From Candidatus Obscuribacter phosphatis (GTDB lineage: Bacteria; Cyanobacteriota; Vampirovibrionia; Obscuribacterales; Obscuribacteraceae), in contig MOYA01000001.1 of assembly GCA_001899315.1 (NCBI GenBank), forward strand, positions 1,960,599-2,024,598: DNA of 64,000 nucleotides. Reading direction: 5' to 3'. Position 1 is the first letter of the stretch, and the number at the start of each line of letters is the position of its first letter. The notes beneath the pieces were generated by a model. That model worked only from the letters and a program-made list of their open reading frames with translations, did not search any database and was not told where the DNA came from. Of the stretch, positions 1-64,000 are shown piece by piece. The position numbers and the translations under genes are program-made.

Positions 1-467
1 TCTTCAATTTCAGCGCGGGCGCAAGTAAGAGACAGCATTGCTTCCTCTGCCTCGGCTAGGGTCATATCTTCGCGCTCATAATAAGCACAGCTATATTTCA
101 AGCGCGGTCCAAGACAATACTGAAAGAAACTTGTCGGCACCATATAATGCTGTTCGTTAGCACTTTCAGTGGCAATAGCCACAGGCATGCGCCCGAGTTC
201 TTCCACCATCTTATCGAGGCGCTTAGCAAGCTCAGCATCCGGGGCGCTTTCTTCTTTAATCTTGGTGGCAAGCATATTGCGGACACCAAGGCGAATCAAC
301 CAGTCAGGCAAAATATTGAGAGCAAGCAGTTCATATATCCAGCTCTCTGAGCCAGGCTCACTCAATTTTTCGAAATCGGGCTTAAAATCGCCGCCTTGAG
401 AACCATTCGCTTTGCCCACAGACTTAGCCTTAGCCACTTGCTCTATGCTCACTTGATTGCTACTCAT
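1..467 (-). CDS. CFA-like SAM-dependent methyltransferase, N-terminal part (cut by window edge)
   Basis: The ORF starts at an ATG at 467 and runs off the left edge, giving about 155 residues. The visible part has the helical N-terminus of the cyclopropane-fatty-acid-synthase-like methyltransferases (WLIRLGVRNML region) and then the pre-SAM-site segment with YYEREDMTLAEAEEAML near the edge. In that family this segment is followed directly by the SAM-binding glycine motif, which would lie outside the window. It begins 3 bp after the DUF1295 gene, so it is probably the last visible gene of the lipid-tailoring operon. The substrate is unknown. Relatives modify lipids or small amines, and the operon argues for a lipid substrate. 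Confidence 0.8.
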   Translation of the reverse strand, partial: MSSNQVSIEQVAKAKSVGKANGSQGGDFKPDFEKLSEPGSESWIYELLALNILPDWLIRLGVRNMLATKIKEESAPDAELAKRLDKMVEELGRMPVAIATESANEQHYMVPTSFFQYCLGPRLKYSCAYYEREDMTLAEAEEAMLSLTCARAEIE

Positions 468-470
468 TTT

Positions 471-1286
471 TTATTTGCTCGCTCGCTTGAACCAGGGAAA
501 GAAGGCACTAGTGGACTCTTGATAGGCTCGGTAGAGTTCGCCCTTCGATAATAAAGACTGTTCTTCTGTGGCCTTGATGCCGGTTACCCGGGTAAGGAAA
601 AAATACATTATCAACGGGCAATAAATTGTGAACAATCCACCCGGCGATGCCAGGGCAAAAAGCCAAAAGGATAGCCAAACCAACCATTCAAAAAAATAGT
701 TTGGATGCCGACTATAGTTCCACAAACCAGACTGACAGACTTTGCCCTTATTGGCTGGGTTCTTGCGAAAATCTTCCAGTTGCTTATCAGCGATACTTTC
801 ACCAATTAACGACATAAAGAAAAGAACCACGGCAGAAAGCTCTAGCGCCGAAAGGCTGCCAGTACTGGTATTAACCATGGGAACGGCAAAGGCAAGCCCC
901 AAACTCGACAAGAGCACAGCTTGCAAAAGAAAGGCTAGAAACATTCCCAGCCGCGCCCTCTCCCCCCAAGCCTCGCGAAAAGCACGATAACGCGGATCTT
1001 CCTCGGGATAAAGACGCAAAAATCGAAGCAACAAATAAAAGGTGAGACGCAGACTCCAAAGTAAAACCATGCCGATTAGCAATTGTCCACGCAAGCCGAT
1101 GGCAAATCCAGCCCCGTGGCTAGAGACATAGGCATAATAAAGAACCATGACGCTAAAGCCAAAGCCCCAGAACACATCAACTATACCGCCATTCTTGCTG
1201 ACTTCGGCATAAACGAGCACCGCCATAAACATCGCAATAATGATGGGAAAGCCTGAGAACCATAGATTAAGCGCAGCTTCGGGCAT
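471..1286 (-). CDS. DUF1295 family integral membrane protein (steroid 5-alpha-reductase-like)
   Basis: A 271-residue protein with about six to seven hydrophobic segments. The C-terminal signature GLWNYSRHPNYFFEW is the hallmark of the DUF1295 / steroid 5-alpha-reductase C-terminal fold, whose members are membrane enzymes reducing or methylating lipids. The reaction here is not known. It sits between the Sua5-type gene (37 bp upstream) and a CFA-like methyltransferase (3 bp downstream). DUF1295 genes often occur with CFA synthase, DUF1365 and FAD oxidoreductase genes in bacteria, so a role in tailoring unsaturated or methylated acyl chains is the simplest reading. Confidence 0.85.
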   Translation of the reverse strand: MPEAALNLWFSGFPIIIAMFMAVLVYAEVSKNGGIVDVFWGFGFSVMVLYYAYVSSHGAGFAIGLRGQLLIGMVLLWSLRLTFYLLLRFLRLYPEEDPRYRAFREAWGERARLGMFLAFLLQAVLLSSLGLAFAVPMVNTSTGSLSALELSAVVLFFMSLIGESIADKQLEDFRKNPANKGKVCQSGLWNYSRHPNYFFEWLVWLSFWLFALASPGGLFTIYCPLIMYFFLTRVTGIKATEEQSLLSKGELYRAYQESTSAFFPWFKRASK

Positions 1287-1323
1287 AAAACCTCTCGGGC
1301 AAAAAAGTCAAACAGAAAGAAAG

Positions 1324-2382
1324 TCAAACAGACAAGAAAAGCGATTGCAAACTACTGCCATGACCGGCTCTTTTTAGGCGGTCCCGCACACCATGCCAGG
1401 CACTGTCACCCGGCGGTTCTTCGACAACGATACAAGAAGCAGCGCCCGTTTCGTCCAAGTGCCGCAAATTGCCATAAAGACCTCTTGCATAATCTTTAGC
1501 TTGGCCCTCGACAAAGAGACTACGGTCGATAGAGACCTTATCCGCTAAATCTTGAGCGACACTATCAATCAAGCTTTGGCTATCGGCAAAAGCAAGCAAA
1601 TTACAAGTCAATCCTTTGTGCCCAAGCTCAAGCAGAACCTCACCAAGCTTGCCGCGTTCCACCAAGAGCAAAGGTCTTTGCGGGGCATAGTGACTATCCA
1701 GCGTGCCTGGCGCCTTCACGACCGGCTCAGACTCCCCCTCAGCCTCGCTCTTGAGATAAGCAAGCTTCAGCTCTAGTCCACAGACAGCGGCAATATCTTC
1801 AGGCAAGAGCATACCTGGTCTCAAGATGGAGGGTTCACCCACCAGCGAAACAATGGTCGACTCGATACCGATATCAGGGGTGATACCATCGAGCACCATG
1901 GACACTTCCTCGCCCAAGCCCTCTTTCACAGCCGCCGCCGTGGTTGGGCTTAACTTACCAAATTTATTGGCCGAAGGCGCAGCCACCCCCGAACCAAAGG
2001 TTGAAAGCAAAGCCAAGGCGGTAGGATGAGAAGGAATGCGCACGCCCACTGTATCTTGCCCACCGGTCAAAAGAGTAGAAACATGTGCTTTGCGTGGCAA
2101 AATCAAGGTAAGTGGACCAGGCCAAAAGGTCTCACCAAGCAGTCTCGCTTCCTTCGAAAGGTAAGCCCAGTTATCGACTGCAGCCAGTTCACTCAAGTGC
2201 ACAATGACCGGATGATTTCCCGGTCGTCCCTTTACCTTGTAAAGCTTGGCAATGGCATCGACATTACCGGCATCAGCACCAAGACCATAGACTGTCTCAG
2301 TGGGAAAAGCCACTAATTGTCCAGCCCTTAAAAGTTCGCTGGCCCGCTCTATCTCTTTCTGGTCGATAACAAAGTCGCTCAT
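1324..2382 (-). CDS. tsaC: L-threonylcarbamoyladenylate synthase, long Sua5 form
   Basis: Makes threonylcarbamoyl-AMP from threonine, bicarbonate and ATP, the first step of the t6A37 modification of ANN-decoding tRNAs in the cytoplasm. At 352 residues it is the long Sua5 form. The YrdC-like catalytic domain covers about residues 10-200 (FPTETVYGLGAD, KGRPGNHPVIVHL, VRIPSHP, SANKFGKLSPTTA). The C-terminal Sua5 domain covers about 220-350 and is joined by the APGTLDSHYAP linker that closes over the active site. It starts 3 bp after the CFA synthase stop, so it is cotranscribed with lipid genes. That is an odd place for a housekeeping tRNA-modification gene and probably a chance operon insertion. 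Confidence 0.93.
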   Translation of the reverse strand: MSDFVIDQKEIERASELLRAGQLVAFPTETVYGLGADAGNVDAIAKLYKVKGRPGNHPVIVHLSELAAVDNWAYLSKEARLLGETFWPGPLTLILPRKAHVSTLLTGGQDTVGVRIPSHPTALALLSTFGSGVAAPSANKFGKLSPTTAAAVKEGLGEEVSMVLDGITPDIGIESTIVSLVGEPSILRPGMLLPEDIAAVCGLELKLAYLKSEAEGESEPVVKAPGTLDSHYAPQRPLLLVERGKLGEVLLELGHKGLTCNLLAFADSQSLIDSVAQDLADKVSIDRSLFVEGQAKDYARGLYGNLRHLDETGAASCIVVEEPPGDSAWHGVRDRLKRAGHGSSLQSLFLSV

Positions 2383-2385
2383 AAG

Positions 2386-3759
2386 TTAGATTATAACTTC
2401 GCCTATGCTTTCAAAATTCTTAGGCGCGGCAAATCTCTCAAGAAATGACGAGTGACAAAGATTGAGATTATTAGGGCGGCTATAGACAGCCTGCACCACA
2501 CTTATGTTGCGCATGGCAAAAGCGGCAGCGCAATAAGATAGATAATAACGCCACTTACGCACAAAAACCTGATCAAAACCCAGTTCACCGACCTTCTTCA
2601 ACTGCGCTTCAAAGCGCTCTTGCCAGGTGAAAAGAGTTTTGGCATAAGAATTGCCAAGATCTTCCACCTCAAAAAGAGACAGTCTAGTCAGGCTTGTCGC
2701 TTTACTGATGCGGTGCAGACAAGGCAAAAGCGAACCAGGAAAGATGTGTTTTTGAATAAAGTCGGTGTTCTTGCGAATCAAGTCATAGCGGTTATCGGGG
2801 CAAGTAATCATCTGAATTGCGGCTAAGCCGTCTTCGGCTAAAAGCTCGTCTATCTTGGCGAAATAAGCGTCATAGTACTCATCGCCGACAGCTTCAATCA
2901 TTTCAATAGAAACAATCTTGTCATAGCCCTCAGGTTTCATAGCCCGCTTCATATCGCGATAGTCTATAAGTTTAAACTCAACCAAACCACTGAGCTCAGG
3001 CAGCTTCTCAAAAGCCTTTTCGGCATAGGCCAGCTGCTCTTTCGAGATGGTGATGCCTGTATATTTGATTCTATATTTGCTCACGGCATATTGGGCAAAG
3101 CCGCCCCAGCCGCAGCCGATTTCTAAGAGACTATCGCCTTCTTTCAATTTCAGTTTGCGACAAAGCGCCTCATATTTAGATATCTGTGCATCTTTCAAAC
3201 TGAGCAGCCAGTCATCACTAAAGCGCGCGCTGGAATAAGTCATTGTCTCATCTAGAAAAAGTTCGAAAAGATCATTACTGAGGTCATAGTGATAACTGAT
3301 ATTTTTGCGACTATTGTCTTTGTTATTAAACTTGAAAAGATGCAAAAGCTGATTGAGAGCCCCGAGAGCATTGACCAAGATCGACTTGTTGCCCGTGCCC
3401 TCCAAGAGAGGATTATCATTTAGATTTAGCAAAAACCAAGCCACCACCGAGGCGATGTCGTCAGTCTGCCACTCGCCGTCCATAAAAGACTCGGCAAAGC
3501 CAATATGCCCAAACATAACCACACGCGAAAAGAAATTATTGTCCAAAACTTTGATTTGGGCTTCGACATAGCGTCCCCGCGGATGCTCTTTACCGTGGAC
3601 ACTATGCTCTCTGCCGTAAACAAGCTTTTCGCCGTCAGGCTGATAAAGGGTCAACTTACCGTACGGCAGGCGCTCCAAGAGCCCGGAGACCACTGCAGCG
3701 AAGCCTGAAAGACTAGAATTTGACTGTTTACTTCCTTTCTTTTCCATCGAAGCGGTCAT
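2386..3759 (-). CDS. cfa: Cyclopropane-fatty-acyl-phospholipid synthase
   Basis: Transfers a methylene group from SAM to the double bond of unsaturated acyl chains in membrane phospholipids, or an equivalent C-methylation in relatives. The SAM site is LLEIGCGWGGFAQ, followed by the family motifs SIEMIEAVGDEYY and the DFIQKHIFPGS segment that contacts the lipid head group. I prefer the ATG at 3759: it gives an ATGA overlap with the DUF1365 stop and has a GGAG 8-11 nt upstream. A longer start at 3774 is possible. Gene order FAD oxidoreductase, DUF1365, CFA is conserved in many bacteria and in some is induced by light or singlet oxygen. Confidence 0.93.
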   Translation of the reverse strand: MTASMEKKGSKQSNSSLSGFAAVVSGLLERLPYGKLTLYQPDGEKLVYGREHSVHGKEHPRGRYVEAQIKVLDNNFFSRVVMFGHIGFAESFMDGEWQTDDIASVVAWFLLNLNDNPLLEGTGNKSILVNALGALNQLLHLFKFNNKDNSRKNISYHYDLSNDLFELFLDETMTYSSARFSDDWLLSLKDAQISKYEALCRKLKLKEGDSLLEIGCGWGGFAQYAVSKYRIKYTGITISKEQLAYAEKAFEKLPELSGLVEFKLIDYRDMKRAMKPEGYDKIVSIEMIEAVGDEYYDAYFAKIDELLAEDGLAAIQMITCPDNRYDLIRKNTDFIQKHIFPGSLLPCLHRISKATSLTRLSLFEVEDLGNSYAKTLFTWQERFEAQLKKVGELGFDQVFVRKWRYYLSYCAAAFAMRNISVVQAVYSRPNNLNLCHSSFLERFAAPKNFESIGEVII

Positions 3760-4634
3760 ACTCTCTTCTCCCATATCTTTCTAACTCTCGGATTCATAAC
3801 ATCGGTTTGCAAATGCAGGTCTTGGTCTTTTTCAAAGAAAGGCACTTTCTTGAGGAAAAGAAGCAGCGCCTGTATATGAATCATGGCAATGACTTTGACT
3901 GTGACAAAGGGATAAAGCAAGAAGAGCGAAAGCAATGACGATGTCTTGAAGTCTAACTTTCTACCACTCAAGGTGGAGAGCATTACTTTCTCGAAGCGAC
4001 CATCAGAGACCGTATCGATAGCGATATTGAGCATATCGCCGGGCTCATTTATTTTGAAATCAAAATAGTCCTGCAGCCGTCCATAGGGTGAAACATAGAA
4101 ATTCTTTGGCGCCCGCAGAGAAAATATATCAGTATGCCCGGCAGTTTGAGCGGCAGCTTGCGTTGACGGCGTCATAGTAGGCGTGCTGAAAATCTTCATC
4201 TCACCAAAGGTATTGCTCACTTCGATTATGACTTTGCAGAGTTTATCTGCTCGGTATAAAAAATAAAACGAAACTGGATTGAAGACATAACCTAAGACAC
4301 GGGGATAAGTAAGTAAATGCACCCTGTCAAAGTCGTATTTTTCGCCCAGCTCAGATTCGACATAAAGACGCAGCCGCTCTTTCAAAGACGGCTTGCGACC
4401 TTGGGCATCAGCAAGTCTATAGCCCTTGAGATGGTCTTCTTGCTTGAACGAAAAAAGAGCGAACTTCTCATTACCAAACAAAGGCGAAGACTGATCTAAG
4501 GCGTCTAGTTCATCAAGGTCGAGCAAGAACATAAAGACACCGTAAGAGAATCTATGTTTTACCGGTGTCTGTCTCTCATGAAAGACCCGACACTTATATA
4601 GACAACTCTTGAAGGAGGCTTCCGAGCTAGACAT
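3756..4634 (-). CDS. DUF1365 domain-containing protein
   Basis: A 292-residue DUF1365 protein: CRVFHERQTPVKHRFSYGVF at the N-terminus, then YPRVLGYVFNPVSFYFLYR, and a conserved KNFYVSPYGRLQDYFDF segment. No enzymatic activity is firmly established for the family. It is almost always found between an FAD oxidoreductase and a CFA-type synthase, as here, and is thought to take part in the same acyl-chain modification. It overlaps the upstream gene by 8 bp and the downstream gene by 4 bp, so translation is likely coupled. A hydrophobic stretch near residues 245-265 may contact the membrane. Confidence 0.9.
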   Translation of the reverse strand: MSSSEASFKSCLYKCRVFHERQTPVKHRFSYGVFMFLLDLDELDALDQSSPLFGNEKFALFSFKQEDHLKGYRLADAQGRKPSLKERLRLYVESELGEKYDFDRVHLLTYPRVLGYVFNPVSFYFLYRADKLCKVIIEVSNTFGEMKIFSTPTMTPSTQAAAQTAGHTDIFSLRAPKNFYVSPYGRLQDYFDFKINEPGDMLNIAIDTVSDGRFEKVMLSTLSGRKLDFKTSSLLSLFLLYPFVTVKVIAMIHIQALLLFLKKVPFFEKDQDLHLQTDVMNPRVRKIWEKRV

Positions 4635-5922
4635 GGGCCGGTTCTCTCGACTCTTTAAGATGGCTCAAACGCTCAGCTAGCTGCACCGCCGACATATAGG
4701 CATCTTCGTGAAAACCATAACGAAAATAACTGCCAGCAAAAAATATTGAACGCCCTTCCTGCTGGTTCAAAAGATACAAGTCGGGCTGAGCCTTAAAAGT
4801 GTCGAGGTTAAAGAGCGGATGAGTATAATTCATTTTGCGCAAAACTTTCTCTTGATCTATAAGAGAGGCAGCGTTGAGAGAGACGAAATAATTGGTCTCA
4901 CCGCCCAAGCTCTGCAGGTTATTCATCCAATAATGAGTGGTGCCCAAACCGCCTTCCACACGGTGGTTCCAAGAAGCCCAAGCTCTGCGACTAGTGGGCA
5001 TAACCGCATTATCTGTATGCACTGTAATATCGTTACTTTGATACTTGAAGGGTACCAATAGATGCTGTTCCAACTCGGTGGGACTAGTCAGCATAGCTAA
5101 AGCTTCATCGGCATGACAAGCTAAACAAACCAAGTCAAAGGCTTCTTTCTTGCCACTTTCTAAAAGCACGGTGGGGCGGTCGTTCTCATAAAAGACCTTG
5201 TCGACCTTACTAGATGTAAGCACTCTGTCATCAGACTTGAGAGACTTAGCGAGCCTCTTCATGTACTGAATGGCGCCACCATCTACGGTATACCACTGAT
5301 AATGAGTATCTAGCCCAAGAAAGCCGTGGTTGTGGAAGAATCGCAATAGAGTAGCCGCAGGAAAATCAAGCATAGACTGAAAAGGTGTCGACCAGACACT
5401 TGACCCCATAGGAATCATGTACCAGTTTAGGAAATCAGCGCTAAGCGAGTATTTCTCAATATAATCTCGTATCTTTAGAGAGGCTATATCGACTGTCTCA
5501 AGATGAATAGGCGCATTTTTATTGAACCAATCCAACTGCCTAAGCATGCGCCAAAAACGCGGACTGAAGAGATTGCGACGTTGGGCAAAAATCTTATCGA
5601 GACCAGCACCATTCCATTCAAGAGGTGTGCGACCAGGCTCCTTAATCTGCACCGAAAAACTCATATCGGTCTTCTTAACCGGCACATCCAACTCTTTGAA
5701 CATGGCAGTCAAAAGAGGATAAGTCTGATAGTTGAAGACCATAAAGCCGGTATCGAATGCTACTTGCCCACCGCTATGTTCTTTGCTTGGCACATTGATT
5801 GTATTGGTGTGCCCGCCTGCATAAGCATTGCCGTCAAAGACAGTGATGCGATAAAGATCCTTGAGCTTATAAGCAAGACCCATGCCGGCTATACCGCTTC
5901 CAACTATGGCAAGAGAACGCAT
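4627..5922 (-). CDS. FAD-dependent amine-oxidase-type oxidoreductase
   Basis: Starts with a classical dinucleotide-binding motif (IVGSGIAGMGLAYKL) and ends with an FAD-contacting FAGSYFRYGFHEDAYMSA motif, placing it in the amine oxidase / phytoene-desaturase-like flavoproteins. Orthologues beside CFA and DUF1365 genes are implicated in desaturation or oxidation of methylated or cyclopropane acyl chains, for example on the route to furan fatty acids; applying that here is inference. The ATG at 5922 has AGAGGA five nt upstream. A GTG at 5925 overlapping the desaturase stop (TAGTG) is the alternative. It overlaps the DUF1365 gene by 8 bp. Confidence 0.9.
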   Translation of the reverse strand: MRSLAIVGSGIAGMGLAYKLKDLYRITVFDGNAYAGGHTNTINVPSKEHSGGQVAFDTGFMVFNYQTYPLLTAMFKELDVPVKKTDMSFSVQIKEPGRTPLEWNGAGLDKIFAQRRNLFSPRFWRMLRQLDWFNKNAPIHLETVDIASLKIRDYIEKYSLSADFLNWYMIPMGSSVWSTPFQSMLDFPAATLLRFFHNHGFLGLDTHYQWYTVDGGAIQYMKRLAKSLKSDDRVLTSSKVDKVFYENDRPTVLLESGKKEAFDLVCLACHADEALAMLTSPTELEQHLLVPFKYQSNDITVHTDNAVMPTSRRAWASWNHRVEGGLGTTHYWMNNLQSLGGETNYFVSLNAASLIDQEKVLRKMNYTHPLFNLDTFKAQPDLYLLNQQEGRSIFFAGSYFRYGFHEDAYMSAVQLAERLSHLKESREPAHV

Positions 5923-5924
5923 CA

Positions 5925-7007
5925 CTATCCTCTACTCAAATCTTTATTGATAAATTGCTCCTGGTCATAGGCTTCCTGCGGTACCGGACGAAAATCAGAT
6001 ACCAAATGGCACCATTGCATCATTTTCAAAATGCCGTAGGTGATATCTATTTCGCCCTTGAAGAAGCCCTGTTTCACCGAACCAGGAAAGCGATGATGGT
6101 TATTGTGCCAACCTTCGCCCAGGGTAAGCAAAGCAAGAAAGAAGTTGTTGCGGCTCTCATCACCTGTTTCATAGCGCTTGCCACCCCAGATGTGAGAAAG
6201 CGAGTTTATTGAACAAACACCATGGAAAAGAACGACCGTTGATACAAAAAATCCCCAAAGCAAAAGTTCCACGCCGCTGGTACCGGCTATAGGACAATAA
6301 ATATCGAGCATACAACCAGTGAAATAGAGCAAAGCCGCCAAACAAATAGGCGGCAGCCAGTCGAAACGATTGAGAAAAACCAACTCTGGAAACTTGACCA
6401 AGTCGGAAATCACCTCATACCGTGTGGGCATATTGCATTCGGCTGTGATCCAACCAATATGCGACCAGATAAAGCCACGTTTGACAGGTGAATGAATATC
6501 TAGCTCGGTGTCACTGTTGCGGTGGTGATTGCGGTGATGACTAGCCCACCAAAGGGCACCGCGCTGCACCGAGAGACCACCCCAAAAGGCAAAGAGAAAC
6601 TGGCAAAGGCGACTGGTCTTAAATGTGCGATGGGAAAAATAACGGTGATAGAAGGCAGTAATAGCAAACATTCGCACAAAATAAAGCCCGACCATCACCC
6701 CGATAGCTGTAAGACTGGGTCTGTAAAACAAAGCCAAGCCCGCAAAAACATGCAAAAAGAGAAAGGGAAACCAACGGTCTATTTGACTGCGCGCCTCACC
6801 GTCAAGCATTGCCTGCCGCCCACCGGCGCAATAATCGCTATCAAGAAAACGCAGCGCCTTGGGCAGTCGCAAATTGTAGATCAAGCCCGGGCGGCCATAA
6901 TCAAAATAGCTCGCATCACTGGGCACAGGGTGTTTCTCGCTTGCCCGTACTTTTGAAAGACTATGTGCTGATGCCGTCAATTCAGTCGTTCTCAACTCTT
7001 TGATCAT
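5925..7007 (-). CDS. Membrane acyl-CoA / acyl-lipid desaturase (delta-9 type)
   Basis: First gene of the leftward lipid operon. It has the three histidine boxes of di-iron membrane desaturases: HRYFSH, HRNHH and HNNHH (in GEGWHNNHHRFPGS), with four hydrophobic segments around them. The 360-residue length fits the stearoyl-CoA desaturase-like family. It would introduce the cis double bond that the downstream CFA synthase and flavoprotein then modify, which gives the operon internal logic. The promoter must lie in the 104 bp upstream (7008-7111), where I found no clear -35/-10 pair. Confidence 0.92.
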   Translation of the reverse strand: MIKELRTTELTASAHSLSKVRASEKHPVPSDASYFDYGRPGLIYNLRLPKALRFLDSDYCAGGRQAMLDGEARSQIDRWFPFLFLHVFAGLALFYRPSLTAIGVMVGLYFVRMFAITAFYHRYFSHRTFKTSRLCQFLFAFWGGLSVQRGALWWASHHRNHHRNSDTELDIHSPVKRGFIWSHIGWITAECNMPTRYEVISDLVKFPELVFLNRFDWLPPICLAALLYFTGCMLDIYCPIAGTSGVELLLWGFFVSTVVLFHGVCSINSLSHIWGGKRYETGDESRNNFFLALLTLGEGWHNNHHRFPGSVKQGFFKGEIDITYGILKMMQWCHLVSDFRPVPQEAYDQEQFINKDLSRG

Positions 7008-7111
7008 TTTTTCGCTTCAGGCAGATTAGCATAAAGAGTGTGAACTTCCCCTGAACGCAGTGCCAATCCCCAAAATCTTTAGCTCAGCAAACTCTTTAGC
7101 CTAGTTAATAA

Positions 7112-8383
7112 TCAACCGGTCTTGCCTATATAGCGCGCCCGCGGACGAATGACCCCGCCATAGAGTTTTTGCTCAATAGCGTGAGCAATCCAGCCGGCAG
7201 CGCGACTGACGGCAAACAAGGTAGAACCGGAACCAGGCGGCAATTCGAGAGCATAATTGAGCGCCGCCAAACCGACATCAAGGTTGGGCAAAAGCGATAA
7301 TTCCTCTTTGGCACAGTCAACTATCTCTACCAGACGACCAAGCTTTTCATTGCCAGGCTTAAGCTTAAGAGCATGCTCCAGCATAGCCCGGGCGCGTGGG
7401 TCGCCTTCGCTGTACAGTTCTGAGCCAAAGCCCGGAATAGTGTCGTTCTGCCTGAGATACTCCTTCAACCAGGCTCTCGCCGAGCGAAAACCGAGTGAAG
7501 CCGAAACTATGTCTTCGGTGCGGCGACTGGCCGAACTAGAAAGGCTGCCACTGAAAGAACCTAAAGCACTGAGCAGACAACTGTAAATCGAGGCATCGCA
7601 AGATGCAGCAATGCGCGAAGCCAAGGCTGCCGCGTTCAGTTCATGGTCGGCGCAAAGCACAAGCAAGAAATTGACGGCGTTAACATGGGCTTCCAGCTCA
7701 GAACCATTACTAGAAGCCCCACCTAGAGCCATTAGCAAAATGTTCGCCAAAAGTCTGGGACTGCCACTGCCATTGCTGTTGCCGCCGCGACTCAGGGCAA
7801 GAGCTTCTATACCGCCAGACCTAAGCGACAAAGAAACACACATGGTCAAAATCAAACGCCTAGCGGTGTCATAAATATCTTCCCGATTGAGCTTTCGGCT
7901 GACGGGGTCGGTCATCTCAAGAGAAACAACAAGCAACTTGAGAAGTTCAAGGCAATCGGTATCGGGAGTAACAAGACTGGAAAGTTCAGGCATCCTTAGG
8001 GGCTCGAGTTCCTGCCAGACCTGTTCATCGGCGCCGGTTTCCCAAAGCAACTCCACTGCCGCCTCAAAACTGACGCCGCTCTGGGCAAGCTCTAGGGCAT
8101 TTTGCCCGCGATAGCGATGCCCATCTTCTCTAAGCTCGGTGATGGCCGACTTGATTGCCGGTCCAGTCCAGACAGGTTCAGAATCTTTCTGAGTCTTTAC
8201 ACCCCGCGCCGACTGTCTCAACCTAATAAGATCGCTCAGCCTATAACAGCGCTCTCGACCGCTGGCGCCGGGAATGCTTTCAATCTGCCCGCGACTGGCA
8301 TAAGCATACAAAGTCGCCGGCTTAACACCGAGAAACTCAGCCGCCTGGGCTCCGACCAGAAATTTTTCATCAGCACCCGACAT
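7112..8383 (-). CDS. HTH-citrate synthase family protein lacking both catalytic histidines
   Basis: From the ATG at 8383 the protein has 423 residues. A MerR/excisionase-like HTH (about residues 6-56: FLVGAQAAEFLGVKPATLYA and a short wing) is followed by a citrate synthase fold ending in GWIAHAIEQ and RPRARYIG. The oxaloacetate-side DHELN and the catalytic Asp region (LDVGLAAL) are present. The two catalytic histidines are replaced: the usual PLHGGA reads SLSSSA (about 281-286) and the usual GFGHPLY reads GFGSELY (about 318-324). Normal citrate synthase chemistry is therefore unlikely. It is transcribed divergently from aceB-aceA. A TTG start at 8431 would add 16 residues. A ligand-binding transcription regulator is my inference; a non-catalytic partner of another citrate synthase is the alternative. 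Confidence 0.88.
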   Translation of the reverse strand: MSGADEKFLVGAQAAEFLGVKPATLYAYASRGQIESIPGASGRERCYRLSDLIRLRQSARGVKTQKDSEPVWTGPAIKSAITELREDGHRYRGQNALELAQSGVSFEAAVELLWETGADEQVWQELEPLRMPELSSLVTPDTDCLELLKLLVVSLEMTDPVSRKLNREDIYDTARRLILTMCVSLSLRSGGIEALALSRGGNSNGSGSPRLLANILLMALGGASSNGSELEAHVNAVNFLLVLCADHELNAAALASRIAASCDASIYSCLLSALGSFSGSLSSSASRRTEDIVSASLGFRSARAWLKEYLRQNDTIPGFGSELYSEGDPRARAMLEHALKLKPGNEKLGRLVEIVDCAKEELSLLPNLDVGLAALNYALELPPGSGSTLFAVSRAAGWIAHAIEQKLYGGVIRPRARYIGKTG

Positions 8384-8402
8384 GCTCAGTATGATAGCAG
8401 CC

Positions 8403-8418
8403 AATCTATAAATAGATT
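8403..8418. promoter_or_regulatory. Perfect 16-bp palindrome upstream of the HTH-citrate synthase gene
   Basis: AATCTAT-AA-ATAGATT: 7-bp perfect arms with a 2-bp spacer, centred about 28 bp upstream of the ATG at 8383. It would cover the likely promoter or start region of that gene. A candidate autoregulatory operator; binding is untested. Confidence 0.45.
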
Positions 8419-8488
8419 TGGGACCGAACAAAACCCAAGTCTAACCTTGGAGCAAATTAGTAATTTTTCTCGATTAATTAAAGGATTT

Positions 8489-8516
8489 ATTGATTGATTT
8501 CGATCAATATATCAAT
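8489..8516. promoter_or_regulatory. Nested inverted repeats over the aceB promoter (candidate operator)
   Basis: ATTGAT occurs at 8489-8494 and 8493-8498, and its complement ATCAAT at 8503-8508 and 8511-8516. The inner pair forms ATTGATTTCGATCAAT. The repeats span the -35 box and the -35/-10 spacer, the expected place for a repressor site. Confidence 0.5.
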
Positions 8517-8521
8517 ATAAT
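8494..8521 (+). promoter_or_regulatory. aceB promoter
   Basis: The -35 TTGATT (8494-8499) and -10 TATAAT (8516-8521, perfect consensus) are separated by 16 bp. The predicted start is about 8528, leaving a leader of about 29 nt. GAGG at 8545-8548 is the ribosome-binding site for the ATG at 8557. Confidence 0.6.
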
Positions 8522-8556
8522 GATAGTTAGCAGGTTGACCTTCCGAGGTAGTCAGA

Positions 8557-10167
8557 ATGACGAATTTAACCCGAGTCTTGGCAAGACCTGAGTTGGTAGT
8601 GGACAAAAAATACCCCCAATACTCTGAACTGACAGACGAGATTCTCACCGAAGAAGCTCTTACATTTATTGGCGCCCTGGAAGAAAATTTCAGAGAATCC
8701 CAAGTGGCTCTGCTGCAAAAGCGAGAACTGGTCAAAGAGGCTCTCGACAAGGGACAGTTTCCTCAGTTCTGCAATGACAGCCAAGTAAGCGAAGGCAACT
8801 GGAAAGTCGCACCCACACCGTCCGATTTAGCCGACAGAAGGGTGGAAATCACCGGACCCTGCGAACGCAAGATGATGATCAACGCCCTTAACTCGGGTGC
8901 CCGCGTTTTCATGGCCGACCTGGAAGATTCAATGACGCCCACCTGGCACAATGTGCTCATGGGGCAGAAAAACCTGATCGAAGCAGTAAAAGGCACACTG
9001 TCTTTCACTTCGCCCGAAGGCAAGAACTATAAACTCAATCTCGATACTCGCCTCGCCACCCTGGTAGTGAGACCGCGCGGTCTGCACATGGTGGAACGAC
9101 ATCTAACAGTGGCAGGCAAGCCGGCTTCAGCCAGCCTCTTCGATTTTGGGCTCTACTTCTTTCATAACGCCAAAACACTTTTGCAACGGGGCTCTGGCCC
9201 CTACTTTTATTTGCCTAAACTGGAAAGCAGAGAAGAAGCCAGATTTTGGAACGATGTTTTCAACTTTGCCCAAGACTATCTCAAAATAGAACGAGGCACC
9301 ATCAGAGCCACCGTTCTCATTGAAACAATTCTTGCCGCCTTCGAGATGGAAGCGATTCTATTTGAATTGAAAGAACACGCAGCCGGACTGAATGCCGGAC
9401 GCTGGGACTATATATTTAGCCTGATCAAAAAGACCAACAAGCACAAAGAATTTGTTCTGCCGGACCGTTCAAAAGTAACCATGGCAGTACCTTTTATGAG
9501 AGCCTATGCCAAACTATTGGTTGATACCTGCCACAAACGCGGTGCTCATGCCATCGGGGGCATGGCTGCCTTTATTCCCAGCCGCAAAGACCAGGCCATC
9601 AACGAAGTAGCCCTCAAGAAAGTACAAGAAGACAAAGAAAGAGAAGCCTCTGACGGCTTTGACGGTACTTGGGTGGCGCACCCTGACCTAGTCAGCACGG
9701 CACGGGCAGTCTTTGACAAAGTTTTGGGTGCAAAACCCGACCAAAAAGAAAAGACCAACAACATCAAAGTTTCACCCCAAGATCTTCTGAACACCGCCAT
9801 CGAAGGCGAAGTAACCCGCGAAGGGGTACAAAACAATATCGATGTAGCCCTGCGTTATCTTGACTCATGGCTAAGCGGCAACGGTGCAGCAGCCATTCAC
9901 AACTTGATGGAAGACGCTGCCACCGCTGAAATCGCCAGAGCCCAGTTGTGGCAATGGATCAAGTATTCAACTTCGGTAAAGTCACCGCACTTCATCGAAA
10001 ACATGAACAAAGATATCTATTTGTCGATCAAGAACAACTTAATCGACAAACTTAGAGAAACTGCACCCCATATCAAAGAAGCCTCCGAAATTCTCGATGC
10101 ACTTGTGCTCTCAGACAATTTCGAAGACTTCCTCACCACACGTGCCTATCTTTATTTGCAAGACTAA
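8557..10167 (+). CDS. aceB: Malate synthase (A type)
   Basis: Condenses glyoxylate with acetyl-CoA to malate, second step of the glyoxylate bypass. At 536 residues it matches the A-type length. Visible motifs are [17 protein letters not shown] and [13 protein letters not shown] near the N-terminus, [31 protein letters not shown], the signature [13 protein letters not shown] (commonly NCGRWDY, so the Cys is Ala here), [10 protein letters not shown] and the C-terminal [13 protein letters not shown] Shine-Dalgarno lies 8 nt before the ATG. It is followed 142 bp later by aceA in the same orientation and is divergent from the HTH-citrate synthase pseudoenzyme. Confidence 0.97.
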
Positions 10168-10216
10168 ATTGCCAACAAAGAAAAGCGCACCTCACTAGAT
10201 TTTCCAACAAAGACAG

Positions 10217-10249
10217 TAGCAGTCACCGGCCTTGGCCGGTGCTCTGCTA
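10217..10249 (+). promoter_or_regulatory. Strong hairpin between aceB and aceA
   Basis: TAGCAG (10217-10222), one unpaired T, CACCGGCC, a TT loop, GGCCGGTG, unpaired CT, then CTGCTA (10244-10249): 14 base pairs in all. There is no U-run after it, so it is not a standard intrinsic terminator. It could stabilise or process the aceBA mRNA, or attenuate transcription into aceA. Confidence 0.55.
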
Positions 10250-10309
10250 TACCCATCAATCTTAGGTAAACCCCGGAGTCTCATCAAGTCAAGCCACAGA
10301 GGGAAAGCA

Positions 10310-11620
10310 ATGCAAAGCAAAGAAGAACAAATCAAGAAATTAGAAACTGCTTGGAATAGCGAGAGACGTTGGCAGGGGATAAAGCGCAACTACTCTGCAA
10401 AAGAAGTAGTACAGCTGCGTTCTTCCGTCAAGGTCGAGCATACTTTGGCCGACCTCGGCGCCAGACACTTCTTTGAACTCTTGCACAATGAACCCTATGT
10501 CATCGCCCTTGGTGCCATGAACGGTTCTCAAGCCGTACAAATGGTAAGAGGCGGGCTAAAATCAATCTATCTCTCTGGCTGGCAAGTGGCAGCCGACGCC
10601 AATAGCTCAAAGCAAACCTACCCCGATCAAAGTCTCTATCCTTCCACCAGCGCACCAGATTTGGTGAAGAGACTAAATAACGCTCTCATGAGAGCCGACC
10701 AAATAGATGCCAGCGAAGGTCTTTCTGAGCGCAACTGGTTTGTGCCGATTATGGCCGATGCCGAAGCCGGTTTTGGTGGACCGGTACATGCTTTTGAACT
10801 GATGAAAAACATGATCGAAGCCGGAGCCTCCGGCGTTCACTTTGAAGACCAACTGGCCGCCGAGAAAAAGTGCGGTCACCTGGGCGGCAAAGTGCTGGTG
10901 CCCACCTCGCAATTCGTCCGTACCTTGAACGCCGCCCGCCTGGCAGCCGACGTGCTTGATGTCCCAACTATCATCACCGCCCGCACCGATGCTCTCGATG
11001 CCACACTCATTACTTCAGACATCTGCGAAATAGATCGCCCCTTCCTCACTGGCGAACGCACAGCCGAAGGCTATTTCCGCGTGCAATCAGGCTTGGCGCC
11101 GGTGATCGCCCGCGCCCTGGCTTACGCCCCCTACGCCGATGTTCTCTGGTTCGAAAGCTCCAAGCCGGATCTCGCCGAAGCAGAAGAATTTGCCAAGGCA
11201 GTCCACAAAGAATTCCCCGGAAAACTGCTCGCCTATAACTGCTCACCGTCTTTCAACTGGAAGAAGCACCTTGACGACGAAACCATCGCTGAATTCAATA
11301 AGAAACTTGGCGAACTAGGCTTCAAATATCAATTCATCACCCTCGCCGGCTGGCACGCTACAAACTTGAGCGCATATAAACTGGCTCAGGCTTATGCCAA
11401 AGAAGGCATGGCTGCCTATGTCAGATTGCAAGAGGAAGAATTTGCAGAACAAGAAGCCGGATACACAGCAGTCAGACACCAAAGAGAAGTCGGCACCGGC
11501 TACTTCGACAAAGTACTGGTGACTGTGAGCGGCGGAAAAGCAAGCACTCAGGCTCTCAAGGGTTCCACCGAAGAAGAGCAGTTCACTGCCAAGAAAGAAG
11601 CAGCTCTCGCTGCGGTCTAG
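10310..11620 (+). CDS. aceA: Isocitrate lyase
   Basis: Cleaves isocitrate to succinate and glyoxylate, first step of the glyoxylate bypass. The catalytic signature [13 protein letters not shown] is intact, with [35 protein letters not shown] and [13 protein letters not shown] also present. From the ATG at 10310 (GAGGG just upstream) it has 436 residues, typical of the short bacterial form. An in-frame start at 10232 would fall in the upstream hairpin and is unlikely. With aceB it lets acetyl-CoA from fatty acids or acetate feed gluconeogenesis. Confidence 0.97.
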
Positions 11621-11662
11621 AGCCAACTCTAAACTTAAGTTAGTTTTCCTCCGACCAACGAC

Positions 11663-11685
11663 TGCGGCCCCCACAAGGGGCCGCA
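11663..11685 (+). terminator. Hairpin terminator after aceA
   Basis: TGCGGCCCC (11663-11671), a CACAA loop and GGGGCCGCA (11677-11685): nine G/C-rich pairs located 42 bp after the aceA stop. The sequence after it is only weakly T-rich, so termination efficiency is uncertain. Confidence 0.6.
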
Positions 11686-11711
11686 AGCCATTTGGGAGGA
11701 AATTGGGCTGC

Positions 11712-11717
11712 TATAAT
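11712..11717 (+). promoter_or_regulatory. -10 box of the aldo/keto reductase promoter
   Basis: A perfect TATAAT 29 bp before the start codon. No good -35 hexamer is visible at 16-18 bp (TTTGGG at 11691 is the nearest). AAGAGGAG at 11732-11739 is the ribosome-binding site. Confidence 0.4.
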
Positions 11718-11746
11718 CTTGCCATTCAAGTAAAGAGGAGCCCCAG

Positions 11747-12760
11747 ATGTCAGCTACTTCCAACAAAATCGAAATGAGAAAACTCGGCGACAGCGGCGTT
11801 GAAGTTTCAGTGATTACTTTCGGCGCCTGGGCCATCGGCGGATGGATGTGGGGCGGAGCAGAAGAGAAAGACGCAATCGAAGCCATTCATGCCTCAATCG
11901 AGCACGGCGCTACATCTATAGACACAGCGGCAGTCTATGGTTATGGCCGCTCAGAAGAAATAGTCGGCAAGGCACTGGTAGGCAAAAGAGACAAAGTACA
12001 AATCTTGACGAAGTATGGCTTACGCTGGGACTCTAAAGACGGTGAACATTTCTTTGACTGGGAACAAGAAGGTGAACGCAAAGAAATTTACCGCAATGCC
12101 AGAAAGAAAAGCATAATCGAAGAGTGCGAGAACAGCCTGCGCAGACTAAAAACCGACTATATCGATCTTTATCAATGCCATTGGCGCGACCACACCACAC
12201 CGGTGGAAGAAACAATGGAAGCCATGGTCGAACTAATCAAGCAAGGCAAAATAAGGGCAGCCGGTGTAAGCAATTTCACCAGCGAAGACATCGAAGCAGC
12301 TAGAAAAATCTGTCCGATAGCCTCAAACCAACCGCCCTACAGCATGGTGCTGCGCGACATAGAAAAGACCGTCTTGCCCTATTGCCGTGAAAACAATATC
12401 GGCACCATCGTCTACAGTCCTCTGCAGAGAGGCTTGCTCACCGGCAAATTCTCTCCCGAAGTGCAGTTCAAAGCAGGTGACCATAGAGCCAATCAAGTTC
12501 ATTTTCAAAAGGAAAACATCAAACGCGTCAACACCATGCTGGAAAAGGTCAAGCCTGTGGCAGACCGCCATCAAGCCACCCTTGGCCAAATAGTGATTGC
12601 CTGGACAATCGCCCAACCTGGTATAACATCAGCCCTTGTGGGTGCGCGCGATGCGGCACAAACAATCGAGAATATCAAAGCCGCCCATATCAAATTGACT
12701 GCGGCAGACCTAAAAGAGATAGACAATGCCATTGCCACTCTCGAACTAGTGCCGGTTTAG
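11747..12760 (+). CDS. Aldo/keto reductase
   Basis: A 337-residue NADPH-dependent reductase of aldehydes and ketones with a TIM-barrel fold. The catalytic tetrad is visible: Asp and Tyr in IDTAAVYGYGRSEE, Lys in QILTKYGLRW and His in DLYQCHWRDHTTP. The C-terminal NADP site is represented by SALVGARDAAQ. It is closest in style to the YajO/YccK-like aldo/keto reductases. The substrate cannot be told from sequence. It is probably a single-gene unit with its own promoter and a strong ribosome-binding site. Confidence 0.93.
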   Translation: MSATSNKIEMRKLGDSGVEVSVITFGAWAIGGWMWGGAEEKDAIEAIHASIEHGATSIDTAAVYGYGRSEEIVGKALVGKRDKVQILTKYGLRWDSKDGEHFFDWEQEGERKEIYRNARKKSIIEECENSLRRLKTDYIDLYQCHWRDHTTPVEETMEAMVELIKQGKIRAAGVSNFTSEDIEAARKICPIASNQPPYSMVLRDIEKTVLPYCRENNIGTIVYSPLQRGLLTGKFSPEVQFKAGDHRANQVHFQKENIKRVNTMLEKVKPVADRHQATLGQIVIAWTIAQPGITSALVGARDAAQTIENIKAAHIKLTAADLKEIDNAIATLELVPV

Positions 12761-12796
12761 TGTAACTATTCGTTCCTTTTTTGAGGAAGTAAACTT

Positions 12797-13603
12797 TTGA
12801 CTGACTCTTCTGACTCGTCCGATTCGTCTGACTTATCTGAAAATAGGTGGTCAAAAGACTATATTCCAAAAGAAGATGCAGAAACTCGGGTCGGCGAAAG
12901 CAGGCCCGAGTTTGATGTTTTCCAAGCAATAAAAACTGATAGTAATGGCGGCCGGACAGAGTTAGGCCCGACTCAAGCTGAAGAACCAGAAAGCACCAGG
13001 GAAGAGTCAAAGCAGGAGTTCGAGCAAAATCTAGAAAAGACCGCTGAGAATGAACCGTTAGAAGACAGTGAAGAAAGAGAAGAAACGCAAGAGTCAGAAA
13101 AGCTAGACGCAGATGAGGCTGAACTATCACCCCTAAGGAAATACATTCTCAGCATGGCAGCAAGCCTCATCTTTCTCTGGCTACCCTTCGCCATAAACGC
13201 CTGCTTAGCAAGTAATATAGTTGCAGAAAGCGCAAGATTGCAGGCGATAATCAATATATTCACAGCTTCTGCACCAGTGCTTGCCCTGGTTTTGGTCACT
13301 ATTTGCGGCGAAAAGTCTGCAAAGAGCTGGGCTATTATCGGCATCGTCGTTTATTTATCAGCCTCTGTCATAATCGGCGGACTGCCTCTGGCATTCAAAT
13401 GCGCAGCCACTTATCAGGCCCTTATGAAAGACAGCGACCCAAATCTGGTCAAGCTCAACGAAGAGGCAGTACAAAGCGGCACCAGGCTTGTACTCTACAG
13501 CTATAATCAGCCGCTTGAGCGCACAAAGAGAATACTTAGATCAGAACAAAGAATTTTTCCGGGTTTTCTCTTGGTCAAGCTGCAAGGCGCCAAAAGTGAT
13601 TGA
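12797..13603 (+). CDS. Unknown membrane protein with acidic low-complexity N-terminus
   Basis: I do not recognise a family. From a TTG start (GAGGAAG 8 nt upstream) the protein has 268 residues. It opens with a DSSDSSDSSD run, then a disordered Glu-rich region to about residue 110. Three hydrophobic segments follow (about 115-140, 150-170 and 178-200). The C-terminal tail of about 65 residues is basic and soluble. The acidic N-terminus before the first membrane segment and the lack of a signal peptide suggest an inner-membrane protein with a long cytoplasmic arm. Confidence 0.7.
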   Translation: MTDSSDSSDSSDLSENRWSKDYIPKEDAETRVGESRPEFDVFQAIKTDSNGGRTELGPTQAEEPESTREESKQEFEQNLEKTAENEPLEDSEEREETQESEKLDADEAELSPLRKYILSMAASLIFLWLPFAINACLASNIVAESARLQAIINIFTASAPVLALVLVTICGEKSAKSWAIIGIVVYLSASVIIGGLPLAFKCAATYQALMKDSDPNLVKLNEEAVQSGTRLVLYSYNQPLERTKRILRSEQRIFPGFLLVKLQGAKSD

Positions 13604-13737
13604 ATAGAACCTAGATTGTCTTTAGAACAGGAATGGCATTGGATGGACCTCTATAGGAGAGTCGGCAAACTCGACTCGCCGCCACCAAGAGAACCATAAC
13701 TGCTAAAATTGCCGACTGTAAATACGGAGAGAAGAAA

Positions 13738-14385
13738 ATGGGACTCGCTATAGAAGTCAATATTCTCGGTCAGCTTTTGGAGAATGGTGACGAAGAGGGT
13801 GTAGCCTTTTTCAAGGAAGAATTTGAACTGGTAAACAAAGCACTGAAAGTGCATGGTTTGCCGGAACACGTCGAACCAGAAGAGCCAGTAGAGTTTGACT
13901 CTTTAGGTTCCTGCTTATCTTTTCCGTACTCATTCGTGCACTACCTCAGAACCGCGATGGCTTATGCCAGGAACAATCGCACCCGGCAGCAGTATCTAGA
14001 AGACAAACCGGACGGAGATGAGAACAATGAGTTGTTGCAATGTGAGTTATTTGAAAAAACCACAAGTCATATAATCTGCCACTCTGACTGCGAAGGCTAT
14101 TATTTGCCTTTAGATTTCGAAGATATCATCTTCGCAGACGAAGACTATCAATTTGCTGGCGGCATGCTTGGTTCCTCTAAGAAAGTCCTAGAGGAGTTAT
14201 TGAGCTGTGCCGACTTCCTTGGCATTGAGATAACTCCAGACGGAGATGTTGCTAAAGAGGCAAAATTACAAGAAAACGACAACTTCGAAAATGATCCACT
14301 ATTTAGAGAAAAGACAGTGTGGCTTGCCCTTTATGCAGCCGCCAAGCTTTCGATTGCGCATAATTCTGCAATCGTTTTTGCATAA
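13738..14385 (+). CDS. Unknown acidic soluble protein
   Basis: A 215-residue protein with GGAGAG before the ATG. I do not recognise the family. It is strongly acidic with no signal peptide or membrane segment. Conserved-looking stretches include EGYYLPLDFEDIIF, followed by a GGMLGSSKKVLEELL segment. The single-domain acidic look resembles SMI1-like or immunity-type proteins, but I see no toxin partner nearby, so I do not assign a role. It has a short A/T-rich leader of its own. Confidence 0.75.
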   Translation: MGLAIEVNILGQLLENGDEEGVAFFKEEFELVNKALKVHGLPEHVEPEEPVEFDSLGSCLSFPYSFVHYLRTAMAYARNNRTRQQYLEDKPDGDENNELLQCELFEKTTSHIICHSDCEGYYLPLDFEDIIFADEDYQFAGGMLGSSKKVLEELLSCADFLGIEITPDGDVAKEAKLQENDNFENDPLFREKTVWLALYAAAKLSIAHNSAIVFA

Positions 14386-14413
14386 TTGAAATTTTCAGTT
14401 AGTGAAATAGGGA

Positions 14414-14581
14414 TCAATTACCAGGTTGATTTCCTACACCTACGCGCTTTGCCTTACATTTCTTGGAGCAATACTTGACCTCACTCCATACTTTCTCCCA
14501 TTTCTTACGCCATGTGAAAGGTCTGCCACAGCTCAGACAGACTTTGCTTGGCAGGTCGGACTTATTGACTCCTCTAGGCAT
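14414..14581 (-). CDS. DUF2256 zinc-finger-like small protein
   Basis: From the ATG at 14581 the product has 55 residues. Four cysteines (CLSCGRPF and, further on, YCSKKCK) flank the invariant [16 protein letters not shown] core of DUF2256, implying a small metal-binding protein. DUF2256 genes are often found beside cryptochrome/photolyase genes, as here. It overlaps the upstream photolyase N-domain gene by 8 bp, so the two are translated together. Its function is not established; help with photolyase assembly or DNA binding is a guess from context. Confidence 0.88.
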
Positions 14582-15002
14582 CTTCAGAGCCATCCAGCAA
14601 AAAAGCAGTCTTCTCTGCCTTGTTCCAATACTGAAAGAAACGTCTAAACTCAGTCTTTCTTTGCAACGTAACAAACGGCTCATCCTCAACAATCTTTGCT
14701 GGGACTTCTTTCTTGATGGAATCGATCAAGCTGATAAGCAGCGGATTGTTCGCTGCAGGAATGTAAAGCAAAGAAGGTGCAAGTTGGAGAACAGTTTCCA
14801 GAGTGCCACCGCGAATGATGTCGACGGGTAGTTCGCATAAAGTCTCATAGACAAAAACAAGCCGCTTAAGACTGTAGTTTGCGTCCTTAAAGAACGCATC
14901 ATCCCAAACATAAATAGCTTTAGTTTCAGCCGGGGCCGCATCAAAGACTGGATGGGTTCGGCGTAAGGCTTCTTGATGCAACAATATCAATGGTTTACTC
15001 AT
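14574..15002 (-). CDS. Stand-alone N-terminal (antenna-type) photolyase domain
   Basis: A 142-residue alpha/beta protein resembling the N-terminal domain of cryptochrome/photolyase proteins, which normally holds the light-harvesting cofactor. It starts with a [17 protein letters not shown] strand-helix and alternates strands and helices to a C-terminal [16 protein letters not shown] helix. It overlaps the upstream FAD-binding-domain gene by 4 bp (ATGA) and the DUF2256 gene by 8 bp. Assignment rests on fold resemblance plus context, so it is less sure than the FAD half. The two products probably form one split photolyase. Confidence 0.75.
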
Positions 15003-15793
15003 AATGTCATGCCCAGATTAGGGAAGAGTCCTAGTTGAAGCGTTTCATAAGTTGCGTGGAGCGGTTGATTGAGAGCCGGCGATGTATCAACGAGCTTGCC
15101 GAAATAGCGCTCCACGTTTTCTAGATTGAAAATATAGGGTTTGTTGCTGAAAGTGCTTGCCACCCATTGCCAGGAGAGATTGTTACTAGCAATGTCACCA
15201 TCAAGCAGATGCTGCAAAAACCAACGCGCACCAGCCTGCCATTTGACACGTCGATAGTGCACCACATAACTAGCCAGATACATGCGCGCGTGGTTATGGA
15301 TGTAACCGGTTTCTATTAGCTCGTTTATGAATGCATCAAGGCAAGCAACGCCGGTTTTTCCTTCTGCAATGTCAGCAGGCAAAGCATCGGCATAGTCTTG
15401 CGCACTGAACCCAGTTTTATACGGCTCAACATCTGCCCAAGCCCAGTGTGGATGTGCTCTCAGAACTAGCTGCCAGAAGTCTCGCCAGGCAAGCTCTTGA
15501 ATAAACTTGGTAATCTGCACCGGCTGGCTGCATTGACTGAGTGCATGGTTGCGCACCTCATTCAAGCTCAAGACTCCATGGTGGATATAAGGAGAAAGCC
15601 TTGTGACATGTCCATCGCCAAAGTTGCGACTGCCGCCGTACTTAATGGGATTGATAGCAGCCAAGCGCATCTCAGCTTTTAGTCTACCGCCCTGAATCTG
15701 GCTCGCCGCACCATCTGCCCACGGTGCAAGTTTCTTGACGTATGCAATGAGACTGTCCCTGTCATCAAAGCAAGTCTGTAATGTACTCGTCAT
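14999..15793 (-). CDS. FAD-binding domain of a split DNA photolyase/cryptochrome
   Basis: This is the catalytic half of a photolyase: the helical domain that binds FAD and repairs or senses via light-driven electron transfer. Motifs are RLSPYIHHGVLSL, IQELAWRDFWQ, TGYIHNHARMYLASYVVH and the signature DGDIASNNLSWQWVASTFS followed by KPYIFNLENVERYF. At about 264 residues it lacks the usual N-terminal alpha/beta domain, which is encoded by the next gene. The ATG at 15793 has AGGA 7 nt upstream and is preferred over 15814. Order on the transcript is FAD domain, antenna domain, DUF2256, the reverse of the domain order in ordinary photolyases. Confidence 0.9.
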   Translation of the reverse strand: MTSTLQTCFDDRDSLIAYVKKLAPWADGAASQIQGGRLKAEMRLAAINPIKYGGSRNFGDGHVTRLSPYIHHGVLSLNEVRNHALSQCSQPVQITKFIQELAWRDFWQLVLRAHPHWAWADVEPYKTGFSAQDYADALPADIAEGKTGVACLDAFINELIETGYIHNHARMYLASYVVHYRRVKWQAGARWFLQHLLDGDIASNNLSWQWVASTFSNKPYIFNLENVERYFGKLVDTSPALNQPLHATYETLQLGLFPNLGMTL

Positions 15794-15814
15794 ATGCGAT
15801 TCCTGTCTTGCCAT

Positions 15815-16126
15815 TAGTAGACTGCAATATAGGTCCTCATTGGTCCTTTTGAGAGTCTAGCTCAATTTTCTGCCCTCGGTGACGTGAATAAACGCCATTG
15901 CGGAGTGACTCTGCTCTGTACCGTTAAATGATGTATTTTTACTACCGTCTTAGCAAGAACTGAGCACTTGCAGCGGCATTCCGCTACTGGCTTCGCTATT
16001 GATTTCGCTTCTGGCAGAACTGTATACATCTCTTTGCATTCCCTTGTCAGAAGTTCGGACCGCAACTAGCATGGAGATCTTGCCCTTATATTTCCTTCGC
16101 ACCCAAAAGGCGGGTGACTTTCTGTT
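15815..16126. other. Intergenic region between split photolyase and TROVE gene
   Basis: About 310 bp that must hold two divergent promoters. I see hairpin-forming stretches near 15953-15986 (GCAAG/CTTGC, then AGCGG-CATT-CCGCT) but no consensus promoter pair and no convincing ORF. The TROVE start has only a weak upstream purine stretch. Confidence 0.5.
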
Positions 16127-17752
16127 ATGTCAAAACTAAATCTCCACTTCTTCAAGCGTAAGCCAAAGAGCCAACCTCAAGGCGTTCCGTCTAGTAGCAT
16201 ACCGCTATCGGGCATGGTGCCGAACAACGCCTTTGGCTACAGCTATGAAATTGATGACTGGGCAAAACTCCGTCGTTTCCTCATTCTTGGCAGTGAGGGC
16301 GGCACCTATTATGTGGGTGAAGCCAAACTGACTATAGACAACGCCAAGGCTGTCGAACGCTTGTTGCAGATAGAGCCGCTAAAAGTGATTAGCGAAATTG
16401 TTGAAATATCAAAAAGCGGAAGGTCTGCAAAGAATGACGCCTGCCTTTTTGCTTTAGCTATGGGAGCAGGACTGGCTAGCCCAGAAGGCAAGGCGGCTGC
16501 GCTGGCAGCCTTACCTGAAGTGGCTCGTACCGGTACGCACTTGTTTACCTTTGTAGAGTTTGTGCAATCCTTTCGTGGTTGGGGCAGAGGGCTGAGAAGG
16601 GCAATTGCCCGCTGGTACGAACTCATGCCGCCGGAAAAACTGGCGGTGCAGTTAACCAAATATCAACAGCGCAATGGCTGGAGCCATCGCGATCTGCTTA
16701 GACTATCCCACCCTAAAGCTGCTGACGCTCTGCGCAACAGCCTCTATCAATTTGCTGTCAAAGGAACCACTGACGGAATAGAGGATGCCACCATAATTGG
16801 TTTTCAGAAACTGCGCCAAGGCGTAGGCGAAGAAAAGCTTGATGGACCAAGCGTTGCCCAGATTGTGGAAAGCGCAAAACTATCAATTGAAATGGTCCCG
16901 GCAGAGTTGCGCTTTTCCGAGGTCTATCATGTACTGGCTAAGCAAGCCGGTCTAGAGTGGCTGATTAGAAATCTGGGAAATCTGTCTAGGGTTGAATTGC
17001 TCTCTGCCAAAGACAGCGAATTGGTTAATATAGTTTGCCAGAGAATAAATAATCAGACAGCGCTGGAAAAGGCACGACTGCACCCGCTGAAAATCTTGGC
17101 GGCCCTAGCGGTATACCGCTCTGGCTTTGCAGTGCGCGGTGGCGGAATGTGGACGCCTCAAGCAGCAGTTGTTGATGCATTAGACGAGGCCTTCTATAAA
17201 GCCTTCAAGTGCATCACGCCGACAGGCAAGCGGCTCTGCCTTGGACTGGATGTGTCTGGTTCTATGGTTGGTACTAGAGTTAATGGCATTGTCGGTCTCA
17301 CTGCCCGTGAGGCTTGCGGCGCCATGGCTCTGGCGACAGCCAAGAGCGAGCCCCCTGCCAATATCTCATTCGTGGCATACGATACAAAAGCCTATCCTCT
17401 GGCTATAAGCGCTAAGCAAAGGCTGGATGATGTGGTTGGTCTATTGAGCCGCACCGGCGGTGGAGGCACTGACTGTGCAATTCCGATGCACTGGGCGAGA
17501 GAGAACAAAATTCCTGTCGATGTTTTCGTCATTTACACCGACTCAGAAACATGGGCAGGAGAAGATCATCCGCTGGAAGCATTGAATGCCTATCGTGACA
17601 CCATGGGTATCGATGCCAAACTAGTTACGGTGGCAATGGCAGCTAACCGTATCTCGCTTGCTGATTGCACCGACAAGAGAATGCTTAATGTTGTCGGCTT
17701 CGATACAGTCACCCCAGAACTAATTTCACAATTTGCCTTGGGGGACCTATAA
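16127..17752 (+). CDS. rsr: TROVE-domain RNA-binding protein (Ro60/Rsr orthologue)
   Basis: Ro60-type ring protein that binds Y RNAs and the 3' ends of misfolded or degraded RNAs; in Deinococcus and Salmonella, Rsr works with polynucleotide phosphorylase. The 541-residue length is typical. The N-terminal two-thirds is the helical-repeat TROVE ring (NNAFGYSYEIDDW, GRGLRRAIARWYE, RNGWSHRDLLRLSHPK). The C-terminal von Willebrand A domain has an intact metal site (DVSGSM, GGGGTDCAIP, YTDSETW). Five bp after its stop begins a Y-RNA-like ncRNA, the arrangement expected of a genuine Rsr locus. Confidence 0.96.
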   Translation: MSKLNLHFFKRKPKSQPQGVPSSSIPLSGMVPNNAFGYSYEIDDWAKLRRFLILGSEGGTYYVGEAKLTIDNAKAVERLLQIEPLKVISEIVEISKSGRSAKNDACLFALAMGAGLASPEGKAAALAALPEVARTGTHLFTFVEFVQSFRGWGRGLRRAIARWYELMPPEKLAVQLTKYQQRNGWSHRDLLRLSHPKAADALRNSLYQFAVKGTTDGIEDATIIGFQKLRQGVGEEKLDGPSVAQIVESAKLSIEMVPAELRFSEVYHVLAKQAGLEWLIRNLGNLSRVELLSAKDSELVNIVCQRINNQTALEKARLHPLKILAALAVYRSGFAVRGGGMWTPQAAVVDALDEAFYKAFKCITPTGKRLCLGLDVSGSMVGTRVNGIVGLTAREACGAMALATAKSEPPANISFVAYDTKAYPLAISAKQRLDDVVGLLSRTGGGGTDCAIPMHWARENKIPVDVFVIYTDSETWAGEDHPLEALNAYRDTMGIDAKLVTVAMAANRISLADCTDKRMLNVVGFDTVTPELISQFALGDL

Positions 17753-17753
17753 T
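17725..17753 (+). promoter_or_regulatory. Promoter of the Y-RNA-like gene, inside the end of the TROVE gene
   Basis: The -35 TTCACA (17725-17730, five of six consensus bases), a 17-bp spacer and a perfect -10 TATAAT (17748-17753). The -10 overlaps the TROVE stop codon TAA. The predicted start is about 17758-17761, exactly where the RNA's closing stem begins. Confidence 0.7.
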
Positions 17754-17757
17754 AGAA

Positions 17758-17895
17758 GATGTCGGGTCGAAGGCCCAGGTTATCGACTTCCAATCGACAG
17801 GTCGCGGGTTCGAATCCCGCCGCAGGTTTTGGAAACAAGACAGGCGTAGCTCAGCGGTAGAGCGGTTTTATCTGGTCCAATCCTTATCCGACATC
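17758..17895 (+). ncRNA. Y-RNA-like (YrlA-type) ncRNA with a circularly permuted tRNA-like module
   Basis: Closing stem GATGTCGG (17758-17765) pairs with CCGACATC (17888-17895). A purine-rich internal loop (GTCGAA) follows, then a second helix GGcCCAG/CTGGtCC (17772-17778 with 17872-17878); together they resemble the Ro-binding end of Y RNAs. Inside is a tRNA cloverleaf in permuted order. Anticodon-type arm: stem TCGA/TCGA, 7-nt loop CTTCCAA. Variable loop: AGGTC. T-arm: GCGGG-TTCGAAT-CCCGC, 17804-17820. Acceptor-like stem: CGC/GCG plus GTTTTG/CAAGAC, closed by GAAA. Then TA and the D-arm GCTC-AGCGGTA-GAGC, 17849-17863. Its position right after the TROVE gene, a consensus promoter and a TTTT run after the closing stem all support a real gene. 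Known Salmonella YrlA also has a tRNA-like module. Confidence 0.88.
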
Positions 17896-17903
17896 TTTTA
17901 ATT

Positions 17904-17963
17904 GACCGGGACGATTTCTGAGGGTTATTGCCAAACACTCCCTCAGTTGATTTTTGACCGGTC
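17904..17963. other. Nested hairpin downstream of the Y-RNA-like gene
   Basis: Outer stem GACCGG (17904-17909) with CCGGTC (17958-17963) encloses CTGAGGG (17918-17924) with CCCTCAG (17940-17946). It could be a bidirectional terminator between the ncRNA and the convergent protease gene, or another small RNA. There is no clear U-run on either strand. Confidence 0.4.
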
Positions 17964-18164
17964 TACCATTTCAAGTCGATTGAGTTTAGTGATACCAAGC
18001 TCCTTCGGCTAGTCTTGGCATACTTAGTTCTGCGTCTATAGATCTGCCTTCATAAATTCGTTGGCAGTGAATCAAGAAGTCTAAATGGTACTTGGCTAAG
18101 TGTCTTTTCTGGCTGCAATCTGTCCAGAATTCAGCCCAAAAGAAATTCTTACTTTCTATAAGAT

Positions 18165-19880
18165 CTACTTTCTGTCGGTGCTAATCGCCATACCATCAAA
18201 TCGGGCGTTGACCTCAGGCAGAGGCAACTTAAAGAGACCATCATCGACTCCGTCACTGTATTTCTCTGCAGTCGGTTCTCCGTCGCCCCAAGGGTTGTAC
18301 AAAGTCACCTCGCCAGTCTGCTTGTCATAATCTACGACGCCATAAACATGATTGGTGGCAAGACCCAATTGTTTAACCGAATAGGGGCTCGGCACCTTTT
18401 GCCCATTGACGGTAGCGTTCTCATAAGAACTAACCGCCACAAAATCACCTTGAGCCAAGGCTTGCTCGATTGTAGCGGCAAGTTCGCCGCCTGAATATGT
18501 TCTAGGATTAGAAACAAGAGGATCACTGGGTGAAAGAACAGCACCAACATCTTCCAAAGTAGCGCCAAAAGGTACAGCAAGATGAGGTAAACCTTGATGC
18601 TGCTCTGTCTTTCTCGCCATATATGCTCCAAATGCCTTTTCTAACAGAGGCGCCCAATAGCCATGTTCAGTACCGCCGCCGAATCTTGCCAATTCTGTCG
18701 CTGTAGGGGCTTCTACAGTTACAGGATTTTCTGGATCAGCAGGAAAAGTAATTGTGTAAGTCGTCCGCCCGGATGAGTCAGCCTCATTGACTGTAATCAT
18801 ATCTAGAATTTTCTTCTTACCGGCCTCGGTAGCAGCTAGAGAAGCCAGCGGTCCAAGAAAATAGCAGTCACCAAGCCCCTCTTGATTAACGCCTTGCGGC
18901 ACTATGCTCTCAATAGGTGACTCGTCTGCAAAAAGCACATCGCTTGCTTCGCTCAAGCGGTCCGCGTGCTCTAGCAGCGAAGCGTTGATGTCATGCAACT
19001 TTCGAGGCAATAAGCCATCTATATGCTCAAAGGATTTCTCTAGGTCAGCTCTGGTAATTCCATTATTCTCAATGAACCACTCGTCATTACTGGCAGAAAT
19101 AATGGTATCCCAGTTTTCTTGTAACTGACTCTTTAGCATAGAAGGCTGCACCTTCTCATACACACCTTTGACGCCTTGGAACTGCCCTACCTCATCCCAA
19201 GAGATAGAGCCATCAGTATTTTGATCAAGCTGATCAAAAATAGCAACTGCTGCAGGTTTAAGGTAGCTAGTTCCCGAAAGAAAGTCTTTGGATGACGGCG
19301 ACAATATATCATAGATCCTAGAATCAACTATCTTAGTACGGTAGTCCGGCACCTCAAGTTCGAACTGTAACAAGCCTTTCGCATAAGCCTCTGGATCTAC
19401 TACATACTGACCAGCAAGGCTAAGCGCGTCGCCAGCCATTTCGATATCGGCAGCTGTAACAAGCCCGGCACCCTCGCTGAGTCCTTGTATAGAAAAGAGA
19501 GTCAAATCAGAAAAATGTTTATTGATTGTCGCCAATACAATCGCATCACGACCAGTTATATCGGTTGAAGCAAAAGCACTCTCAATTTCGCCTTTACTCA
19601 TTGCACCATCATAATCTGTATCTACCTTAGGCAAGAGAGCCTTAGCCACCTCGCCGAAATCGGACGGATAAATATTAGAGAACTCCAGCACTGGCTCGCT
19701 TTCGCTTGACGAAGCCAGGGATTTGTTTCCCCCACCAGCTACATTTTGTTCAAGAGATGGGGCTGACACTCGGCTAGGCGCATAGACTTCATCAAAGAGT
19801 CTGCTCGCATTGTCCACAGAACTATCGCTTAACCTGCCAGGTTCCGACATATGGTCATGAGAAGCAATGATATCCGACAT
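18165..19880 (-). CDS. Calpain-family cysteine protease with EF-hand-like calcium sites
   Basis: A 571-residue protein from the ATG at 19880. Calpain (C2) catalytic triad: Cys in EGLGDCYFLGPLASLA (about 340), His in LATNHVYGVVDYD (about 522) and Asn in VTLYNPWGDGEP (about 541). The N-terminal half carries two calcium-loop sequences (DTDYDGAMSKGEIE near 82-95 and DQNTDGSISWDEVG near 234-247), so calcium control of proteolysis is plausible. I see no signal peptide; the first 60 residues look disordered, so it could be cytoplasmic or exported by a non-Sec route. Bacterial calpains are uncommon and their targets mostly unknown. The gene upstream may be its partner. Confidence 0.92.
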   Translation of the reverse strand: MSDIIASHDHMSEPGRLSDSSVDNASRLFDEVYAPSRVSAPSLEQNVAGGGNKSLASSSESEPVLEFSNIYPSDFGEVAKALLPKVDTDYDGAMSKGEIESAFASTDITGRDAIVLATINKHFSDLTLFSIQGLSEGAGLVTAADIEMAGDALSLAGQYVVDPEAYAKGLLQFELEVPDYRTKIVDSRIYDILSPSSKDFLSGTSYLKPAAVAIFDQLDQNTDGSISWDEVGQFQGVKGVYEKVQPSMLKSQLQENWDTIISASNDEWFIENNGITRADLEKSFEHIDGLLPRKLHDINASLLEHADRLSEASDVLFADESPIESIVPQGVNQEGLGDCYFLGPLASLAATEAGKKKILDMITVNEADSSGRTTYTITFPADPENPVTVEAPTATELARFGGGTEHGYWAPLLEKAFGAYMARKTEQHQGLPHLAVPFGATLEDVGAVLSPSDPLVSNPRTYSGGELAATIEQALAQGDFVAVSSYENATVNGQKVPSPYSVKQLGLATNHVYGVVDYDKQTGEVTLYNPWGDGEPTAEKYSDGVDDGLFKLPLPEVNARFDGMAISTDRK

Positions 19881-20024
19881 AGTAAAACCGCCCACTTAAG
19901 AAAACAGATAAATTACTCTGTAAATAAGTAGGATAGCGAGTCGATGAAACCAGACAGTGACCTTTTCGTGACCGAGTTGTGACTACAACTCTAACTTCAA
20001 AACAATTACTGAAAGAGCCCTGCC

Positions 20025-20084
20025 AGAAATAGCACTGGAAGAAATAGCACTGGAAGAGATAGCACGGGCAGAAATAACAATGAC
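20025..20084. repeat. Four 15-bp tandem repeats
   Basis: The unit AGAAATAGCACTGGA occurs twice exactly (20025-20054) and then twice diverged (to 20084). It is non-coding and lies about 145-205 bp upstream of the calpain-like gene start, between that gene and the unknown gene before it. Confidence 0.7.
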
Positions 20085-20125
20085 AAATTTCAGACCGCCA
20101 GAGCCCAAGTTTTCAGCTAAAGAAA

Positions 20126-20590
20126 CTAGTCAGACCCTAGTCCACCCATCGGCAGGTAATAACCAGCGTCCCCATGTTGGAATACTTGAAACGCCCGCCA
20201 AGGGTCTATTTCAATATTAGACTCGTGGTCTCTGGCTCGCTCCTCCGGGGTGCGCACACCGTAGAGGGAAGAATATGCAACATTGGTGTGTAAACGAACA
20301 AGATCGTCAGACTCTCTATCCCAGAAAGACTTCTTGAACCTGATGTCTGTGACATTGCCGTCCTTGTCTCGTTCTATCTCGGCATTAGGCAAGGGGGTAA
20401 AGAGGTCGTCTTCTATTTTCTCAAGCTCTACCGCTACAGCCTTCATTTTCTTCGGGTCGTTTATCAAAGCGTGCGCTTCTTCAGAAAATTTCTTGAAGGC
20501 GGCGCCTTTATCGTCAGGATTAGCGATTAGCTCTTTGGCCATCTCTTCTAGTTGCATGGCTTTATGATGAGCATTGAAATTATCAGGCAT
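20126..20590 (-). CDS. Unknown small soluble protein upstream of the calpain gene
   Basis: A 154-residue protein with no recognised family. It opens with an alpha-helical, charged N-terminus (HHKAMQLEEMAKELIANP) and continues with helices to about residue 65. A strand-rich part (AEIERDKDGNVTDIRFKKS) follows, then a Gly-rich end (GYYLPMGGLGSD). There is no signal peptide or membrane segment. It lies about 245 bp upstream of the calpain-like gene in the same direction and could be its inhibitor or chaperone; only context supports that. Confidence 0.7.
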   Translation of the reverse strand: MPDNFNAHHKAMQLEEMAKELIANPDDKGAAFKKFSEEAHALINDPKKMKAVAVELEKIEDDLFTPLPNAEIERDKDGNVTDIRFKKSFWDRESDDLVRLHTNVAYSSLYGVRTPEERARDHESNIEIDPWRAFQVFQHGDAGYYLPMGGLGSD

Positions 20591-20775
20591 AGAAAAATAA
20601 CCTCATTGAAGAGTTGGTGTAACACGGCAGACTTATTGATTTTGGTAATGGCTCGAAGAAAGCGGCAATAGCCTTTCGATGCAGGCACTATAAACGACAA
20701 TCTGTGTCGGTAACATGGCGGGCTTTATTAAAAATCTTGGCAGAGACTTCATTCTTGCTCGATAGCAGAAAGCCG

Positions 20776-20818
20776 AAAAAAAACTTGCAGATCGAAAGAT
20801 ACTAAGTAGTATTTGATC
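20776..20818 (-). terminator. Intrinsic terminator of the pfp-ribD-miaB-TPR operon
   Basis: Read on the minus strand, GATC...GATC encloses an ATACTA/TAGTAT-type stem (20790-20818), followed after a short gap by eight T (20783-20776). It lies 20 bp after the TPR gene stop. Confidence 0.55.
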
Positions 20819-20837
20819 TTTCTCTCAGCAAGCAGTC

Positions 20838-21587
20838 CTAAAACAGCTCGTTTCCTTGCTTGCGCAAGAGCTCGTCCATAAGCGCCTTATCTTTCTTGGC
20901 CAAATCTTTGTTGCCTGTCTTTTCATGACATTTAAGGCGCAGTTCAAGAGCCCTGGTCAAAGATTTCTCGCTCTTCATCGAACAACATATGTCTAAGTCT
21001 TTGATGGCCAAGGCATATTTGCCTTGCTTGAAATAGTTGGAAGCTCGAAAGTAGTACAACCAGAACCCATCTGGATTAAACTTAAGAGCTTCGCTGTATT
21101 GTTCGATGGCTTTGTTCTGGTCACCCAGCTCGCTATACCAAGTGGCTCGATCTTGATACCAAACCCAAGCTATTTTTGAGAAATCTTTGTCGCCGACCTT
21201 GATGCCGCGCACTGCCTTATCTGAATAGCCGAGTGCGCCTCTAAAGTCACCAAGTTCACTGGCTATTCGTGCCCGAGCCATATAAGCAGTTCTATAGCCT
21301 GGCGCCAGTTTGATTGCCTTATCAACATCAAGCTTTGCCTTTTCTATCTGCTCTAAGCCTAGATAGGCTTCTCCTCTTTTGCAATAGTAAGAGGCATTGT
21401 TGGGACTGATACTAATTAGTTTGTCATAAAGCGGAATCGCTTTGGCCATTTGCTGGCGACTAAAGTAGTTTTCGGCATCGGCTTGCAACCGTTGTAAGCC
21501 CTGGGCCAATAGCGGCATCGACCATGATGACGACAAAAATAGTGCAAGCGATGACATCAGAATAATTCTGAATAGTCGACGACGCAT
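20838..21587 (-). CDS. Secreted TPR-repeat protein
   Basis: A 249-residue protein. An N-terminal signal peptide (basic MRRR, a hydrophobic stretch to about residue 25, then MPLLAQG) precedes about five TPR units starting near residue 35 (for example YYCKRGEAYLGLEQIEKAKLDVDKA). It is probably a periplasmic protein-interaction scaffold. It starts immediately after the miaB stop, so it is cotranscribed with miaB, although no functional link is evident. Confidence 0.85.
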   Translation of the reverse strand: MRRRLFRIILMSSLALFLSSSWSMPLLAQGLQRLQADAENYFSRQQMAKAIPLYDKLISISPNNASYYCKRGEAYLGLEQIEKAKLDVDKAIKLAPGYRTAYMARARIASELGDFRGALGYSDKAVRGIKVGDKDFSKIAWVWYQDRATWYSELGDQNKAIEQYSEALKFNPDGFWLYYFRASNYFKQGKYALAIKDLDICCSMKSEKSLTRALELRLKCHEKTGNKDLAKKDKALMDELLRKQGNELF

Positions 21588-23027
21588 CTATCTTTTGCTT
21601 AACTCTATGGCGACCGGAACGGCAGTCTCGCTCTCAGTGTGGCATGACTCGGACGAAAGCGAATCTTCTGAGATATAAGACTCTAAGTGTTCTCCGTGAG
21701 CCCCTTTAAGTGCCCCCCTTAAAGCCCATGGATTAGCAGCCACGATCTCGACATCGATAAGCTGACCAATCAAGCTTTCAGGACCTTCAAAGTTGACTGT
21801 CTTATTGGTGCGTGTGCGTCCCATCAGTCGGTTCATGCCGCGGCTGGAGCGCCCTTCCACAAGAATCTCAACTTCTTTGCCGAGCAATCTCTTATTGATG
21901 CGATGCGAGACCTCGCCGACCACGGTGTTGAGGAAGCGCAGACGTTCGTACTTCTCTTCCTCTGGAACTTGTCCTTCCCAGTTTGCCGAAGGTGTATGTT
22001 GTCTGGGTGAATAGGCGGCGGTATTGGCCACATCAAAAGCCAAATCTTCCACCAGCCTGACTGTGTTCATAAATTCTTCTTCGGTCTCGCCAGGGAAGCC
22101 GACGATCAAATCAGTGGTGATGGCAGCATCTGGTATTCGGGAGCGAATTTCATCTACTTTGCGCTTGTAAAAGTCTACGTTATAGCCTCTGGCCATGCGG
22201 CGCAAGGTGCGATCGTCACCGGCTTGAATCGGAATATGGAAATACTCACAAGCTGTCGGCAGCTCTTTAACAGCATCGATAATTTCAACATTTAGATCAC
22301 GCGGATGACCGGTGACGAAACGCAGTCTCTTTATCGACTCTAACTCAGGGGCAGAAAGATTCCGCAGTAGATGGCCAAGATGAATTTTAGGATTCAAATC
22401 ATGACCATAGGCGGTGACGTTCTGACCAAGCAGGGTCACTTCTTTATAGCCAGATTGAGCGAGGCTCTTCACCTCATCAAAAATAGACTCTGGAGAACGG
22501 CTCTTCTCACGACCTCTTACGTAAGGCACGATGCAATATGTGCAGTTATAGTCGCAGCCATAGATTATCGAAACCCAAGCGCTAATATCGTTAAGGCGCA
22601 CCACAGGGGTTTCGGGCAGATCATCGGGCAATTCTTGAAAGATTTCCACCACTTTCTCGCCGCCCTGCGCGCGCTGCACAAGTTCGGGTAGACGATAGAG
22701 ATTGTGGGTACCAAAAACCAAGTCGACATAGGGTGCGCGGCGACGCATCGATTCGCCGGCGTCTTGGGCGACACAACCACCGACAGCGATTAACGAACCA
22801 GGACGGGCTTCTTTATAGCCGCGCCAGGCGCCGAGATAACTATAGACTTTGTCTTCCGCCCCTTCCCTGATGGCACAGGTGTTTAAGATCATCAGGTCAG
22901 CGCCCTTAATCTCGGGGGTAGGCTCATAGCCAATTTCATCCAACAAACCGAGCATATGCTCAGAGTCAGACTTATTCATCTGGCAGCCGAAGGTCTCGAC
23001 ATATACTTTCTTTTTCTTATCGTTCAT
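21588..23027 (-). CDS. miaB: tRNA-2-methylthio-N6-dimethylallyladenosine synthase
   Basis: Radical-SAM methylthiotransferase that adds a methylthio group to i6A37 in tRNAs reading UNN codons. Order: N-terminal UPF0004 domain with the auxiliary Fe-S cysteines (FGCQMNKSDS, NTCAIREGAE, VGGCVAQ), the radical-SAM core with the triad in GCDYNCTYCIVPYVRG, and a C-terminal TRAM domain (about residues 375-440). Its 479 residues include a C-terminal extension of roughly 35 beyond the TRAM domain. It lies 63 bp after ribD in the same operon. Confidence 0.95.
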   Translation of the reverse strand: MNDKKKKVYVETFGCQMNKSDSEHMLGLLDEIGYEPTPEIKGADLMILNTCAIREGAEDKVYSYLGAWRGYKEARPGSLIAVGGCVAQDAGESMRRRAPYVDLVFGTHNLYRLPELVQRAQGGEKVVEIFQELPDDLPETPVVRLNDISAWVSIIYGCDYNCTYCIVPYVRGREKSRSPESIFDEVKSLAQSGYKEVTLLGQNVTAYGHDLNPKIHLGHLLRNLSAPELESIKRLRFVTGHPRDLNVEIIDAVKELPTACEYFHIPIQAGDDRTLRRMARGYNVDFYKRKVDEIRSRIPDAAITTDLIVGFPGETEEEFMNTVRLVEDLAFDVANTAAYSPRQHTPSANWEGQVPEEEKYERLRFLNTVVGEVSHRINKRLLGKEVEILVEGRSSRGMNRLMGRTRTNKTVNFEGPESLIGQLIDVEIVAANPWALRGALKGAHGEHLESYISEDSLSSESCHTESETAVPVAIELSKR

Positions 23028-23090
23028 GGCTATAAGTATATAAGTAGTCAGTATGCGACGGGTTAGAGCGAGCTAAGATGCCCTCAGAAC

Positions 23091-24209
23091 TTAGCTTTTC
23101 AAGAGCGGCTGTTCTAAAAACTGCTTGCGCCCTTTGCAATAGCCGGTGACGAGCAGGTCCGGCAAAACTTCCTCATAGCGCACCTCTTCTAGTTCGACGA
23201 TATCGTCTAAACTACGCCCCTTGTCTGAGGCGAGAACCGGTCTTGACCCACTAGAGACAAGCATCTTTGGCGCCATGAACCAATAAATTTGGTCCACCAA
23301 ATTAGCATCGAGTAAAGCACCAGCCAGCACCCCACCGCCTTCCACCAATAGGCGCCTGACCCCCTTTGCGGCAAGAGTGGCAAGGCAGTCTTTCAAGTCA
23401 TAACCGCCGTCTTCTCTAATCTTGAGAGGCATAAACTCAGCCTTATCAGGTTTTATGCCCGTCGCCGAGGGCAACGAAAAAATAAAAGTATCGCTCTGTC
23501 CGTCAAATATTTTGGCTTTTTCGTCTAAAGTCAAATGCGGGTCGACAACCACCCGTCGAGGCTGCCGCGAGATTGGCAAGCCATCGCGCACAGTCAAACT
23601 GGGATCATCAAGCCGGGCAGTGGCCGCCCCCACCATGATCGCATCACATTCGCGGCGCAGTTTCTGCACCCTCTCTAAAGCCGCCGCAGCAGTGATATAA
23701 CGACTGCGTCCGCTCTGATCGGCAATGCGCCCATCAAGTGTGCAAGCCATTTTTAGCTCGACCCAAGGCAGACCGCATTCCATCACTCTAAAGAAACCAC
23801 GGTTGAGATATCGGCACTGATCAGCCAAAACCCCCACGGTTACATCTATACCAGCTTCGCGCAGACGAGCGATACCGCCGCCGTTTACCTTGACATTACT
23901 ATCTTGCACCCCGACCACCACTCTTTTGATGCCGGCGGCAATTACTGCGTCGGCACAAGGCGGGGTGCGTCCATAATGACTGCAGGGCTCGAGATTGACA
24001 TAAAGAGTAGCGCCCTTGGCTCTTTCAGCAGCGGCAACCAGAGCGTTTGGTTCGGCATGGGGCAGACCGGCTCTTTCATGGTGCCCACGCCCTACTATTT
24101 CGCCATCGGCAACTATCACTGCACCAACCAGGGGGTTTGGCGCTGTCTGCCCGGCGGCTTTCTGAGCCAGGTCTAGGCAGATTGACATAAAGTATTCGTC
24201 TTGAGACAT
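23091..24209 (-). CDS. ribD: Bifunctional riboflavin biosynthesis deaminase/reductase
   Basis: Deaminates and then reduces the ring-opened pyrimidine intermediate of riboflavin synthesis. The N-terminal deaminase domain has its zinc site (GLPHAEPNAL and PCSHYGRTPPC). The C-terminal RibD-type reductase domain includes WVELKMACTLDGRIAD, MVGAATARLDDPSLTVR and LLVEGGGVLAGALL. At 372 residues it is the normal length. It follows the phosphofructokinase gene by 4 bp, so the two are cotranscribed. Confidence 0.95.
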   Translation of the reverse strand: MSQDEYFMSICLDLAQKAAGQTAPNPLVGAVIVADGEIVGRGHHERAGLPHAEPNALVAAAERAKGATLYVNLEPCSHYGRTPPCADAVIAAGIKRVVVGVQDSNVKVNGGGIARLREAGIDVTVGVLADQCRYLNRGFFRVMECGLPWVELKMACTLDGRIADQSGRSRYITAAAALERVQKLRRECDAIMVGAATARLDDPSLTVRDGLPISRQPRRVVVDPHLTLDEKAKIFDGQSDTFIFSLPSATGIKPDKAEFMPLKIREDGGYDLKDCLATLAAKGVRRLLVEGGGVLAGALLDANLVDQIYWFMAPKMLVSSGSRPVLASDKGRSLDDIVELEEVRYEEVLPDLLVTGYCKGRKQFLEQPLLKS

Positions 24210-24213
24210 GGCT

Positions 24214-25242
24214 TTAGCCGAAGAAGACTTCAGCGACCTTGTATATATCCATATCGAGCGTCTTGAGGCTATTTACAGCATCTTCAATCGGCACATCAAC
24301 CAAGGTATTGCCATGCAATGCCACCATGGTGCCAAACTTTTTCTGATGGACCAAGTCGGCGGCAAGCACACCATATCTAGTGGCAAGCACCCGGTCAAAA
24401 GCAGTCGGTGAGCCGCCTCTTTGAATATGACCTAAAGTGGTCGAGCGGGTTTCAAAACCAGTTTCTTTCTCGATATGTTTTGCCAAAATTTCGCCGATAC
24501 CGCCCAGTCTGACATGACCAAAAGCGTCGACTTCTCTTTCCGGATTGACTTGTTCGTCATCAAACTTGGCGCCTTCGGCCACGACTACGATCGAGAAGTC
24601 ACGACCACGGGCATGCCTTTGTTTGATTGAGTTTATGACAGCGGTCAAATTGATGGGGCGCTCGGGCACCAAGATAAAGTCAGCACCACCAGCGATACCG
24701 CCATAGCAGGCGATCCAACCGGCATTTCGTCCCATTACTTCGCAGACCAAGACTCGGTTATGCGACTCGGCAGTGGTGTGCAGACGGTCAAGGGCTTCAG
24801 CCACAATATTTACAGCGGTATCAAAACCGAAGGCGACATCGGTGGCGTTTATGTCATTGTCAATAGTTTTGGGAACACAAACCAAGTTGAGATTATGTTC
24901 TTTATATAGTCTGTTGGCCACACCACAAGTGTCTTCACCGCCAACCACAATAAGAGCATCTAGCCGATGCTTCTCCATATTCTCTTTAATGCGCTCTGGT
25001 CCTCTTTCCACCTTAAACGGATTAGTGCGCGAAGTTCTCAGAATTGTGCCGCCCCGATGAATCAGACCACCGGTGGAATGCATGGTCAAGGGCATGACCA
25101 TGTTTTCAATAACGCCTCTGAAACCTTCAAGAAAGCCAACCACTTCCGAGCCGTATTCTTTGACCGAGCGCCGCACTACAGCCCTCAATACAGCATTCAA
25201 ACCAGGGCAATCGCCGCCGCCTGTGAGGATACCGATGCGCAT
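24214..25242 (-). CDS. pfp: 6-phosphofructokinase, pyrophosphate-type specificity residues
   Basis: Phosphorylates fructose 6-phosphate at the committing step of glycolysis. Motifs: GGGDCPGLNAVLRAVV at the N-terminus, VGGEDTCGVA, VPKTIDNDI, MGRNAGWIA and TLGHIQRGG. Two positions decide the phosphoryl donor. The residue matching E. coli Gly104 is Asp (GGEDT) and the one matching Gly124 is Lys (PKTIDND); this Asp/Lys pair is characteristic of pyrophosphate-dependent enzymes such as the Amycolatopsis one. I therefore infer a PPi-dependent, reversible enzyme. Its 342 residues fit this clade. It is the first gene of a four-gene leftward operon. Confidence 0.9.
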   Translation of the reverse strand: MRIGILTGGGDCPGLNAVLRAVVRRSVKEYGSEVVGFLEGFRGVIENMVMPLTMHSTGGLIHRGGTILRTSRTNPFKVERGPERIKENMEKHRLDALIVVGGEDTCGVANRLYKEHNLNLVCVPKTIDNDINATDVAFGFDTAVNIVAEALDRLHTTAESHNRVLVCEVMGRNAGWIACYGGIAGGADFILVPERPINLTAVINSIKQRHARGRDFSIVVVAEGAKFDDEQVNPEREVDAFGHVRLGGIGEILAKHIEKETGFETRSTTLGHIQRGGSPTAFDRVLATRYGVLAADLVHQKKFGTMVALHGNTLVDVPIEDAVNSLKTLDMDIYKVAEVFFG

Positions 25243-25528
25243 TCAATAGTGTCCTATGATCAGAGCTAATTTACTTGGTCTGGTGGGCTTCCGGAATGAG
25301 CCTCCCTTTGAACCGCTTCGTTTACCAAAGGGTAGACAAGAGATGCTCAAGGAGCTTACCTTGGGTTTGAAAAGATAAGTATAGGTCGGCAAGGCTTTCG
25401 TTTAGCATGCAAGGACCAATTTCACTTAACTATTGGATAAAAACCTAAAGGTCGCGGCTGCACCTATCTTTTTGTCGTACATTTAGAGACTGTTTAAGCC
25501 ATTAGTGCATCAGTGAGGTCGACATACA

Positions 25529-26671
25529 TTGAATCTCTACGAATACGAAGCCAAGCGAATCTTTGAAGCTGGCGGCATACCCGTACCACCCGCCTTTCGC
25601 ATCACCAAACCGGAAGAACTGGCTAAAGTTCACTTCGGTTATCCGCTCACCTTGAAATGTCAGGTCATGTCAGGTGGAAGAGGTAAAGCAGGCGGCATCA
25701 AGTTCGCCAAAGACCTGGAAGAGGGTATGGCCCTAGCCAAAGACCTCTTGAAGCTTGAGATTAAAGGCTCCAAAACCGAGAGCCTCTTGGTTGAGCCCAA
25801 AATGGCCATCGCCAAAGAACTGTACCTGGCTGTAACCCTTGACAGAGAAAAGGGCTGCCCGATCTTTATTGCTTCCGCCGAAGGTGGAATCGAAATCGAA
25901 TCTTCTCATAACGTCCTGACCGAGCCGATTCCCTACCCCTACCATAGTTATGTAGGTCGCAATCTGGCTGCCAAACTTGGTCTCACCGGCGCAGTCATGG
26001 CTAAAGTAGCCGACATCGCCAACAAACTCTACAAAGTCTTTGAAAGCAAAGACCTTGACCTGGCCGAAATCAACCCCTTGGTGATCACCAAAGGCGACGA
26101 TGTTGTTGCCCTGGACGGCAAAATTATCGTCAATGATGACAGTATCGGTCGTCAGCCCAGCTTCAAAGGCTGGATGGAAGCTCACCTCGTCGACATGAGC
26201 CCGCGCGAGCGCCGCGCCAAATTGGCTGACCTCAACCTGGTCGAGCTAGACGGCAATATCGGTATTCTCTGCAACGGCGCCGGCTTGACTATGGCCACTA
26301 TGGACATGGTTAAGGCTTTCGGTGGTCAACCTGGAAACTTCCTCGACGCCGGCGGTGGCTCAGATCAGAAGAAGACCTTGGCCGCTCTTGAGCTCGTTAA
26401 CGAGAATCCTAAAGTCGATGTCATCCTCCTCAACATCTTGGGCGGTATCACCGCCTGTGACGAAGTGGCTGGTGCCCTTGTCGACTTTATGAAGAAGTAT
26501 CCTGAACGCCAAATGGTGGTCAGACTGCGCGGAAACAACCAAGATATCGCTGAAAAAATGCTCGCTCAGTCCGGACTGAAACTCTATCCGGATCTCGAGG
26601 AAGCGGTTAAAGAAGCAGTAAGCCGCTCCAAACAAGCAGCCAAAACACCGGCTTGCGCAGCCAAAGCCTAG
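25529..26671 (+). CDS. sucC: Succinyl-CoA synthetase beta subunit (ADP/GDP-forming)
   Basis: Beta subunit of the TCA-cycle enzyme that converts succinyl-CoA to succinate with nucleotide triphosphate formation. It starts at a TTG (MNLYEYEAKRIFEAGGIPVP) with GAGGT about 10 nt upstream. The ATP-grasp part contains LKCQVMSGGRGKAGGIKFA, and DLAEINPLVI and ALDGKIIVNDDS follow. The C-terminal ligase part includes GNIGILCNGAGLTMATMD and FLDAGGGS. sucD follows 23 bp later. Confidence 0.96.
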   Translation: MNLYEYEAKRIFEAGGIPVPPAFRITKPEELAKVHFGYPLTLKCQVMSGGRGKAGGIKFAKDLEEGMALAKDLLKLEIKGSKTESLLVEPKMAIAKELYLAVTLDREKGCPIFIASAEGGIEIESSHNVLTEPIPYPYHSYVGRNLAAKLGLTGAVMAKVADIANKLYKVFESKDLDLAEINPLVITKGDDVVALDGKIIVNDDSIGRQPSFKGWMEAHLVDMSPRERRAKLADLNLVELDGNIGILCNGAGLTMATMDMVKAFGGQPGNFLDAGGGSDQKKTLAALELVNENPKVDVILLNILGGITACDEVAGALVDFMKKYPERQMVVRLRGNNQDIAEKMLAQSGLKLYPDLEEAVKEAVSRSKQAAKTPACAAKA

Positions 26672-26694
26672 TCTTTATTTAAGGAGCATTAGAA

Positions 26695-27576
26695 ATGATT
26701 CTTGTCGACAAAAATACAAAAGTCGTAGTGCAGGGCGCTACCGGTAAGATGGGAGCTTCCCACACCAAGCGCATGCTTGACTACGGCACCAAAATCGTAG
26801 CCGGCGTTACACCCGGCAAAGGCGGCGAAAAAATCCACGGCGTGCCGGTATTCGACACCGTTGCCCAAGCCAAAGAAGCCACCGGCGCCACCTGCTCGGT
26901 TATCTTCGTGCCTCCTTACCTGGCTCTTGATGCCGGATACGAAGCACTGGATGCCGGCATCGAACTGCTCGTTCTCATCACCGAAGGTATTCCTCCGCAA
27001 GACACAGCCAAACTAGTGGCAGCCGTCAAAGCAAAGGGTGCCAAGTTGATTGGACCGAACTGCCCCGGCATCATCACCCCCGGTCAGTCACTGATTGGCA
27101 TTTTGCCCGGCTCAATTTTCAAAGCCGGTAAAGTTGGCATGGTGAGCAAATCAGGCACCCTCACCTACGAAATCGCACTTGCTCTTACCGATAAAGGTTT
27201 CGGACAGAGCACCTGCGTCGGCGTAGGCGGCGACCCGATCAAAGGGCTCGACTATCAAGAAGTCTTGAGCATGTTCGAGAAAGATGCCGATACAGAAGTA
27301 ATCGTCATGATTGGTGAAATCGGCGGTAATGCTGAAGAAGAAGCGGCAGAGTTCATCAAAAAGAACATCAAGAAGCCGGTTATAGGCTACATTGCTGGTC
27401 AAACCGCCCCGCCCGGCAAGCGCATGGGACACGCCGGCGCCATCATATCTGGTGGCAAAGGCACAGCCGAATCCAAGCTGGAAGCTTTCAAAGCTAACGG
27501 CGTGAAAGTGGCTATGACTCCCAACGAAGTAGCCAAACACGTTGAAGCCTGCTTGAAACAGCCGGCCAAAGCCTAA
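26695..27576 (+). CDS. sucD: Succinyl-CoA synthetase alpha subunit
   Basis: Alpha subunit carrying the CoA-binding Rossmann domain ([19 protein letters not shown]) and the phosphohistidine region (the His of [14 protein letters not shown]). [11 protein letters not shown] and [12 protein letters not shown] are also canonical. Its 293 residues are normal. AAGGAG lies upstream of the ATG. It forms an operon with sucC and is closed by a strong terminator. Confidence 0.97.
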
Positions 27577-27622
27577 ACCGAAAAGCTAAACTGCTTCAGC
27601 AGTGCTGATTGGCAAAGCAATG

Positions 27623-27654
27623 AAAAGCCCGGCGCTCTTGGTGCCGGGCTTTTT
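27623..27654 (+). terminator. Rho-independent terminator of sucCD
   Basis: AAAAGCCCGGC (27623-27633), a short loop, then GCCGGGCTTTTT (27643-27654): a textbook G/C stem plus U-run 47 bp after sucD. Confidence 0.92.
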
Positions 27655-27691
27655 ATAACCAGATTTGTTATTGAGGATACCAATTACCAAT

Positions 27692-28666
27692 ATGCAAAAG
27701 CTGTCAGTCAAAATCGCTTGCTTAGTGGTCTTAGCAAAGAACGGGTCTCTTTTAGTTTTGGCGCCCCTTTTAGTTTTGGCGCCCCTTTTAGTTTTGGCGC
27801 CCCTTTTAGTTTTGGCGCCCCTTTTAGTTTTGGCACAGCCGGGGCTCTGCCAAGCCCTAGACGATAACATTGTCTACGGCTTCGGCTCACGCTTTCAGAA
27901 CTTGCATGGCGGTATGCAAACGCCCAAGTTTGAAACAATTGAGGCGGCTATCAAGAAAAACCCGAAAGATGCTCTGAGCTATGTGCGCCGAGGCGCCTAC
28001 CATCTCGATGACGGTGATATGACCCAGGCTGACAAAGACTTCAGCCAAGCTATTTCTTTAGACAAAAATTGTGCCGAAGCCTATATCGGCAAAAGCAGAA
28101 TTGCTCAGTTTAAATTGCACAGTCTGGAAGCGCAGAAATATCTAGAAAAGGCAGCCGCACTTGGTTCCGGCAATGTAACCTTGAACGCAATCTGGGAACA
28201 TGCTTTTCTTTTGCGAGAGTCTAAAAACTATGAAAAGTCATTGGAACTATTCAAAAAAGCTCTAGCCATTCCCGACAAAAACAAATCAAGACAAGCCTAC
28301 ATACTTTATCAACGCGGCGAATCACTGGCCCGACTGGGACGCCTTGATGAATCTCTCAAAGACTATAACAATTGCATCAAACTCAATCCGGGGCTTGCCG
28401 ACGCTTATCATATGCGCGCCAATGTTTACACCATGCAAAAAAAATACGATCTAGCTTTGGCAGATCTGGCAAAAGTAATTGATCTAAACAAGAACAGCAC
28501 CAAACTTGGACGCGATTTCTTTGCCGGGCACAGTGCCGCCGCCTACGAAGACCGCGCCCGCATATTCGACAGATTAGGCAAACCAGAACTAGCTGCCAAA
28601 GAAAGAAAAGAAAGACTAGAGTTTGAGAAGAGGCGCTTTGAAGCGACTCCGTTCAGAGCGTTTTAA
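27692..28666 (+). CDS. TPR-repeat protein with a repeat-expanded signal peptide
   Basis: From the ATG at 27692 the protein has 324 residues (a TTG at 27665 is the alternative). The N-terminus is MQKLSVKIACLVVLAKN, followed by about five copies of the hexapeptide LVLAPL and then QPGLCQALDD, which looks like an export signal with an abnormally long hydrophobic core. Six to seven TPR units follow from about residue 70 (for example ALSYVRRGAYHLDDGDMTQA, YILYQRGESLARLGRLDESL). Probably a periplasmic or membrane-anchored scaffold. It begins just after the sucCD terminator. Confidence 0.85.
   Translation: MQKLSVKIACLVVLAKNGSLLVLAPLLVLAPLLVLAPLLVLAPLLVLAQPGLCQALDDNIVYGFGSRFQNLHGGMQTPKFETIEAAIKKNPKDALSYVRRGAYHLDDGDMTQADKDFSQAISLDKNCAEAYIGKSRIAQFKLHSLEAQKYLEKAAALGSGNVTLNAIWEHAFLLRESKNYEKSLELFKKALAIPDKNKSRQAYILYQRGESLARLGRLDESLKDYNNCIKLNPGLADAYHMRANVYTMQKKYDLALADLAKVIDLNKNSTKLGRDFFAGHSAAAYEDRARIFDRLGKPELAAKERKERLEFEKRRFEATPFRAF
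27749..27835. repeat. 18-bp tandem repeat in the signal-peptide coding region
   Basis: The unit CTTTTAGTTTTGGCGCCC occurs four times exactly (27749-27820) plus 15 bp of a fifth. The unit is a multiple of three, so copy-number change alters only the length of the hydrophobic segment by six residues per unit. Confidence 0.95.
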
Positions 28667-28670
28667 GCAG

Positions 28671-30407
28671 CTAAGAGCCAACTGCCGACAAAACAAAGAC
28701 ACCGGAGAGATACTTCACGAGATCATCAAGCGAAGCCGGCTGCGATCTAAAGCCGATATAGCCATCCGGGCGAATCAGGTAAAGACATTCAGAGCTTGCA
28801 CCGTAGGTCTTGTGCAAGATTCTGTCGAAGTCATAAATGACCGAATTATAGTTTGGCAGGTCAAGCACTCCGTTTGCCTCAGGCACAATCACGTGCACGT
28901 CAATGAGATTTTTGAAGTATTTATTGACGTGCTCTTCGATGCGCTTGAAGCCCTGATAGCCATCGGGTGAAGCAACAAAACCATCAAAGAGAAGCAGTTG
29001 AAAACGCTCGGAAGAAAGATACTGACAAAGTCGTCTCTCATCACCCCTCTCGTTGCGACAGTCGCCATCGAGAGCACGGTCTCCAGCCACAGGCGCCCGC
29101 GCAAATTCAATCCAAGCGCCCAAACCCGGCTTTTCTTCGCCGTCGTCGTCTGAGAGCCTAAGAGTGCGACCGAGCGAGTCATCTATAGGGGGATGGCACT
29201 CCCAAGAGAGCGATGAAGAACGATAACTGACCCCGGTTAGGCTGCCCGAGCGCAAAATACGCTGCTGCACAAGTTCTTGTGAAGCAAGAATATGCATGAG
29301 CGAATTGCGCAAATTGACCGCCACCGGATGCCTGAAGGTGACAAATTTTGTCGCCATATGGGTGCCCTTCAAGACTGATTGGCCTACTTTCTTGCGCTCT
29401 TCTTCATAGGTATCCAGCAATGAATCATCAGACAAGCCCTTCAAACAGAGGGCAAGTTTCCAACCCAAATTTATTGAGTCCTGCATGCCGGTATTCATGC
29501 CCACTCCACCCACAGGGCTATGAATATGGGCGGCGTCGCCCAAGATAAAGACTCGCCCTTTGCGATAACCATCGGCAAAACGCCTGTGTACCTTAAACCA
29601 TGAAAGCCAGTGTGGATCTTCAATCTTGATTGCCCGACCGACTCTTTCCTTGACGACTTCTTCCACCAATGCCAAGGTAATCGGTTCGTTTTCATCTACC
29701 GGTCTACCGTTTATCTGGGGATTATCATGGGGCAGTTCGAAAATTATGCGGAAACGCCCATCTCCGAAGGGGGAAAAGATGACATTGCCGTGCTCGGAGA
29801 GATAACCGGACATTTCATCACCCTGGATATCACAGGCAACATCGGCGGCACCGAAGAGTTCTTCGTACTCAGCCCCTTCAAAACTAAAGCCGAGAGTCTT
29901 ACGGGTGCGGGAATGGGCACCGTCACAACCGGCTAAATAAGAATACTCAAGCTTTTCTTCAGCGCCTGTTTCAAGATTCTTGATTGTAGCCAGCACAGAG
30001 TCTGCCGTTTGACTGAAATCTAGCAACTCGAAATTACGATCGACCTTTACACCGCTTGCGCTCAGCACATTGGTAAGTAACTCCTCGGTCTTGCTCTGCG
30101 GAATGGCAAGGGCATATTTGTAGTGCGACTCTATCTCATCCATGTTTAGATGCACAATACGCTTACCGCCGGCGTAGAAATTTGTGCCCCTAACAGGCAG
30201 CCCGTTCTCCAGAAAAGGCTCGACTATGCCCATATTCTCAAGCAATTCCAAGGTCCTGGCATGTATGACAATGGCTTTCGAGACTGTGGTGGCGCTTTGA
30301 GACTGATCGATAATGCGAAAACTGATTCCACGGCGCAAGAGGTCGCAGGCCAGGGTCAGACCAGTCGGACCAGCTCCTACAATCAAAACAGGCTTGGTTT
30401 GCGTCAT
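28671..30407 (-). CDS. FAD-dependent aromatic-hydroxylase-type monooxygenase
   Basis: A 578-residue PheA/TfdB-family flavoprotein monooxygenase, which hydroxylates aromatic or polyketide-like substrates with NAD(P)H and O2. FAD motifs in order: VLIVGAGPTGLTLACDLLRR, LAGCDGAHSRTRKTLG and ILGDAAHIHSPVGGVGMNTG. The C-terminal part (about 430-575) resembles the thioredoxin-like domain of phenol hydroxylases, ending in LYLIRPDGYIGFRS. The substrate is unknown. It is divergent from the patatin gene and convergent with the TPR gene upstream. Confidence 0.92.
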   Translation of the reverse strand: MTQTKPVLIVGAGPTGLTLACDLLRRGISFRIIDQSQSATTVSKAIVIHARTLELLENMGIVEPFLENGLPVRGTNFYAGGKRIVHLNMDEIESHYKYALAIPQSKTEELLTNVLSASGVKVDRNFELLDFSQTADSVLATIKNLETGAEEKLEYSYLAGCDGAHSRTRKTLGFSFEGAEYEELFGAADVACDIQGDEMSGYLSEHGNVIFSPFGDGRFRIIFELPHDNPQINGRPVDENEPITLALVEEVVKERVGRAIKIEDPHWLSWFKVHRRFADGYRKGRVFILGDAAHIHSPVGGVGMNTGMQDSINLGWKLALCLKGLSDDSLLDTYEEERKKVGQSVLKGTHMATKFVTFRHPVAVNLRNSLMHILASQELVQQRILRSGSLTGVSYRSSSLSWECHPPIDDSLGRTLRLSDDDGEEKPGLGAWIEFARAPVAGDRALDGDCRNERGDERRLCQYLSSERFQLLLFDGFVASPDGYQGFKRIEEHVNKYFKNLIDVHVIVPEANGVLDLPNYNSVIYDFDRILHKTYGASSECLYLIRPDGYIGFRSQPASLDDLVKYLSGVFVLSAVGS

Positions 30408-30569
30408 TATTGAACGGCTCTCGGTGATGAGGTGGATTATCTGCGCAATTATATTCGCTTACCGCGGTAAATTCAGCCGGGTGTTGCCAGGGACTGCCCC
30501 ATAAATTAGGATAGGATATTGATGTCTCTTTACTACAACCGAAGCTATTCGAAAGGCGAGAGAAAAGGC

Positions 30570-31523
30570 ATGAGCGAAAACGGCAACCCAAAACCCATGA
30601 GAGCCCTGGTGCTGCCCGGAGGCGGCGGTAGAGGCGCCTACCAGGTGGGGGTGATCAAAGCGCTCAGACAGGAGGGTCTCGACTTTGATTTAGCCTTCGG
30701 CACTAGTATAGGGGGCATCAACGCCGCCATTTACGCCCAGGGCGACCAGACCAGACTGGAAGAACTCTGGTGTCATATCAAGAGTAAAGACGTTTTCGCC
30801 CTCCCCTCAGCTCATCAGATAGGCAGACTTGTGCTTGGGCACAAGTTGGGACTTTTAGATAATGCCGGTTTGGAAGAGATTCTTAGACGTGAGATTTCGC
30901 TGCAAAAACTAAAAGCAAGCAAAACCAAGGTAGGTTGGTGCACAACCGACTTATGCAGCTTACAGACTAAGCTCATTACCATTGATGAAATAATGTCGAC
31001 CAACGAGCTTATCGATGTTCTCATGGCCACTTCCGCTATTCCCATGGCTTTTCCGCCCCGTCACATTCACGGCAAAGGTCTCTGGATAGACGGTGGACTA
31101 GTGCGCAATACGCCAATGGAAACAGCCATTCATCTTGGCGCCGACGAAATTTATATGGTGCTTTTGCATCCCGAAAAGATTGATGTCTGCCCGGTCAATA
31201 TGTTTGAAGTGCTGGTGCGCTGCCTCGACATAGTCTTAGATGCCAGCGCCCGCAAAGAAATAGACTCGGCGCAACTGTACAACCGTCTAGTGGAAGCAGG
31301 ATCGCCTGAATCAATTGGACGTAAGAAAGTAAAGATTCGGGTTTTCCAACCCAAAAAAGGGGTGAATATAAACCTGCTCGATATCAACCCCGAACTATCA
31401 AGAAAGCTCATTAGGCAAGGCTATGACGATGCACAGGAGCAACTGGCACTAATTAAGCAAGCCGAAGAGCAAGCAAAAACAGAGGCTGGAAGCGAAGCTA
31501 ACTTGTCGTCCGCTCTCAACTAG
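30570..31523 (+). CDS. Patatin-like phospholipase
   Basis: Serine lipase/acyl hydrolase with the patatin Ser-Asp dyad: oxyanion loop PGGGGRGAYQVGV, nucleophile motif GTSIGG and DGG later on (GLWIDGGLVRNTP). From the ATG at 30570 it has 317 residues; in-frame starts at 30519/30522 would add up to 17 residues and cannot be excluded. There is no signal peptide, so it is probably cytoplasmic or peripheral. Its stop overlaps the convergent flavin reductase gene by 4 bp. Confidence 0.92.
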   Translation: MSENGNPKPMRALVLPGGGGRGAYQVGVIKALRQEGLDFDLAFGTSIGGINAAIYAQGDQTRLEELWCHIKSKDVFALPSAHQIGRLVLGHKLGLLDNAGLEEILRREISLQKLKASKTKVGWCTTDLCSLQTKLITIDEIMSTNELIDVLMATSAIPMAFPPRHIHGKGLWIDGGLVRNTPMETAIHLGADEIYMVLLHPEKIDVCPVNMFEVLVRCLDIVLDASARKEIDSAQLYNRLVEAGSPESIGRKKVKIRVFQPKKGVNINLLDINPELSRKLIRQGYDDAQEQLALIKQAEEQAKTEAGSEANLSSALN

Positions 31524-31996
31524 TACTGGAAGCCATCTTTTCGCAAATGAACCATGGGCTCGTCTTGGGTGTTAATGCCGCCGTCCATGACTTCGCCCAA
31601 AACCAGCATATGATCACCGGCATCCATCAAAGACTTAACCCGGCAAAGCATGTATGAAATAGCCGATGCAAAAACCGGATACTTAGCCTCGGTCAAAGCC
31701 AAGCCTTCAAATTTGCCTTCGTTATGAGGCTTAGCAAAAGCCTTGAAGATATCCATATTGTTCTTGGACAAGACATTGACGGCAAAACCACTGCCGGGCT
31801 CAAGCCGCTTGAGCAGGTCTCTTTGTTTATTGACTGCCATAACAATAGAAGGCGGTTCAAAACCAGCCTGACAAATCCATGTGGCCAGCATGCCGTCGCG
31901 GTCACTATCTGAACCAACTGTCACAATATAAACACCGGAAGCGATACGACCCATTGCCGGGCCGACTTTCGTCTTCAGATCATCACTAACGGTCAT
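31520..31996 (-). CDS. Flavin reductase-like FMN-binding split-barrel protein
   Basis: A 158-residue protein of the flavin-reductase-like domain family. It contains the typical VGPAMGRIASGVYIVTVG strand, MLATWICQAGFEPPSIVMAV and a C-terminal DHMLVLGEVMDG. It resembles the C-terminal domain of cyanobacterial diflavin proteins. The likely job is supplying reduced flavin to a partner, or direct reduction of O2 or NO. The partner is unknown; the flavin monooxygenase two genes away is on another transcript. It lies 40 bp after yvcK in the same direction. Confidence 0.88.
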   Translation of the reverse strand: MTVSDDLKTKVGPAMGRIASGVYIVTVGSDSDRDGMLATWICQAGFEPPSIVMAVNKQRDLLKRLEPGSGFAVNVLSKNNMDIFKAFAKPHNEGKFEGLALTEAKYPVFASAISYMLCRVKSLMDAGDHMLVLGEVMDGGINTQDEPMVHLRKDGFQY

Positions 31997-32036
31997 AGTT
32001 TTAGTCCTTTATTAGTTGCCTATACTTATTAGTTGT

Positions 32037-33428
32037 CTATACTTTCTCACCGACTTTTACTACATTGTCTGCGGCAGTCTCTAGTTTTTTGTTTTCCAAC
32101 TTCTTGGTCTCGGCTTTTCTGACCACCTTGCCTCTAGGGGCTTTCATACGTCCAGTGCGGTAGAGCCACATGACGATGGCCCGAGCCAATTTGGTACTGT
32201 CGTGGTGGGCTACCGTAGTATCAGATGTAAGAGGACGTTTGATTACAGTCAAACCTTGTTCTTTCACCTTCTCAGGGTCGAAGCGAACAGCAGCGGTCTG
32301 GTCGGTCTTGCCCTCATTGACTAAAACGGCATGCAAGAGTCTGCCTTCATTTGTTTTCACTGAACCGGCATGGGCAAGCAGGGCTTCCACATGGTCACCG
32401 ACCGAATAGCCTGTGGTCTCGCCAGCTTGGGTGGAAACATTGCAAACATAAAGTTTGCGTCCCTCGGCAGCTCTAATGGCTGACACTATGCCCGGTACCA
32501 AAAGATTGGGAATGATGGACGTGTACAAGCTACCCGGACCAAGAACGATAAGTTCGGCATCGAGAATAGCCTCCACGGCTTCTTGCACGGCTTCGGGCAA
32601 GGCGGGCTCGCAAGTAATAGTCTTGATGCGTTTGCCCACCGTGGTCAAAACAGACTCACCAGTCACCTTGGTTCCATCAACAAACTCAGCCGTCAATGTC
32701 AAACTAGACAAGGTAGAGGGCAGCACTTGTCCGCAGCTATTCAAAACATGCGAAGCTGTGCGGGTAGCCTTGATGATATCGCCGCCGGTGACAGCACAAA
32801 GAGCAGTGATAAAGAGGTTACCAAAGCTATGACCCTCTAGACCTTCACCCGACTCAAAGCGATAACGAAAGAGTTCGGTGACTATCTTATCTTGGTCGGC
32901 TAAAGCGGTGATGCAGTTCCTGATATCGCCGGGGGGCAGAACACCAAGTTCTTGCCGCAGACGCCCCGAGCTGCCGCCGTCGTCGCCGACGGTTACTATG
33001 GCGGTCAAGTTATTGGAATACCGCTTCAAACCATTGAGCAGATTGGACAAACCGGTGCCGCCGCCGACAACCACAATTTTGGGTCCGCGCTCAAGATAGC
33101 GCCGGCGATAAAGTACATCGGGTATGGCTTCACGATCATCGGGCAGATAGGCCCCGAGCACGCGCTGCGTCACGCGCACCACAGAAAAAAGCAAGCCGAT
33201 AGAACCAAGAGAAAGAAAGATGATGCCGTTCACTTTACTGGGCAACACCGCGGCGGTATCAGAAAGCACCTCGTGCATAAATTTCTGAATACGCAAAACC
33301 GGATGTTTATCAAGCAACCAGAGCACACCAAATACGATGGCGGCTATACTCATAAGAATGACAAGAATATAGCGCTTCAGCCCGGGCAAAAGGAAACTTC
33401 TGATGCGATAGAGGAAAGAGCGCTTCAT
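32037..33428 (-). CDS. yvcK: YvcK/CofD-family protein (gluconeogenesis factor)
   Basis: YvcK-type protein needed in other bacteria for growth on gluconeogenic carbon sources and for cell-wall homeostasis; it binds UDP-sugars. The ATG at 33428 overlaps the RapZ-domain stop by 4 bp and gives 463 residues. Two membrane segments come first (about 15-40 and 65-85). The CofD-like domain follows: IVVVGGGTGLSNLLNGLK, TVGDDGGSSGRLR, LPPGDIRNCI, GHSFGNLFI and LGPGSLYTSIIPNLL. The N-terminal membrane anchor is found in only some YvcK proteins. Confidence 0.93.
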   Translation of the reverse strand: MKRSFLYRIRSFLLPGLKRYILVILMSIAAIVFGVLWLLDKHPVLRIQKFMHEVLSDTAAVLPSKVNGIIFLSLGSIGLLFSVVRVTQRVLGAYLPDDREAIPDVLYRRRYLERGPKIVVVGGGTGLSNLLNGLKRYSNNLTAIVTVGDDGGSSGRLRQELGVLPPGDIRNCITALADQDKIVTELFRYRFESGEGLEGHSFGNLFITALCAVTGGDIIKATRTASHVLNSCGQVLPSTLSSLTLTAEFVDGTKVTGESVLTTVGKRIKTITCEPALPEAVQEAVEAILDAELIVLGPGSLYTSIIPNLLVPGIVSAIRAAEGRKLYVCNVSTQAGETTGYSVGDHVEALLAHAGSVKTNEGRLLHAVLVNEGKTDQTAAVRFDPEKVKEQGLTVIKRPLTSDTTVAHHDSTKLARAIVMWLYRTGRMKAPRGKVVRKAETKKLENKKLETAADNVVKVGEKV

Positions 33429-33907
33429 TTGCCGGTTAACCCGCCTCCGCCTGGAACAGTTATAGAACTGCGAGCTTCCAGTTGTCTGAAAACACCCATC
33501 TCTCTGTGCTCGATATCTATGACTATGTCGGGATACTTGGCTCTGAGAGCTTCGGCAAGAGTCTCGGCCACCGAGACCGAACGGTGCTGCCCACCGGTGC
33601 AACCAAGAGCGATGGTAAAGACATGACTCTTGGTCTCGAACATCAAAGGCATCACTTGTTCGATAAGGGGCAATAGATGCTCAAGAAAACCACAAGCACT
33701 GCCTTGTTCCATAACATAGTCGCGCACCGGTTTATCTAGACCAGATAGCGGGCGCAATGCCTCAACCCAATAGGGATTTTGCAAAAAGCGCACATCAAAG
33801 AGCAGATTAGCTATGGGTGGATCACCCTTTTTGAAGCCAAAGGAGATTATTTTGATTCGGTGTGACTCGTCGTGCTCTGGCACTTTATTGGTACTGTCCT
33901 TCACCAC
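33425..33907 (-). CDS. Stand-alone RapZ C-terminal domain protein
   Basis: The 160 residues correspond to the C-terminal half of RapZ/YvcJ: SFGFKKGDPPIANLLFDVRF, LSGLDKPVRDYV and the ligand-binding GCTGGQHRSVSVAETLA, ending near DIEHREM. The N-terminal P-loop ATPase half is absent, and the ATG sits just before the domain, so it is naturally short rather than truncated. In E. coli this half binds the small RNAs and the ligand glucosamine-6-phosphate. It lies next to yvcK, as full-length RapZ does in Gram-positives, and 13 bp after def. Confidence 0.92.
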   Translation of the reverse strand: MVKDSTNKVPEHDESHRIKIISFGFKKGDPPIANLLFDVRFLQNPYWVEALRPLSGLDKPVRDYVMEQGSACGFLEHLLPLIEQVMPLMFETKSHVFTIALGCTGGQHRSVSVAETLAEALRAKYPDIVIDIEHREMGVFRQLEARSSITVPGGGGLTGK

Positions 33908-33920
33908 TCTGCCTTTTCAG

Positions 33921-34508
33921 TTAGCTGGTCACAGCTTCTTTGCTGGGCACGGTCAGGGTCAACCCTTCATCATCGCCCAGTTTCTTTGAAATCTCTTCGG
34001 CATCACCATCAAGCAAGCCGGCTTTGGTCATTTCCAGATCGCGTTTCAGTTCATTGGTGGCCTTCTCAATGAAAAGCTTGCCGTCCAGGTGATCAATTTC
34101 ATGCTGAATAGCGCGACTAAGTAGATTGCCTTCGGCTGTCAGTTTAAGTGTCTGTCCTTTCAAGTTTTGAAAACGGACGACGACTTTTGAGGCTCTTTTT
34201 ACTTCAAAAAAGACATCCGGGAAGCTCAGACAGCCCTCTTGACCAATCATTTCACCGTCTTTCTCAAGAATTTCGGGATTGATAAAAACGATGGGCTTAG
34301 CCGGCTCTTCCTCAGAGCTGACGTCGATGACCATGATGCGCTTAGATACACCAACCTGAGGGGCGGCCAAACCGACTCCGTCGCTTTTGTACATAGTATC
34401 GAGCATGTCTTGGGCGAGTTTACGTACCGAGCCATCGATTATAGTTATCTTCCTGGCCTTCTGCTTCAGCACTGGGTCTGGATAAATTCGTAACTTTAAT
34501 ACCGACAT
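33921..34508 (-). CDS. def: Peptide deformylase
   Basis: Removes the N-formyl group from nascent proteins. All three metal-site motifs are intact: GVGLAAPQVG, EGCLSFPD and QHEIDHLDG. At 195 residues it has a C-terminal extension of about 25 beyond the core (GDAEEISKKLGDDEGLTLTV). It is the first gene of a def, RapZ-domain, yvcK, flavin reductase series on the minus strand. Confidence 0.96.
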   Translation of the reverse strand: MSVLKLRIYPDPVLKQKARKITIIDGSVRKLAQDMLDTMYKSDGVGLAAPQVGVSKRIMVIDVSSEEEPAKPIVFINPEILEKDGEMIGQEGCLSFPDVFFEVKRASKVVVRFQNLKGQTLKLTAEGNLLSRAIQHEIDHLDGKLFIEKATNELKRDLEMTKAGLLDGDAEEISKKLGDDEGLTLTVPSKEAVTS

Positions 34509-34584
34509 CTTTACGCCTCCCTACATATGGCGTATTTTAGCCCAAGACTAGCCAAGAGGTCCAGTTCTTAATAGAATACTTGCG

Positions 34585-35748
34585 ATGAACGCAACCAAAA
34601 ACTTACCAAAACCAAGGCGAAAGCCTTCATTTCAGCATCTTTACAGGCTCGGGTGGCGCCCTCAGCGTTTCATTACCCTGGCAACGGCTCTATCTATGTC
34701 TCTTTTTGCGACTGAGACAGGGCGAGCCGCCGACTGGGGCTATGAAGACGGCGAGGTTGAAAAGCAAATTAGCCAACCAGCCACTAAAGCAGGCACCAAG
34801 CCGATAAATCAAGCGCCTCAACCAAAAACAACTACAAATAACAATATTGGCAAGCTGCAAAATTCAAGCAAGCAAACCCTTGCTAATAGCCAGCCTCCCA
34901 AAATAGAAGCGAAAGAAAAACTGGATGATAAGGCTTCCTGGCTGGAGATTTTTGCCCTGGTCGCCTCCACCGAAGGAGACGACCGCTTAGCAGTCAAGTC
35001 GCTTTCCACTCTAAATTTTGAGCTGAAAGGCAAGCTGGAACAGTTTCTAGAAAAGAGGCTGGCTGAGCCGAACTTAAGCCCGTTGTACAAAAATATCGCT
35101 CCAATTTGGGCTGAAATTCGCCCCAAAGTAATGAGTCATGTCGACTATAAAGACAGCTACCGCCTGCTCTTTCGCGCCCTAATCAGACACTGGCTATTAA
35201 AGACCCAGAGGGCGCAAAGCCTGGATGGACATAGTGCCCAAGCCCTTAGCCTCGATGCTGTCAGTCAAGAGCAAAAGCCAGACAAACCAAAGACAGAAGT
35301 AAAGATTGAAAAGGGCGATGGCTATACTGAAGACCTTTTTGCCGACCTGATTGGACCGGCCCGAGTGGCTGAGCCCGGTCCACCACCCTTGACTGAAGAA
35401 GCGGTGAAAGCCTATGCCGATATGACTTGCTTCCTCTACAGCAAGAAACATCCTGACAAGTCGGTGGATCAAGACGACAATAGAGAGATTTTTGCCGGAG
35501 TAATTAGAGACCGCTTTCTTTCGGCACCATCAGAGAAAGCGCGCTTTGCCATGTGTAATTTTGATCTCACCTGGGCGGCATTCCGCTGTAAATATCTAGA
35601 TGCCCCAGCTGCCGAAAAACAGCGCCTGGAGATATATAGCCAAGACAGTCTCACAGGCAAAGAGCTTACAAAGCTTTATGGTATGGGTCCCTGGGCTGAA
35701 GGCAATTTAAAAAAAGCAACGCCCTTAGTAAAGCCTAAAGCGCAATGA
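34585..35748 (+). CDS. Secreted protein of unknown function
   Basis: A 387-residue protein with no recognised domain. A long basic N-terminus (KPRRKPSFQHLYRLGWRPQR) precedes a hydrophobic stretch at about 31-48 that ends at GRAADWGYEDG, consistent with a signal peptide. A Pro/Gln/Lys-rich linker follows (about 60-110), then two helical segments (about 115-205 and 260-370) separated by another linker. The second has regular amphipathic helices around Cys residues (MTCFLYSKKHPDKS, FAMCNFDLTWAAFRC). Its end overlaps the convergent UbiA-family gene by 24 bp. Confidence 0.75.
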   Translation: MNATKNLPKPRRKPSFQHLYRLGWRPQRFITLATALSMSLFATETGRAADWGYEDGEVEKQISQPATKAGTKPINQAPQPKTTTNNNIGKLQNSSKQTLANSQPPKIEAKEKLDDKASWLEIFALVASTEGDDRLAVKSLSTLNFELKGKLEQFLEKRLAEPNLSPLYKNIAPIWAEIRPKVMSHVDYKDSYRLLFRALIRHWLLKTQRAQSLDGHSAQALSLDAVSQEQKPDKPKTEVKIEKGDGYTEDLFADLIGPARVAEPGPPPLTEEAVKAYADMTCFLYSKKHPDKSVDQDDNREIFAGVIRDRFLSAPSEKARFAMCNFDLTWAAFRCKYLDAPAAEKQRLEIYSQDSLTGKELTKLYGMGPWAEGNLKKATPLVKPKAQ

Positions 35749-36750
35749 ATCTATGGCATGCACAATAAACTTGAGATAAGTCTCAATGTGCCCGTAAACC
35801 ACTAAGAAGCAAGCCAATACCCAAATGAGCACGGCATTTTGAATTGGTCTATCTTTCAAAAGGACTTCTTCGGGTGAACCAGTACTGGTATCACGTTCAC
35901 TTAATACGAGATAGCGCAAGACCCCATAAAGAACCGGCGGAATTGTAATCATCATCCAAGAACCATATGCCGAATTGAAACAATAGAGACAGTAAGATGT
36001 CACCAATGACGGTACTATCACCGCCTCCATTCGGTCTAAAAGAGAAAGAGAATACTTGCCAAGCACTTTGCGGTGGTGAGCAGCATCAGCGCCGAGCGCC
36101 CGAAATTCTTGCCTTCTTTTTTCAAGAGCCAAAAAGAGAGAACCCAAAGAAGTACAAATCAAAAACCAAGGAGACAGATATATTTCATGGCCGCCGCGCG
36201 CACCGGGCAAACTATGCAAATTGGGCAAAATCCCGGCTGGTAACAAGTCGAGAATGAAAGAACCGCTGGCGGAGGCAGCAGCGGCGCCGGCCAAAGCTCT
36301 GAGGACAAAGCCGGAAGCAATGCAGAAGACATCGAGAATGACTCGGTGCTTGAGCCGGGTGACATAGGCGGCTTGCAGCAAAAGATAAGCCAAAATAACG
36401 AGGCAGAGCGCCGGTCTAACCAAGTAGGCAAGCAAGAAGCTCACCAGAATAGCCAAAAGACCGACTGTCACAGCTGCCTGTACCGAGATTTGACCGGCGG
36501 CAATTGGTCGCTTGCACTTAGTCGGATGCTTTCTGTCGGCTTCGACATCAAGGATATCGTTGAAAACGTAGACAGAGCCGGAGACGGCACAAAGAGAAAG
36601 AACGCAAACTGACACATGCAGGAGCACATCGGGTCTGGTCAGTTGCCCGGCAAACAGAGCAGGGGCGAAGGCAATGAGATTTTTAGTCCACTGGCGCGGT
36701 CTAAGAAGCTTTATATAGGCGGACCGGGATGCTTTTTCTGAACTGGACAT
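35725..36750 (-). CDS. UbiA-family prenyltransferase (decaprenyl-phosphate phosphoribosyltransferase-like)
   Basis: Multi-pass membrane enzyme of the UbiA superfamily. The metal-binding signature is NDILDVEADRKHPTKCKRP, and LRPRQWTKNLIAFAPALFAG at the N-terminus is the pattern of the decaprenyl-phosphate phosphoribosyltransferase subgroup, which joins PRPP to a polyprenyl phosphate. A stretch of about 25 residues around LPNLHSLPGARGGHEIYL looks like an insertion in the loop before the SPWFLICT helix. It begins 19 bp after cobU. Which sugar-lipid it serves is unknown. Confidence 0.87.
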   Translation of the reverse strand: MSSSEKASRSAYIKLLRPRQWTKNLIAFAPALFAGQLTRPDVLLHVSVCVLSLCAVSGSVYVFNDILDVEADRKHPTKCKRPIAAGQISVQAAVTVGLLAILVSFLLAYLVRPALCLVILAYLLLQAAYVTRLKHRVILDVFCIASGFVLRALAGAAAASASGSFILDLLPAGILPNLHSLPGARGGHEIYLSPWFLICTSLGSLFLALEKRRQEFRALGADAAHHRKVLGKYSLSLLDRMEAVIVPSLVTSYCLYCFNSAYGSWMMITIPPVLYGVLRYLVLSERDTSTGSPEEVLLKDRPIQNAVLIWVLACFLVVYGHIETYLKFIVHAIDSLRFRLY

Positions 36751-36769
36751 GAATCAATTATAAAGGCAA

Positions 36770-37366
36770 TTACTTCAGCCGCAACGGTAATCCGCAAAAG
36801 CAGATGTAAACAGCTTCAGCCCAGACGGCAGCTCTCTGGTTGGCAAGTCCAAGTAAGTCACGATAAATTCTAGCCAGTTGCACCTCGGGCACAATTGCCA
36901 TGCCCACTTCATTCGAAACAAGAATGAAGTCGTAATCTTCTCTTGCTCTGGCTGCTTGCAATAGTGCATCGACTTCCTTAAGCACATTTTCTTCAAGGCA
37001 AGCCAAAACCTCGACTGAACTGAGCCCAGAGGGCATAGAAAGCAAGAGATTGGAAACAAAAAGTGAAAGACAGTCGAGTAAAACCACCCCCCGTCCGTCA
37101 GGCGGACTAGCTAACTCGGCAATCGCCTTTGATACCATCAGCGGTTCCTCCACCGTTTGCCAACCAGCGGGACGCCGGCCTTGGTGATTAGACACACGCA
37201 GCACAATCTCTTGATCTTCTCTGTCGACGCCCATGGTCGCTAAATACGTGACCGGCAGATTTGAAGCAAGTGCGAGCTTCTCAGCCAACTTAGACTTACC
37301 AGACCTGGCACCACCGGTGATGAAGGTCAATCTTTCTCTTTTCTCGGTCTCGGTCAAATTATTCAC
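36770..37366 (-). CDS. cobU: Adenosylcobinamide kinase / cobinamide-phosphate guanylyltransferase
   Basis: Bifunctional enzyme of cobalamin assembly and salvage that phosphorylates adenosylcobinamide and then attaches GMP. It has the P-loop FITGGARSGKSKLAEKLA, PVTYLATMG, the VEEPL motif, LLDCLSLFVSNLL and VSNEVGMAIVPE. Its 198 residues are slightly long. The start is GTG at 37366, or more likely TTG at 37357, which has AGAGG 8 nt upstream. No other cob genes are in the window. Confidence 0.92.
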   Translation of the reverse strand: MNNLTETEKRERLTFITGGARSGKSKLAEKLALASNLPVTYLATMGVDREDQEIVLRVSNHQGRRPAGWQTVEEPLMVSKAIAELASPPDGRGVVLLDCLSLFVSNLLLSMPSGLSSVEVLACLEENVLKEVDALLQAARAREDYDFILVSNEVGMAIVPEVQLARIYRDLLGLANQRAAVWAEAVYICFCGLPLRLK

Positions 37367-37456
37367 CTCTTAACCCAAGTTACCTGGTTGCTGAAACGGT
37401 CAAAAACGCTTAAGCTATTGCTACCAGAATGCTACAACAATAATAACTTTATTTCG

Positions 37457-38392
37457 ATGTCGTCTATGTCAGCACAGAACTTGCCACAAAACGACAAAAA
37501 CCAGCTCAATCTCTTTCAAGGTAGGTATCAGCCGAACTTCCTTGAAAAGACTCGCCCGGCCAAGAGCGCCAAAAAAGTGGTCGCCGACTCGCCCGAGAAA
37601 ATCGCCGGACAGATAAACGAACTATACCGTTCGTTTATGCAAACCTATGTCAGGCAGATAAACAACGACACTCTCAATGTCACCATAGGTGGGGTCAGAA
37701 TCGGCAGCGCCAAATATTCTCGACTGGCCCAAATCAATCTAAAGTCGCGCATTATTACCTTTTCACGCTTTGCCATAGAAAATGTGCCGGAAAGAGGCAG
37801 GCGCTATCTGGTTTTGCACGAGTTGGCGCATGTCATCGAGGCTTCTCATAACAAACATTTTTGGAACCAAGTTGAGCGCTTCGAACCAGAATACAAAGAA
37901 ATCGGCGTGGCCCTAGACCGTGCCTTCAAGAAAAATGTGCAGAGATTTGAAGCCCGCCAGGCGCGCAAAGAAGGGCAAACTCTGGAAGAAGCCTTACGCG
38001 ACCTCAACTTGCAGGGGGCAAAGAACCTGCTATGGACGCCGGAATACGGCATCATTGAACGCGGTGACTTGAAACTTGGACTACAACAAGATCAACTGCA
38101 ACTCTTCACCGGTGAGGTCTCAAGGTCTTACTTCGATGAAGCTTTTGATGAATATCTCGCCCTTAGAAATGATGATGACGACACAATCGAACTCAGTCAG
38201 GAAGCCTTTGAAGAACGCCAGCGAAAAAACTGGGAGGACTTTATGCGCCCCGACCCCGTGCTCGACAGCAAACCACAGCCAAGTAAAGACTGTTTAGACA
38301 ATTTAAACAATGCAAGCGATATCGATTTGGATGCCTGGTACGAAGACGACTATTCCGATGGTTCAGCCTTCGGCACCATGAGCGGGGGCTAA
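37457..38392 (+). CDS. YgjP/DUF45-type metallopeptidase domain protein
   Basis: A zinc-metallopeptidase-like domain with HELAHVIEASHNKHFW (HExxH plus a third His), the pattern of the YgjP-like family, at about residues 118-133. The downstream part has an acidic, probably disordered tail (DLDAWYEDDYSD). The start is taken at the ATG at 37457, with another ATG at 37466; a TTG at 37388 is less likely. 311 residues is longer than typical YgjP (about 170-240) because of the tail. Substrate unknown. Confidence 0.85.
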   Translation: MSSMSAQNLPQNDKNQLNLFQGRYQPNFLEKTRPAKSAKKVVADSPEKIAGQINELYRSFMQTYVRQINNDTLNVTIGGVRIGSAKYSRLAQINLKSRIITFSRFAIENVPERGRRYLVLHELAHVIEASHNKHFWNQVERFEPEYKEIGVALDRAFKKNVQRFEARQARKEGQTLEEALRDLNLQGAKNLLWTPEYGIIERGDLKLGLQQDQLQLFTGEVSRSYFDEAFDEYLALRNDDDDTIELSQEAFEERQRKNWEDFMRPDPVLDSKPQPSKDCLDNLNNASDIDLDAWYEDDYSDGSAFGTMSGG

Positions 38393-38444
38393 TCAGGCAA
38401 ACATCCCTGGAAGAGCTTAATTTTTTTTAGGGGTTAATCAGTAT

Positions 38445-38466
38445 AGTAGTTATTAGAATTACTACT
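38445..38466. promoter_or_regulatory. Imperfect 22-bp palindrome upstream of fabF
   Basis: AGTAGT (38445-38450) mirrors ACTACT (38461-38466), with ATT/AAT inside; nine of eleven positions pair. It contains a -10-like TAGAAT (38454-38459). A candidate operator for a fatty-acid-synthesis regulator about 92 bp before the fabF start. Confidence 0.35.
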
Positions 38467-38557
38467 TCGAAGCAGAGGCTTCTTCGGTATTGATGCGCCC
38501 ATTGCCTGGGCGACTATACAGAGTGGAAGCGTGGCAAGATTTAGGTGGTAATCGGAA

Positions 38558-39823
38558 ATGAAAAGAAGAGTCGTAGTTACTGGCATAGGCATTGTTTCGC
38601 CGGTTGGTTTAACGACGGAAGAGACTTGGAAAAACTTGCTTTCTGGGGTCTCTGGCGTTGACTTTCTCACCCTATTCAATCCTGACCAATTCGGCATGGA
38701 AACTCGTATCGGAGCAGAAGTGAAGAACTTCGATATACAGCAGTTTTACCCGGACAAGCGTAAAGCCGGAGCCTTTATGAAAGAAATGGACAGGGTGACT
38801 CTCCTGGCCATGGCAGCAGCTAAACTTGCCTTTCAAGACAGTAAGCTGCAAGTAAATGAAGACAACGCCCATAGGGTGGCTACATTCATCGGTACAGGCG
38901 TTGGTGGACTGACCACCACCACCCAAGATTATCAGAAGCTTTTGGAAGGCGGTCCGAAGCGAGTCGGCGTGCGCTCAGTCATTAAGCTCATGCCCAATGC
39001 TCCCTCTGGTCAGGTTGCCATCGAATTCGGTGCCAAGGGCAGAGCCAAAGGCGACGCCACCGCCTGTGCTTCTGGTCTCGATTCGATATTAGACGCCCTC
39101 ATGTATATTCAAGACAACCGAGCCGATGTAGTCATCACCGGTGGTGCAGAAGCCGCGATTAATAGCGTCGGAGTTTGCTCATTCAACAATATGACGGCGC
39201 TGAGCAAGCGCAACAACGACCCCAAAAAAGCGAGCCGACCCTTCATGAAAGATCGCGACGGCTTTGTCATCGGCGAAGGAGCTGCCGTTCTCATTTTGGA
39301 AGAATTGGAGCATGCCCGCAAGCGCGGTGCCACCATCTATGCAGAGGTGAAAGGCGGCGGTGCCAGCTGTGATGCCAATCATATAGTTGCCCCCCTTGAA
39401 AATGGTGAGGGCGCTGTCAGAGCCATGAAAGAAGCTTTGCAGGATGCCGGAGTGGCAATCGACCAAGTGGACTATATCAATGCCCACGGCACCTCTACAC
39501 CGCTCAACGATGCAGCCGAAACCAGAGCTCTAAAGACAGTATTCGGCGAGCATGCAAAAAAATTAGCCGTATCTTCAACCAAATCGATGATCGGGCACCT
39601 TCTAGGAGCAGCCGGCGCCGTCGGTGCCGCTGTAACAGCGCTTTCAATCAAGGAAGGCAAAGTTCACCCTACCATCAATCACGATTCGGACGAGAAAGAC
39701 CCTGTATGTGATTTGGATTACGTTCCCAATGTCAGCCGCGACCTGAAAGTAAGAAACGCCTTGATAGAAGCTCTAGGCTTTGGCGGTCACAATACTGTTA
39801 TCGTCATGGGCGCAGTCGATTAA
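38558..39823 (+). CDS. fabF: 3-oxoacyl-[acyl-carrier-protein] synthase II
   Basis: Elongating condensing enzyme of fatty acid synthesis. The catalytic Cys-His-His is visible: [15 protein letters not shown] (Cys), [14 protein letters not shown] (His) and [15 protein letters not shown] (His, with the conserved Lys). [20 protein letters not shown] is a canonical N-terminus. Its 421 residues are normal. AGGTGG lies before the ATG. It stands alone here, without the other fab genes. Confidence 0.97.
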
Positions 39824-39847
39824 GGGCTAAGCTAAAAATTGCAGTAA

Positions 39848-42800
39848 TCACGCAGTAACGGTGCGTTTGCGCGGCGGACCGGCAATTATCTGCGCAGCGG
39901 CACCGCTGTCAGAAGCCTTGGCTTTCTCGGCTAAGACTTCGGAATCGTGAGAGGCAACAGCGGAAGATACCGGCACCTGCGGCACTCGCAGTGGTTTACG
40001 GCTCGGTGCATTGGCTGGCATCGAGGCGGGTGCATTCTGCTCATCATCATCGTCATCATCGGCATTATTGCTTGAAACGACAACGCCGCCAGAGCCGGCA
40101 GTGTCGACGTCATCTTCAGATTCTTCAAGTTTGGAAAGATTGCGACTGTCATGCCCAGAACTACCCTCGGCAGCGCCTGCCAGCGCCGAGGCAAAGATAC
40201 CGGCATCATTGGTTTGTTTGACATTAGTTTGACCAGAAGGAGTATTGCCAAGCAAACTTGAACCGCCAAGATTGGCAGAGAAAGGATCTTTTCTGACGTT
40301 TGAGGCCCCAGAAATCACTCTAAAATCGGACTGATTGAGAATCGAAGGAATAACAAACTGGGAAGACGCCGGTTTATCTAGACGAGAATCAATGCGATCG
40401 CCTTTATAGGTTAGAGAAAAGGGCAGACTCTGCGCCCGAGCAAAACTGTTGAGGCTGCTTGGATCATTTTCATATGCCGGGTTGAAAGATACAGACTTGC
40501 GGGGCGGCGCAAAATCAGTACCAAAAGTAGCTCTGTTAGCTGCTTTCTTGTGGAATTCAGGATCGTCTACTCTGAGATTAAAGGCGCCTGTTTCACGTTC
40601 GGGAGGTGGTGCCAAAGGCACACCAAGGTTACCTACTCCCGAGGAGGGCAAGACTCTGCCACTGGAGTCAGGCTGGAAGGCCTGACGCATCACCGATTGA
40701 GAAAGACCTTCTGCGGGAGCAAAACTTTGCTTACCCTGATAGAAGGGCTGAATTGCAATACCGCCGAGGTCTCTGTGAATCTCAGCATCGGAGAACTCTC
40801 TCACGCCAAAGAAAGAGGAAAGGTTGGTATCAGTTCCGGCTCGACTGGGAAGAACCCTAGAATTTTCGGAAGAGCTTTCGGAAGACTCTTCGCCACCACG
40901 CTTGAGAGCTTCATACTGTTCGAGCAAAAGCTGGTGATCGATGCGATTAGCCAGTTCAGTCAAACCTTGCAAGGCATAAATAGAAAGAACAGAATATTTA
41001 GCAACCCCGATTACCTCAGGGGAAAGCAAGATAGAACGGTTGTTGGCAAAAACAGGGTCAAGATGAGAGAGATTCCTAGTGAGGGCGCCATCTTTACCGA
41101 AGCCCAGCAAGAGAGCACGAGTCTGTATAAAGCCCGGCTCGCCGCCCGCCAGAGACAAAACTTTCTTGCCGTCCGGCACCAATCCCGATACCAAGAGTCT
41201 ATCAAGAGCGACTTTGTCACCCAAGCTGGCCAATTTGACGAGATTAGAGCGATAGGTTGCCACTTCAATATCATTGGCGCCCCTAATCAGTCTCAGCTGG
41301 GCTTCTTCAAGCTGGGCAGCGCCTCGACCTCTGGAAGTCTCTAGGTAACGAAGGTCTTGAATAGTCTCGTAATTTTCTTTAATTAGCTTGCGCTGTACAA
41401 GGGTGCTGGTGGCATCCTCGATACCATTGAAGCCGAGCCTTAGTCTTTCTAAGCGAGTCGAGACTAAAGAGGTGGATACTTCATCAAGCTGACGAGCAGT
41501 GACTGTGACTAGATTGTGTTCTTGTCTAATCTGCTGCAAAGTATTAGCCGGGAGCAGTTGCGGATTGCGCACGGACTCGCGCTCAAGTTGCGCTAGAGCT
41601 TGGTCGGCTCGCACAATGGCGTCATCTCCACCACGGCCTATTTCTTTCACAGCTCTGCTGTAGTCGACCAAAGCCGGCTTGTCTGCCCTACCAAGATTGG
41701 CAACGAGATTATCTGTCTGACCGTCTAGGCGAGAGATTAGACGTTCTCTTTGCGCCATTCTGAGAGCATCATCAACCTTATCGACCTGCTCGACCAGTCG
41801 GTTATGAGCCAAGCGCGACGGACTATCCAGAGGAGTATCGTTCAGAGTCCTAACTAATTGAGGCTCTCTCAATTCTTGCTTGAGCCTGTTGACGGCGGCA
41901 ACACTCTCATCCAAATTACGAGCCTGCTTGAGGTCGCCCACAGCCTCTTCAACTCGGCGCAGAGGCACATCTGTGCCCGGTTTGACCGCCGCACCGAGGT
42001 TAGTCCTGAGCTCATCAAGCTGCCCGGGTAGTCTTTCGACAATTGGGGTTGCCCCCTCTCTTACCCTCGACAAGCCACGCATTTCGACGGCAGCATTGTC
42101 TAGTTGTCTGACAGCAGTAGCAATCTCTTCATAGGCTTTAGCCTGAGTGGGAGTGAGAACCTTGGCACCGCCCAATTCCTCAATGCGGGCAATGGAATTG
42201 CGCATATTGGCGATGGTACGCACTTGATCTACAGAGCCATTGACCAATCTAGCTTGGTCGGCGATACCATCCAGATGCTTGCTGATTTGAGCTTCCACAG
42301 GCAACTGAGAACCTTTGGAAGGAGATACCTGAGCCACCGGTCTCAGCTCCTCGGCGAGAACCTCGGCTTTTCTCACCACTTCGGCACTGCTGCGGTTGAC
42401 TGTAAAACTAGCGGCTTCGAGCTTGGCAAGATTATCATTCTTGAGGGCCAGCTTCTCGATGTCGTCGACGCTCTCTCTCAGATCTCTTGTCAGTCGATTG
42501 GAGCCCTGAGACTCGATATTATCAATTGAGTTTCTGATGGCGGCGATAGCGCGATCGGTTCTACCACCACGGGCAATACTATCAAGATTGCGTGCTATCT
42601 CATCAAGGTCTTTGGCAGAGCCTTCACCGAGCTCTCGACCGATAGTCTGCAAGCGCGCATTCAAAGCCACTGAAGCTTCGCCGACTTGGCTGCTGACCAC
42701 TGTACGCTCACCGGCAAGAGCAGTCGATTCTACAACGCTGCGGCTCTCACCGGCGCGAGTGACGGAGCGGCGCAGTTCGGTGAGTTGTTCAACATAGCGC

Positions 42801-45328
42801 GGATTAGTAGAGAAGAAGCGGCTGAATTCCGGCTTAGAAAGATCATCCACCAAGGCTTCCACCCGGCGCGATGCCAGGCTGGGAGTATCACGCAGCACTG
42901 CCTCATCGACGGAGCGAAGATTCTGCAATACTTCTTCGGCTGTGGCGCGCTGTTTGCCAGTCATTGCCGGTAGGTCCTTCTCGATCAAAGTTCTCAGGTC
43001 GCCACCGCGACCGCTAACTCTGGTCAGATCATCAGCCAGTTCCAGTCCAGCTTGCTTGCCAATTGCTCTTTCAACAGTCGGCACAGAAACCTTGGCCGAC
43101 TCAATGCGAGCAAGCGCCAACTGATCGCCCGACTGCTTGAGAGTTTCAAAAGCTCTCGCCAGCTCAGGTCTATCTTTGAATATTGCCTGGTACTCTGGTT
43201 TAGAGGCTATATCATCGATAGCTCTTGTTACTTTGCTAGACTGCTCAAGTCTGCCCACAAGCTGTTGCTCGGCACTGTTTGCGCCAAGTTTGACCGGTTC
43301 AGGCTTGATTTTGCGCAGATCTTCGATCAAGTTGGCTGCGACGCCACGCTGAGCCTGAGGCAAGTCTTGCAAGCCTCTCTCCAAAGTTTTCGCCAGCTCA
43401 TCCGAGCTTCTTCCCACCTTGGCGGTGCTTTCGGTTATGTTGACCAAGGCGTCATCAACACGGGTGGCAGCCTGCTTGACCGATTGTCCAAACTGATCAA
43501 ACTGTCTTGCTAGGGTTGAATTCTCGGCAAAAATCTTCTGAACATCGGGGCGAGCTAGTTTCTCTTGCAGTGCTTGCAGTGATAACCCATCGGGGTTACC
43601 TTCTTTGAAAGCTTTCACGTCCTTCAAAAGGTCGTCGGCAAGCTGCTTTTCGGCGCCGTTCAAGGCAGGCAGGCGTGTTTCAATTGCTTCGCTGAAACGA
43701 GAAGAAGCAATGGCGGGAGCATCACCCTTAACGCTTGGTTCGCTGTGAACCGGTCTTATGTCGTCTACAGTACCGGCAATACGTTCGGCACCTTTGACAG
43801 GCAGCTTCTCGACGGCGGCATCGGCAAGTTCATCGCCCAAATTGCCCAGTGTATGCTCTGCGCCACTCTTGGCACCGAGGTTAGCGGGCACATTTGTAGG
43901 CTCAACTTTTGCTGCCGCTTCAAGTGGTGCGGTACGTTCAGCGGCTGCAGCAATCGGCGGTTCTGCAGTAGGCTTTACGCTTGGCTTCGCGATAGGTTCT
44001 GCGCTAGGGGCTGTTTCGACTCTTGCTGCCGGAGCCTCTACTCTTGATACCGGAGCAGGCGTATCCAGGGGAGCTTCGACTTTGGCAGCCGGAGCTTCAA
44101 CTTTTGCTACTGGAGCAGGCGTATCTAAAGGAGCTTCGACTTTGGCAGCCGGAGCCTCAACTTTTGCTACTGGAGCAGGCGTATCTAAAGGAGCTTCGAC
44201 TTTTACTGCCGGAGCTTCGACTTTTACTGCTGGAGCCTCGACTTTTACTGCTGGAGCCTCGACTTTTGCTACTGGAGCTTCGATTTTTACTGCTGGAGCT
44301 TCGACTTTTACTGCCGGAGCTTCGATTTTGGGTGGAACTACTTTTCCAGCAGTCTCGCTCACTTCCAGTCCGGTCTGGGTGCCCCGGGCAAGCCGAGCCT
44401 CAGTCTGACCGACTCGACCAACTTCGCGAACGGCGTCATCGGCACCGTTTGCCAATTTGGCAGCTGGATTAGCGCCAATATTGAAGCGAGGAATGACAGC
44501 CGACTCAACCGGCGCAAAATGAACAGGACTGGACAGACCGGTGGGTATTCGAGGCAACCGGGCGGAAACTGCAGCGGCATCATCGATTTTGGTAACCAAC
44601 GCTTTGCCTGCATACTCACCGACAGCAGTTTTGGCCAGACCTACTTCACTGACGCCGCGAGCAAAGGTGCTCGCTTCACGGGTAAAGGTGGAGGTCTTGG
44701 CGGCTCCGCCTATTGGTATGAGAGCAGTCAAGCCGAAACCGGTAATGCCACCCCAGGTCTTGGCCCGTTCATTAGCGTCGTCAGAAGTAACGCCTTTATA
44801 GGTCGACTTCAAACTCTCAGCAATTGCACCTGGAATGTGCCCAGGATTCTGGGCAATCGTCCCAGCGGTATGCAATAGTCCGCTTAAGGCACTGGTGTTC
44901 TTTGGAGCATATCCATATTTAGCGTATAAGAGTCGATCTTCCTCGGTGCGATTTCCACCACCGAGCATTGTTTCTAGACCTTTTACTTGCCCTGCTAGAT
45001 TCTCGACCAAGCCGGTCTTGAAATTTTCAGTCTGGGTTCCTTTGAGAGTCTTATCCACCGGGCTGAGCGAAACACTGAAGTTGGTCTCACCCTGGGTGCC
45101 CAGGCTACCGGCACGCAGGCTAGGTAAAGTAGGTTTGTCAGGGGACGCCGGTTTAGCCTCTGCTTTCGGTTCAGGCTTAGACTCTGGCTTAGACTCTGGC
45201 TTAGCTTCTGCTTTAGCTTCTGGACGATGTGGACTGATCATGGCAAGAAGCTTCTCGGCTGCGTCATTCGAGCCGAGTTGAGCCTTCTTCGCTCCTTCTG
45301 CCTTATCGTTTGTCCCTGTATCGCTCAT
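39848..45328 (-). CDS. Giant protein (1826 residues) with Pro/Ala repeats and helical modules
   Basis: No recognised domain. Layout: a disordered N-terminus with Glu/Lys/Pro repeats (about 35-65); a short hydrophobic stretch at about 190-210 (GGITGFGLTALIPIGG); a VEAPA-type Pro/Ala repeat region at about 333-433; then a long helical region to about 1480. This contains at least three diverged copies of a roughly 90-100-residue module (about 545-630, 645-745 and 777-866) sharing an L-P-A/Q start, a DL helix, a KPEF..F segment and a final L+QS helix. The last 300 residues are disordered and end in a basic KRTVTA. No signal peptide. It could be a cytoskeletal or scaffold protein. It is convergent with fabF. 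Confidence 0.85.
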   Translation of the reverse strand: MSDTGTNDKAEGAKKAQLGSNDAAEKLLAMISPHRPEAKAEAKPESKPESKPEPKAEAKPASPDKPTLPSLRAGSLGTQGETNFSVSLSPVDKTLKGTQTENFKTGLVENLAGQVKGLETMLGGGNRTEEDRLLYAKYGYAPKNTSALSGLLHTAGTIAQNPGHIPGAIAESLKSTYKGVTSDDANERAKTWGGITGFGLTALIPIGGAAKTSTFTREASTFARGVSEVGLAKTAVGEYAGKALVTKIDDAAAVSARLPRIPTGLSSPVHFAPVESAVIPRFNIGANPAAKLANGADDAVREVGRVGQTEARLARGTQTGLEVSETAGKVVPPKIEAPAVKVEAPAVKIEAPVAKVEAPAVKVEAPAVKVEAPAVKVEAPLDTPAPVAKVEAPAAKVEAPLDTPAPVAKVEAPAAKVEAPLDTPAPVSRVEAPAARVETAPSAEPIAKPSVKPTAEPPIAAAAERTAPLEAAAKVEPTNVPANLGAKSGAEHTLGNLGDELADAAVEKLPVKGAERIAGTVDDIRPVHSEPSVKGDAPAIASSRFSEAIETRLPALNGAEKQLADDLLKDVKAFKEGNPDGLSLQALQEKLARPDVQKIFAENSTLARQFDQFGQSVKQAATRVDDALVNITESTAKVGRSSDELAKTLERGLQDLPQAQRGVAANLIEDLRKIKPEPVKLGANSAEQQLVGRLEQSSKVTRAIDDIASKPEYQAIFKDRPELARAFETLKQSGDQLALARIESAKVSVPTVERAIGKQAGLELADDLTRVSGRGGDLRTLIEKDLPAMTGKQRATAEEVLQNLRSVDEAVLRDTPSLASRRVEALVDDLSKPEFSRFFSTNPRYVEQLTELRRSVTRAGESRSVVESTALAGERTVVSSQVGEASVALNARLQTIGRELGEGSAKDLDEIARNLDSIARGGRTDRAIAAIRNSIDNIESQGSNRLTRDLRESVDDIEKLALKNDNLAKLEAASFTVNRSSAEVVRKAEVLAEELRPVAQVSPSKGSQLPVEAQISKHLDGIADQARLVNGSVDQVRTIANMRNSIARIEELGGAKVLTPTQAKAYEEIATAVRQLDNAAVEMRGLSRVREGATPIVERLPGQLDELRTNLGAAVKPGTDVPLRRVEEAVGDLKQARNLDESVAAVNRLKQELREPQLVRTLNDTPLDSPSRLAHNRLVEQVDKVDDALRMAQRERLISRLDGQTDNLVANLGRADKPALVDYSRAVKEIGRGGDDAIVRADQALAQLERESVRNPQLLPANTLQQIRQEHNLVTVTARQLDEVSTSLVSTRLERLRLGFNGIEDATSTLVQRKLIKENYETIQDLRYLETSRGRGAAQLEEAQLRLIRGANDIEVATYRSNLVKLASLGDKVALDRLLVSGLVPDGKKVLSLAGGEPGFIQTRALLLGFGKDGALTRNLSHLDPVFANNRSILLSPEVIGVAKYSVLSIYALQGLTELANRIDHQLLLEQYEALKRGGEESSESSSENSRVLPSRAGTDTNLSSFFGVREFSDAEIHRDLGGIAIQPFYQGKQSFAPAEGLSQSVMRQAFQPDSSGRVLPSSGVGNLGVPLAPPPERETGAFNLRVDDPEFHKKAANRATFGTDFAPPRKSVSFNPAYENDPSSLNSFARAQSLPFSLTYKGDRIDSRLDKPASSQFVIPSILNQSDFRVISGASNVRKDPFSANLGGSSLLGNTPSGQTNVKQTNDAGIFASALAGAAEGSSGHDSRNLSKLEESEDDVDTAGSGGVVVSSNNADDDDDDEQNAPASMPANAPSRKPLRVPQVPVSSAVASHDSEVLAEKAKASDSGAAAQIIAGPPRKRTVTA
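44032..44332. repeat. Nested tandem repeats encoding VEAPA-type motifs
   Basis: A 21-bp unit (heptad VKVEAPA) is repeated about seven times and then merges into about three copies of a 60-bp unit (20 residues ending in APLDTP). The copies are close to identical at the DNA level, so recent expansion or length variation is likely. Confidence 0.9.
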
Positions 45329-45714
45329 CTAGTCTTGCTTAGAACCTGGTTCAGTTTAGTTAAGAGCCATCTGCATCTACTTGACCCTTTTGGGTCGGTT
45401 GTTCAGAGTCTCGTTTTGGGTCTAGAGGGGGAAATCTATCGACCCAGCCGCTTATACACCCCCTGTCAAGAATTTAGACAAATTTCTCATCTTTTAATCC
45501 TCGCCGACAGCCGGATGCCCCTATAAACGGCAGTTAATCTTGCGGTTTTTCCCACTGAGGTCCAAAAAATTAAGCTATACCTCCATATCTATATCCCCAC
45601 CGTCGTGACAACCTAAACGGCGAAAGGCAAGCCCGAGGCTTGTCAAGAGACATTTTGCTTCAAAGTTTTCCATCCACCCAAACTACTGCCCAGACTAGCT
45701 GGTATGTTTAGTCT
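45329..45714. other. Divergent intergenic region between the giant gene and cysE
   Basis: 386 bp with no convincing ORF. It must hold both promoters. One compact hairpin is visible (CAAGCC-CGA-GGCTTG, 45628-45642) about 70 bp before cysE. I recognise no riboswitch or T-box. There is no clear Shine-Dalgarno before the cysE ATG. Confidence 0.5.
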
Positions 45715-46533
45715 ATGTTCTTCTCCTATTTACGCGAATGCATAGACAACATTTACGAGCAAGACCCTGCCGCCCGCAGCCGTCTTGAGGTAATTCTTTG
45801 CTATCCGGGTTTCCATGCCTTGGTTTTCCATCGCCTGGCCGCCAAGCTCTGGAAAATGGGGCTGCGCACACCGGCCAGGTTCACCTCCCATCTCGGGCGA
45901 GTCTTTACCGGTATTGAAATCCACCCCGGCGCCACAGTGGGGCGAAGAGTCTTCATCGACCACGGCATGGGAGTAGTGGTGGGCGAGACGGCGGTGATCG
46001 GTGACGACTGTGTTATCTATCAGGGCGTCACTCTCGGTGCTGGAGCAGCGGCGCGCCAGGGAGCCTCATCGCGTGATACCAAAAGACATCCCACCCTGGG
46101 ACGGGGTGTCGTGGTCGGAAGCGGAGCCGAAATTCAAGGGGCAATCGAAGTGGGAGACAATGTGAGGGTGGCTTCAGGCTCAATTGTCTTGAAGGATGTA
46201 CCAGCCAATTCGATAGTGGTTGGTGTGCCGGGCAGAGTTATTTATCGCGACGGCAAGAAAGTTGAGAAGAAAGAAGGCGATGTGCCCGACATCGAAGCCG
46301 AAGCCATCAAGTGCTTGAAAGAGCACATCACCAAACTAGAGACCGAGCTGGGCTCAGTTAAGGCCAAGTTGAAGCAGCAAAGTCAAAGTATTTCAGAGCT
46401 GAAAGCTTTATCAACAATCCCTGAAAATAGAGATGCGGAAGCCTCAGGCACTGATTATCAGGCACTCGACAAAGAGACAAAAGGTAATGCAGCAGATCCT
46501 GTGGATGTCTTCTTGCAAGGCGCCGGCATCTGA
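45715..46533 (+). CDS. cysE: Serine O-acetyltransferase
   Basis: Makes O-acetylserine, the precursor of cysteine. The N-terminal helical part ([21 protein letters not shown]) and the left-handed beta-helix hexapeptide repeats are clear: [39 protein letters not shown] and [20 protein letters not shown]. The domain ends near [15 protein letters not shown] (about residue 182). A C-terminal extension of about 85 residues follows, partly coiled coil ([20 protein letters not shown]), which is unusual; cyanobacterial-type CysE proteins end soon after the hexapeptides. Confidence 0.95.
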
Positions 46534-46638
46534 TATTAATTGACAATCACCTTCATGACTTTTGCAGAACAAAGGTTAGAGAAGCAAAAGCGGGGTAGAA
46601 TACCATTTGTAGCTTAGTAGCGGAGGATGAATACTCGC

Positions 46639-46851
46639 ATGGCCGTAAGCGAGCTTGAAAAGGCCTTTGGCACTCTAACCGAGGCGCTGGACCTTACCGA
46701 GTCGGAGATAACCGAAGAAATCAAAATTATCGAGCAGCAAATCGCCGAGCTCAAAGAGCGAATCGTCGAGCTGCACGGCAAACAGGAAACCTTGGCGCAT
46801 GACCGCGAGTCGATATCAGAAATGGTATCAAGGTACTCAAGCACATCCTGA
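46639..46851 (+). CDS. Small coiled-coil protein
   Basis: About 70 residues, almost entirely one coiled coil (ITEEIKIIEQQIAELKERI onward). GGAGG at 46622-46626 is 12 nt before this ATG. The ATG at 46627 would be flush with it and so is less likely. The function is unknown. It lies between cysE and a zinc-ribbon membrane protein, all on the plus strand. Confidence 0.65.
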   Translation: MAVSELEKAFGTLTEALDLTESEITEEIKIIEQQIAELKERIVELHGKQETLAHDRESISEMVSRYSSTS

Positions 46852-46906
46852 TTTGCTTTATCAAATCTACCATCCGAGCGAAATTCAAAAGCGGTATTTA
46901 TTCTAG

Positions 46907-47455
46907 ATGTCCGGCTCTTGCCCGTACTGCGGCGCGAAACTGAATTACGGCATTAAGTTCTGCGTAGTATGCGGCAGACCGATTCAAGGCGGCGATGTTG
47001 GTCGCATCGGCGGCGGTATGAAGACTGGTATCAGACCGGCAGATGTCACCCGCAGACTGGAAGACCTGATGACTGCCGCCCGCTTCAAAAGATCCAAAAG
47101 GCAAGTCAACCTAGATCAGCAAGTACACTTCTTTTCGCTCAATGTTTTCTCAATTGTAACCGGCGTTGCCCTCTTGTTTTGCGCGGTCAAGCTCAGCTTG
47201 GACGGCGGCTTCATCACTAAAGAGAACAAAATGGTGGCACCGATCACCAAGATGCTTACAGATATGGGCGCCGACAAAGTCAATCTCAAAAACGGCACCT
47301 TTGCGGGCGGTAAAGCCGAAGACAAGAGCGCAACCGACAAGAAAAACGCAGACAAAAAAGCCACAGAGAAAAAGACAACCGCCCAAAGCAGCAAGAAAAC
47401 TCGCTCCAGCAAAAAGAGCAAGAAGAAAGCAGTTAAGAAAAACACCGCGGAATAA
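46907..47455 (+). CDS. Zinc-ribbon membrane protein with Lys-rich tail
   Basis: 182 residues. An N-terminal zinc ribbon (CPYCGAKLNYGIKFCVVCG, four Cys) is followed by a helical linker, one membrane helix at about 79-100 (FSIVTGVALLFCAVKL) and a C-terminal tail of about 50 residues made mostly of Lys, Ala, Thr and Ser. The tail could bind nucleic acid or acidic wall polymers. No family name is certain beyond the zinc-ribbon fold. Confidence 0.75.
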   Translation: MSGSCPYCGAKLNYGIKFCVVCGRPIQGGDVGRIGGGMKTGIRPADVTRRLEDLMTAARFKRSKRQVNLDQQVHFFSLNVFSIVTGVALLFCAVKLSLDGGFITKENKMVAPITKMLTDMGADKVNLKNGTFAGGKAEDKSATDKKNADKKATEKKTTAQSSKKTRSSKKSKKKAVKKNTAE

Positions 47456-47458
47456 CTT

Positions 47459-47662
47459 TCATTCTTTATCTACAAGCCTGATAATGCCATGCTTGATAGA
47501 CAAATCGAACTCTTCCAGGGTCCATTGTTTCTTCACTTTCGGAGAATTTTTTAGGTCGGCACGAATCATCTTGTCACCAGCGGCAGTGACAATATAGAGA
47601 TACTCTTTCTCAAACAAAGGCGGTGCCTTCACTTGCAAAAGTTGACCGCGCTTAACTTCCAA
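47459..47662 (-). CDS. Small protein of unknown function
   Basis: 67 residues, beta-rich (GQLLQVKAPPLFEKEYLYIV), starting 14 bp after the acyl-CoA dehydrogenase stop in the same direction and ending 3 bp from the convergent zinc-ribbon gene. Tight spacing supports a real gene. No family recognised. Confidence 0.6.
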   Translation of the reverse strand: MEVKRGQLLQVKAPPLFEKEYLYIVTAAGDKMIRADLKNSPKVKKQWTLEEFDLSIKHGIIRLVDKE

Positions 47663-47676
47663 CCGTCCTCCAAATG

Positions 47677-48840
47677 CTAGAGAGCAGTAACCATTTGTCT
47701 ACCCAAATTGACCTTGAGCAGTTCACTGGTACCATCAAGTAGCTGGCTTACTTTGGCATCACGCATCAGCTTCTCGACCGGATACTCTTTCGAGAAACCA
47801 TAGCCGCCATAAACCTGCACGGCATCTGTGGTCACTCTCATAACCATATCTTGGGCAAAGGCCTTGGCACAAACAGCTTCTGCTATACAGAGCTGACCCA
47901 AACCTTGATCTGCCAGCTGTGCAGCCTGATAGACCAAAAGACGCGCTGCCTCTATATCTTTTGCCATGTCGGCGAGCATAAATGAGATACCCTGAAAACT
48001 AGAGATTGGCGCTCCAAAAGTATGTCTTTCTTTTGAGTAAGTAAGCGCATGTTCGAGCGCTGCTCTGGCTATACCAACCATAGAAGCGGCGATCAAGGGG
48101 AAGTTCTTCACTAGACTTGCGGCGAAAATCTTCTCACACTGACCAGGTGTACCAAGCACATTGGCTTTATCAACCATTACTTCTTCTAGACGAGCCGGTG
48201 CAATAAACTGAGACTTGCGCCCAAGCATCTCTAGGGGTGGGGCAAATTCCAAACCATCTTCACCGGCTGGTACGACGAAATAAAGACCACCGGAGCTACC
48301 TGTGGCATCATTGCTCTCTCGACGGTCTTCGTAGGCTTTGAATATATACCAGGCGGCACCAGGGACGCCACCATTCATAACAGCACCATGCTTACCGCTC
48401 AAGAAGTATTCATCGCCGTCTTTGCGATAAAAAACCTTGCCGCCGCTCAGGCCGCTCTCACCTTCCATGGCATAGCCGCAGAGCTGCGGAGAGTCCATCA
48501 GGGGTGAAAGCAAAGCTTTCTTCTGCTCTTCTGTGCCACCCTCTAAGACATAGCGCTGAGCCGCTTCAGAGGCAGCCAACAAACCAGCCAAGCCGGCCTC
48601 GCCCCAGGCCAACTCTTCGGCAATCACTGTGGTTTCTAGACAACCGAGTCCTAGACCGCCGCAAGATTCGGGCAAAGCCATATTGAGCAAGCCGGCTTCC
48701 CAGGCGGCTGCCACCAACTCCTCAGGATAGTGTTGAGACTCTTTGTGTTCGCCACCAGCCTCTCTCAAATTCCTTTCAGCGAAATCTCTGGCCAGCTTTT
48801 GATACTCCAAAATTTCAGGCGAAAGTTTGTGACAGAGCAT
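47677..48840 (-). CDS. Acyl-CoA dehydrogenase family protein
   Basis: Flavoprotein that would oxidise an acyl-CoA at the alpha-beta bond and pass electrons to ETF (etfBA lies about 12 kb away). Three-domain layout over 387 residues: an N-terminal helical domain, a beta-barrel middle (GYAMEGESGLSG), and a C-terminal helical domain (ERHTFGAPISSFQGISFMLA, VYGGYGFSKEYPVEKLMRDAKV). The usual catalytic Glu in the YEGTSE motif is replaced: the sequence reads LLDGTSE, so Asp is at that position. It could be a slower or differently specific enzyme, or use a Glu elsewhere as in some subfamilies. Confidence 0.9.
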   Translation of the reverse strand: MLCHKLSPEILEYQKLARDFAERNLREAGGEHKESQHYPEELVAAAWEAGLLNMALPESCGGLGLGCLETTVIAEELAWGEAGLAGLLAASEAAQRYVLEGGTEEQKKALLSPLMDSPQLCGYAMEGESGLSGGKVFYRKDGDEYFLSGKHGAVMNGGVPGAAWYIFKAYEDRRESNDATGSSGGLYFVVPAGEDGLEFAPPLEMLGRKSQFIAPARLEEVMVDKANVLGTPGQCEKIFAASLVKNFPLIAASMVGIARAALEHALTYSKERHTFGAPISSFQGISFMLADMAKDIEAARLLVYQAAQLADQGLGQLCIAEAVCAKAFAQDMVMRVTTDAVQVYGGYGFSKEYPVEKLMRDAKVSQLLDGTSELLKVNLGRQMVTAL

Positions 48841-49112
48841 TTGAACATCTCCCGGGTCGGCAATTAGACTCTTATTATGTCAGAGGTTATAGAGCAGGCG
48901 ACCACCGCTTGACAGCCATCCCCATCGTGGGAACCATCATCAAGACTATGCGTCTGCCGATTAGTCGGGAATTTAGAGCGAAAACCCATCTCATCTTGAA
49001 GCAAATTTAAATTTCTACTAACGCTGATGCCGCTCCAGTCGAGGCTTTCACCCCTTGACCATTAAGCGCAAAACAAGGCATCATTACACTGTCAAGAAGA
49101 CCGGACCAAAAA

Positions 49113-49784
49113 ATGACCTTAGTCGCCCCATCGATACTATCAGCCGACTTTGCCCGCCTGGGCGAAGAAGTAGCGGCGGTGGAGAAGGCAGGGGCGGACT
49201 GGATTCACGTCGATGTCATGGACGGACATTTCGTGCCCAACCTCACTATCGGCGCACCGGTGGTGAAAGCGCTAAACGCTGTCACCGACTTACCTTTAGA
49301 TGTGCACCTCATGATCGAAGATCCGGATCGATATCTTTCCGATTTTGCCGATGCCGGCGCCGATTACATCACCGTGCATCAAGAAGCTTGCCGTCATTTG
49401 CAAAGAACCCTCTCTCACATTAGAACTCTCGGCAAGAAAGCAGGGGTAGCGCTCAACCCCGCCACCAGCGAAGAAACCCTACATTATGTGTTGGACGACA
49501 TTGATCTTGTTTTGGTAATGTCGGTCAACCCCGGCTTTGGTGGACAAAAGTTTTTACCGGCAGTAGTGCAGAAAGTGGCTAAACTGAGAGCAATGTTCAA
49601 GCAGCATAGCGATAGACATGTGCATATTTCTGTCGACGGTGGTATCAATCGCGATACTGCCAAACAAGTCATCGAAGCCGGTGCAGATGTTTTGGTGGCC
49701 GGCAATTACATTTATAAAGCGAAAGATTTGAACGAAGCCGTACAGAGCTTAAAAATGGAACCATCCAGAGTAAATGGCAAATGA
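49113..49784 (+). CDS. rpe: Ribulose-phosphate 3-epimerase
   Basis: Interconverts ribulose 5-phosphate and xylulose 5-phosphate in the pentose phosphate pathway. A 223-residue TIM barrel: [34 protein letters not shown] (catalytic Asp and metal ligands), [23 protein letters not shown] and [12 protein letters not shown]. The next gene begins at its stop, so the two are probably cotranscribed. Confidence 0.96.
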
Positions 49785-49795
49785 GGAGAATAAAC

Positions 49796-50362
49796 GTGAA
49801 TAGACTTTCTCTAGTTGGCGCAGCAGCGGTAGTTATCGCAGCTACAGCTGGACTTGCAGTAAACGCCAACGAAGTCGATCAAGAATTTATCGTCGATACC
49901 AGCCCCATTGGCAAAAGCACCCATGGCGTGGTCACCTCCGATCAATTCCTCGAACTGGGTGTGCCCACTGCCAACAGCCTGCGCATTGAAGGCGAACAGT
50001 CTTTGCGCATGGGCAAACTAGACAGAGCCATAATGGTGCTGCAACGCTCGGTGGAAATGGCGCCGATGGATATGGATGGTCGCATCTTGTATGCCGAAGC
50101 CCTCGAGAAGAAACTAATTAAGCAGAAAGAAAAAAGAGACCCCGCCCTCTATAACTTCGTGGTCAAGCAATGGCTCTTTGTGGCAAAGAACGCTGAGTTT
50201 GCCGACCAAGGCATGCAAGGCTTCCAGCATCTCTACAAAATTGCCGGTACCGTGCCTAAGAAATTCGAGAAAGAAAAGAAATATCTAGAGCGGGTTTTGA
50301 TCAGAGAAGACGGTACAGAGAAGGTGATTCTCGGCAAGAAACCGACTCCGGCCAATCTCTAA
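49796..50362 (+). CDS. Secreted TPR-like protein
   Basis: Starts at a GTG with GAGGAG 7 nt upstream (an ATG at 49781 overlapping rpe is the alternative). The signal peptide (MNRLSLVGAAAVVIAATAGL) ends near ALA-type residues before NEVDQEF. The mature part has one or two TPR-like helix pairs (LRIEGEQSLRMGKLDRAIMV and the following MDGRILYAEALEK). About 188 residues in all. Role unknown. Confidence 0.75.
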   Translation: MNRLSLVGAAAVVIAATAGLAVNANEVDQEFIVDTSPIGKSTHGVVTSDQFLELGVPTANSLRIEGEQSLRMGKLDRAIMVLQRSVEMAPMDMDGRILYAEALEKKLIKQKEKRDPALYNFVVKQWLFVAKNAEFADQGMQGFQHLYKIAGTVPKKFEKEKKYLERVLIREDGTEKVILGKKPTPANL

Positions 50363-50370
50363 ACCAACGC

Positions 50371-50838
50371 CTAAGTCTTCTTGGACAATTTTCGAACAAG
50401 CCATCTGCCAATCTTAATGAGCAGGTGGCTTGTTCCATAAAGGGCGCAAGCACCGCCAATGACCATCCAGGCCCAAGGACTATGCCAATCAATAAGATGG
50501 TCGAGCATGGGCAATGCTTCGGGTGGAAACGGCTCGCGAGGCAGGAAGGCGAGAATGAGCAGAAAGAAACCAATAGCAGCATTCAAAACGCCGAAGCTTA
50601 GTGTTAACCACCAGCGGTGCCAGAGCCAGAGCAAAGGCAGGAAGCCTAACAAGAGTAAGCTATCTGGAATAAAGATCATCGCCCCAGGCTTGATGACAAA
50701 AGCAAGGACTATACTTGCCACCCAGAGCAGCGTAGAAACAATAGTTGCCCATAGTCCGCGCCTGGACTTTCGAGAGGCTGTATCAGGGGCTGCCTCTGCT
50801 TGCAAATCTCTTTCCTTTTCATTATTTAGCGGTTGCAT
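50371..50838 (-). CDS. Small integral membrane protein of unknown function
   Basis: 155 residues. A charged cytoplasmic N-terminus is followed by four likely membrane helices (about 28-48, 55-73, 76-99 and 120-142), with a KLSKKT tail. It starts 3 bp after the TOPRIM gene stop, so it is probably cotranscribed with it. No family recognised. Confidence 0.7.
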   Translation of the reverse strand: MQPLNNEKERDLQAEAAPDTASRKSRRGLWATIVSTLLWVASIVLAFVIKPGAMIFIPDSLLLLGFLPLLWLWHRWWLTLSFGVLNAAIGFFLLILAFLPREPFPPEALPMLDHLIDWHSPWAWMVIGGACALYGTSHLLIKIGRWLVRKLSKKT

Positions 50839-50841
50839 CTT

Positions 50842-52059
50842 TCAATTAGTACTCTTTCTCTCACTCAGACCCTTTAGAAAGATCAAAAATTCCTGCACAA
50901 AGAGCGGCACATCGTTAGAGCTGCGCAAAGAGTGCCTCGCCACTTGGGCAAACTCCAACTTATCAAAGTCACCCAGCCCCCTTTCTCTGAAAAGCCTTGC
51001 CAGGTAGACTTTGCGTGGACCTTCCCGAGGCATAGAAAAGGGCATTTGCGAGAGCACTTGCCCATGCAGTTGCAGCTGCTCATTGAGGGCATAAAGCAAA
51101 AACTCATAGCTGAAGCAGTCTTCCAATTCGCCGCCTTCGACAACCTTAAGATGATCGATGTCCCTGAGAGACTCCTCGATGATAGCAATTTCGTCCACGG
51201 CATCTTCATCGAGCAATGCCACCACCGGCAGTGAGACAAGCTCGCGCAAAAGCAGAAAGCGCTTCACCACTTGTTTGGCGCCACCACTCGATATCAGAGA
51301 AACACCCAAATCGTCGAGGCGAAAACCGAGTTTCTCGGCAGCGCCGGGCAGAAAGATAAACTCTGAATTGCCTTCGACAAGCAAAATCAGTCGCGGCGCC
51401 AGACGCGGCGATAGAGTATCGGCAAGCTTGATCAAGCCCTGAGCCAGACTTACGCTTGCAACCTTAGCAGAAACAGTAAGACTTTGACCGGAAAGTTCGG
51501 CTTCGCAAGCAGCCAACAAATCGCTAATAGGCTCATTCAAACCTTCTATCAAGCCTGCTATCAAGCCTTCTTGAGTAGGCTCATTATGCCCCAAAGAAAA
51601 TTCGCGCCAATTGGGGCAAGCCAATAACCTAAACTGCAACCAAGCAAGCATCTTTTGACGCAGTGCGGGCGAAGCTTGCGGCTTTAGAAGCTCCACGAGT
51701 CTTTCAGTCAGGGGCAAAAGAGCGGCAAGCTCAGAGTCAGCGTCATCATAATTTTGGGGACTGAGCGGCTCGATGGCAAGCAAGTTGAATGCCGAGTCTT
51801 TATAGATACGAAAATCAAGCAAGGACAAAACGAGATTGGCTAAAACCACAGCCTTATCGAACTTTCTGCAGTGCATTGCACCATAAAGCCTAGCAAAATG
51901 CAAAGGTGAAAAAGCTGATGCTTTTTCTTTAGTTTGGGGCATCTTGCGCAAAACCTGCTTGCGCACTTGGGCAAGTCGACTGAGTGGCTCTTCAATTGTT
52001 AGAGACTTGAGGCATGCTGAAATTCTCTCTGCGGTCGAGAGCGAAATTAGATTTTCCAT
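50842..52059 (-). CDS. TOPRIM-domain protein without an attached ATPase
   Basis: 405 residues. The C-terminal half contains a TOPRIM-like domain: the Glu motif LILLVEGNSEFIFLPGAAEK (about 232-251) and the Asp motif VVALLDEDAVDE (about 291-302), as in OLD-family nucleases. The first 220 residues are helical and do not show the P-loop ATPase that OLD nucleases carry, so this is a stand-alone member. It could be a nuclease or a nucleotidyl-transfer enzyme linked to DNA repair or defence. It is divergent from the MATE gene. Confidence 0.7.
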   Translation of the reverse strand: MENLISLSTAERISACLKSLTIEEPLSRLAQVRKQVLRKMPQTKEKASAFSPLHFARLYGAMHCRKFDKAVVLANLVLSLLDFRIYKDSAFNLLAIEPLSPQNYDDADSELAALLPLTERLVELLKPQASPALRQKMLAWLQFRLLACPNWREFSLGHNEPTQEGLIAGLIEGLNEPISDLLAACEAELSGQSLTVSAKVASVSLAQGLIKLADTLSPRLAPRLILLVEGNSEFIFLPGAAEKLGFRLDDLGVSLISSGGAKQVVKRFLLLRELVSLPVVALLDEDAVDEIAIIEESLRDIDHLKVVEGGELEDCFSYEFLLYALNEQLQLHGQVLSQMPFSMPREGPRKVYLARLFRERGLGDFDKLEFAQVARHSLRSSNDVPLFVQEFLIFLKGLSERKSTN

Positions 52060-52196
52060 TAAACAGTCAAACTTCGTAATTTACCCTTCCCTTTTATGTC
52101 GTCTAGCGTGTAGTCTAATAAATTCCTCGCCAAATTATAAGAGGCGAGCAATATCCCCACGATTAGGGTAAAGCACCAAAGTGACGGTGAAAAACC

Positions 52197-53585
52197 ATGT
52201 CATCCCTGATAGACGAGAAAGAGCGCAAGCTCTCGGCAGACGAAATCATCGTTGCCGGGTCTACCTGGGCGGCCATCTGGCATATGAGCTGGCCGATGCT
52301 TATACAGATGCTAATTGTCTCGGCAGCAAGCTTTGCCGATGTCTGGGTAGCCGGTAAGCTCGGTTCAGACACACAAGCTGCCATAGGTATATGCAACCAG
52401 ATCTGGTTCATGATGTTGCTCATGACCGTAGCTCTATCCTCTGGAGCGATGGCTCTGATCAGCCGCTTCTGGGGAGCCCGAGACTACAAACAAGCAGAAG
52501 TGGCAGGAAGACAGTCTCTCCTCTTCGGCATAATCTTCGGCGTGCTTTCGACCCTAGCCGGTTTGCTTGCCACAAAACCGCTGCTGGCCATGTCGGGAGT
52601 CACTCCGGCTGTGCAAGAACTGGGCTGGAAGTTCCTTTCAGTGGATCTGCTCTCACAGTTGCCTTTCACCATAGTCTGGACGGCACATTCAATGTTCAGG
52701 GCAATCGGCAATAGCCGTGTGCCTATGTTGAACTGGCTGGCTATGGCCGTGGTCATCATCACGCTTGACCTAGTTCTGGCACTAAAATGTCAGTTGGGCA
52801 TCGCCGGTATAGGCTGGGCCTGGCTTGGTGGCGGTCTGGTCGGTACAGCGCTCAACTTATATCTGCTTTCAAAATCTGATCTGAAAGAGTCTCTCAATCT
52901 ATTTAAAGATTTTGAGTTAGCTCCCACCATAGACTGGATGAAGCGCATCTTGAATATAGGTATACCTACTTGTGTGCAAGATTTGGCCTGGGTCTTGGGC
53001 AATTTCGCCCTTTACGGAATTTTCTCACTGACCAGTAATCCAACTAGCTCGGAAGCAGCTTGGACAATCGGCTTTAGACTAGAAGAGATGCTCTGTACCT
53101 TGCCTTTGCACGCCATAGGCTGCTCTCTGGGCACAGTCGTCGGTCAAAACCTTGGCGCCGGGCGACCCGATAGAGCAGAGAAAGCAGGCTGGCAAGCAAA
53201 TACAGCCAGTCTGCTCATCGAGATACCAACTTGTATATTGATGTTCATTTTTGCCGAAGCTATCGCTGCAAAAATGTCCAACGATGCACAGGTAGTGAAA
53301 CTCACCGCTGACTATCTAAGAATAGTAGGTCTCTGCCAGCCCCTTGTGGCCTCATGGATTGTACTGTTTGGAGCGATGACCGGAGCCGGGTATACAAAAT
53401 GGCCCATGTGGGTCGGTATATTCTGCCTGACCGTAGTGAGACTGCCTTTGGCCTATATATTGGTCAGTCAGTACAAAATGGGAGCCCAAGGAATCTGGGT
53501 TGCCCTGGCCGCATCGGCATCACTGGTGGGAATCATGGCCATCCTCCGCTTCCGTTCAGGAGCCTGGAAAAATCAAGAGGTCTAA
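52197..53585 (+). CDS. MATE-family efflux transporter
   Basis: A 462-residue, 12-helix multidrug and toxic compound extrusion transporter driven by Na+ or H+. Helix 1 begins WAAIWHMSWPMLIQMLIVSA. The family-typical WxAHSMFRAIGNSRVPM and a second MATE repeat starting near WMKRILNIGIPTCVQD are present. The ATG follows GTGACGGTGAAAAACC with no strong Shine-Dalgarno. It ends in a strong terminator. Substrate unknown. Confidence 0.93.
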   Translation: MSSLIDEKERKLSADEIIVAGSTWAAIWHMSWPMLIQMLIVSAASFADVWVAGKLGSDTQAAIGICNQIWFMMLLMTVALSSGAMALISRFWGARDYKQAEVAGRQSLLFGIIFGVLSTLAGLLATKPLLAMSGVTPAVQELGWKFLSVDLLSQLPFTIVWTAHSMFRAIGNSRVPMLNWLAMAVVIITLDLVLALKCQLGIAGIGWAWLGGGLVGTALNLYLLSKSDLKESLNLFKDFELAPTIDWMKRILNIGIPTCVQDLAWVLGNFALYGIFSLTSNPTSSEAAWTIGFRLEEMLCTLPLHAIGCSLGTVVGQNLGAGRPDRAEKAGWQANTASLLIEIPTCILMFIFAEAIAAKMSNDAQVVKLTADYLRIVGLCQPLVASWIVLFGAMTGAGYTKWPMWVGIFCLTVVRLPLAYILVSQYKMGAQGIWVALAASASLVGIMAILRFRSGAWKNQEV

Positions 53586-53620
53586 GAGTGCAAGAGCCAA
53601 AGAAATTCTCTTGCACTCTT
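53584..53620 (+). terminator. Terminator after the MATE gene
   Basis: AAGAGTGCAAGAG (53584-53596) and CTCTTGCACTCTT (53608-53620) form 13 uninterrupted pairs with an 11-nt loop. The stem starts inside the stop codon region. Confidence 0.85.
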
Positions 53621-53719
53621 CTCTTAGATTAATTCGCTCCGACAAATTGAACTTTTTGGCTGTCAATTACGTCTTTAAAGCATAGCCACTATGCACAGTA
53701 TCAAACGAAAGGAGGATGC

Positions 53720-54232
53720 ATGCTCAAGCATCTTAAGTATCGCTTGCCTGTTTTCAGACTAATGATGGTCAAAGAAGCAAAAACAGGCACTCTACCCTCA
53801 ATTAAATCAGCCCTCGATGCAGCCGAATTATTCATGCCCCTTTGCTTTGCACCGGAAGAACATTTCGTCGCCCTGCATCTCAATTCGAAATATGAAGTAA
53901 TCGGCTTACACGAGGTTTCTCACGGCACGCTTTCAGCGTCCTTGGTGCATCCCCGCGAAGTATTCAAGGCGGCACTAGTTGCCAACAGTTATGCCATAAT
54001 CGTTTGTCACAATCATCCCTCTGGAGCTCGCCTGAGCGCTTCCAGAGAAGATATTGCCACCACACGTATGCTCATCGACGCCGGCAAGATCCTTGGCATA
54101 TCAGTGATTGACCATCTTATTGTCGGTCCGCAACCGGGGCTCGTAGACAAGAAAAATAAGAGTCGAGTCATTCCCCTATCGATTAGAGAGGAGCATCCAG
54201 AACTCTGGGAAAGGGAGTTAGAGCAAATTTAG
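53720..54232 (+). CDS. radC: RadC-like JAB-domain protein
   Basis: 170 residues carrying the JAB/MPN metal-site motif HNHPSGARLSASREDIATTRML (His-x-His...Ser...Asp), with DHLIVG after it, as in RadC. RadC proteins were once linked to DNA repair, but their role is unsettled. The N-terminal helix-hairpin-helix domain of full-length RadC is absent. A near-perfect AAAGGAGG precedes the ATG. Confidence 0.85.
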   Translation: MLKHLKYRLPVFRLMMVKEAKTGTLPSIKSALDAAELFMPLCFAPEEHFVALHLNSKYEVIGLHEVSHGTLSASLVHPREVFKAALVANSYAIIVCHNHPSGARLSASREDIATTRMLIDAGKILGISVIDHLIVGPQPGLVDKKNKSRVIPLSIREEHPELWERELEQI

Positions 54233-54308
54233 AATGAGAAACGGGCACTTTCTGAAAGCTAAAATGTCTTCTGTAAGAGGTAAGCAGCCGCAATAGCACT
54301 GGAAATTT

Positions 54309-55526
54309 ATGACCGAAAGACGAGAAACCTTAGCAGTTGCCGTGGGCAGCAAATTAATCGGAGGAGGAAACCCGGTCCTGGTGCAGTCCATGACCAATAC
54401 CCCAACCGAAGACGCTGAGGCTACTTACAAGCAAATTGTAGAGTTGGCAAAAGCCGGCTCTGAAATAGTGCGAATTACGGTCAACACCAGAGAGGCGGCT
54501 AGAGCCGTCCCCAAAATCGTTTCACTGTTAGAAAAGAACAACATGGATGTGCCACTGGTGGGTGATTTCCATTTCAACGGTCATTTGCTTCTCTCTGAAT
54601 ATAAAGACTGCGCCAAACTACTTGCCAAGTACCGCATCAATCCAGGCAATGTCGGTAGAGGCGAAAAACACGACGATAATTTCAAGCAGATGATCGACAG
54701 CGCCCTCACCTGGGATAAACCCGTGCGTATCGGCGTCAACTGGGGATCACTAGATCAAGATCTGCTGGCTCAAATGATGGATGAAAACGCCGCCTCTAAA
54801 GAACCCAAAGATGCACATGAGGTCTTGATTGAAGCGATAGTGGAAAGTGCCGTTTCTTCTGCCCGCCTGGCCCAATCTTACGGCATGGCCAAAGACAAGA
54901 TTATTCTCAGCGCTAAAGTTTCAGAAGTGCCTGACCTGGTCACTGTTTATCGCAAGCTTGCCCAAAAAACAAACCATGCTCTGCATTTAGGTCTCACCGA
55001 AGCGGGCATGGGCATGAAGGGCATGGTTTCCTCGGCTGCGGCGCTTTCTATCTTGCTCTTCGAAGGCATAGGCGACACCATTAGAGTGTCGCTGACGCCA
55101 AGCCCGGGAGCCCCCCGCATCGAAGAAGTACAAGTCTGCCAACAGATTTTGCAAAGCCTGGCAATACGATCTTTTAAGCCACAGGTGACCGCCTGTCCCG
55201 GTTGTGGACGCACAACCAGCACAGTCTTTCAAGAACTAGCTCAAGATATCGAAAAGCATCTCACTTCAAAGAGAAGCGACTGGGAAAGAGATTACCCGGG
55301 AGTTGAAACCATGAAAGTTGCAGTCATGGGCTGTATAGTCAATGGTCCCGGTGAGTCTAAGCATGCCGACATAGGTATTTCTTTGCCGGGTACCGGCGAA
55401 GAACCAAGAGCGCCGGTCTATATAGATGGTCGTTATCACAGCACGCTATCTGGCGCCGGACTGGCCGAAGACTTCATCAAACTAGTCGAAGACTATGTTG
55501 CCACCAAATATGGAAACCGCTCGTAA
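54309..55526 (+). CDS. ispG: 4-hydroxy-3-methylbut-2-enyl-diphosphate synthase
   Basis: Iron-sulfur enzyme of the MEP isoprenoid pathway that reduces MEcPP to HMBPP. The N-terminal TIM barrel ([28 protein letters not shown]) is followed by a C-terminal domain with the three cluster cysteines ([11 protein letters not shown] and [11 protein letters not shown]). Its 405 residues are the normal bacterial length without the plant-type insert. The next gene starts on its stop codon (TAATG). Confidence 0.96.
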
Positions 55527-57067
55527 TGACCATAAACAGAAAGAGAGCCCTGCTCAGCATACTGCCGGCCCTTGCCCTGCTCTTCTTTTGCCAAAGCAGT
55601 GCCCAGGCGAAAGTGACGTTGGCGCGCATTTTCAGTGACGGCGCCGTCTTTCAGAAAGATAAACCAATCAATGTCTGGGGCGAAGCCCTGCCCGGCGAAG
55701 TCGTCACTGTCGATATGGCCATAGGCAGAGCCCAAACCGTCGTCGACAAAAGCGGCAAGTTTTTGGTGACCCTACCGGCGATGTCATTCACCGAACCCCT
55801 GGAAATGACTATTACCGGCCAGAACAAAATAGTATTGAAGAATATTAGGCTAGGGCAGGTCTTTCTTGTCGCCGGTGACGGTATCATGCACGCCTCTCTG
55901 CAAGAAGAAGCAGCCCTAGAGAAGAAGTATGGCTCAGGCGAACTTGCGGAAGGCAATATAGAAATGCCTGACGGCATTAGGCTCTATAGACAACCAATCG
56001 CCCTCAGTCGCAACCCTGATACCATAGGCAATACCGGTGATGAACGCACCGGCACTAAGGGCTGGGTCAACATCAACAAAAATCAAGGCGAAGCTCTCAA
56101 GGCTTCAGCCATAGGTATGATTTTGGCGAGAGAATTGAAACGAAATCTCAAAGAACCGATTGGCATAATTCAAGTAACCCTACCCGATACACCGCTTAGA
56201 TCCTGGATTTCGGCGCAAAGCCTCGACAGTGTTCCGGAAGCGCGCTCCATCGCTCAGAAAAACATGCTCGATGAAGACATTTATAAAAGAGACTGGCAAG
56301 AATATATCAATAGAACTGAGCTAGAAAAACTGCCCTCGAAAAACCTCAGCCAGATGACCTCGGCCGTGGCTAACGGCATGCTGGCGCCAATCACCCCCTA
56401 TGGGCTCAAGGCAGTAATCTTTGCCCAGGGTGAAAGCGATCTAGCGGCACCACTGCAGTATAAGACTCTTTTTCCTGTCTTTATTAAAGACTTGCGTCGC
56501 ACTTTTGCCCAAGAACAACTGCCGCTCTATTATGTGCAGTTGGGTGCACAGCCCACTGAAACAGCTGAGAAAGAGAACGCCAGCCAGTCCGCCAGCATCA
56601 GACATACCCAATTTAAAGCGCGCATTGCCCCCAAGAGCTATCTGATCGTCTCAAGCGACATCTGTCATGAAGATGAGAAGAGCGGCAGTATCTATATGAG
56701 CGCCGAAGATCTATCGAAGCGCATCGCCAACACCGCCCTTGCCACCCTCTTCAAGCAAGCAAAAGCCTATCTCTATCCTATAGTCGAGTACATAGAAGTA
56801 GAGGGCAATGCCGTCAAAGTAGTATTCAAAAATGCCGGACGGGGCTTGATGGCGAAAGGAAAACCACCGGTTAAGGGCTTTGCTTTAGCCGGCCATGATC
56901 ATCAATTTTTCGAAGCCGAAGCAAAGATAGAAGGCAACACTGTTTTTCTAGAGTCTAAGTATGTTAGGCAGCCCAAGTTTGTCAGATACGGTTGGGGAAA
57001 CAATCCTAAACTGACTCTATTTTCTTTAGACGGTTTGCCGGCGATGCCTTACACCAACGATCGCTAG
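55526..57067 (+). CDS. SGNH/sialate O-acetylesterase-like protein with altered active site (secreted)
   Basis: 513 residues with a signal peptide (to about residue 27, ending AQA). It is laid out like bacterial sialate O-acetylesterases: LARIFSDGAVFQKDKPINVWG, a beta-sandwich, and the AVIFAQGESDLAA segment equivalent to their QGESN block. The nucleophile motif, normally GQSNM, reads GDGIM here, so the catalytic Ser is missing; the usual Asp-x-His end motif is also not clear (SSDICHEDE). It is probably a non-catalytic carbohydrate-binding derivative. It overlaps the ispG stop by one base and is likely cotranscribed with it. Confidence 0.8.
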   Translation: MTINRKRALLSILPALALLFFCQSSAQAKVTLARIFSDGAVFQKDKPINVWGEALPGEVVTVDMAIGRAQTVVDKSGKFLVTLPAMSFTEPLEMTITGQNKIVLKNIRLGQVFLVAGDGIMHASLQEEAALEKKYGSGELAEGNIEMPDGIRLYRQPIALSRNPDTIGNTGDERTGTKGWVNINKNQGEALKASAIGMILARELKRNLKEPIGIIQVTLPDTPLRSWISAQSLDSVPEARSIAQKNMLDEDIYKRDWQEYINRTELEKLPSKNLSQMTSAVANGMLAPITPYGLKAVIFAQGESDLAAPLQYKTLFPVFIKDLRRTFAQEQLPLYYVQLGAQPTETAEKENASQSASIRHTQFKARIAPKSYLIVSSDICHEDEKSGSIYMSAEDLSKRIANTALATLFKQAKAYLYPIVEYIEVEGNAVKVVFKNAGRGLMAKGKPPVKGFALAGHDHQFFEAEAKIEGNTVFLESKYVRQPKFVRYGWGNNPKLTLFSLDGLPAMPYTNDR

Positions 57068-57082
57068 TCTGTTTATTTCAAG

Positions 57083-59359
57083 CTATTTAAACAAGTCTTC
57101 TAGGCCGATTCGACTCAGTTTCTCAATTGTTTCAAAACTGCCGCTGGGAATGCGGACAAAGCGTCGGCGCGTAAAATGCAGTGATACCAACTTTTCGATT
57201 CGGACAATTTCTTCTTTAGTCCAGGGCTTCCCAGGGTCTTGCCAATCATGCAAGTAAGCACGGATCTTCTCTTTCTCCTCAATCTGAAACTGTGGTGTGG
57301 AGATCTTCAATGTTTTGATATGGGGATTCTTGGCGACTAGTCTCAAGATAAAGGCAGCATCGTAGTTGTTATCTTCTACCTTAAGAGTGCGCAGGCTTTT
57401 GATACCGGACAACTGCTCCAGCCAAGCGGGTTGAACTGCCATTCCCTCAAGAGAGAGAGTCTTTATATCTTTGAACTCAATTATCTTTTTTGCTATGGCT
57501 GAATCAATCTGAGTGCGTCGAAAAAGTAGTTCTTTTAGCTCCCTGGGTTGTAGTATGGACAAGAATGCTTCCAGGGCCCCAGGCTTAGCCTGTGAGACCT
57601 GCTCGATGATAACGGTGCGGGCAATCAGTTTGCCGCTGGTTGTTAGTCCACCAAAAGCCACTGTATTATGCACGTGCAAATTCTCGATAAATGGCAAGTC
57701 TAGTAGATCTTCTAGAAAAGCCTTATCCAACTTGCGATCCTTGATCTGAAGACTCCAAAGATGTTTCCAATCTCGCAAGGACTTTTTTAAAGACTTGAGC
57801 TGTTCATCGTGGTAAATGGTCACCTTCAAGTCAACGCTATCAGGCTTGAGTTTGCCAACAACTTGCAGCGGAAGGTCCTCATCAAGATCAAGTGCGGGGC
57901 GAGGTAACTTTACAAACACCTGCCCTTGGGCTTTGACTGGTCGAGACTGGGAAAGACAGAACTTGTCCTGCATATAGCCGAGCGAAAAATTAGTAGGGAA
58001 AGAAAAGAGATAACGGTCGCCTTGCTTAACCGGACCAAAATCGGTAAGTGGAGCCAAGAGTTTCTCTGCTCCATTACCTTCCACTATACCTTGCGCTAAT
58101 TTCCTTTCAAAACGATCGGCATTGCTAGAGACAACTTCAAGCACTTCAGTCGCCTGCTTTAGGCTCTTGTCCTTCGACATATCAACCTTGGTCTTTTCAA
58201 GCTTGGCATAGTGCAAACCAGCGCCGAACAAGAGAGCCAAAGTGGCGACACCGGCAAAGACAGCCAATGACAAAAATGACTTAGCCTTCTTCTTAGTTTG
58301 CTTTTCAGAGAGTTCCTGCTCTTCTTCACTGACAGCAGTATTTATCTGCAAAGACGGGGCAAAGCCCTCAGATTTCAAACCGGCAGCAGCAGTGGGCAAA
58401 CCTATATTCACTCTCGCTAGATCTAGGGCGAGTTGCTTCATTGTGCTGTAGCGCCCCTCAGTATCTTTGTTTAGACAAAGATTGACTATCGCTTGCACTT
58501 CGCTAGGTAAACCATAAACATATTGCGAGAGCGCCGGCACCGGAGCGGCCAGATGCATACCCATGGTCTCAAAAGCATTGGCACCGCGAAATGGAGGTTC
58601 ACCGGTCAAGGCTTCAAAAAACGTGCAACCAAGGGCATAAATATCAGTCTGTCTGCTCACTGGACGACCCAAAGACTGTTCTGGACTGAGATAAAACGGC
58701 GTGCCAAAAATCTCGCCTGTTTGGGTGAGACTCTGCAGTTTCTGATTCTCGGCCGGGCTAAGCAAGCCAAGACCAAGCTGACCTTTAGTATCTATCGACT
58801 TGGCGATGCCAAAATCAACAATCTTTACCGAGGTAGCAGATGCGTCGCGCCTTCTCTCTTGGTCATGACCTTTAGCGGTCTCTTTCTCCGTCCAATTGAT
58901 GAGCATAATATTTGAAGGCTTAAGATCTCTATGAATGACACCTTTCTCATGGGCAAAGTGCATCGCTTCAGCTATTTGCACAAAAACCTGAACAGCTTGC
59001 CTCAGACTCAGTTGCCCTCTCTCTTTGATTAACTGAGACAGCGAGAGTCCTTCCAAAAGCTCCATGACATAGAAAGGACATCGGCCAGCATCAACACCCA
59101 TATTCAAGACGCTCACTATGCCGGGATGCTGCAAGCGAGCCAAGATCCTGGCTTCACTCTCAAAACGCTTCCAGGTGGAAGCATTGACTAGGTCGGGGAA
59201 AAGAATCTTGAGCGCCACAGGTTTATCGATTAGCCGATGTTGGGCTAAAAAGACCGCCCCCATACCACCGCGTCCCAACTCTTTCAAAAGATGATAATCG
59301 CCGCCAACCAAGGCCCCGATTCGATAAGAACGAGAATAGCTATCTGCCAACTCTGTCAC
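57083..59359 (-). CDS. Membrane-anchored Ser/Thr protein kinase with LRR-like extracellular part
   Basis: From the GTG at 59359 (a TTG at 59401 lies inside the etf terminator and is unlikely) the product has about 758 residues. The Hanks-type kinase domain covers about 20-320 (GRGGMGAVFLAQ, VALKILFPDL, VIHRDLKPSNIML, KIVDFGIAKS, GTPFYLSPEQ). A single membrane helix at about 360-385 (LAVFAGVATLALLFGAGLHY) follows. The C-terminal part of about 370 residues has LRR-like spaced Leu/Ile strands (LKELLFRRTQIDS, IKTLSLEGM, LRTLKVEDNNYD). Ligand and substrates are unknown. Confidence 0.92.
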   Translation of the reverse strand: MTELADSYSRSYRIGALVGGDYHLLKELGRGGMGAVFLAQHRLIDKPVALKILFPDLVNASTWKRFESEARILARLQHPGIVSVLNMGVDAGRCPFYVMELLEGLSLSQLIKERGQLSLRQAVQVFVQIAEAMHFAHEKGVIHRDLKPSNIMLINWTEKETAKGHDQERRRDASATSVKIVDFGIAKSIDTKGQLGLGLLSPAENQKLQSLTQTGEIFGTPFYLSPEQSLGRPVSRQTDIYALGCTFFEALTGEPPFRGANAFETMGMHLAAPVPALSQYVYGLPSEVQAIVNLCLNKDTEGRYSTMKQLALDLARVNIGLPTAAAGLKSEGFAPSLQINTAVSEEEQELSEKQTKKKAKSFLSLAVFAGVATLALLFGAGLHYAKLEKTKVDMSKDKSLKQATEVLEVVSSNADRFERKLAQGIVEGNGAEKLLAPLTDFGPVKQGDRYLFSFPTNFSLGYMQDKFCLSQSRPVKAQGQVFVKLPRPALDLDEDLPLQVVGKLKPDSVDLKVTIYHDEQLKSLKKSLRDWKHLWSLQIKDRKLDKAFLEDLLDLPFIENLHVHNTVAFGGLTTSGKLIARTVIIEQVSQAKPGALEAFLSILQPRELKELLFRRTQIDSAIAKKIIEFKDIKTLSLEGMAVQPAWLEQLSGIKSLRTLKVEDNNYDAAFILRLVAKNPHIKTLKISTPQFQIEEKEKIRAYLHDWQDPGKPWTKEEIVRIEKLVSLHFTRRRFVRIPSGSFETIEKLSRIGLEDLFK

Positions 59360-59400
59360 GCTATGGTTGTCTCTGCATAAAGCAGCCTCAGTGTACAACA

Positions 59401-59434
59401 AAGAAAGGGAGAGGCGGACCTCTCCCTTTCTTTC
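59401..59434 (-). terminator. Terminator of etfBA
   Basis: 15 uninterrupted pairs: 59401-59415 with 59420-59434, loop CGGA. It lies 22 bp after the etfA stop. Minus-strand transcripts end in a T/C-rich run. Confidence 0.85.
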
Positions 59435-59456
59435 TCAAGTCGCTAAATTGGCGATC

Positions 59457-60434
59457 TTAGTTATGCTCGTGCAACTTGCGCACAGCATCGGTCAACTTCG
59501 GCACTACTTCCAGCACATCGCCCACGATACCGTAGGTAGCATGCTTGAAAATTGGGGCTTCCGGATCTTTGTTAATTGCTACTATCACCTTGGAAGAAGA
59601 CATACCAGCAAGATGCTGAATCGCTCCTGAAATTCCGCAGGCGATATAGAGCTGAGGGCTGACAGTTTTGCCTGTCTGCCCAACCTGGAACTGGTGATCG
59701 ATCCAGCCGGCGTCTACTACGGCGCGGGAGGCACCAAGGGCGGCACCAAGGGCATCGCAGAGTCCCTGCAAGACCGGCCAATTCTCCGGTCCTTTGATGC
59801 CTCTACCACCAGATACTACTATTGCCGCTTCCGATAGTTCTACTTTATTGCCTTCAGCTGCATGCACAGCCACAACTTTGGCTTTGGGCGCGCTTATCTC
59901 AAGGCTCAAATCTTCCACAGCCGCATCGCCGCCTGCTTCGCTCAAAGCAAAGACGTTTGGACGCAAGGTAATGAAAGAAAGGTCTCCGCTCAGACTATAG
60001 GTTCCGAAAGTCTTGCCGGAATACATTGGACGAACAGGGCAAAGATTAGCGCCTTCGGTCACAAAGTCCATGGCGTCGGAAACGCAGGCAGCATCAAGGC
60101 GAGCAGCTGCCCTAGGAATGAAGTCTTTAGCCATCGATGTGCAGGCGGCAAAGACATACTTGGGCGAGACTTTTTTCACTGCTTCGGTGAGCGCTTGAGT
60201 AAAGGTCTCAGTGCTGTAATTTTCAAGAGCAGCATTATCGACCACCAATACTTTCTTGGCTCCAAACTTGCCAAGTTGGGCAGCCAGACCTTTGACGCCC
60301 GAGCCGATTAGTACGGCACTGACATCACCGCCAACGGCGGCAGCCCGACGATGGGCTTCAGAAAGAGCTTCTAGAGAGGCTTTGCGCACCTGTCCGCCCC
60401 TCTGCTCTACAAATACCAAAATTCCTTGCGACAT
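59457..60434 (-). CDS. etfA: Electron transfer flavoprotein alpha subunit
   Basis: FAD-carrying subunit that takes electrons from acyl-CoA dehydrogenases. The N-terminal ETF domain (ILVFVEQRGGQVRKASLEAL) and the C-terminal FAD domain are intact: VVSGGRGIKGPENW, GASRAVVDAGWIDHQFQVGQTG, YIACGISGAIQHLAGM and VAINKDPEAPIF. Its 325 residues are typical. It lies 25 bp after etfB. Confidence 0.96.
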   Translation of the reverse strand: MSQGILVFVEQRGGQVRKASLEALSEAHRRAAAVGGDVSAVLIGSGVKGLAAQLGKFGAKKVLVVDNAALENYSTETFTQALTEAVKKVSPKYVFAACTSMAKDFIPRAAARLDAACVSDAMDFVTEGANLCPVRPMYSGKTFGTYSLSGDLSFITLRPNVFALSEAGGDAAVEDLSLEISAPKAKVVAVHAAEGNKVELSEAAIVVSGGRGIKGPENWPVLQGLCDALGAALGASRAVVDAGWIDHQFQVGQTGKTVSPQLYIACGISGAIQHLAGMSSSKVIVAINKDPEAPIFKHATYGIVGDVLEVVPKLTDAVRKLHEHN

Positions 60435-60459
60435 TTGTTATCTCCAAAAAAATAGGGGC

Positions 60460-61242
60460 TTAAAGCACATGCGCTTCTGAGCGCAACAGTTTCACCAACT
60501 CGCTCACTTGAGCATCGCTGTCGCCTTCAATTTTGCGACCCTGAGGACGCTCAGGCGGCAAGGCCATCTCTTTGATAGTCGCCTTGAGATTGGCACCACC
60601 GACCTGACCTTTGACACCAAGGGCGGCAGCATCTTTGACGGCTATCTCTTTGCGGCGAGCAGCCATCACACCTTTGATTCCAGGATAGCGAGGCTCGTTC
60701 AGCCCTTTCTGAGCGCTGATCACAGCAGGCAAGGAACCTTCGATGAACTCATGGGCTCCTTCTATTTCTCTTTCTGCCTTAAAAGTAGTGCCGTCACATT
60801 CAAACTTGACTGCCATAGTGGCTTGGGCAAAACCAAGTAATTCGGCCAGCATGGAAGGTACTTGGCTGTTATCGCCGCCTACACCCTGCTGTCCCATGAA
60901 GACTATTTCATAGCCACCATCTTTGATGGCGCTTGCCAAAACCTTGGCTGTAGACAAAGTATCCAGACCGGCGAAATCAGCATCATTAAGATGAACGGCA
61001 TTGTCGATGCCTCTAGCCAGACTGTCCCTGAGAACATCGGTACATTCGGCCCCACCCATCGAAATAACGGTGGTATCACCGCCCAGTTTCTCTTTCAGTT
61101 TAAGAGCTTCTTCAATGGCAAACTCGTCATAGGGGCTGGTAACAAAACGAACACCGGCAAAGTCGATATTCTTTTTGCCATCAGCAATCGCTATTTTGGC
61201 TTCCGTGTCCGGCACGGCTTTCACACATACGGCAATCTTCAA
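60460..61242 (-). CDS. etfB: Electron transfer flavoprotein beta subunit
   Basis: AMP-binding partner of EtfA. Motifs: KIAVCVKAVPDTEAKIAI, VTSPYDEFAIEEALKLKEKL, VFMGQQGVGGDNSQVPSMLAELLG and the C-terminal recognition loop region. At 260 residues it is the ordinary (non-bifurcating-type) length, though I did not test the residues that would decide bifurcation. A hairpin lies in its leader. Confidence 0.96.
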   Translation of the reverse strand: MKIAVCVKAVPDTEAKIAIADGKKNIDFAGVRFVTSPYDEFAIEEALKLKEKLGGDTTVISMGGAECTDVLRDSLARGIDNAVHLNDADFAGLDTLSTAKVLASAIKDGGYEIVFMGQQGVGGDNSQVPSMLAELLGFAQATMAVKFECDGTTFKAEREIEGAHEFIEGSLPAVISAQKGLNEPRYPGIKGVMAARRKEIAVKDAAALGVKGQVGGANLKATIKEMALPPERPQGRKIEGDSDAQVSELVKLLRSEAHVL

Positions 61243-61269
61243 GGCCCTGTCTCCTAAAGAACGGCAATC

Positions 61270-61299
61270 AAAGCTGACTAATACTTATCGGTCAGCTTT
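61270..61299 (-). promoter_or_regulatory. Hairpin between the LOG gene and etfB
   Basis: AAAGCTGAC (61270-61278) pairs with GTCAGCTTT (61291-61299), nine pairs with a 12-nt loop, 28 bp before the etfB start. It could terminate the upstream operon or act in the etfB leader. No strong U-run follows. Confidence 0.5.
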
Positions 61300-61371
61300 A
61301 AATTGTAGGCTCTGTAAAGACAGGTATCGTTTTTTTACAAGATTCCTTAATCAGTTTAGATTAGCGCTTCT

Positions 61372-62082
61372 TCAAGTTTCCTGATTTTTATTGCGACCCT
61401 TGAGCCCGTCCGGATTGAGATAACATTTTTCGTTCTCGCACCAGACAATTTGATCGACAAGTTCATCAGGGTCGTCAATAACTGTGAGCAGTTCAAGCTC
61501 AGACGGCTCTAAATAACCACGCACTACGACCTCGTTTCTAAGCCAGTCCATCATAGGATTCCAGAACTTGGAATCTACGAGGAACATAGGAAACTTTTTG
61601 ATCTTCTTCGTTTGAATCAAGGTAACTGTTTCAAATAATTCATCAAGACTGCCAAAGCCGCCAGGCAAGATGACAAAGGCAATCGCATACTTGACAAACA
61701 TCAACTTGCGCAGAAAGAAATAACGAAAATCTAGAGATTTAGTTTGATACGGGTTTGGACCGGTTTCTCGAGGCAAAATGATATTCAAACCGACCGAAGT
61801 TCCACCGCCGGCAATTGCCCCTTTGTTTCCCGCTTCCATCACACCGGGTCCGCCGCCGGTCATAACAGCAAAGCCTTTTTGTGAAAGTTTGCGGGCTATT
61901 GTCTCAGCCAATACATAAACCGGATCTGACGGCTTACAACGAGCCGTTCCAAATATAGATACAGCCGGACCTATGCGCGAAAGTTCGTCAAAACCTTCCA
62001 CCATTTCAGCCATCATGCGAAAGACACGCCAAGTGTCCTTCACATTCATCTCATCGAGTACGAAATTGGATCCTTCGCTCAC
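61372..62082 (-). CDS. LOG-family (TIGR00730) Rossmann-fold protein
   Basis: A 236-residue LOG / lysine decarboxylase-like protein: GGGPGVMEAGNKGA and LPGGFGSLDELFETVTLIQTKK are the phosphoribohydrolase signature motifs. Relatives cleave nucleoside 5'-monophosphates such as cytokinin ribotides, or are PpnN-like nucleosidases. The Thr of the common PGGxGT motif is Ser here. It is the last gene of the phoU-holA operon, 10 bp after holA. Confidence 0.92.
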   Translation of the reverse strand: MSEGSNFVLDEMNVKDTWRVFRMMAEMVEGFDELSRIGPAVSIFGTARCKPSDPVYVLAETIARKLSQKGFAVMTGGGPGVMEAGNKGAIAGGGTSVGLNIILPRETGPNPYQTKSLDFRYFFLRKLMFVKYAIAFVILPGGFGSLDELFETVTLIQTKKIKKFPMFLVDSKFWNPMMDWLRNEVVVRGYLEPSELELLTVIDDPDELVDQIVWCENEKCYLNPDGLKGRNKNQET

Positions 62083-62092
62083 AGGGCCTCCT

Positions 62093-63163
62093 TCAATTGA
62101 AAAAGAATAATTCGAGAGCCTGATTCTCAGGCATTTGTCCAGTCTTCACCAGATGCTCCATTCTGGTCAATTCTTGCTTCTTGCTAACTAAAAAAGATAG
62201 GGACACATGAGAGAGCTTCTTCAGGTCCTTCTCAAGCGCAAAGGGATGAACTTTGAGCGGACCGCTCAAACGCTTGGCAAGTTCGTTGGCTGATATCTCT
62301 CGTCTTTGAATGCCGGGTTTGTACGGCAATTTCTCGTTCTCCATTTCGGCATGGGTCTTGAAGCTCACCCATTTACTGAGCATGGTCTGCAAGGCAGCCA
62401 TTACCTGCATAGCGTTCTGCTTAGTCAAGACCTCTTTCAGCCCGTTCAAGGTCTCTCTTCTTTTGCCTAAGAGCCAATTTTCAGCTACGGTGAAGATCTG
62501 AGAATTGTGGGGACTGAGAGTCTTTACCACATCTAGAGTGATATGTGTTTTGGGCAATATATATGTAGCAGCTTTAGCCAATTCGCTATGAATGTGCCTG
62601 AGATTAGCCTCTAGACCATCAATCAAATAGAAAGCAGCATCATCATCGATAGTGCAACCGAGGGCATGGGTTTCGGTTTGCATAAAGTTTTTGAGAGCCG
62701 CTGAAGGCTCACTGCCTGGCCAATATTTCACCTTTTCAAACTTTTCGATTTTGGCGTGCTTCTCAAAGAGTTTTGAAAGTCTGAGACTTGAATCAAAATT
62801 GCTGGTCGAAACAAAAATCAAATAAGTATTCTCGTGCACAGAGGCAATGGCGTCAGCCAAGGTTTCTTCCGCTACTTCTTTTGAGGCGCCGCCCTTAGAG
62901 GCAGCGCTCTTTTGTGGTTTGGCTTTGCTCTTTTCGGTACCTCGCTTTTTCGAGAACCAATCACAGCGATCGATGATAATCACTTTATTGCCCATGCCGA
63001 AAGGTATGGAAGCCGCCAGGTCAACAGCATCATTTGTAGAAACATTGTCTAGACGCTGATAGTTGAAGCTTGCAAAAGCCGGGTCCAAATACTTTGCCTT
63101 CAGCTCATCGAGACGACGATAGAGCAGGAAGTCTTCTTCTCCAGCCAGCACAATTACAGGCAT
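62093..63163 (-). CDS. holA: DNA polymerase III delta subunit
   Basis: Clamp-loader wrench subunit that opens the beta sliding clamp. The 356-residue layout fits HolA: an N-terminal AAA+-like domain (EEDFLLYRRLDELKAKYLDP, NKVIIIDRCDWF), a lid around DDDAAFYLIDGLEANLRHIHSEL and a C-terminal collar domain. A Lys/Ser/Ala-rich insert (about 78-98) carries KSKAKPQKSAASKG, making the first domain a little longer than usual. It begins at the phoU stop (1-nt overlap). Confidence 0.9.
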   Translation of the reverse strand: MPVIVLAGEEDFLLYRRLDELKAKYLDPAFASFNYQRLDNVSTNDAVDLAASIPFGMGNKVIIIDRCDWFSKKRGTEKSKAKPQKSAASKGGASKEVAEETLADAIASVHENTYLIFVSTSNFDSSLRLSKLFEKHAKIEKFEKVKYWPGSEPSAALKNFMQTETHALGCTIDDDAAFYLIDGLEANLRHIHSELAKAATYILPKTHITLDVVKTLSPHNSQIFTVAENWLLGKRRETLNGLKEVLTKQNAMQVMAALQTMLSKWVSFKTHAEMENEKLPYKPGIQRREISANELAKRLSGPLKVHPFALEKDLKKLSHVSLSFLVSKKQELTRMEHLVKTGQMPENQALELFFFN

Positions 63164-63813
63164 CAGTGGCCGCCCTTGCCGATTCTTTCGCCGGTGGAAA
63201 GAAAATAGACTCGCTTGGCAATTGATGTACAGGCATCACCCATGCGTTCAAGAAAACGCCCGCAAAATAGAAATTGCGCCTTCATCTGAGCGCCGGCACT
63301 ATCTTGTTCACCCAAATCGCTGAGCAGTCGCTTGGAAAGCAAGTCATGCAAATAATCCACATTGCTGTCAGAGGCTAAAATCTCTTTCGCCTTAGACGGC
63401 GAGTCGGTAAGAAAACAAAGCAATAGTTCCTGCACCATGTGATAGACGCTGGCAGCCATGCGCGGCAATTCTTCCGGAATTTCTATTTGGTCTTCGATTG
63501 CCCAATTGGCAAAGCGTGCCACACGATTGGCATGATCGGCCAAGCGCTCAAGTTTTGCGGCAATAAGGGGAATCGAAACAAGCGCCCGAATCTCTCTAGC
63601 ACCATTGGCAGTATCGCGCTCAACCAAGAGATCGACGCATTTTTCTTCGATCTCAAGACAAAGGGCGTTGATCTCCGCTTCTTGTCTTTCTACCAAACTG
63701 AGGTCGGCGCGCTTGTCGCCTTTCAAAAGTCTAGTCACCTCATAAACCGTAGTCTCGACTAAGCGACCGAGGGTAAGAACTTCTTCTTTGATTAGGGTGA
63801 TTGACTCACTCAC
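63163..63813 (-). CDS. phoU: PhoU-like phosphate-signalling protein
   Basis: 216 residues, two three-helix PhoU repeats (EINALCLEIEEKCVDLLVER and FLERMGDACTSIAKRVYFL, with LERLADHANRVARFANWA in the first). PhoU restrains the phosphate-responsive sensor kinase when phosphate is plentiful. It overlaps the upstream response regulator by 4 bp (ATGA), so a Pho two-component system is likely encoded just outside the window. Confidence 0.94.
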   Translation of the reverse strand: MSESITLIKEEVLTLGRLVETTVYEVTRLLKGDKRADLSLVERQEAEINALCLEIEEKCVDLLVERDTANGAREIRALVSIPLIAAKLERLADHANRVARFANWAIEDQIEIPEELPRMAASVYHMVQELLLCFLTDSPSKAKEILASDSNVDYLHDLLSKRLLSDLGEQDSAGAQMKAQFLFCGRFLERMGDACTSIAKRVYFLSTGERIGKGGH

Positions 63814-64000
63814 TTGTCTTCTCCCAGTTGATTTAGTCTATAACCAGACCTATGAACGGTCTCCAAAAGCTTCGGCTCTTTCGGGTCCTCTTCTAGTTTC
63901 TGCCGCAGCCAACGAATATGCACCGCCACTGTTTTGACGTCACCGTCAAAATCAGTGCCCCAAACTTTATCGAGCAAGACATCGGTGGTAAGCACTTTGC
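63810..64000 (-). CDS. OmpR/PhoB-type response regulator, C-terminal DNA-binding end (cut by window edge)
   Basis: The visible 63 residues are the second half of a winged-helix effector domain: LLDKVWGTDFDGDVKTVAVH, then IRWLRQKLEEDPKEPKLLET and the RSGYRL wing. The receiver domain lies outside the window. The direct coupling to phoU suggests a phosphate regulator. Confidence 0.9.
   Translation of the reverse strand, partial: KVLTTDVLLDKVWGTDFDGDVKTVAVHIRWLRQKLEEDPKEPKLLETVHRSGYRLNQLGEDK

What the first reader, a model, noticed from the sequence alone, without database searches (positions are those of the whole stretch)
17758..17895. Unannotated Y-RNA-like gene right after the TROVE/Ro60 gene
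A closing helix of eight perfect pairs, a purine-rich internal loop and a second helix enclose a tRNA-like domain. It starts 5 nt after the TROVE stop, has its own promoter and is followed by TTTT. Y RNAs beside Rsr are known in a few bacteria (Deinococcus, Salmonella, Mycobacterium-type YrlA). An instance in this kind of organism would widen their range.
Basis: partly seen in the sequence, partly recalled or inferred. Interest (0 to 1): 0.85.

Follow-up and report, generated by a model that had tools for sequence, protein, structure and literature searches.

The report
Twin Y RNAs beside bacterial Ro60
Right after the gene for a bacterial relative of the human Ro60 autoantigen, this non-photosynthetic cousin of cyanobacteria carries two small RNA genes of the Y RNA kind, one of them built around a complete but rearranged tRNA shape; it is a good new example of a known kind of RNA, with features (an anticodon arm, motifs shared with animal Y RNAs) that deserve a closer look.

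Summary
Window 17758-17895 folds as described. The closing helix extends to about 12 pairs, a near-consensus promoter (TTCACA-17-TATAAT) overlaps the TROVE stop, and TTTT follows. Rfam YrlA aligns end to end (36.3 bits, E 1.5e-6) but below Rfam's cut-off of 69. Ten such RNAs from nine TROVE loci of the same family covary strongly: 23 of 34 RNAalifold pairs change on both sides.

The TROVE protein is a Rsr/Ro60 orthologue; the host is a Ca. Obscuribacterales (Melainabacteria) bacterium. The RNA is a bacterial Y RNA of the tRNA-like (YrlA) type.

(2) The tRNA-like part is a complete circularly permuted tRNA with an anticodon arm, which the Rfam YrlA model lacks; in 47 YrlA-type RNAs next to TROVE this arm and a UUA(U/C)C motif recur far above shuffles. 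(3) UUA(U/C)C and the helix with a bulged C match published features of animal Y and nematode sbRNAs.

The likely role is a tether or gate between Rsr and PNPase, inferred from Deinococcus. Y RNAs were already known in many bacteria and phages, so this is a new member of a known kind.

The parts
16127..17752 (+). TROVE/Ro60 (Rsr) gene, 541 aa
   Evidence: Pfam TROVE 1.6e-33 and vWA_Ro60 5e-55; PDB 2nvo Rsr 1.9e-114 and 1yvp Ro60 3.3e-108; NCBIfam RNA-bind_Rsr 519.9 bits, below its equivalog cut-off of 900
17725..17753 (+). sigma-70-type promoter of the tRNA-like Y RNA: TTCACA, 17 nt, TATAAT (overlaps the TROVE stop codon)
   Evidence: 11 of 12 matches; spacing and -10 conserved in four relatives
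17754..17899 (+). tRNA-like (YrlA-type) Y RNA with extended closing helix and 3' TTTT; core 17758-17895
17758..17765 (+). closing helix, 5' strand (pairs with 17888-17895), followed by GU, bulged C 17768 and GAAGG: Rsr-binding-site-like
17775..17780 (+). upper helix 5' strand CCAGGU (pairs with 17870-17875)
17778..17784 (+). GGUUAUC motif, invariant in the 10 tRNA-like Y RNAs of the family
17783..17797 (+). anticodon-like arm UCGA-CUUCCAA-UCGA (loop with U33, UCC at anticodon positions, A37 A38)
   Evidence: insertion relative to Rfam YrlA; 1.8 kcal/mol above the MFE alternative
17799..17803 (+). AGGUC, five-base tRNA variable region
   Evidence: sequence; GGUC conserved in the column table
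17804..17820 (+). T arm GCGGG-UUCGAAU-CCCGC
17821..17846 (+). acceptor-stem equivalent, closed by a GAAA tetraloop (17832-17835); no CCA end
17849..17863 (+). D arm GCUC-AGCGGUA-GAGC
17870..17875 (+). upper helix 3' strand AUCUGG
17888..17895 (+). closing helix, 3' strand, followed by TTTT 17896-17899
17904..17963 (+). second, simple (non-tRNA-like) Y RNA candidate: closing helix GACCGG/CCGGUC, upper stem CUGAGGG/CCCUCAG, loop starting UUAUU
   Evidence: MFE -21.9, z -3.3; RNAalifold with 13 relatives: 5 of 10 pairs change on both sides; model R1 hit 45.2 bits, though the sequence is part of the model; R1 finds hits only at TROVE loci in 60 genomes

Best explanation
17754-17899 is a gene for a bacterial Y RNA of the tRNA-like (YrlA) type, and 17904-17963 is most likely a second, simple Y RNA; both partner the Rsr/Ro60 protein encoded just upstream. 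The paired 5' and 3' ends (long helix, bulged C, GAA/UU region) would be the Rsr-binding stem. The inner part is a complete circularly permuted tRNA shape: anticodon arm, variable region and T arm come first, then an acceptor stem closed by a GNRA loop, then the D arm. It cannot be aminoacylated because it has no free acceptor end. By analogy with Deinococcus it would act as the effector module that attaches Rsr to PNPase and gates access of structured or damaged RNA. Shown here: structure, conservation, synteny, promoter sequence, Rsr orthology, presence of a PNPase gene. Inferred: transcription, Rsr binding, PNPase tethering.
For: Full-length Rfam YrlA match, E 1.5e-6. TROVE protein closest to Rsr and Ro60 structures. 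TROVE is rare in relatives (10 of 146 genomes), yet all 9 with an intact locus have a tRNA-like Y RNA on its 3' side within 1.3 kb. Covariation in every variable helix. Promoter conserved. Second Y RNA: covariation and model hits confined to TROVE loci. PNPase gene present, 975 bits. Same layout at TROVE loci of cyanobacteria, Nonomuraea and Gordonia and Mycobacterium phages and in viral contigs. Function of YrlA, Rsr and PNPase in Deinococcus: PMC8394870, PMC4726728.
Against: No transcript data. The Rfam score is below the family cut-off (36.3 against 69), though the YrlA hits I found beside TROVE in an actinobacterium and actinophages score only about 37-52. The RF02553 model also matches tandem tRNAs by chance arrangement (controls). 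The anticodon arm is not the MFE fold of the isolated RNA, and two relatives (G030, G042) have degenerate arms. No canonical terminator was found.
Confidence: 0.88

Rival explanations
1. Remnant of a tandem tRNA pair: the 3' part of a tRNA-Gly(UCC)-like gene followed by the 5' part of another tRNA, without function of its own.
For: T arm, then spacer, then D arm is what two neighbouring tRNA genes give, and RF02553 rings on such pairs in control genomes. Real tRNA genes stand in the Y RNA clusters of G028 and G041.
Against: The linker folds into a covarying closed acceptor stem with a GNRA loop; two outer helices covary; ARAGORN finds no tRNA here; the unpermuted sequence matches host tRNAs over most of its length only up to 76% (a tRNA-Met); the arrangement is conserved in nine loci down to about 42% TROVE identity.
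Confidence: 0.02
2. It is the 3' untranslated region and terminator of the TROVE mRNA (a cis element), not an independent RNA.
For: It starts 5 nt after the stop and ends in a long helix plus TTTT; co-transcription is possible.
Against: Own promoter conserved in five genomes; in G028, G029, G041 and G015 the RNAs lie 0.1-1.2 kb from TROVE and often in several copies, and in cyanobacteria upstream of it; the tRNA-like interior has no obvious use in a terminator.
Confidence: 0.06
3. A permuted tRNA gene, as in some algae and archaea, that is processed into a working tRNA-Gly(UCC).
For: All tRNA parts are present in permuted order, with a plausible anticodon loop CUUCCAA.
Against: The break lies between the D and anticodon arms rather than in the anticodon loop; the acceptor ends are joined by a GNRA loop with A/G mismatches and no CCA; the anticodon differs among relatives (UCC, UGU, CAU, ACG, UUC) and is lost in G030 and G042; outer helices are conserved instead.
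Confidence: 0.02
4. It is a Y RNA, but its tRNA-like part acts as a decoy for tRNA-cutting or tRNA-modifying enzymes (for instance an anticodon nuclease), with no PNPase tether in this lineage.
For: The anticodon arm with U33, A37 and A38 is kept well above shuffles. A competitive-inhibitor role has been suggested for Salmonella YrlA (PMC7790460).
Against: Anticodon identity is not conserved; PNPase is present; the only tested function in bacteria is the PNPase tether.
Confidence: 0.2

Closest known systems
YrlA (Rfam RF02553; Salmonella, Mycobacterium and other bacterial tRNA-like Y RNAs)
   Same: Next to a Rsr gene; paired ends; tRNA-like T arm, closed acceptor stem and D arm in the same permuted order; full-length model alignment
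   Different: Carries an additional anticodon arm of 15 nt where the Rfam model has only a short join; score below the Rfam cut-off; not in an rtcBA operon (RtcB gene about 250 kb away)
Simple bacterial Y RNAs without a tRNA-like part (Salmonella YrlB is implied by the yrlBA operon name in PMC7790460; its structure was not compared here)
   Same: The second RNA at 17904-17963 has a closing helix, an internal loop and an upper stem-loop, next to YrlA and Rsr
   Different: No Rfam family matches it; its relatives form tandem sets, with five model hits at the G028 locus
Vertebrate Y RNAs and nematode stem-bulge RNAs
   Same: Helix of about 7 bp, bulged C and 3-nt bulge opposite at the Ro60 site (PMC4726728); UUA(U/C)C at the start of the loop (PMC4450293); a related Gordonia phage Y RNA scores 31.8 bits with the nematode model RF01656
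   Different: The tRNA-like domain has no counterpart there; sequence otherwise unrelated; common descent not demonstrated
Permuted tRNA genes of algae and archaea (from general knowledge)
   Same: 3' half precedes the 5' half
   Different: Break point, closed acceptor, no CCA, conserved outer helices: not a tRNA precursor

Membership tests
Bacterial Y RNA, tRNA-like (YrlA) type | Encoded beside a Ro60/Rsr (TROVE) gene | tested here: met
   conserved in 9 of 9 intact loci
Bacterial Y RNA, tRNA-like (YrlA) type | 5' and 3' ends pair into a stem that carries the Rsr-binding site | tested here: met
   Structure and covariation of the stem; binding itself not testable here
Bacterial Y RNA, tRNA-like (YrlA) type | Domain resembling the D, T and acceptor arms of tRNA (PMC8394870) | tested here: met
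Rfam RF02553 as curated | Score at or above the gathering cut-off of 69 bits | tested here: not met
   36.3 bits; YrlA hits beside TROVE in Nonomuraea and actinophages also score only about 37-52, so the model looks narrow. I therefore file the RNA as a YrlA-type Y RNA, not as a member of RF02553 as delimited
Rfam RF02553 as curated | No arm between the upper helix and the T arm | tested here: not met
   15-nt anticodon-like arm inserted
Bacterial Y RNA, tRNA-like (YrlA) type | Expressed as a small RNA bound by Rsr and PNPase | not testable with these tools
   No transcript or binding data; PNPase gene present
Bacterial Y RNA, tRNA-like (YrlA) type | Modified by tRNA enzymes (DusA, TruB) | not testable with these tools
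   T-loop UUCGAAU and D-loop AGCGGUA are present (sequence); modification unknown
Animal Y RNA / nematode sbRNA (for the second RNA and the shared motifs) | About 7-bp helix with bulged C at the Ro60 site, and UUA(U/C)C loop motif | tested here: inconclusive
   RNAalifold gives 7 bp, bulge, 3 bp; the window's second RNA has UUAUU, G001 has UUAUC; no Rfam match to vertebrate Y RNA
tRNA | Standard order and free acceptor end, found by ARAGORN | tested here: not met

The most novel reading that the evidence does not exclude
Bacterial and animal Y RNAs descend from one ancestor that moved with Ro60. The bulged-C Rsr site and the UUA(U/C)C motif are ancient, and in the tRNA-like bacterial forms UUA(U/C)C merges into the anticodon arm of a complete permuted tRNA, whose anticodon loop has a function (a decoy or sensor for tRNA-acting enzymes). 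Published reviews call bacterial Y RNAs not homologous with vertebrate ones (PMC4726728) and list only D, T and acceptor arms (PMC8394870).
Probability: 0.25. Interest if true: 0.8.

Novelty: new member of a known kind. Interest (0 to 1): 0.48.

Why it matters
It extends the Ro60-Y RNA system to Ca. Obscuribacterales, a non-photosynthetic sister lineage of cyanobacteria, and gives a compact two-RNA locus for study. The comparison shows two features that the Rfam model does not capture, a conserved anticodon arm and UUA(U/C)C. They would improve detection of Y RNAs and raise two testable questions: why an RNA that cannot be charged keeps an anticodon loop, and whether bacterial and animal Y RNAs share ancestry.

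Tried and rejected
Rfam at the gathering threshold found nothing in the window; ARAGORN found no tRNA. RF02553 hits in relatives without TROVE were set aside: the same model rings in 10 of 14 control genomes, and in G005 the hit is two ordinary tRNA genes in a row. A regular-expression search for further Y RNAs gave many chance hits and was replaced by closing-helix and model searches. The second RNA matches no Rfam family. The idea that the anticodon arm is special to this lineage was dropped when cyanobacterial and actinobacterial loci showed it too. The primary papers on YrlA (Chen 2014, Wang 2018, Sim and Wolin 2018) are not held, so I could not check whether the anticodon arm or UUA(U/C)C has already been described. 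Searches for Obscuribacter with TROVE gave one paper that looks unrelated from its title, and for Obscuribacterales with small RNA none.

Full report
1. What is there. The TROVE ORF (16127-17752, +) ends in TAA, and 5 nt later GATGTCGG begins; its perfect complement CCGACATC ends at 17895 and is followed by TTTT. The helix extends outwards (AGAA with TTTT) to about 12 pairs. MFE -52.2 kcal/mol, z -3.4; -56.7, z -4.05 with the extended helix. A promoter TTCACA-17-TATAAT (11 of 12) lies at 17725-17753, overlapping the stop codon. In four relatives the -10 TATAAT and 17-nt spacing are kept, with TTCACA, TTCTCA or TTCGCA as -35. No canonical intrinsic terminator was found by the scan.

2. Identity. 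Rfam YrlA (RF02553) aligns over all 114 positions at 36.3 bits, E 1.5e-6 in a 351-base search, but below its gathering score of 69 (nothing at the gathering threshold). That model also rings on tandem tRNA genes (control genomes; G005), so the score alone is weak. Synteny and covariation carry the case. The neighbour protein is a Ro60/Rsr orthologue: PDB 2nvo (Rsr, E 1.9e-114) and 1yvp (Ro60, E 3.3e-108), Pfam TROVE and vWA_Ro60, NCBIfam Rsr at 519.9 bits, below the equivalog cut-off of 900.

3. Relatives. The two named relatives are a Ca. Obscuribacterales MAG (93% TROVE identity) and a Ca. Melainabacteria MAG (79%). Of 146 related genomes 10 have TROVE. In one of these (G005) the TROVE match is a fragment at a contig end. 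In all nine others a tRNA-like Y RNA stands on the 3' side of TROVE within 1.3 kb, at TROVE identities down to about 42%. RNAalifold on a structure-blind MAFFT alignment of ten such RNAs gives 34 pairs, 23 with changes on both sides and pairing kept. A hand-made structural alignment (biased towards the structure by construction) gives closing helix 92%, upper helix 92%, anticodon stem 88%, T stem 100% and acceptor 94% of cells paired; 0 of 2000 shuffles reach any of these.

4. Anatomy of the tRNA-like part. Read in order: UUA, anticodon arm UCGA-CUUCCAA-UCGA, AGGUC (variable region), T arm, acceptor stem (3 bp, AG/AG mismatch, 6 bp, GAAA loop), UA, D arm. This is a complete tRNA cut between the D and anticodon arms and joined at the acceptor end. 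Close relatives keep a GNRA loop on an 11-position acceptor; others have 6-7 bp and short loops. The Rfam YrlA model has no anticodon arm, and a review lists only D, T and acceptor arms (PMC8394870). The arm is 1.8 kcal/mol less stable than an alternative pairing in the isolated RNA, so its support is comparative. In the ten family members 8 loops have U33, and the two of one genus (G030, G042) are degenerate.

5. The arm and UUA(U/C)C are general. From 130 loci around TROVE (Cyanobacteriota genomes, plasmids, phages, viral contigs) a T-arm/D-arm scan that leaves out ARAGORN tRNAs gave 48 distinct RNAs, 47 after removing one false hit. UUA(U/C)C lies 5' of the T arm in 40 of 47 (3.3 expected from shuffles). 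29 of 47 form a stem of at least 3 bp on a 7-nt loop placed by tRNA numbering (shuffles 9.2, maximum 18), and 25 of those 29 have U33 (shuffle fraction 0.25). So the window RNA is a typical member, not a curiosity. Whether the primary YrlA papers already report this I could not check.

6. A second Y RNA. 17904-17963 folds as GACCGG/CCGGUC, internal loop, CUGAGGG/CCCUCAG, loop starting UUAUU (MFE -21.9, z -3.3). It is conserved in G002 and G001 (G001 has UUAUC). With 13 relatives RNAalifold finds 7 bp, one bulged base, 3 bp, with 5 of 10 pairs changed on both sides. The model built from these 14 (R1) hits only TROVE loci in 60 genomes: 12 hits in 5 genomes, all next to TROVE, five of them in G028. 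Members of the training set hit by construction; the absence of hits in genomes without TROVE is the informative part.

7. Animal resemblance. The Ro60 site of vertebrate Y RNAs is described as a 7-bp helix, a single bulged C and a 3-nt bulge opposite (PMC4726728); the MFE of the window RNA has the helix, a bulged C (17768) and a 3-nt bulge opposite. [quoted passage not shown] A Gordonia phage Y RNA scores 31.8 bits, E 0.011, with the nematode sbRNA model RF01656, below its cut-off of 38. These are short motifs: common ancestry is possible, convergence on Ro60 binding is not excluded.

8. How it most likely works (inferred). Rsr binds the closing stem; the tRNA-like module faces PNPase, which the genome encodes (975 bits), and the RNA tethers and gates the two rings, as shown for Deinococcus (PMC4726728, PMC8394870). 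RtcB exists in the genome but about 250 kb away, so this is not an rtcBA operon. A decoy role for the tRNA-like part, suggested for Salmonella (PMC7790460), is the main functional rival.

9. Verdict. That Y RNAs sit near Ro60 in hundreds of bacteria and phages is my recollection of Chen et al. 2014; the papers I could read say they are found in diverse bacteria and mycobacteriophages, possibly many more (PMC4726728, PMC12282133).

Noticed in passing
   Followed up: yes
L040 (G028), L041 (G041), L042 (G029): Tandem clusters of several simple and tRNA-like Y RNAs follow TROVE; in G028 and G041 ordinary tRNA-Glu(UUC) and tRNA-Arg(ACG) genes stand inside the cluster.
   Followed up: partly
L062, L065, L066, L072, L075, L078, L079, L083: Cyanobacteria carry arrays of tRNA-like Y RNAs upstream of TROVE, repeating GGCCGA...GGGUUAUCG with long closed-acceptor loops; the unit boundaries were not worked out.
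   Followed up: partly
L104 1274-1401 (Gordonia phage Cashline): A phage Y RNA matches the nematode stem-bulge RNA model RF01656 (31.8 bits, E 0.011), a hint at shared motifs between bacterial and animal Y RNAs.
   Followed up: no
14574-15814 (-): Photolyase-like gene in two overlapping ORFs: the first holds part of the FAD-binding domain (Pfam FAD_binding_7), the second has no Pfam match but looks like an N-terminal photolyase domain by eye; order reversed relative to a normal photolyase, or a rearrangement.
   Followed up: no
17590-17838 (-): An 82-aa ORF antisense to the RNA contains AAGFEPATCRLE, which is antisense T-arm sequence; it is a spurious ORF that annotation pipelines might call.
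   Followed up: no
18165-19895 (-): Calpain-family cysteine protease with EF-hand-like motifs, on the opposite strand and converging on the Y RNA genes.
   Followed up: no
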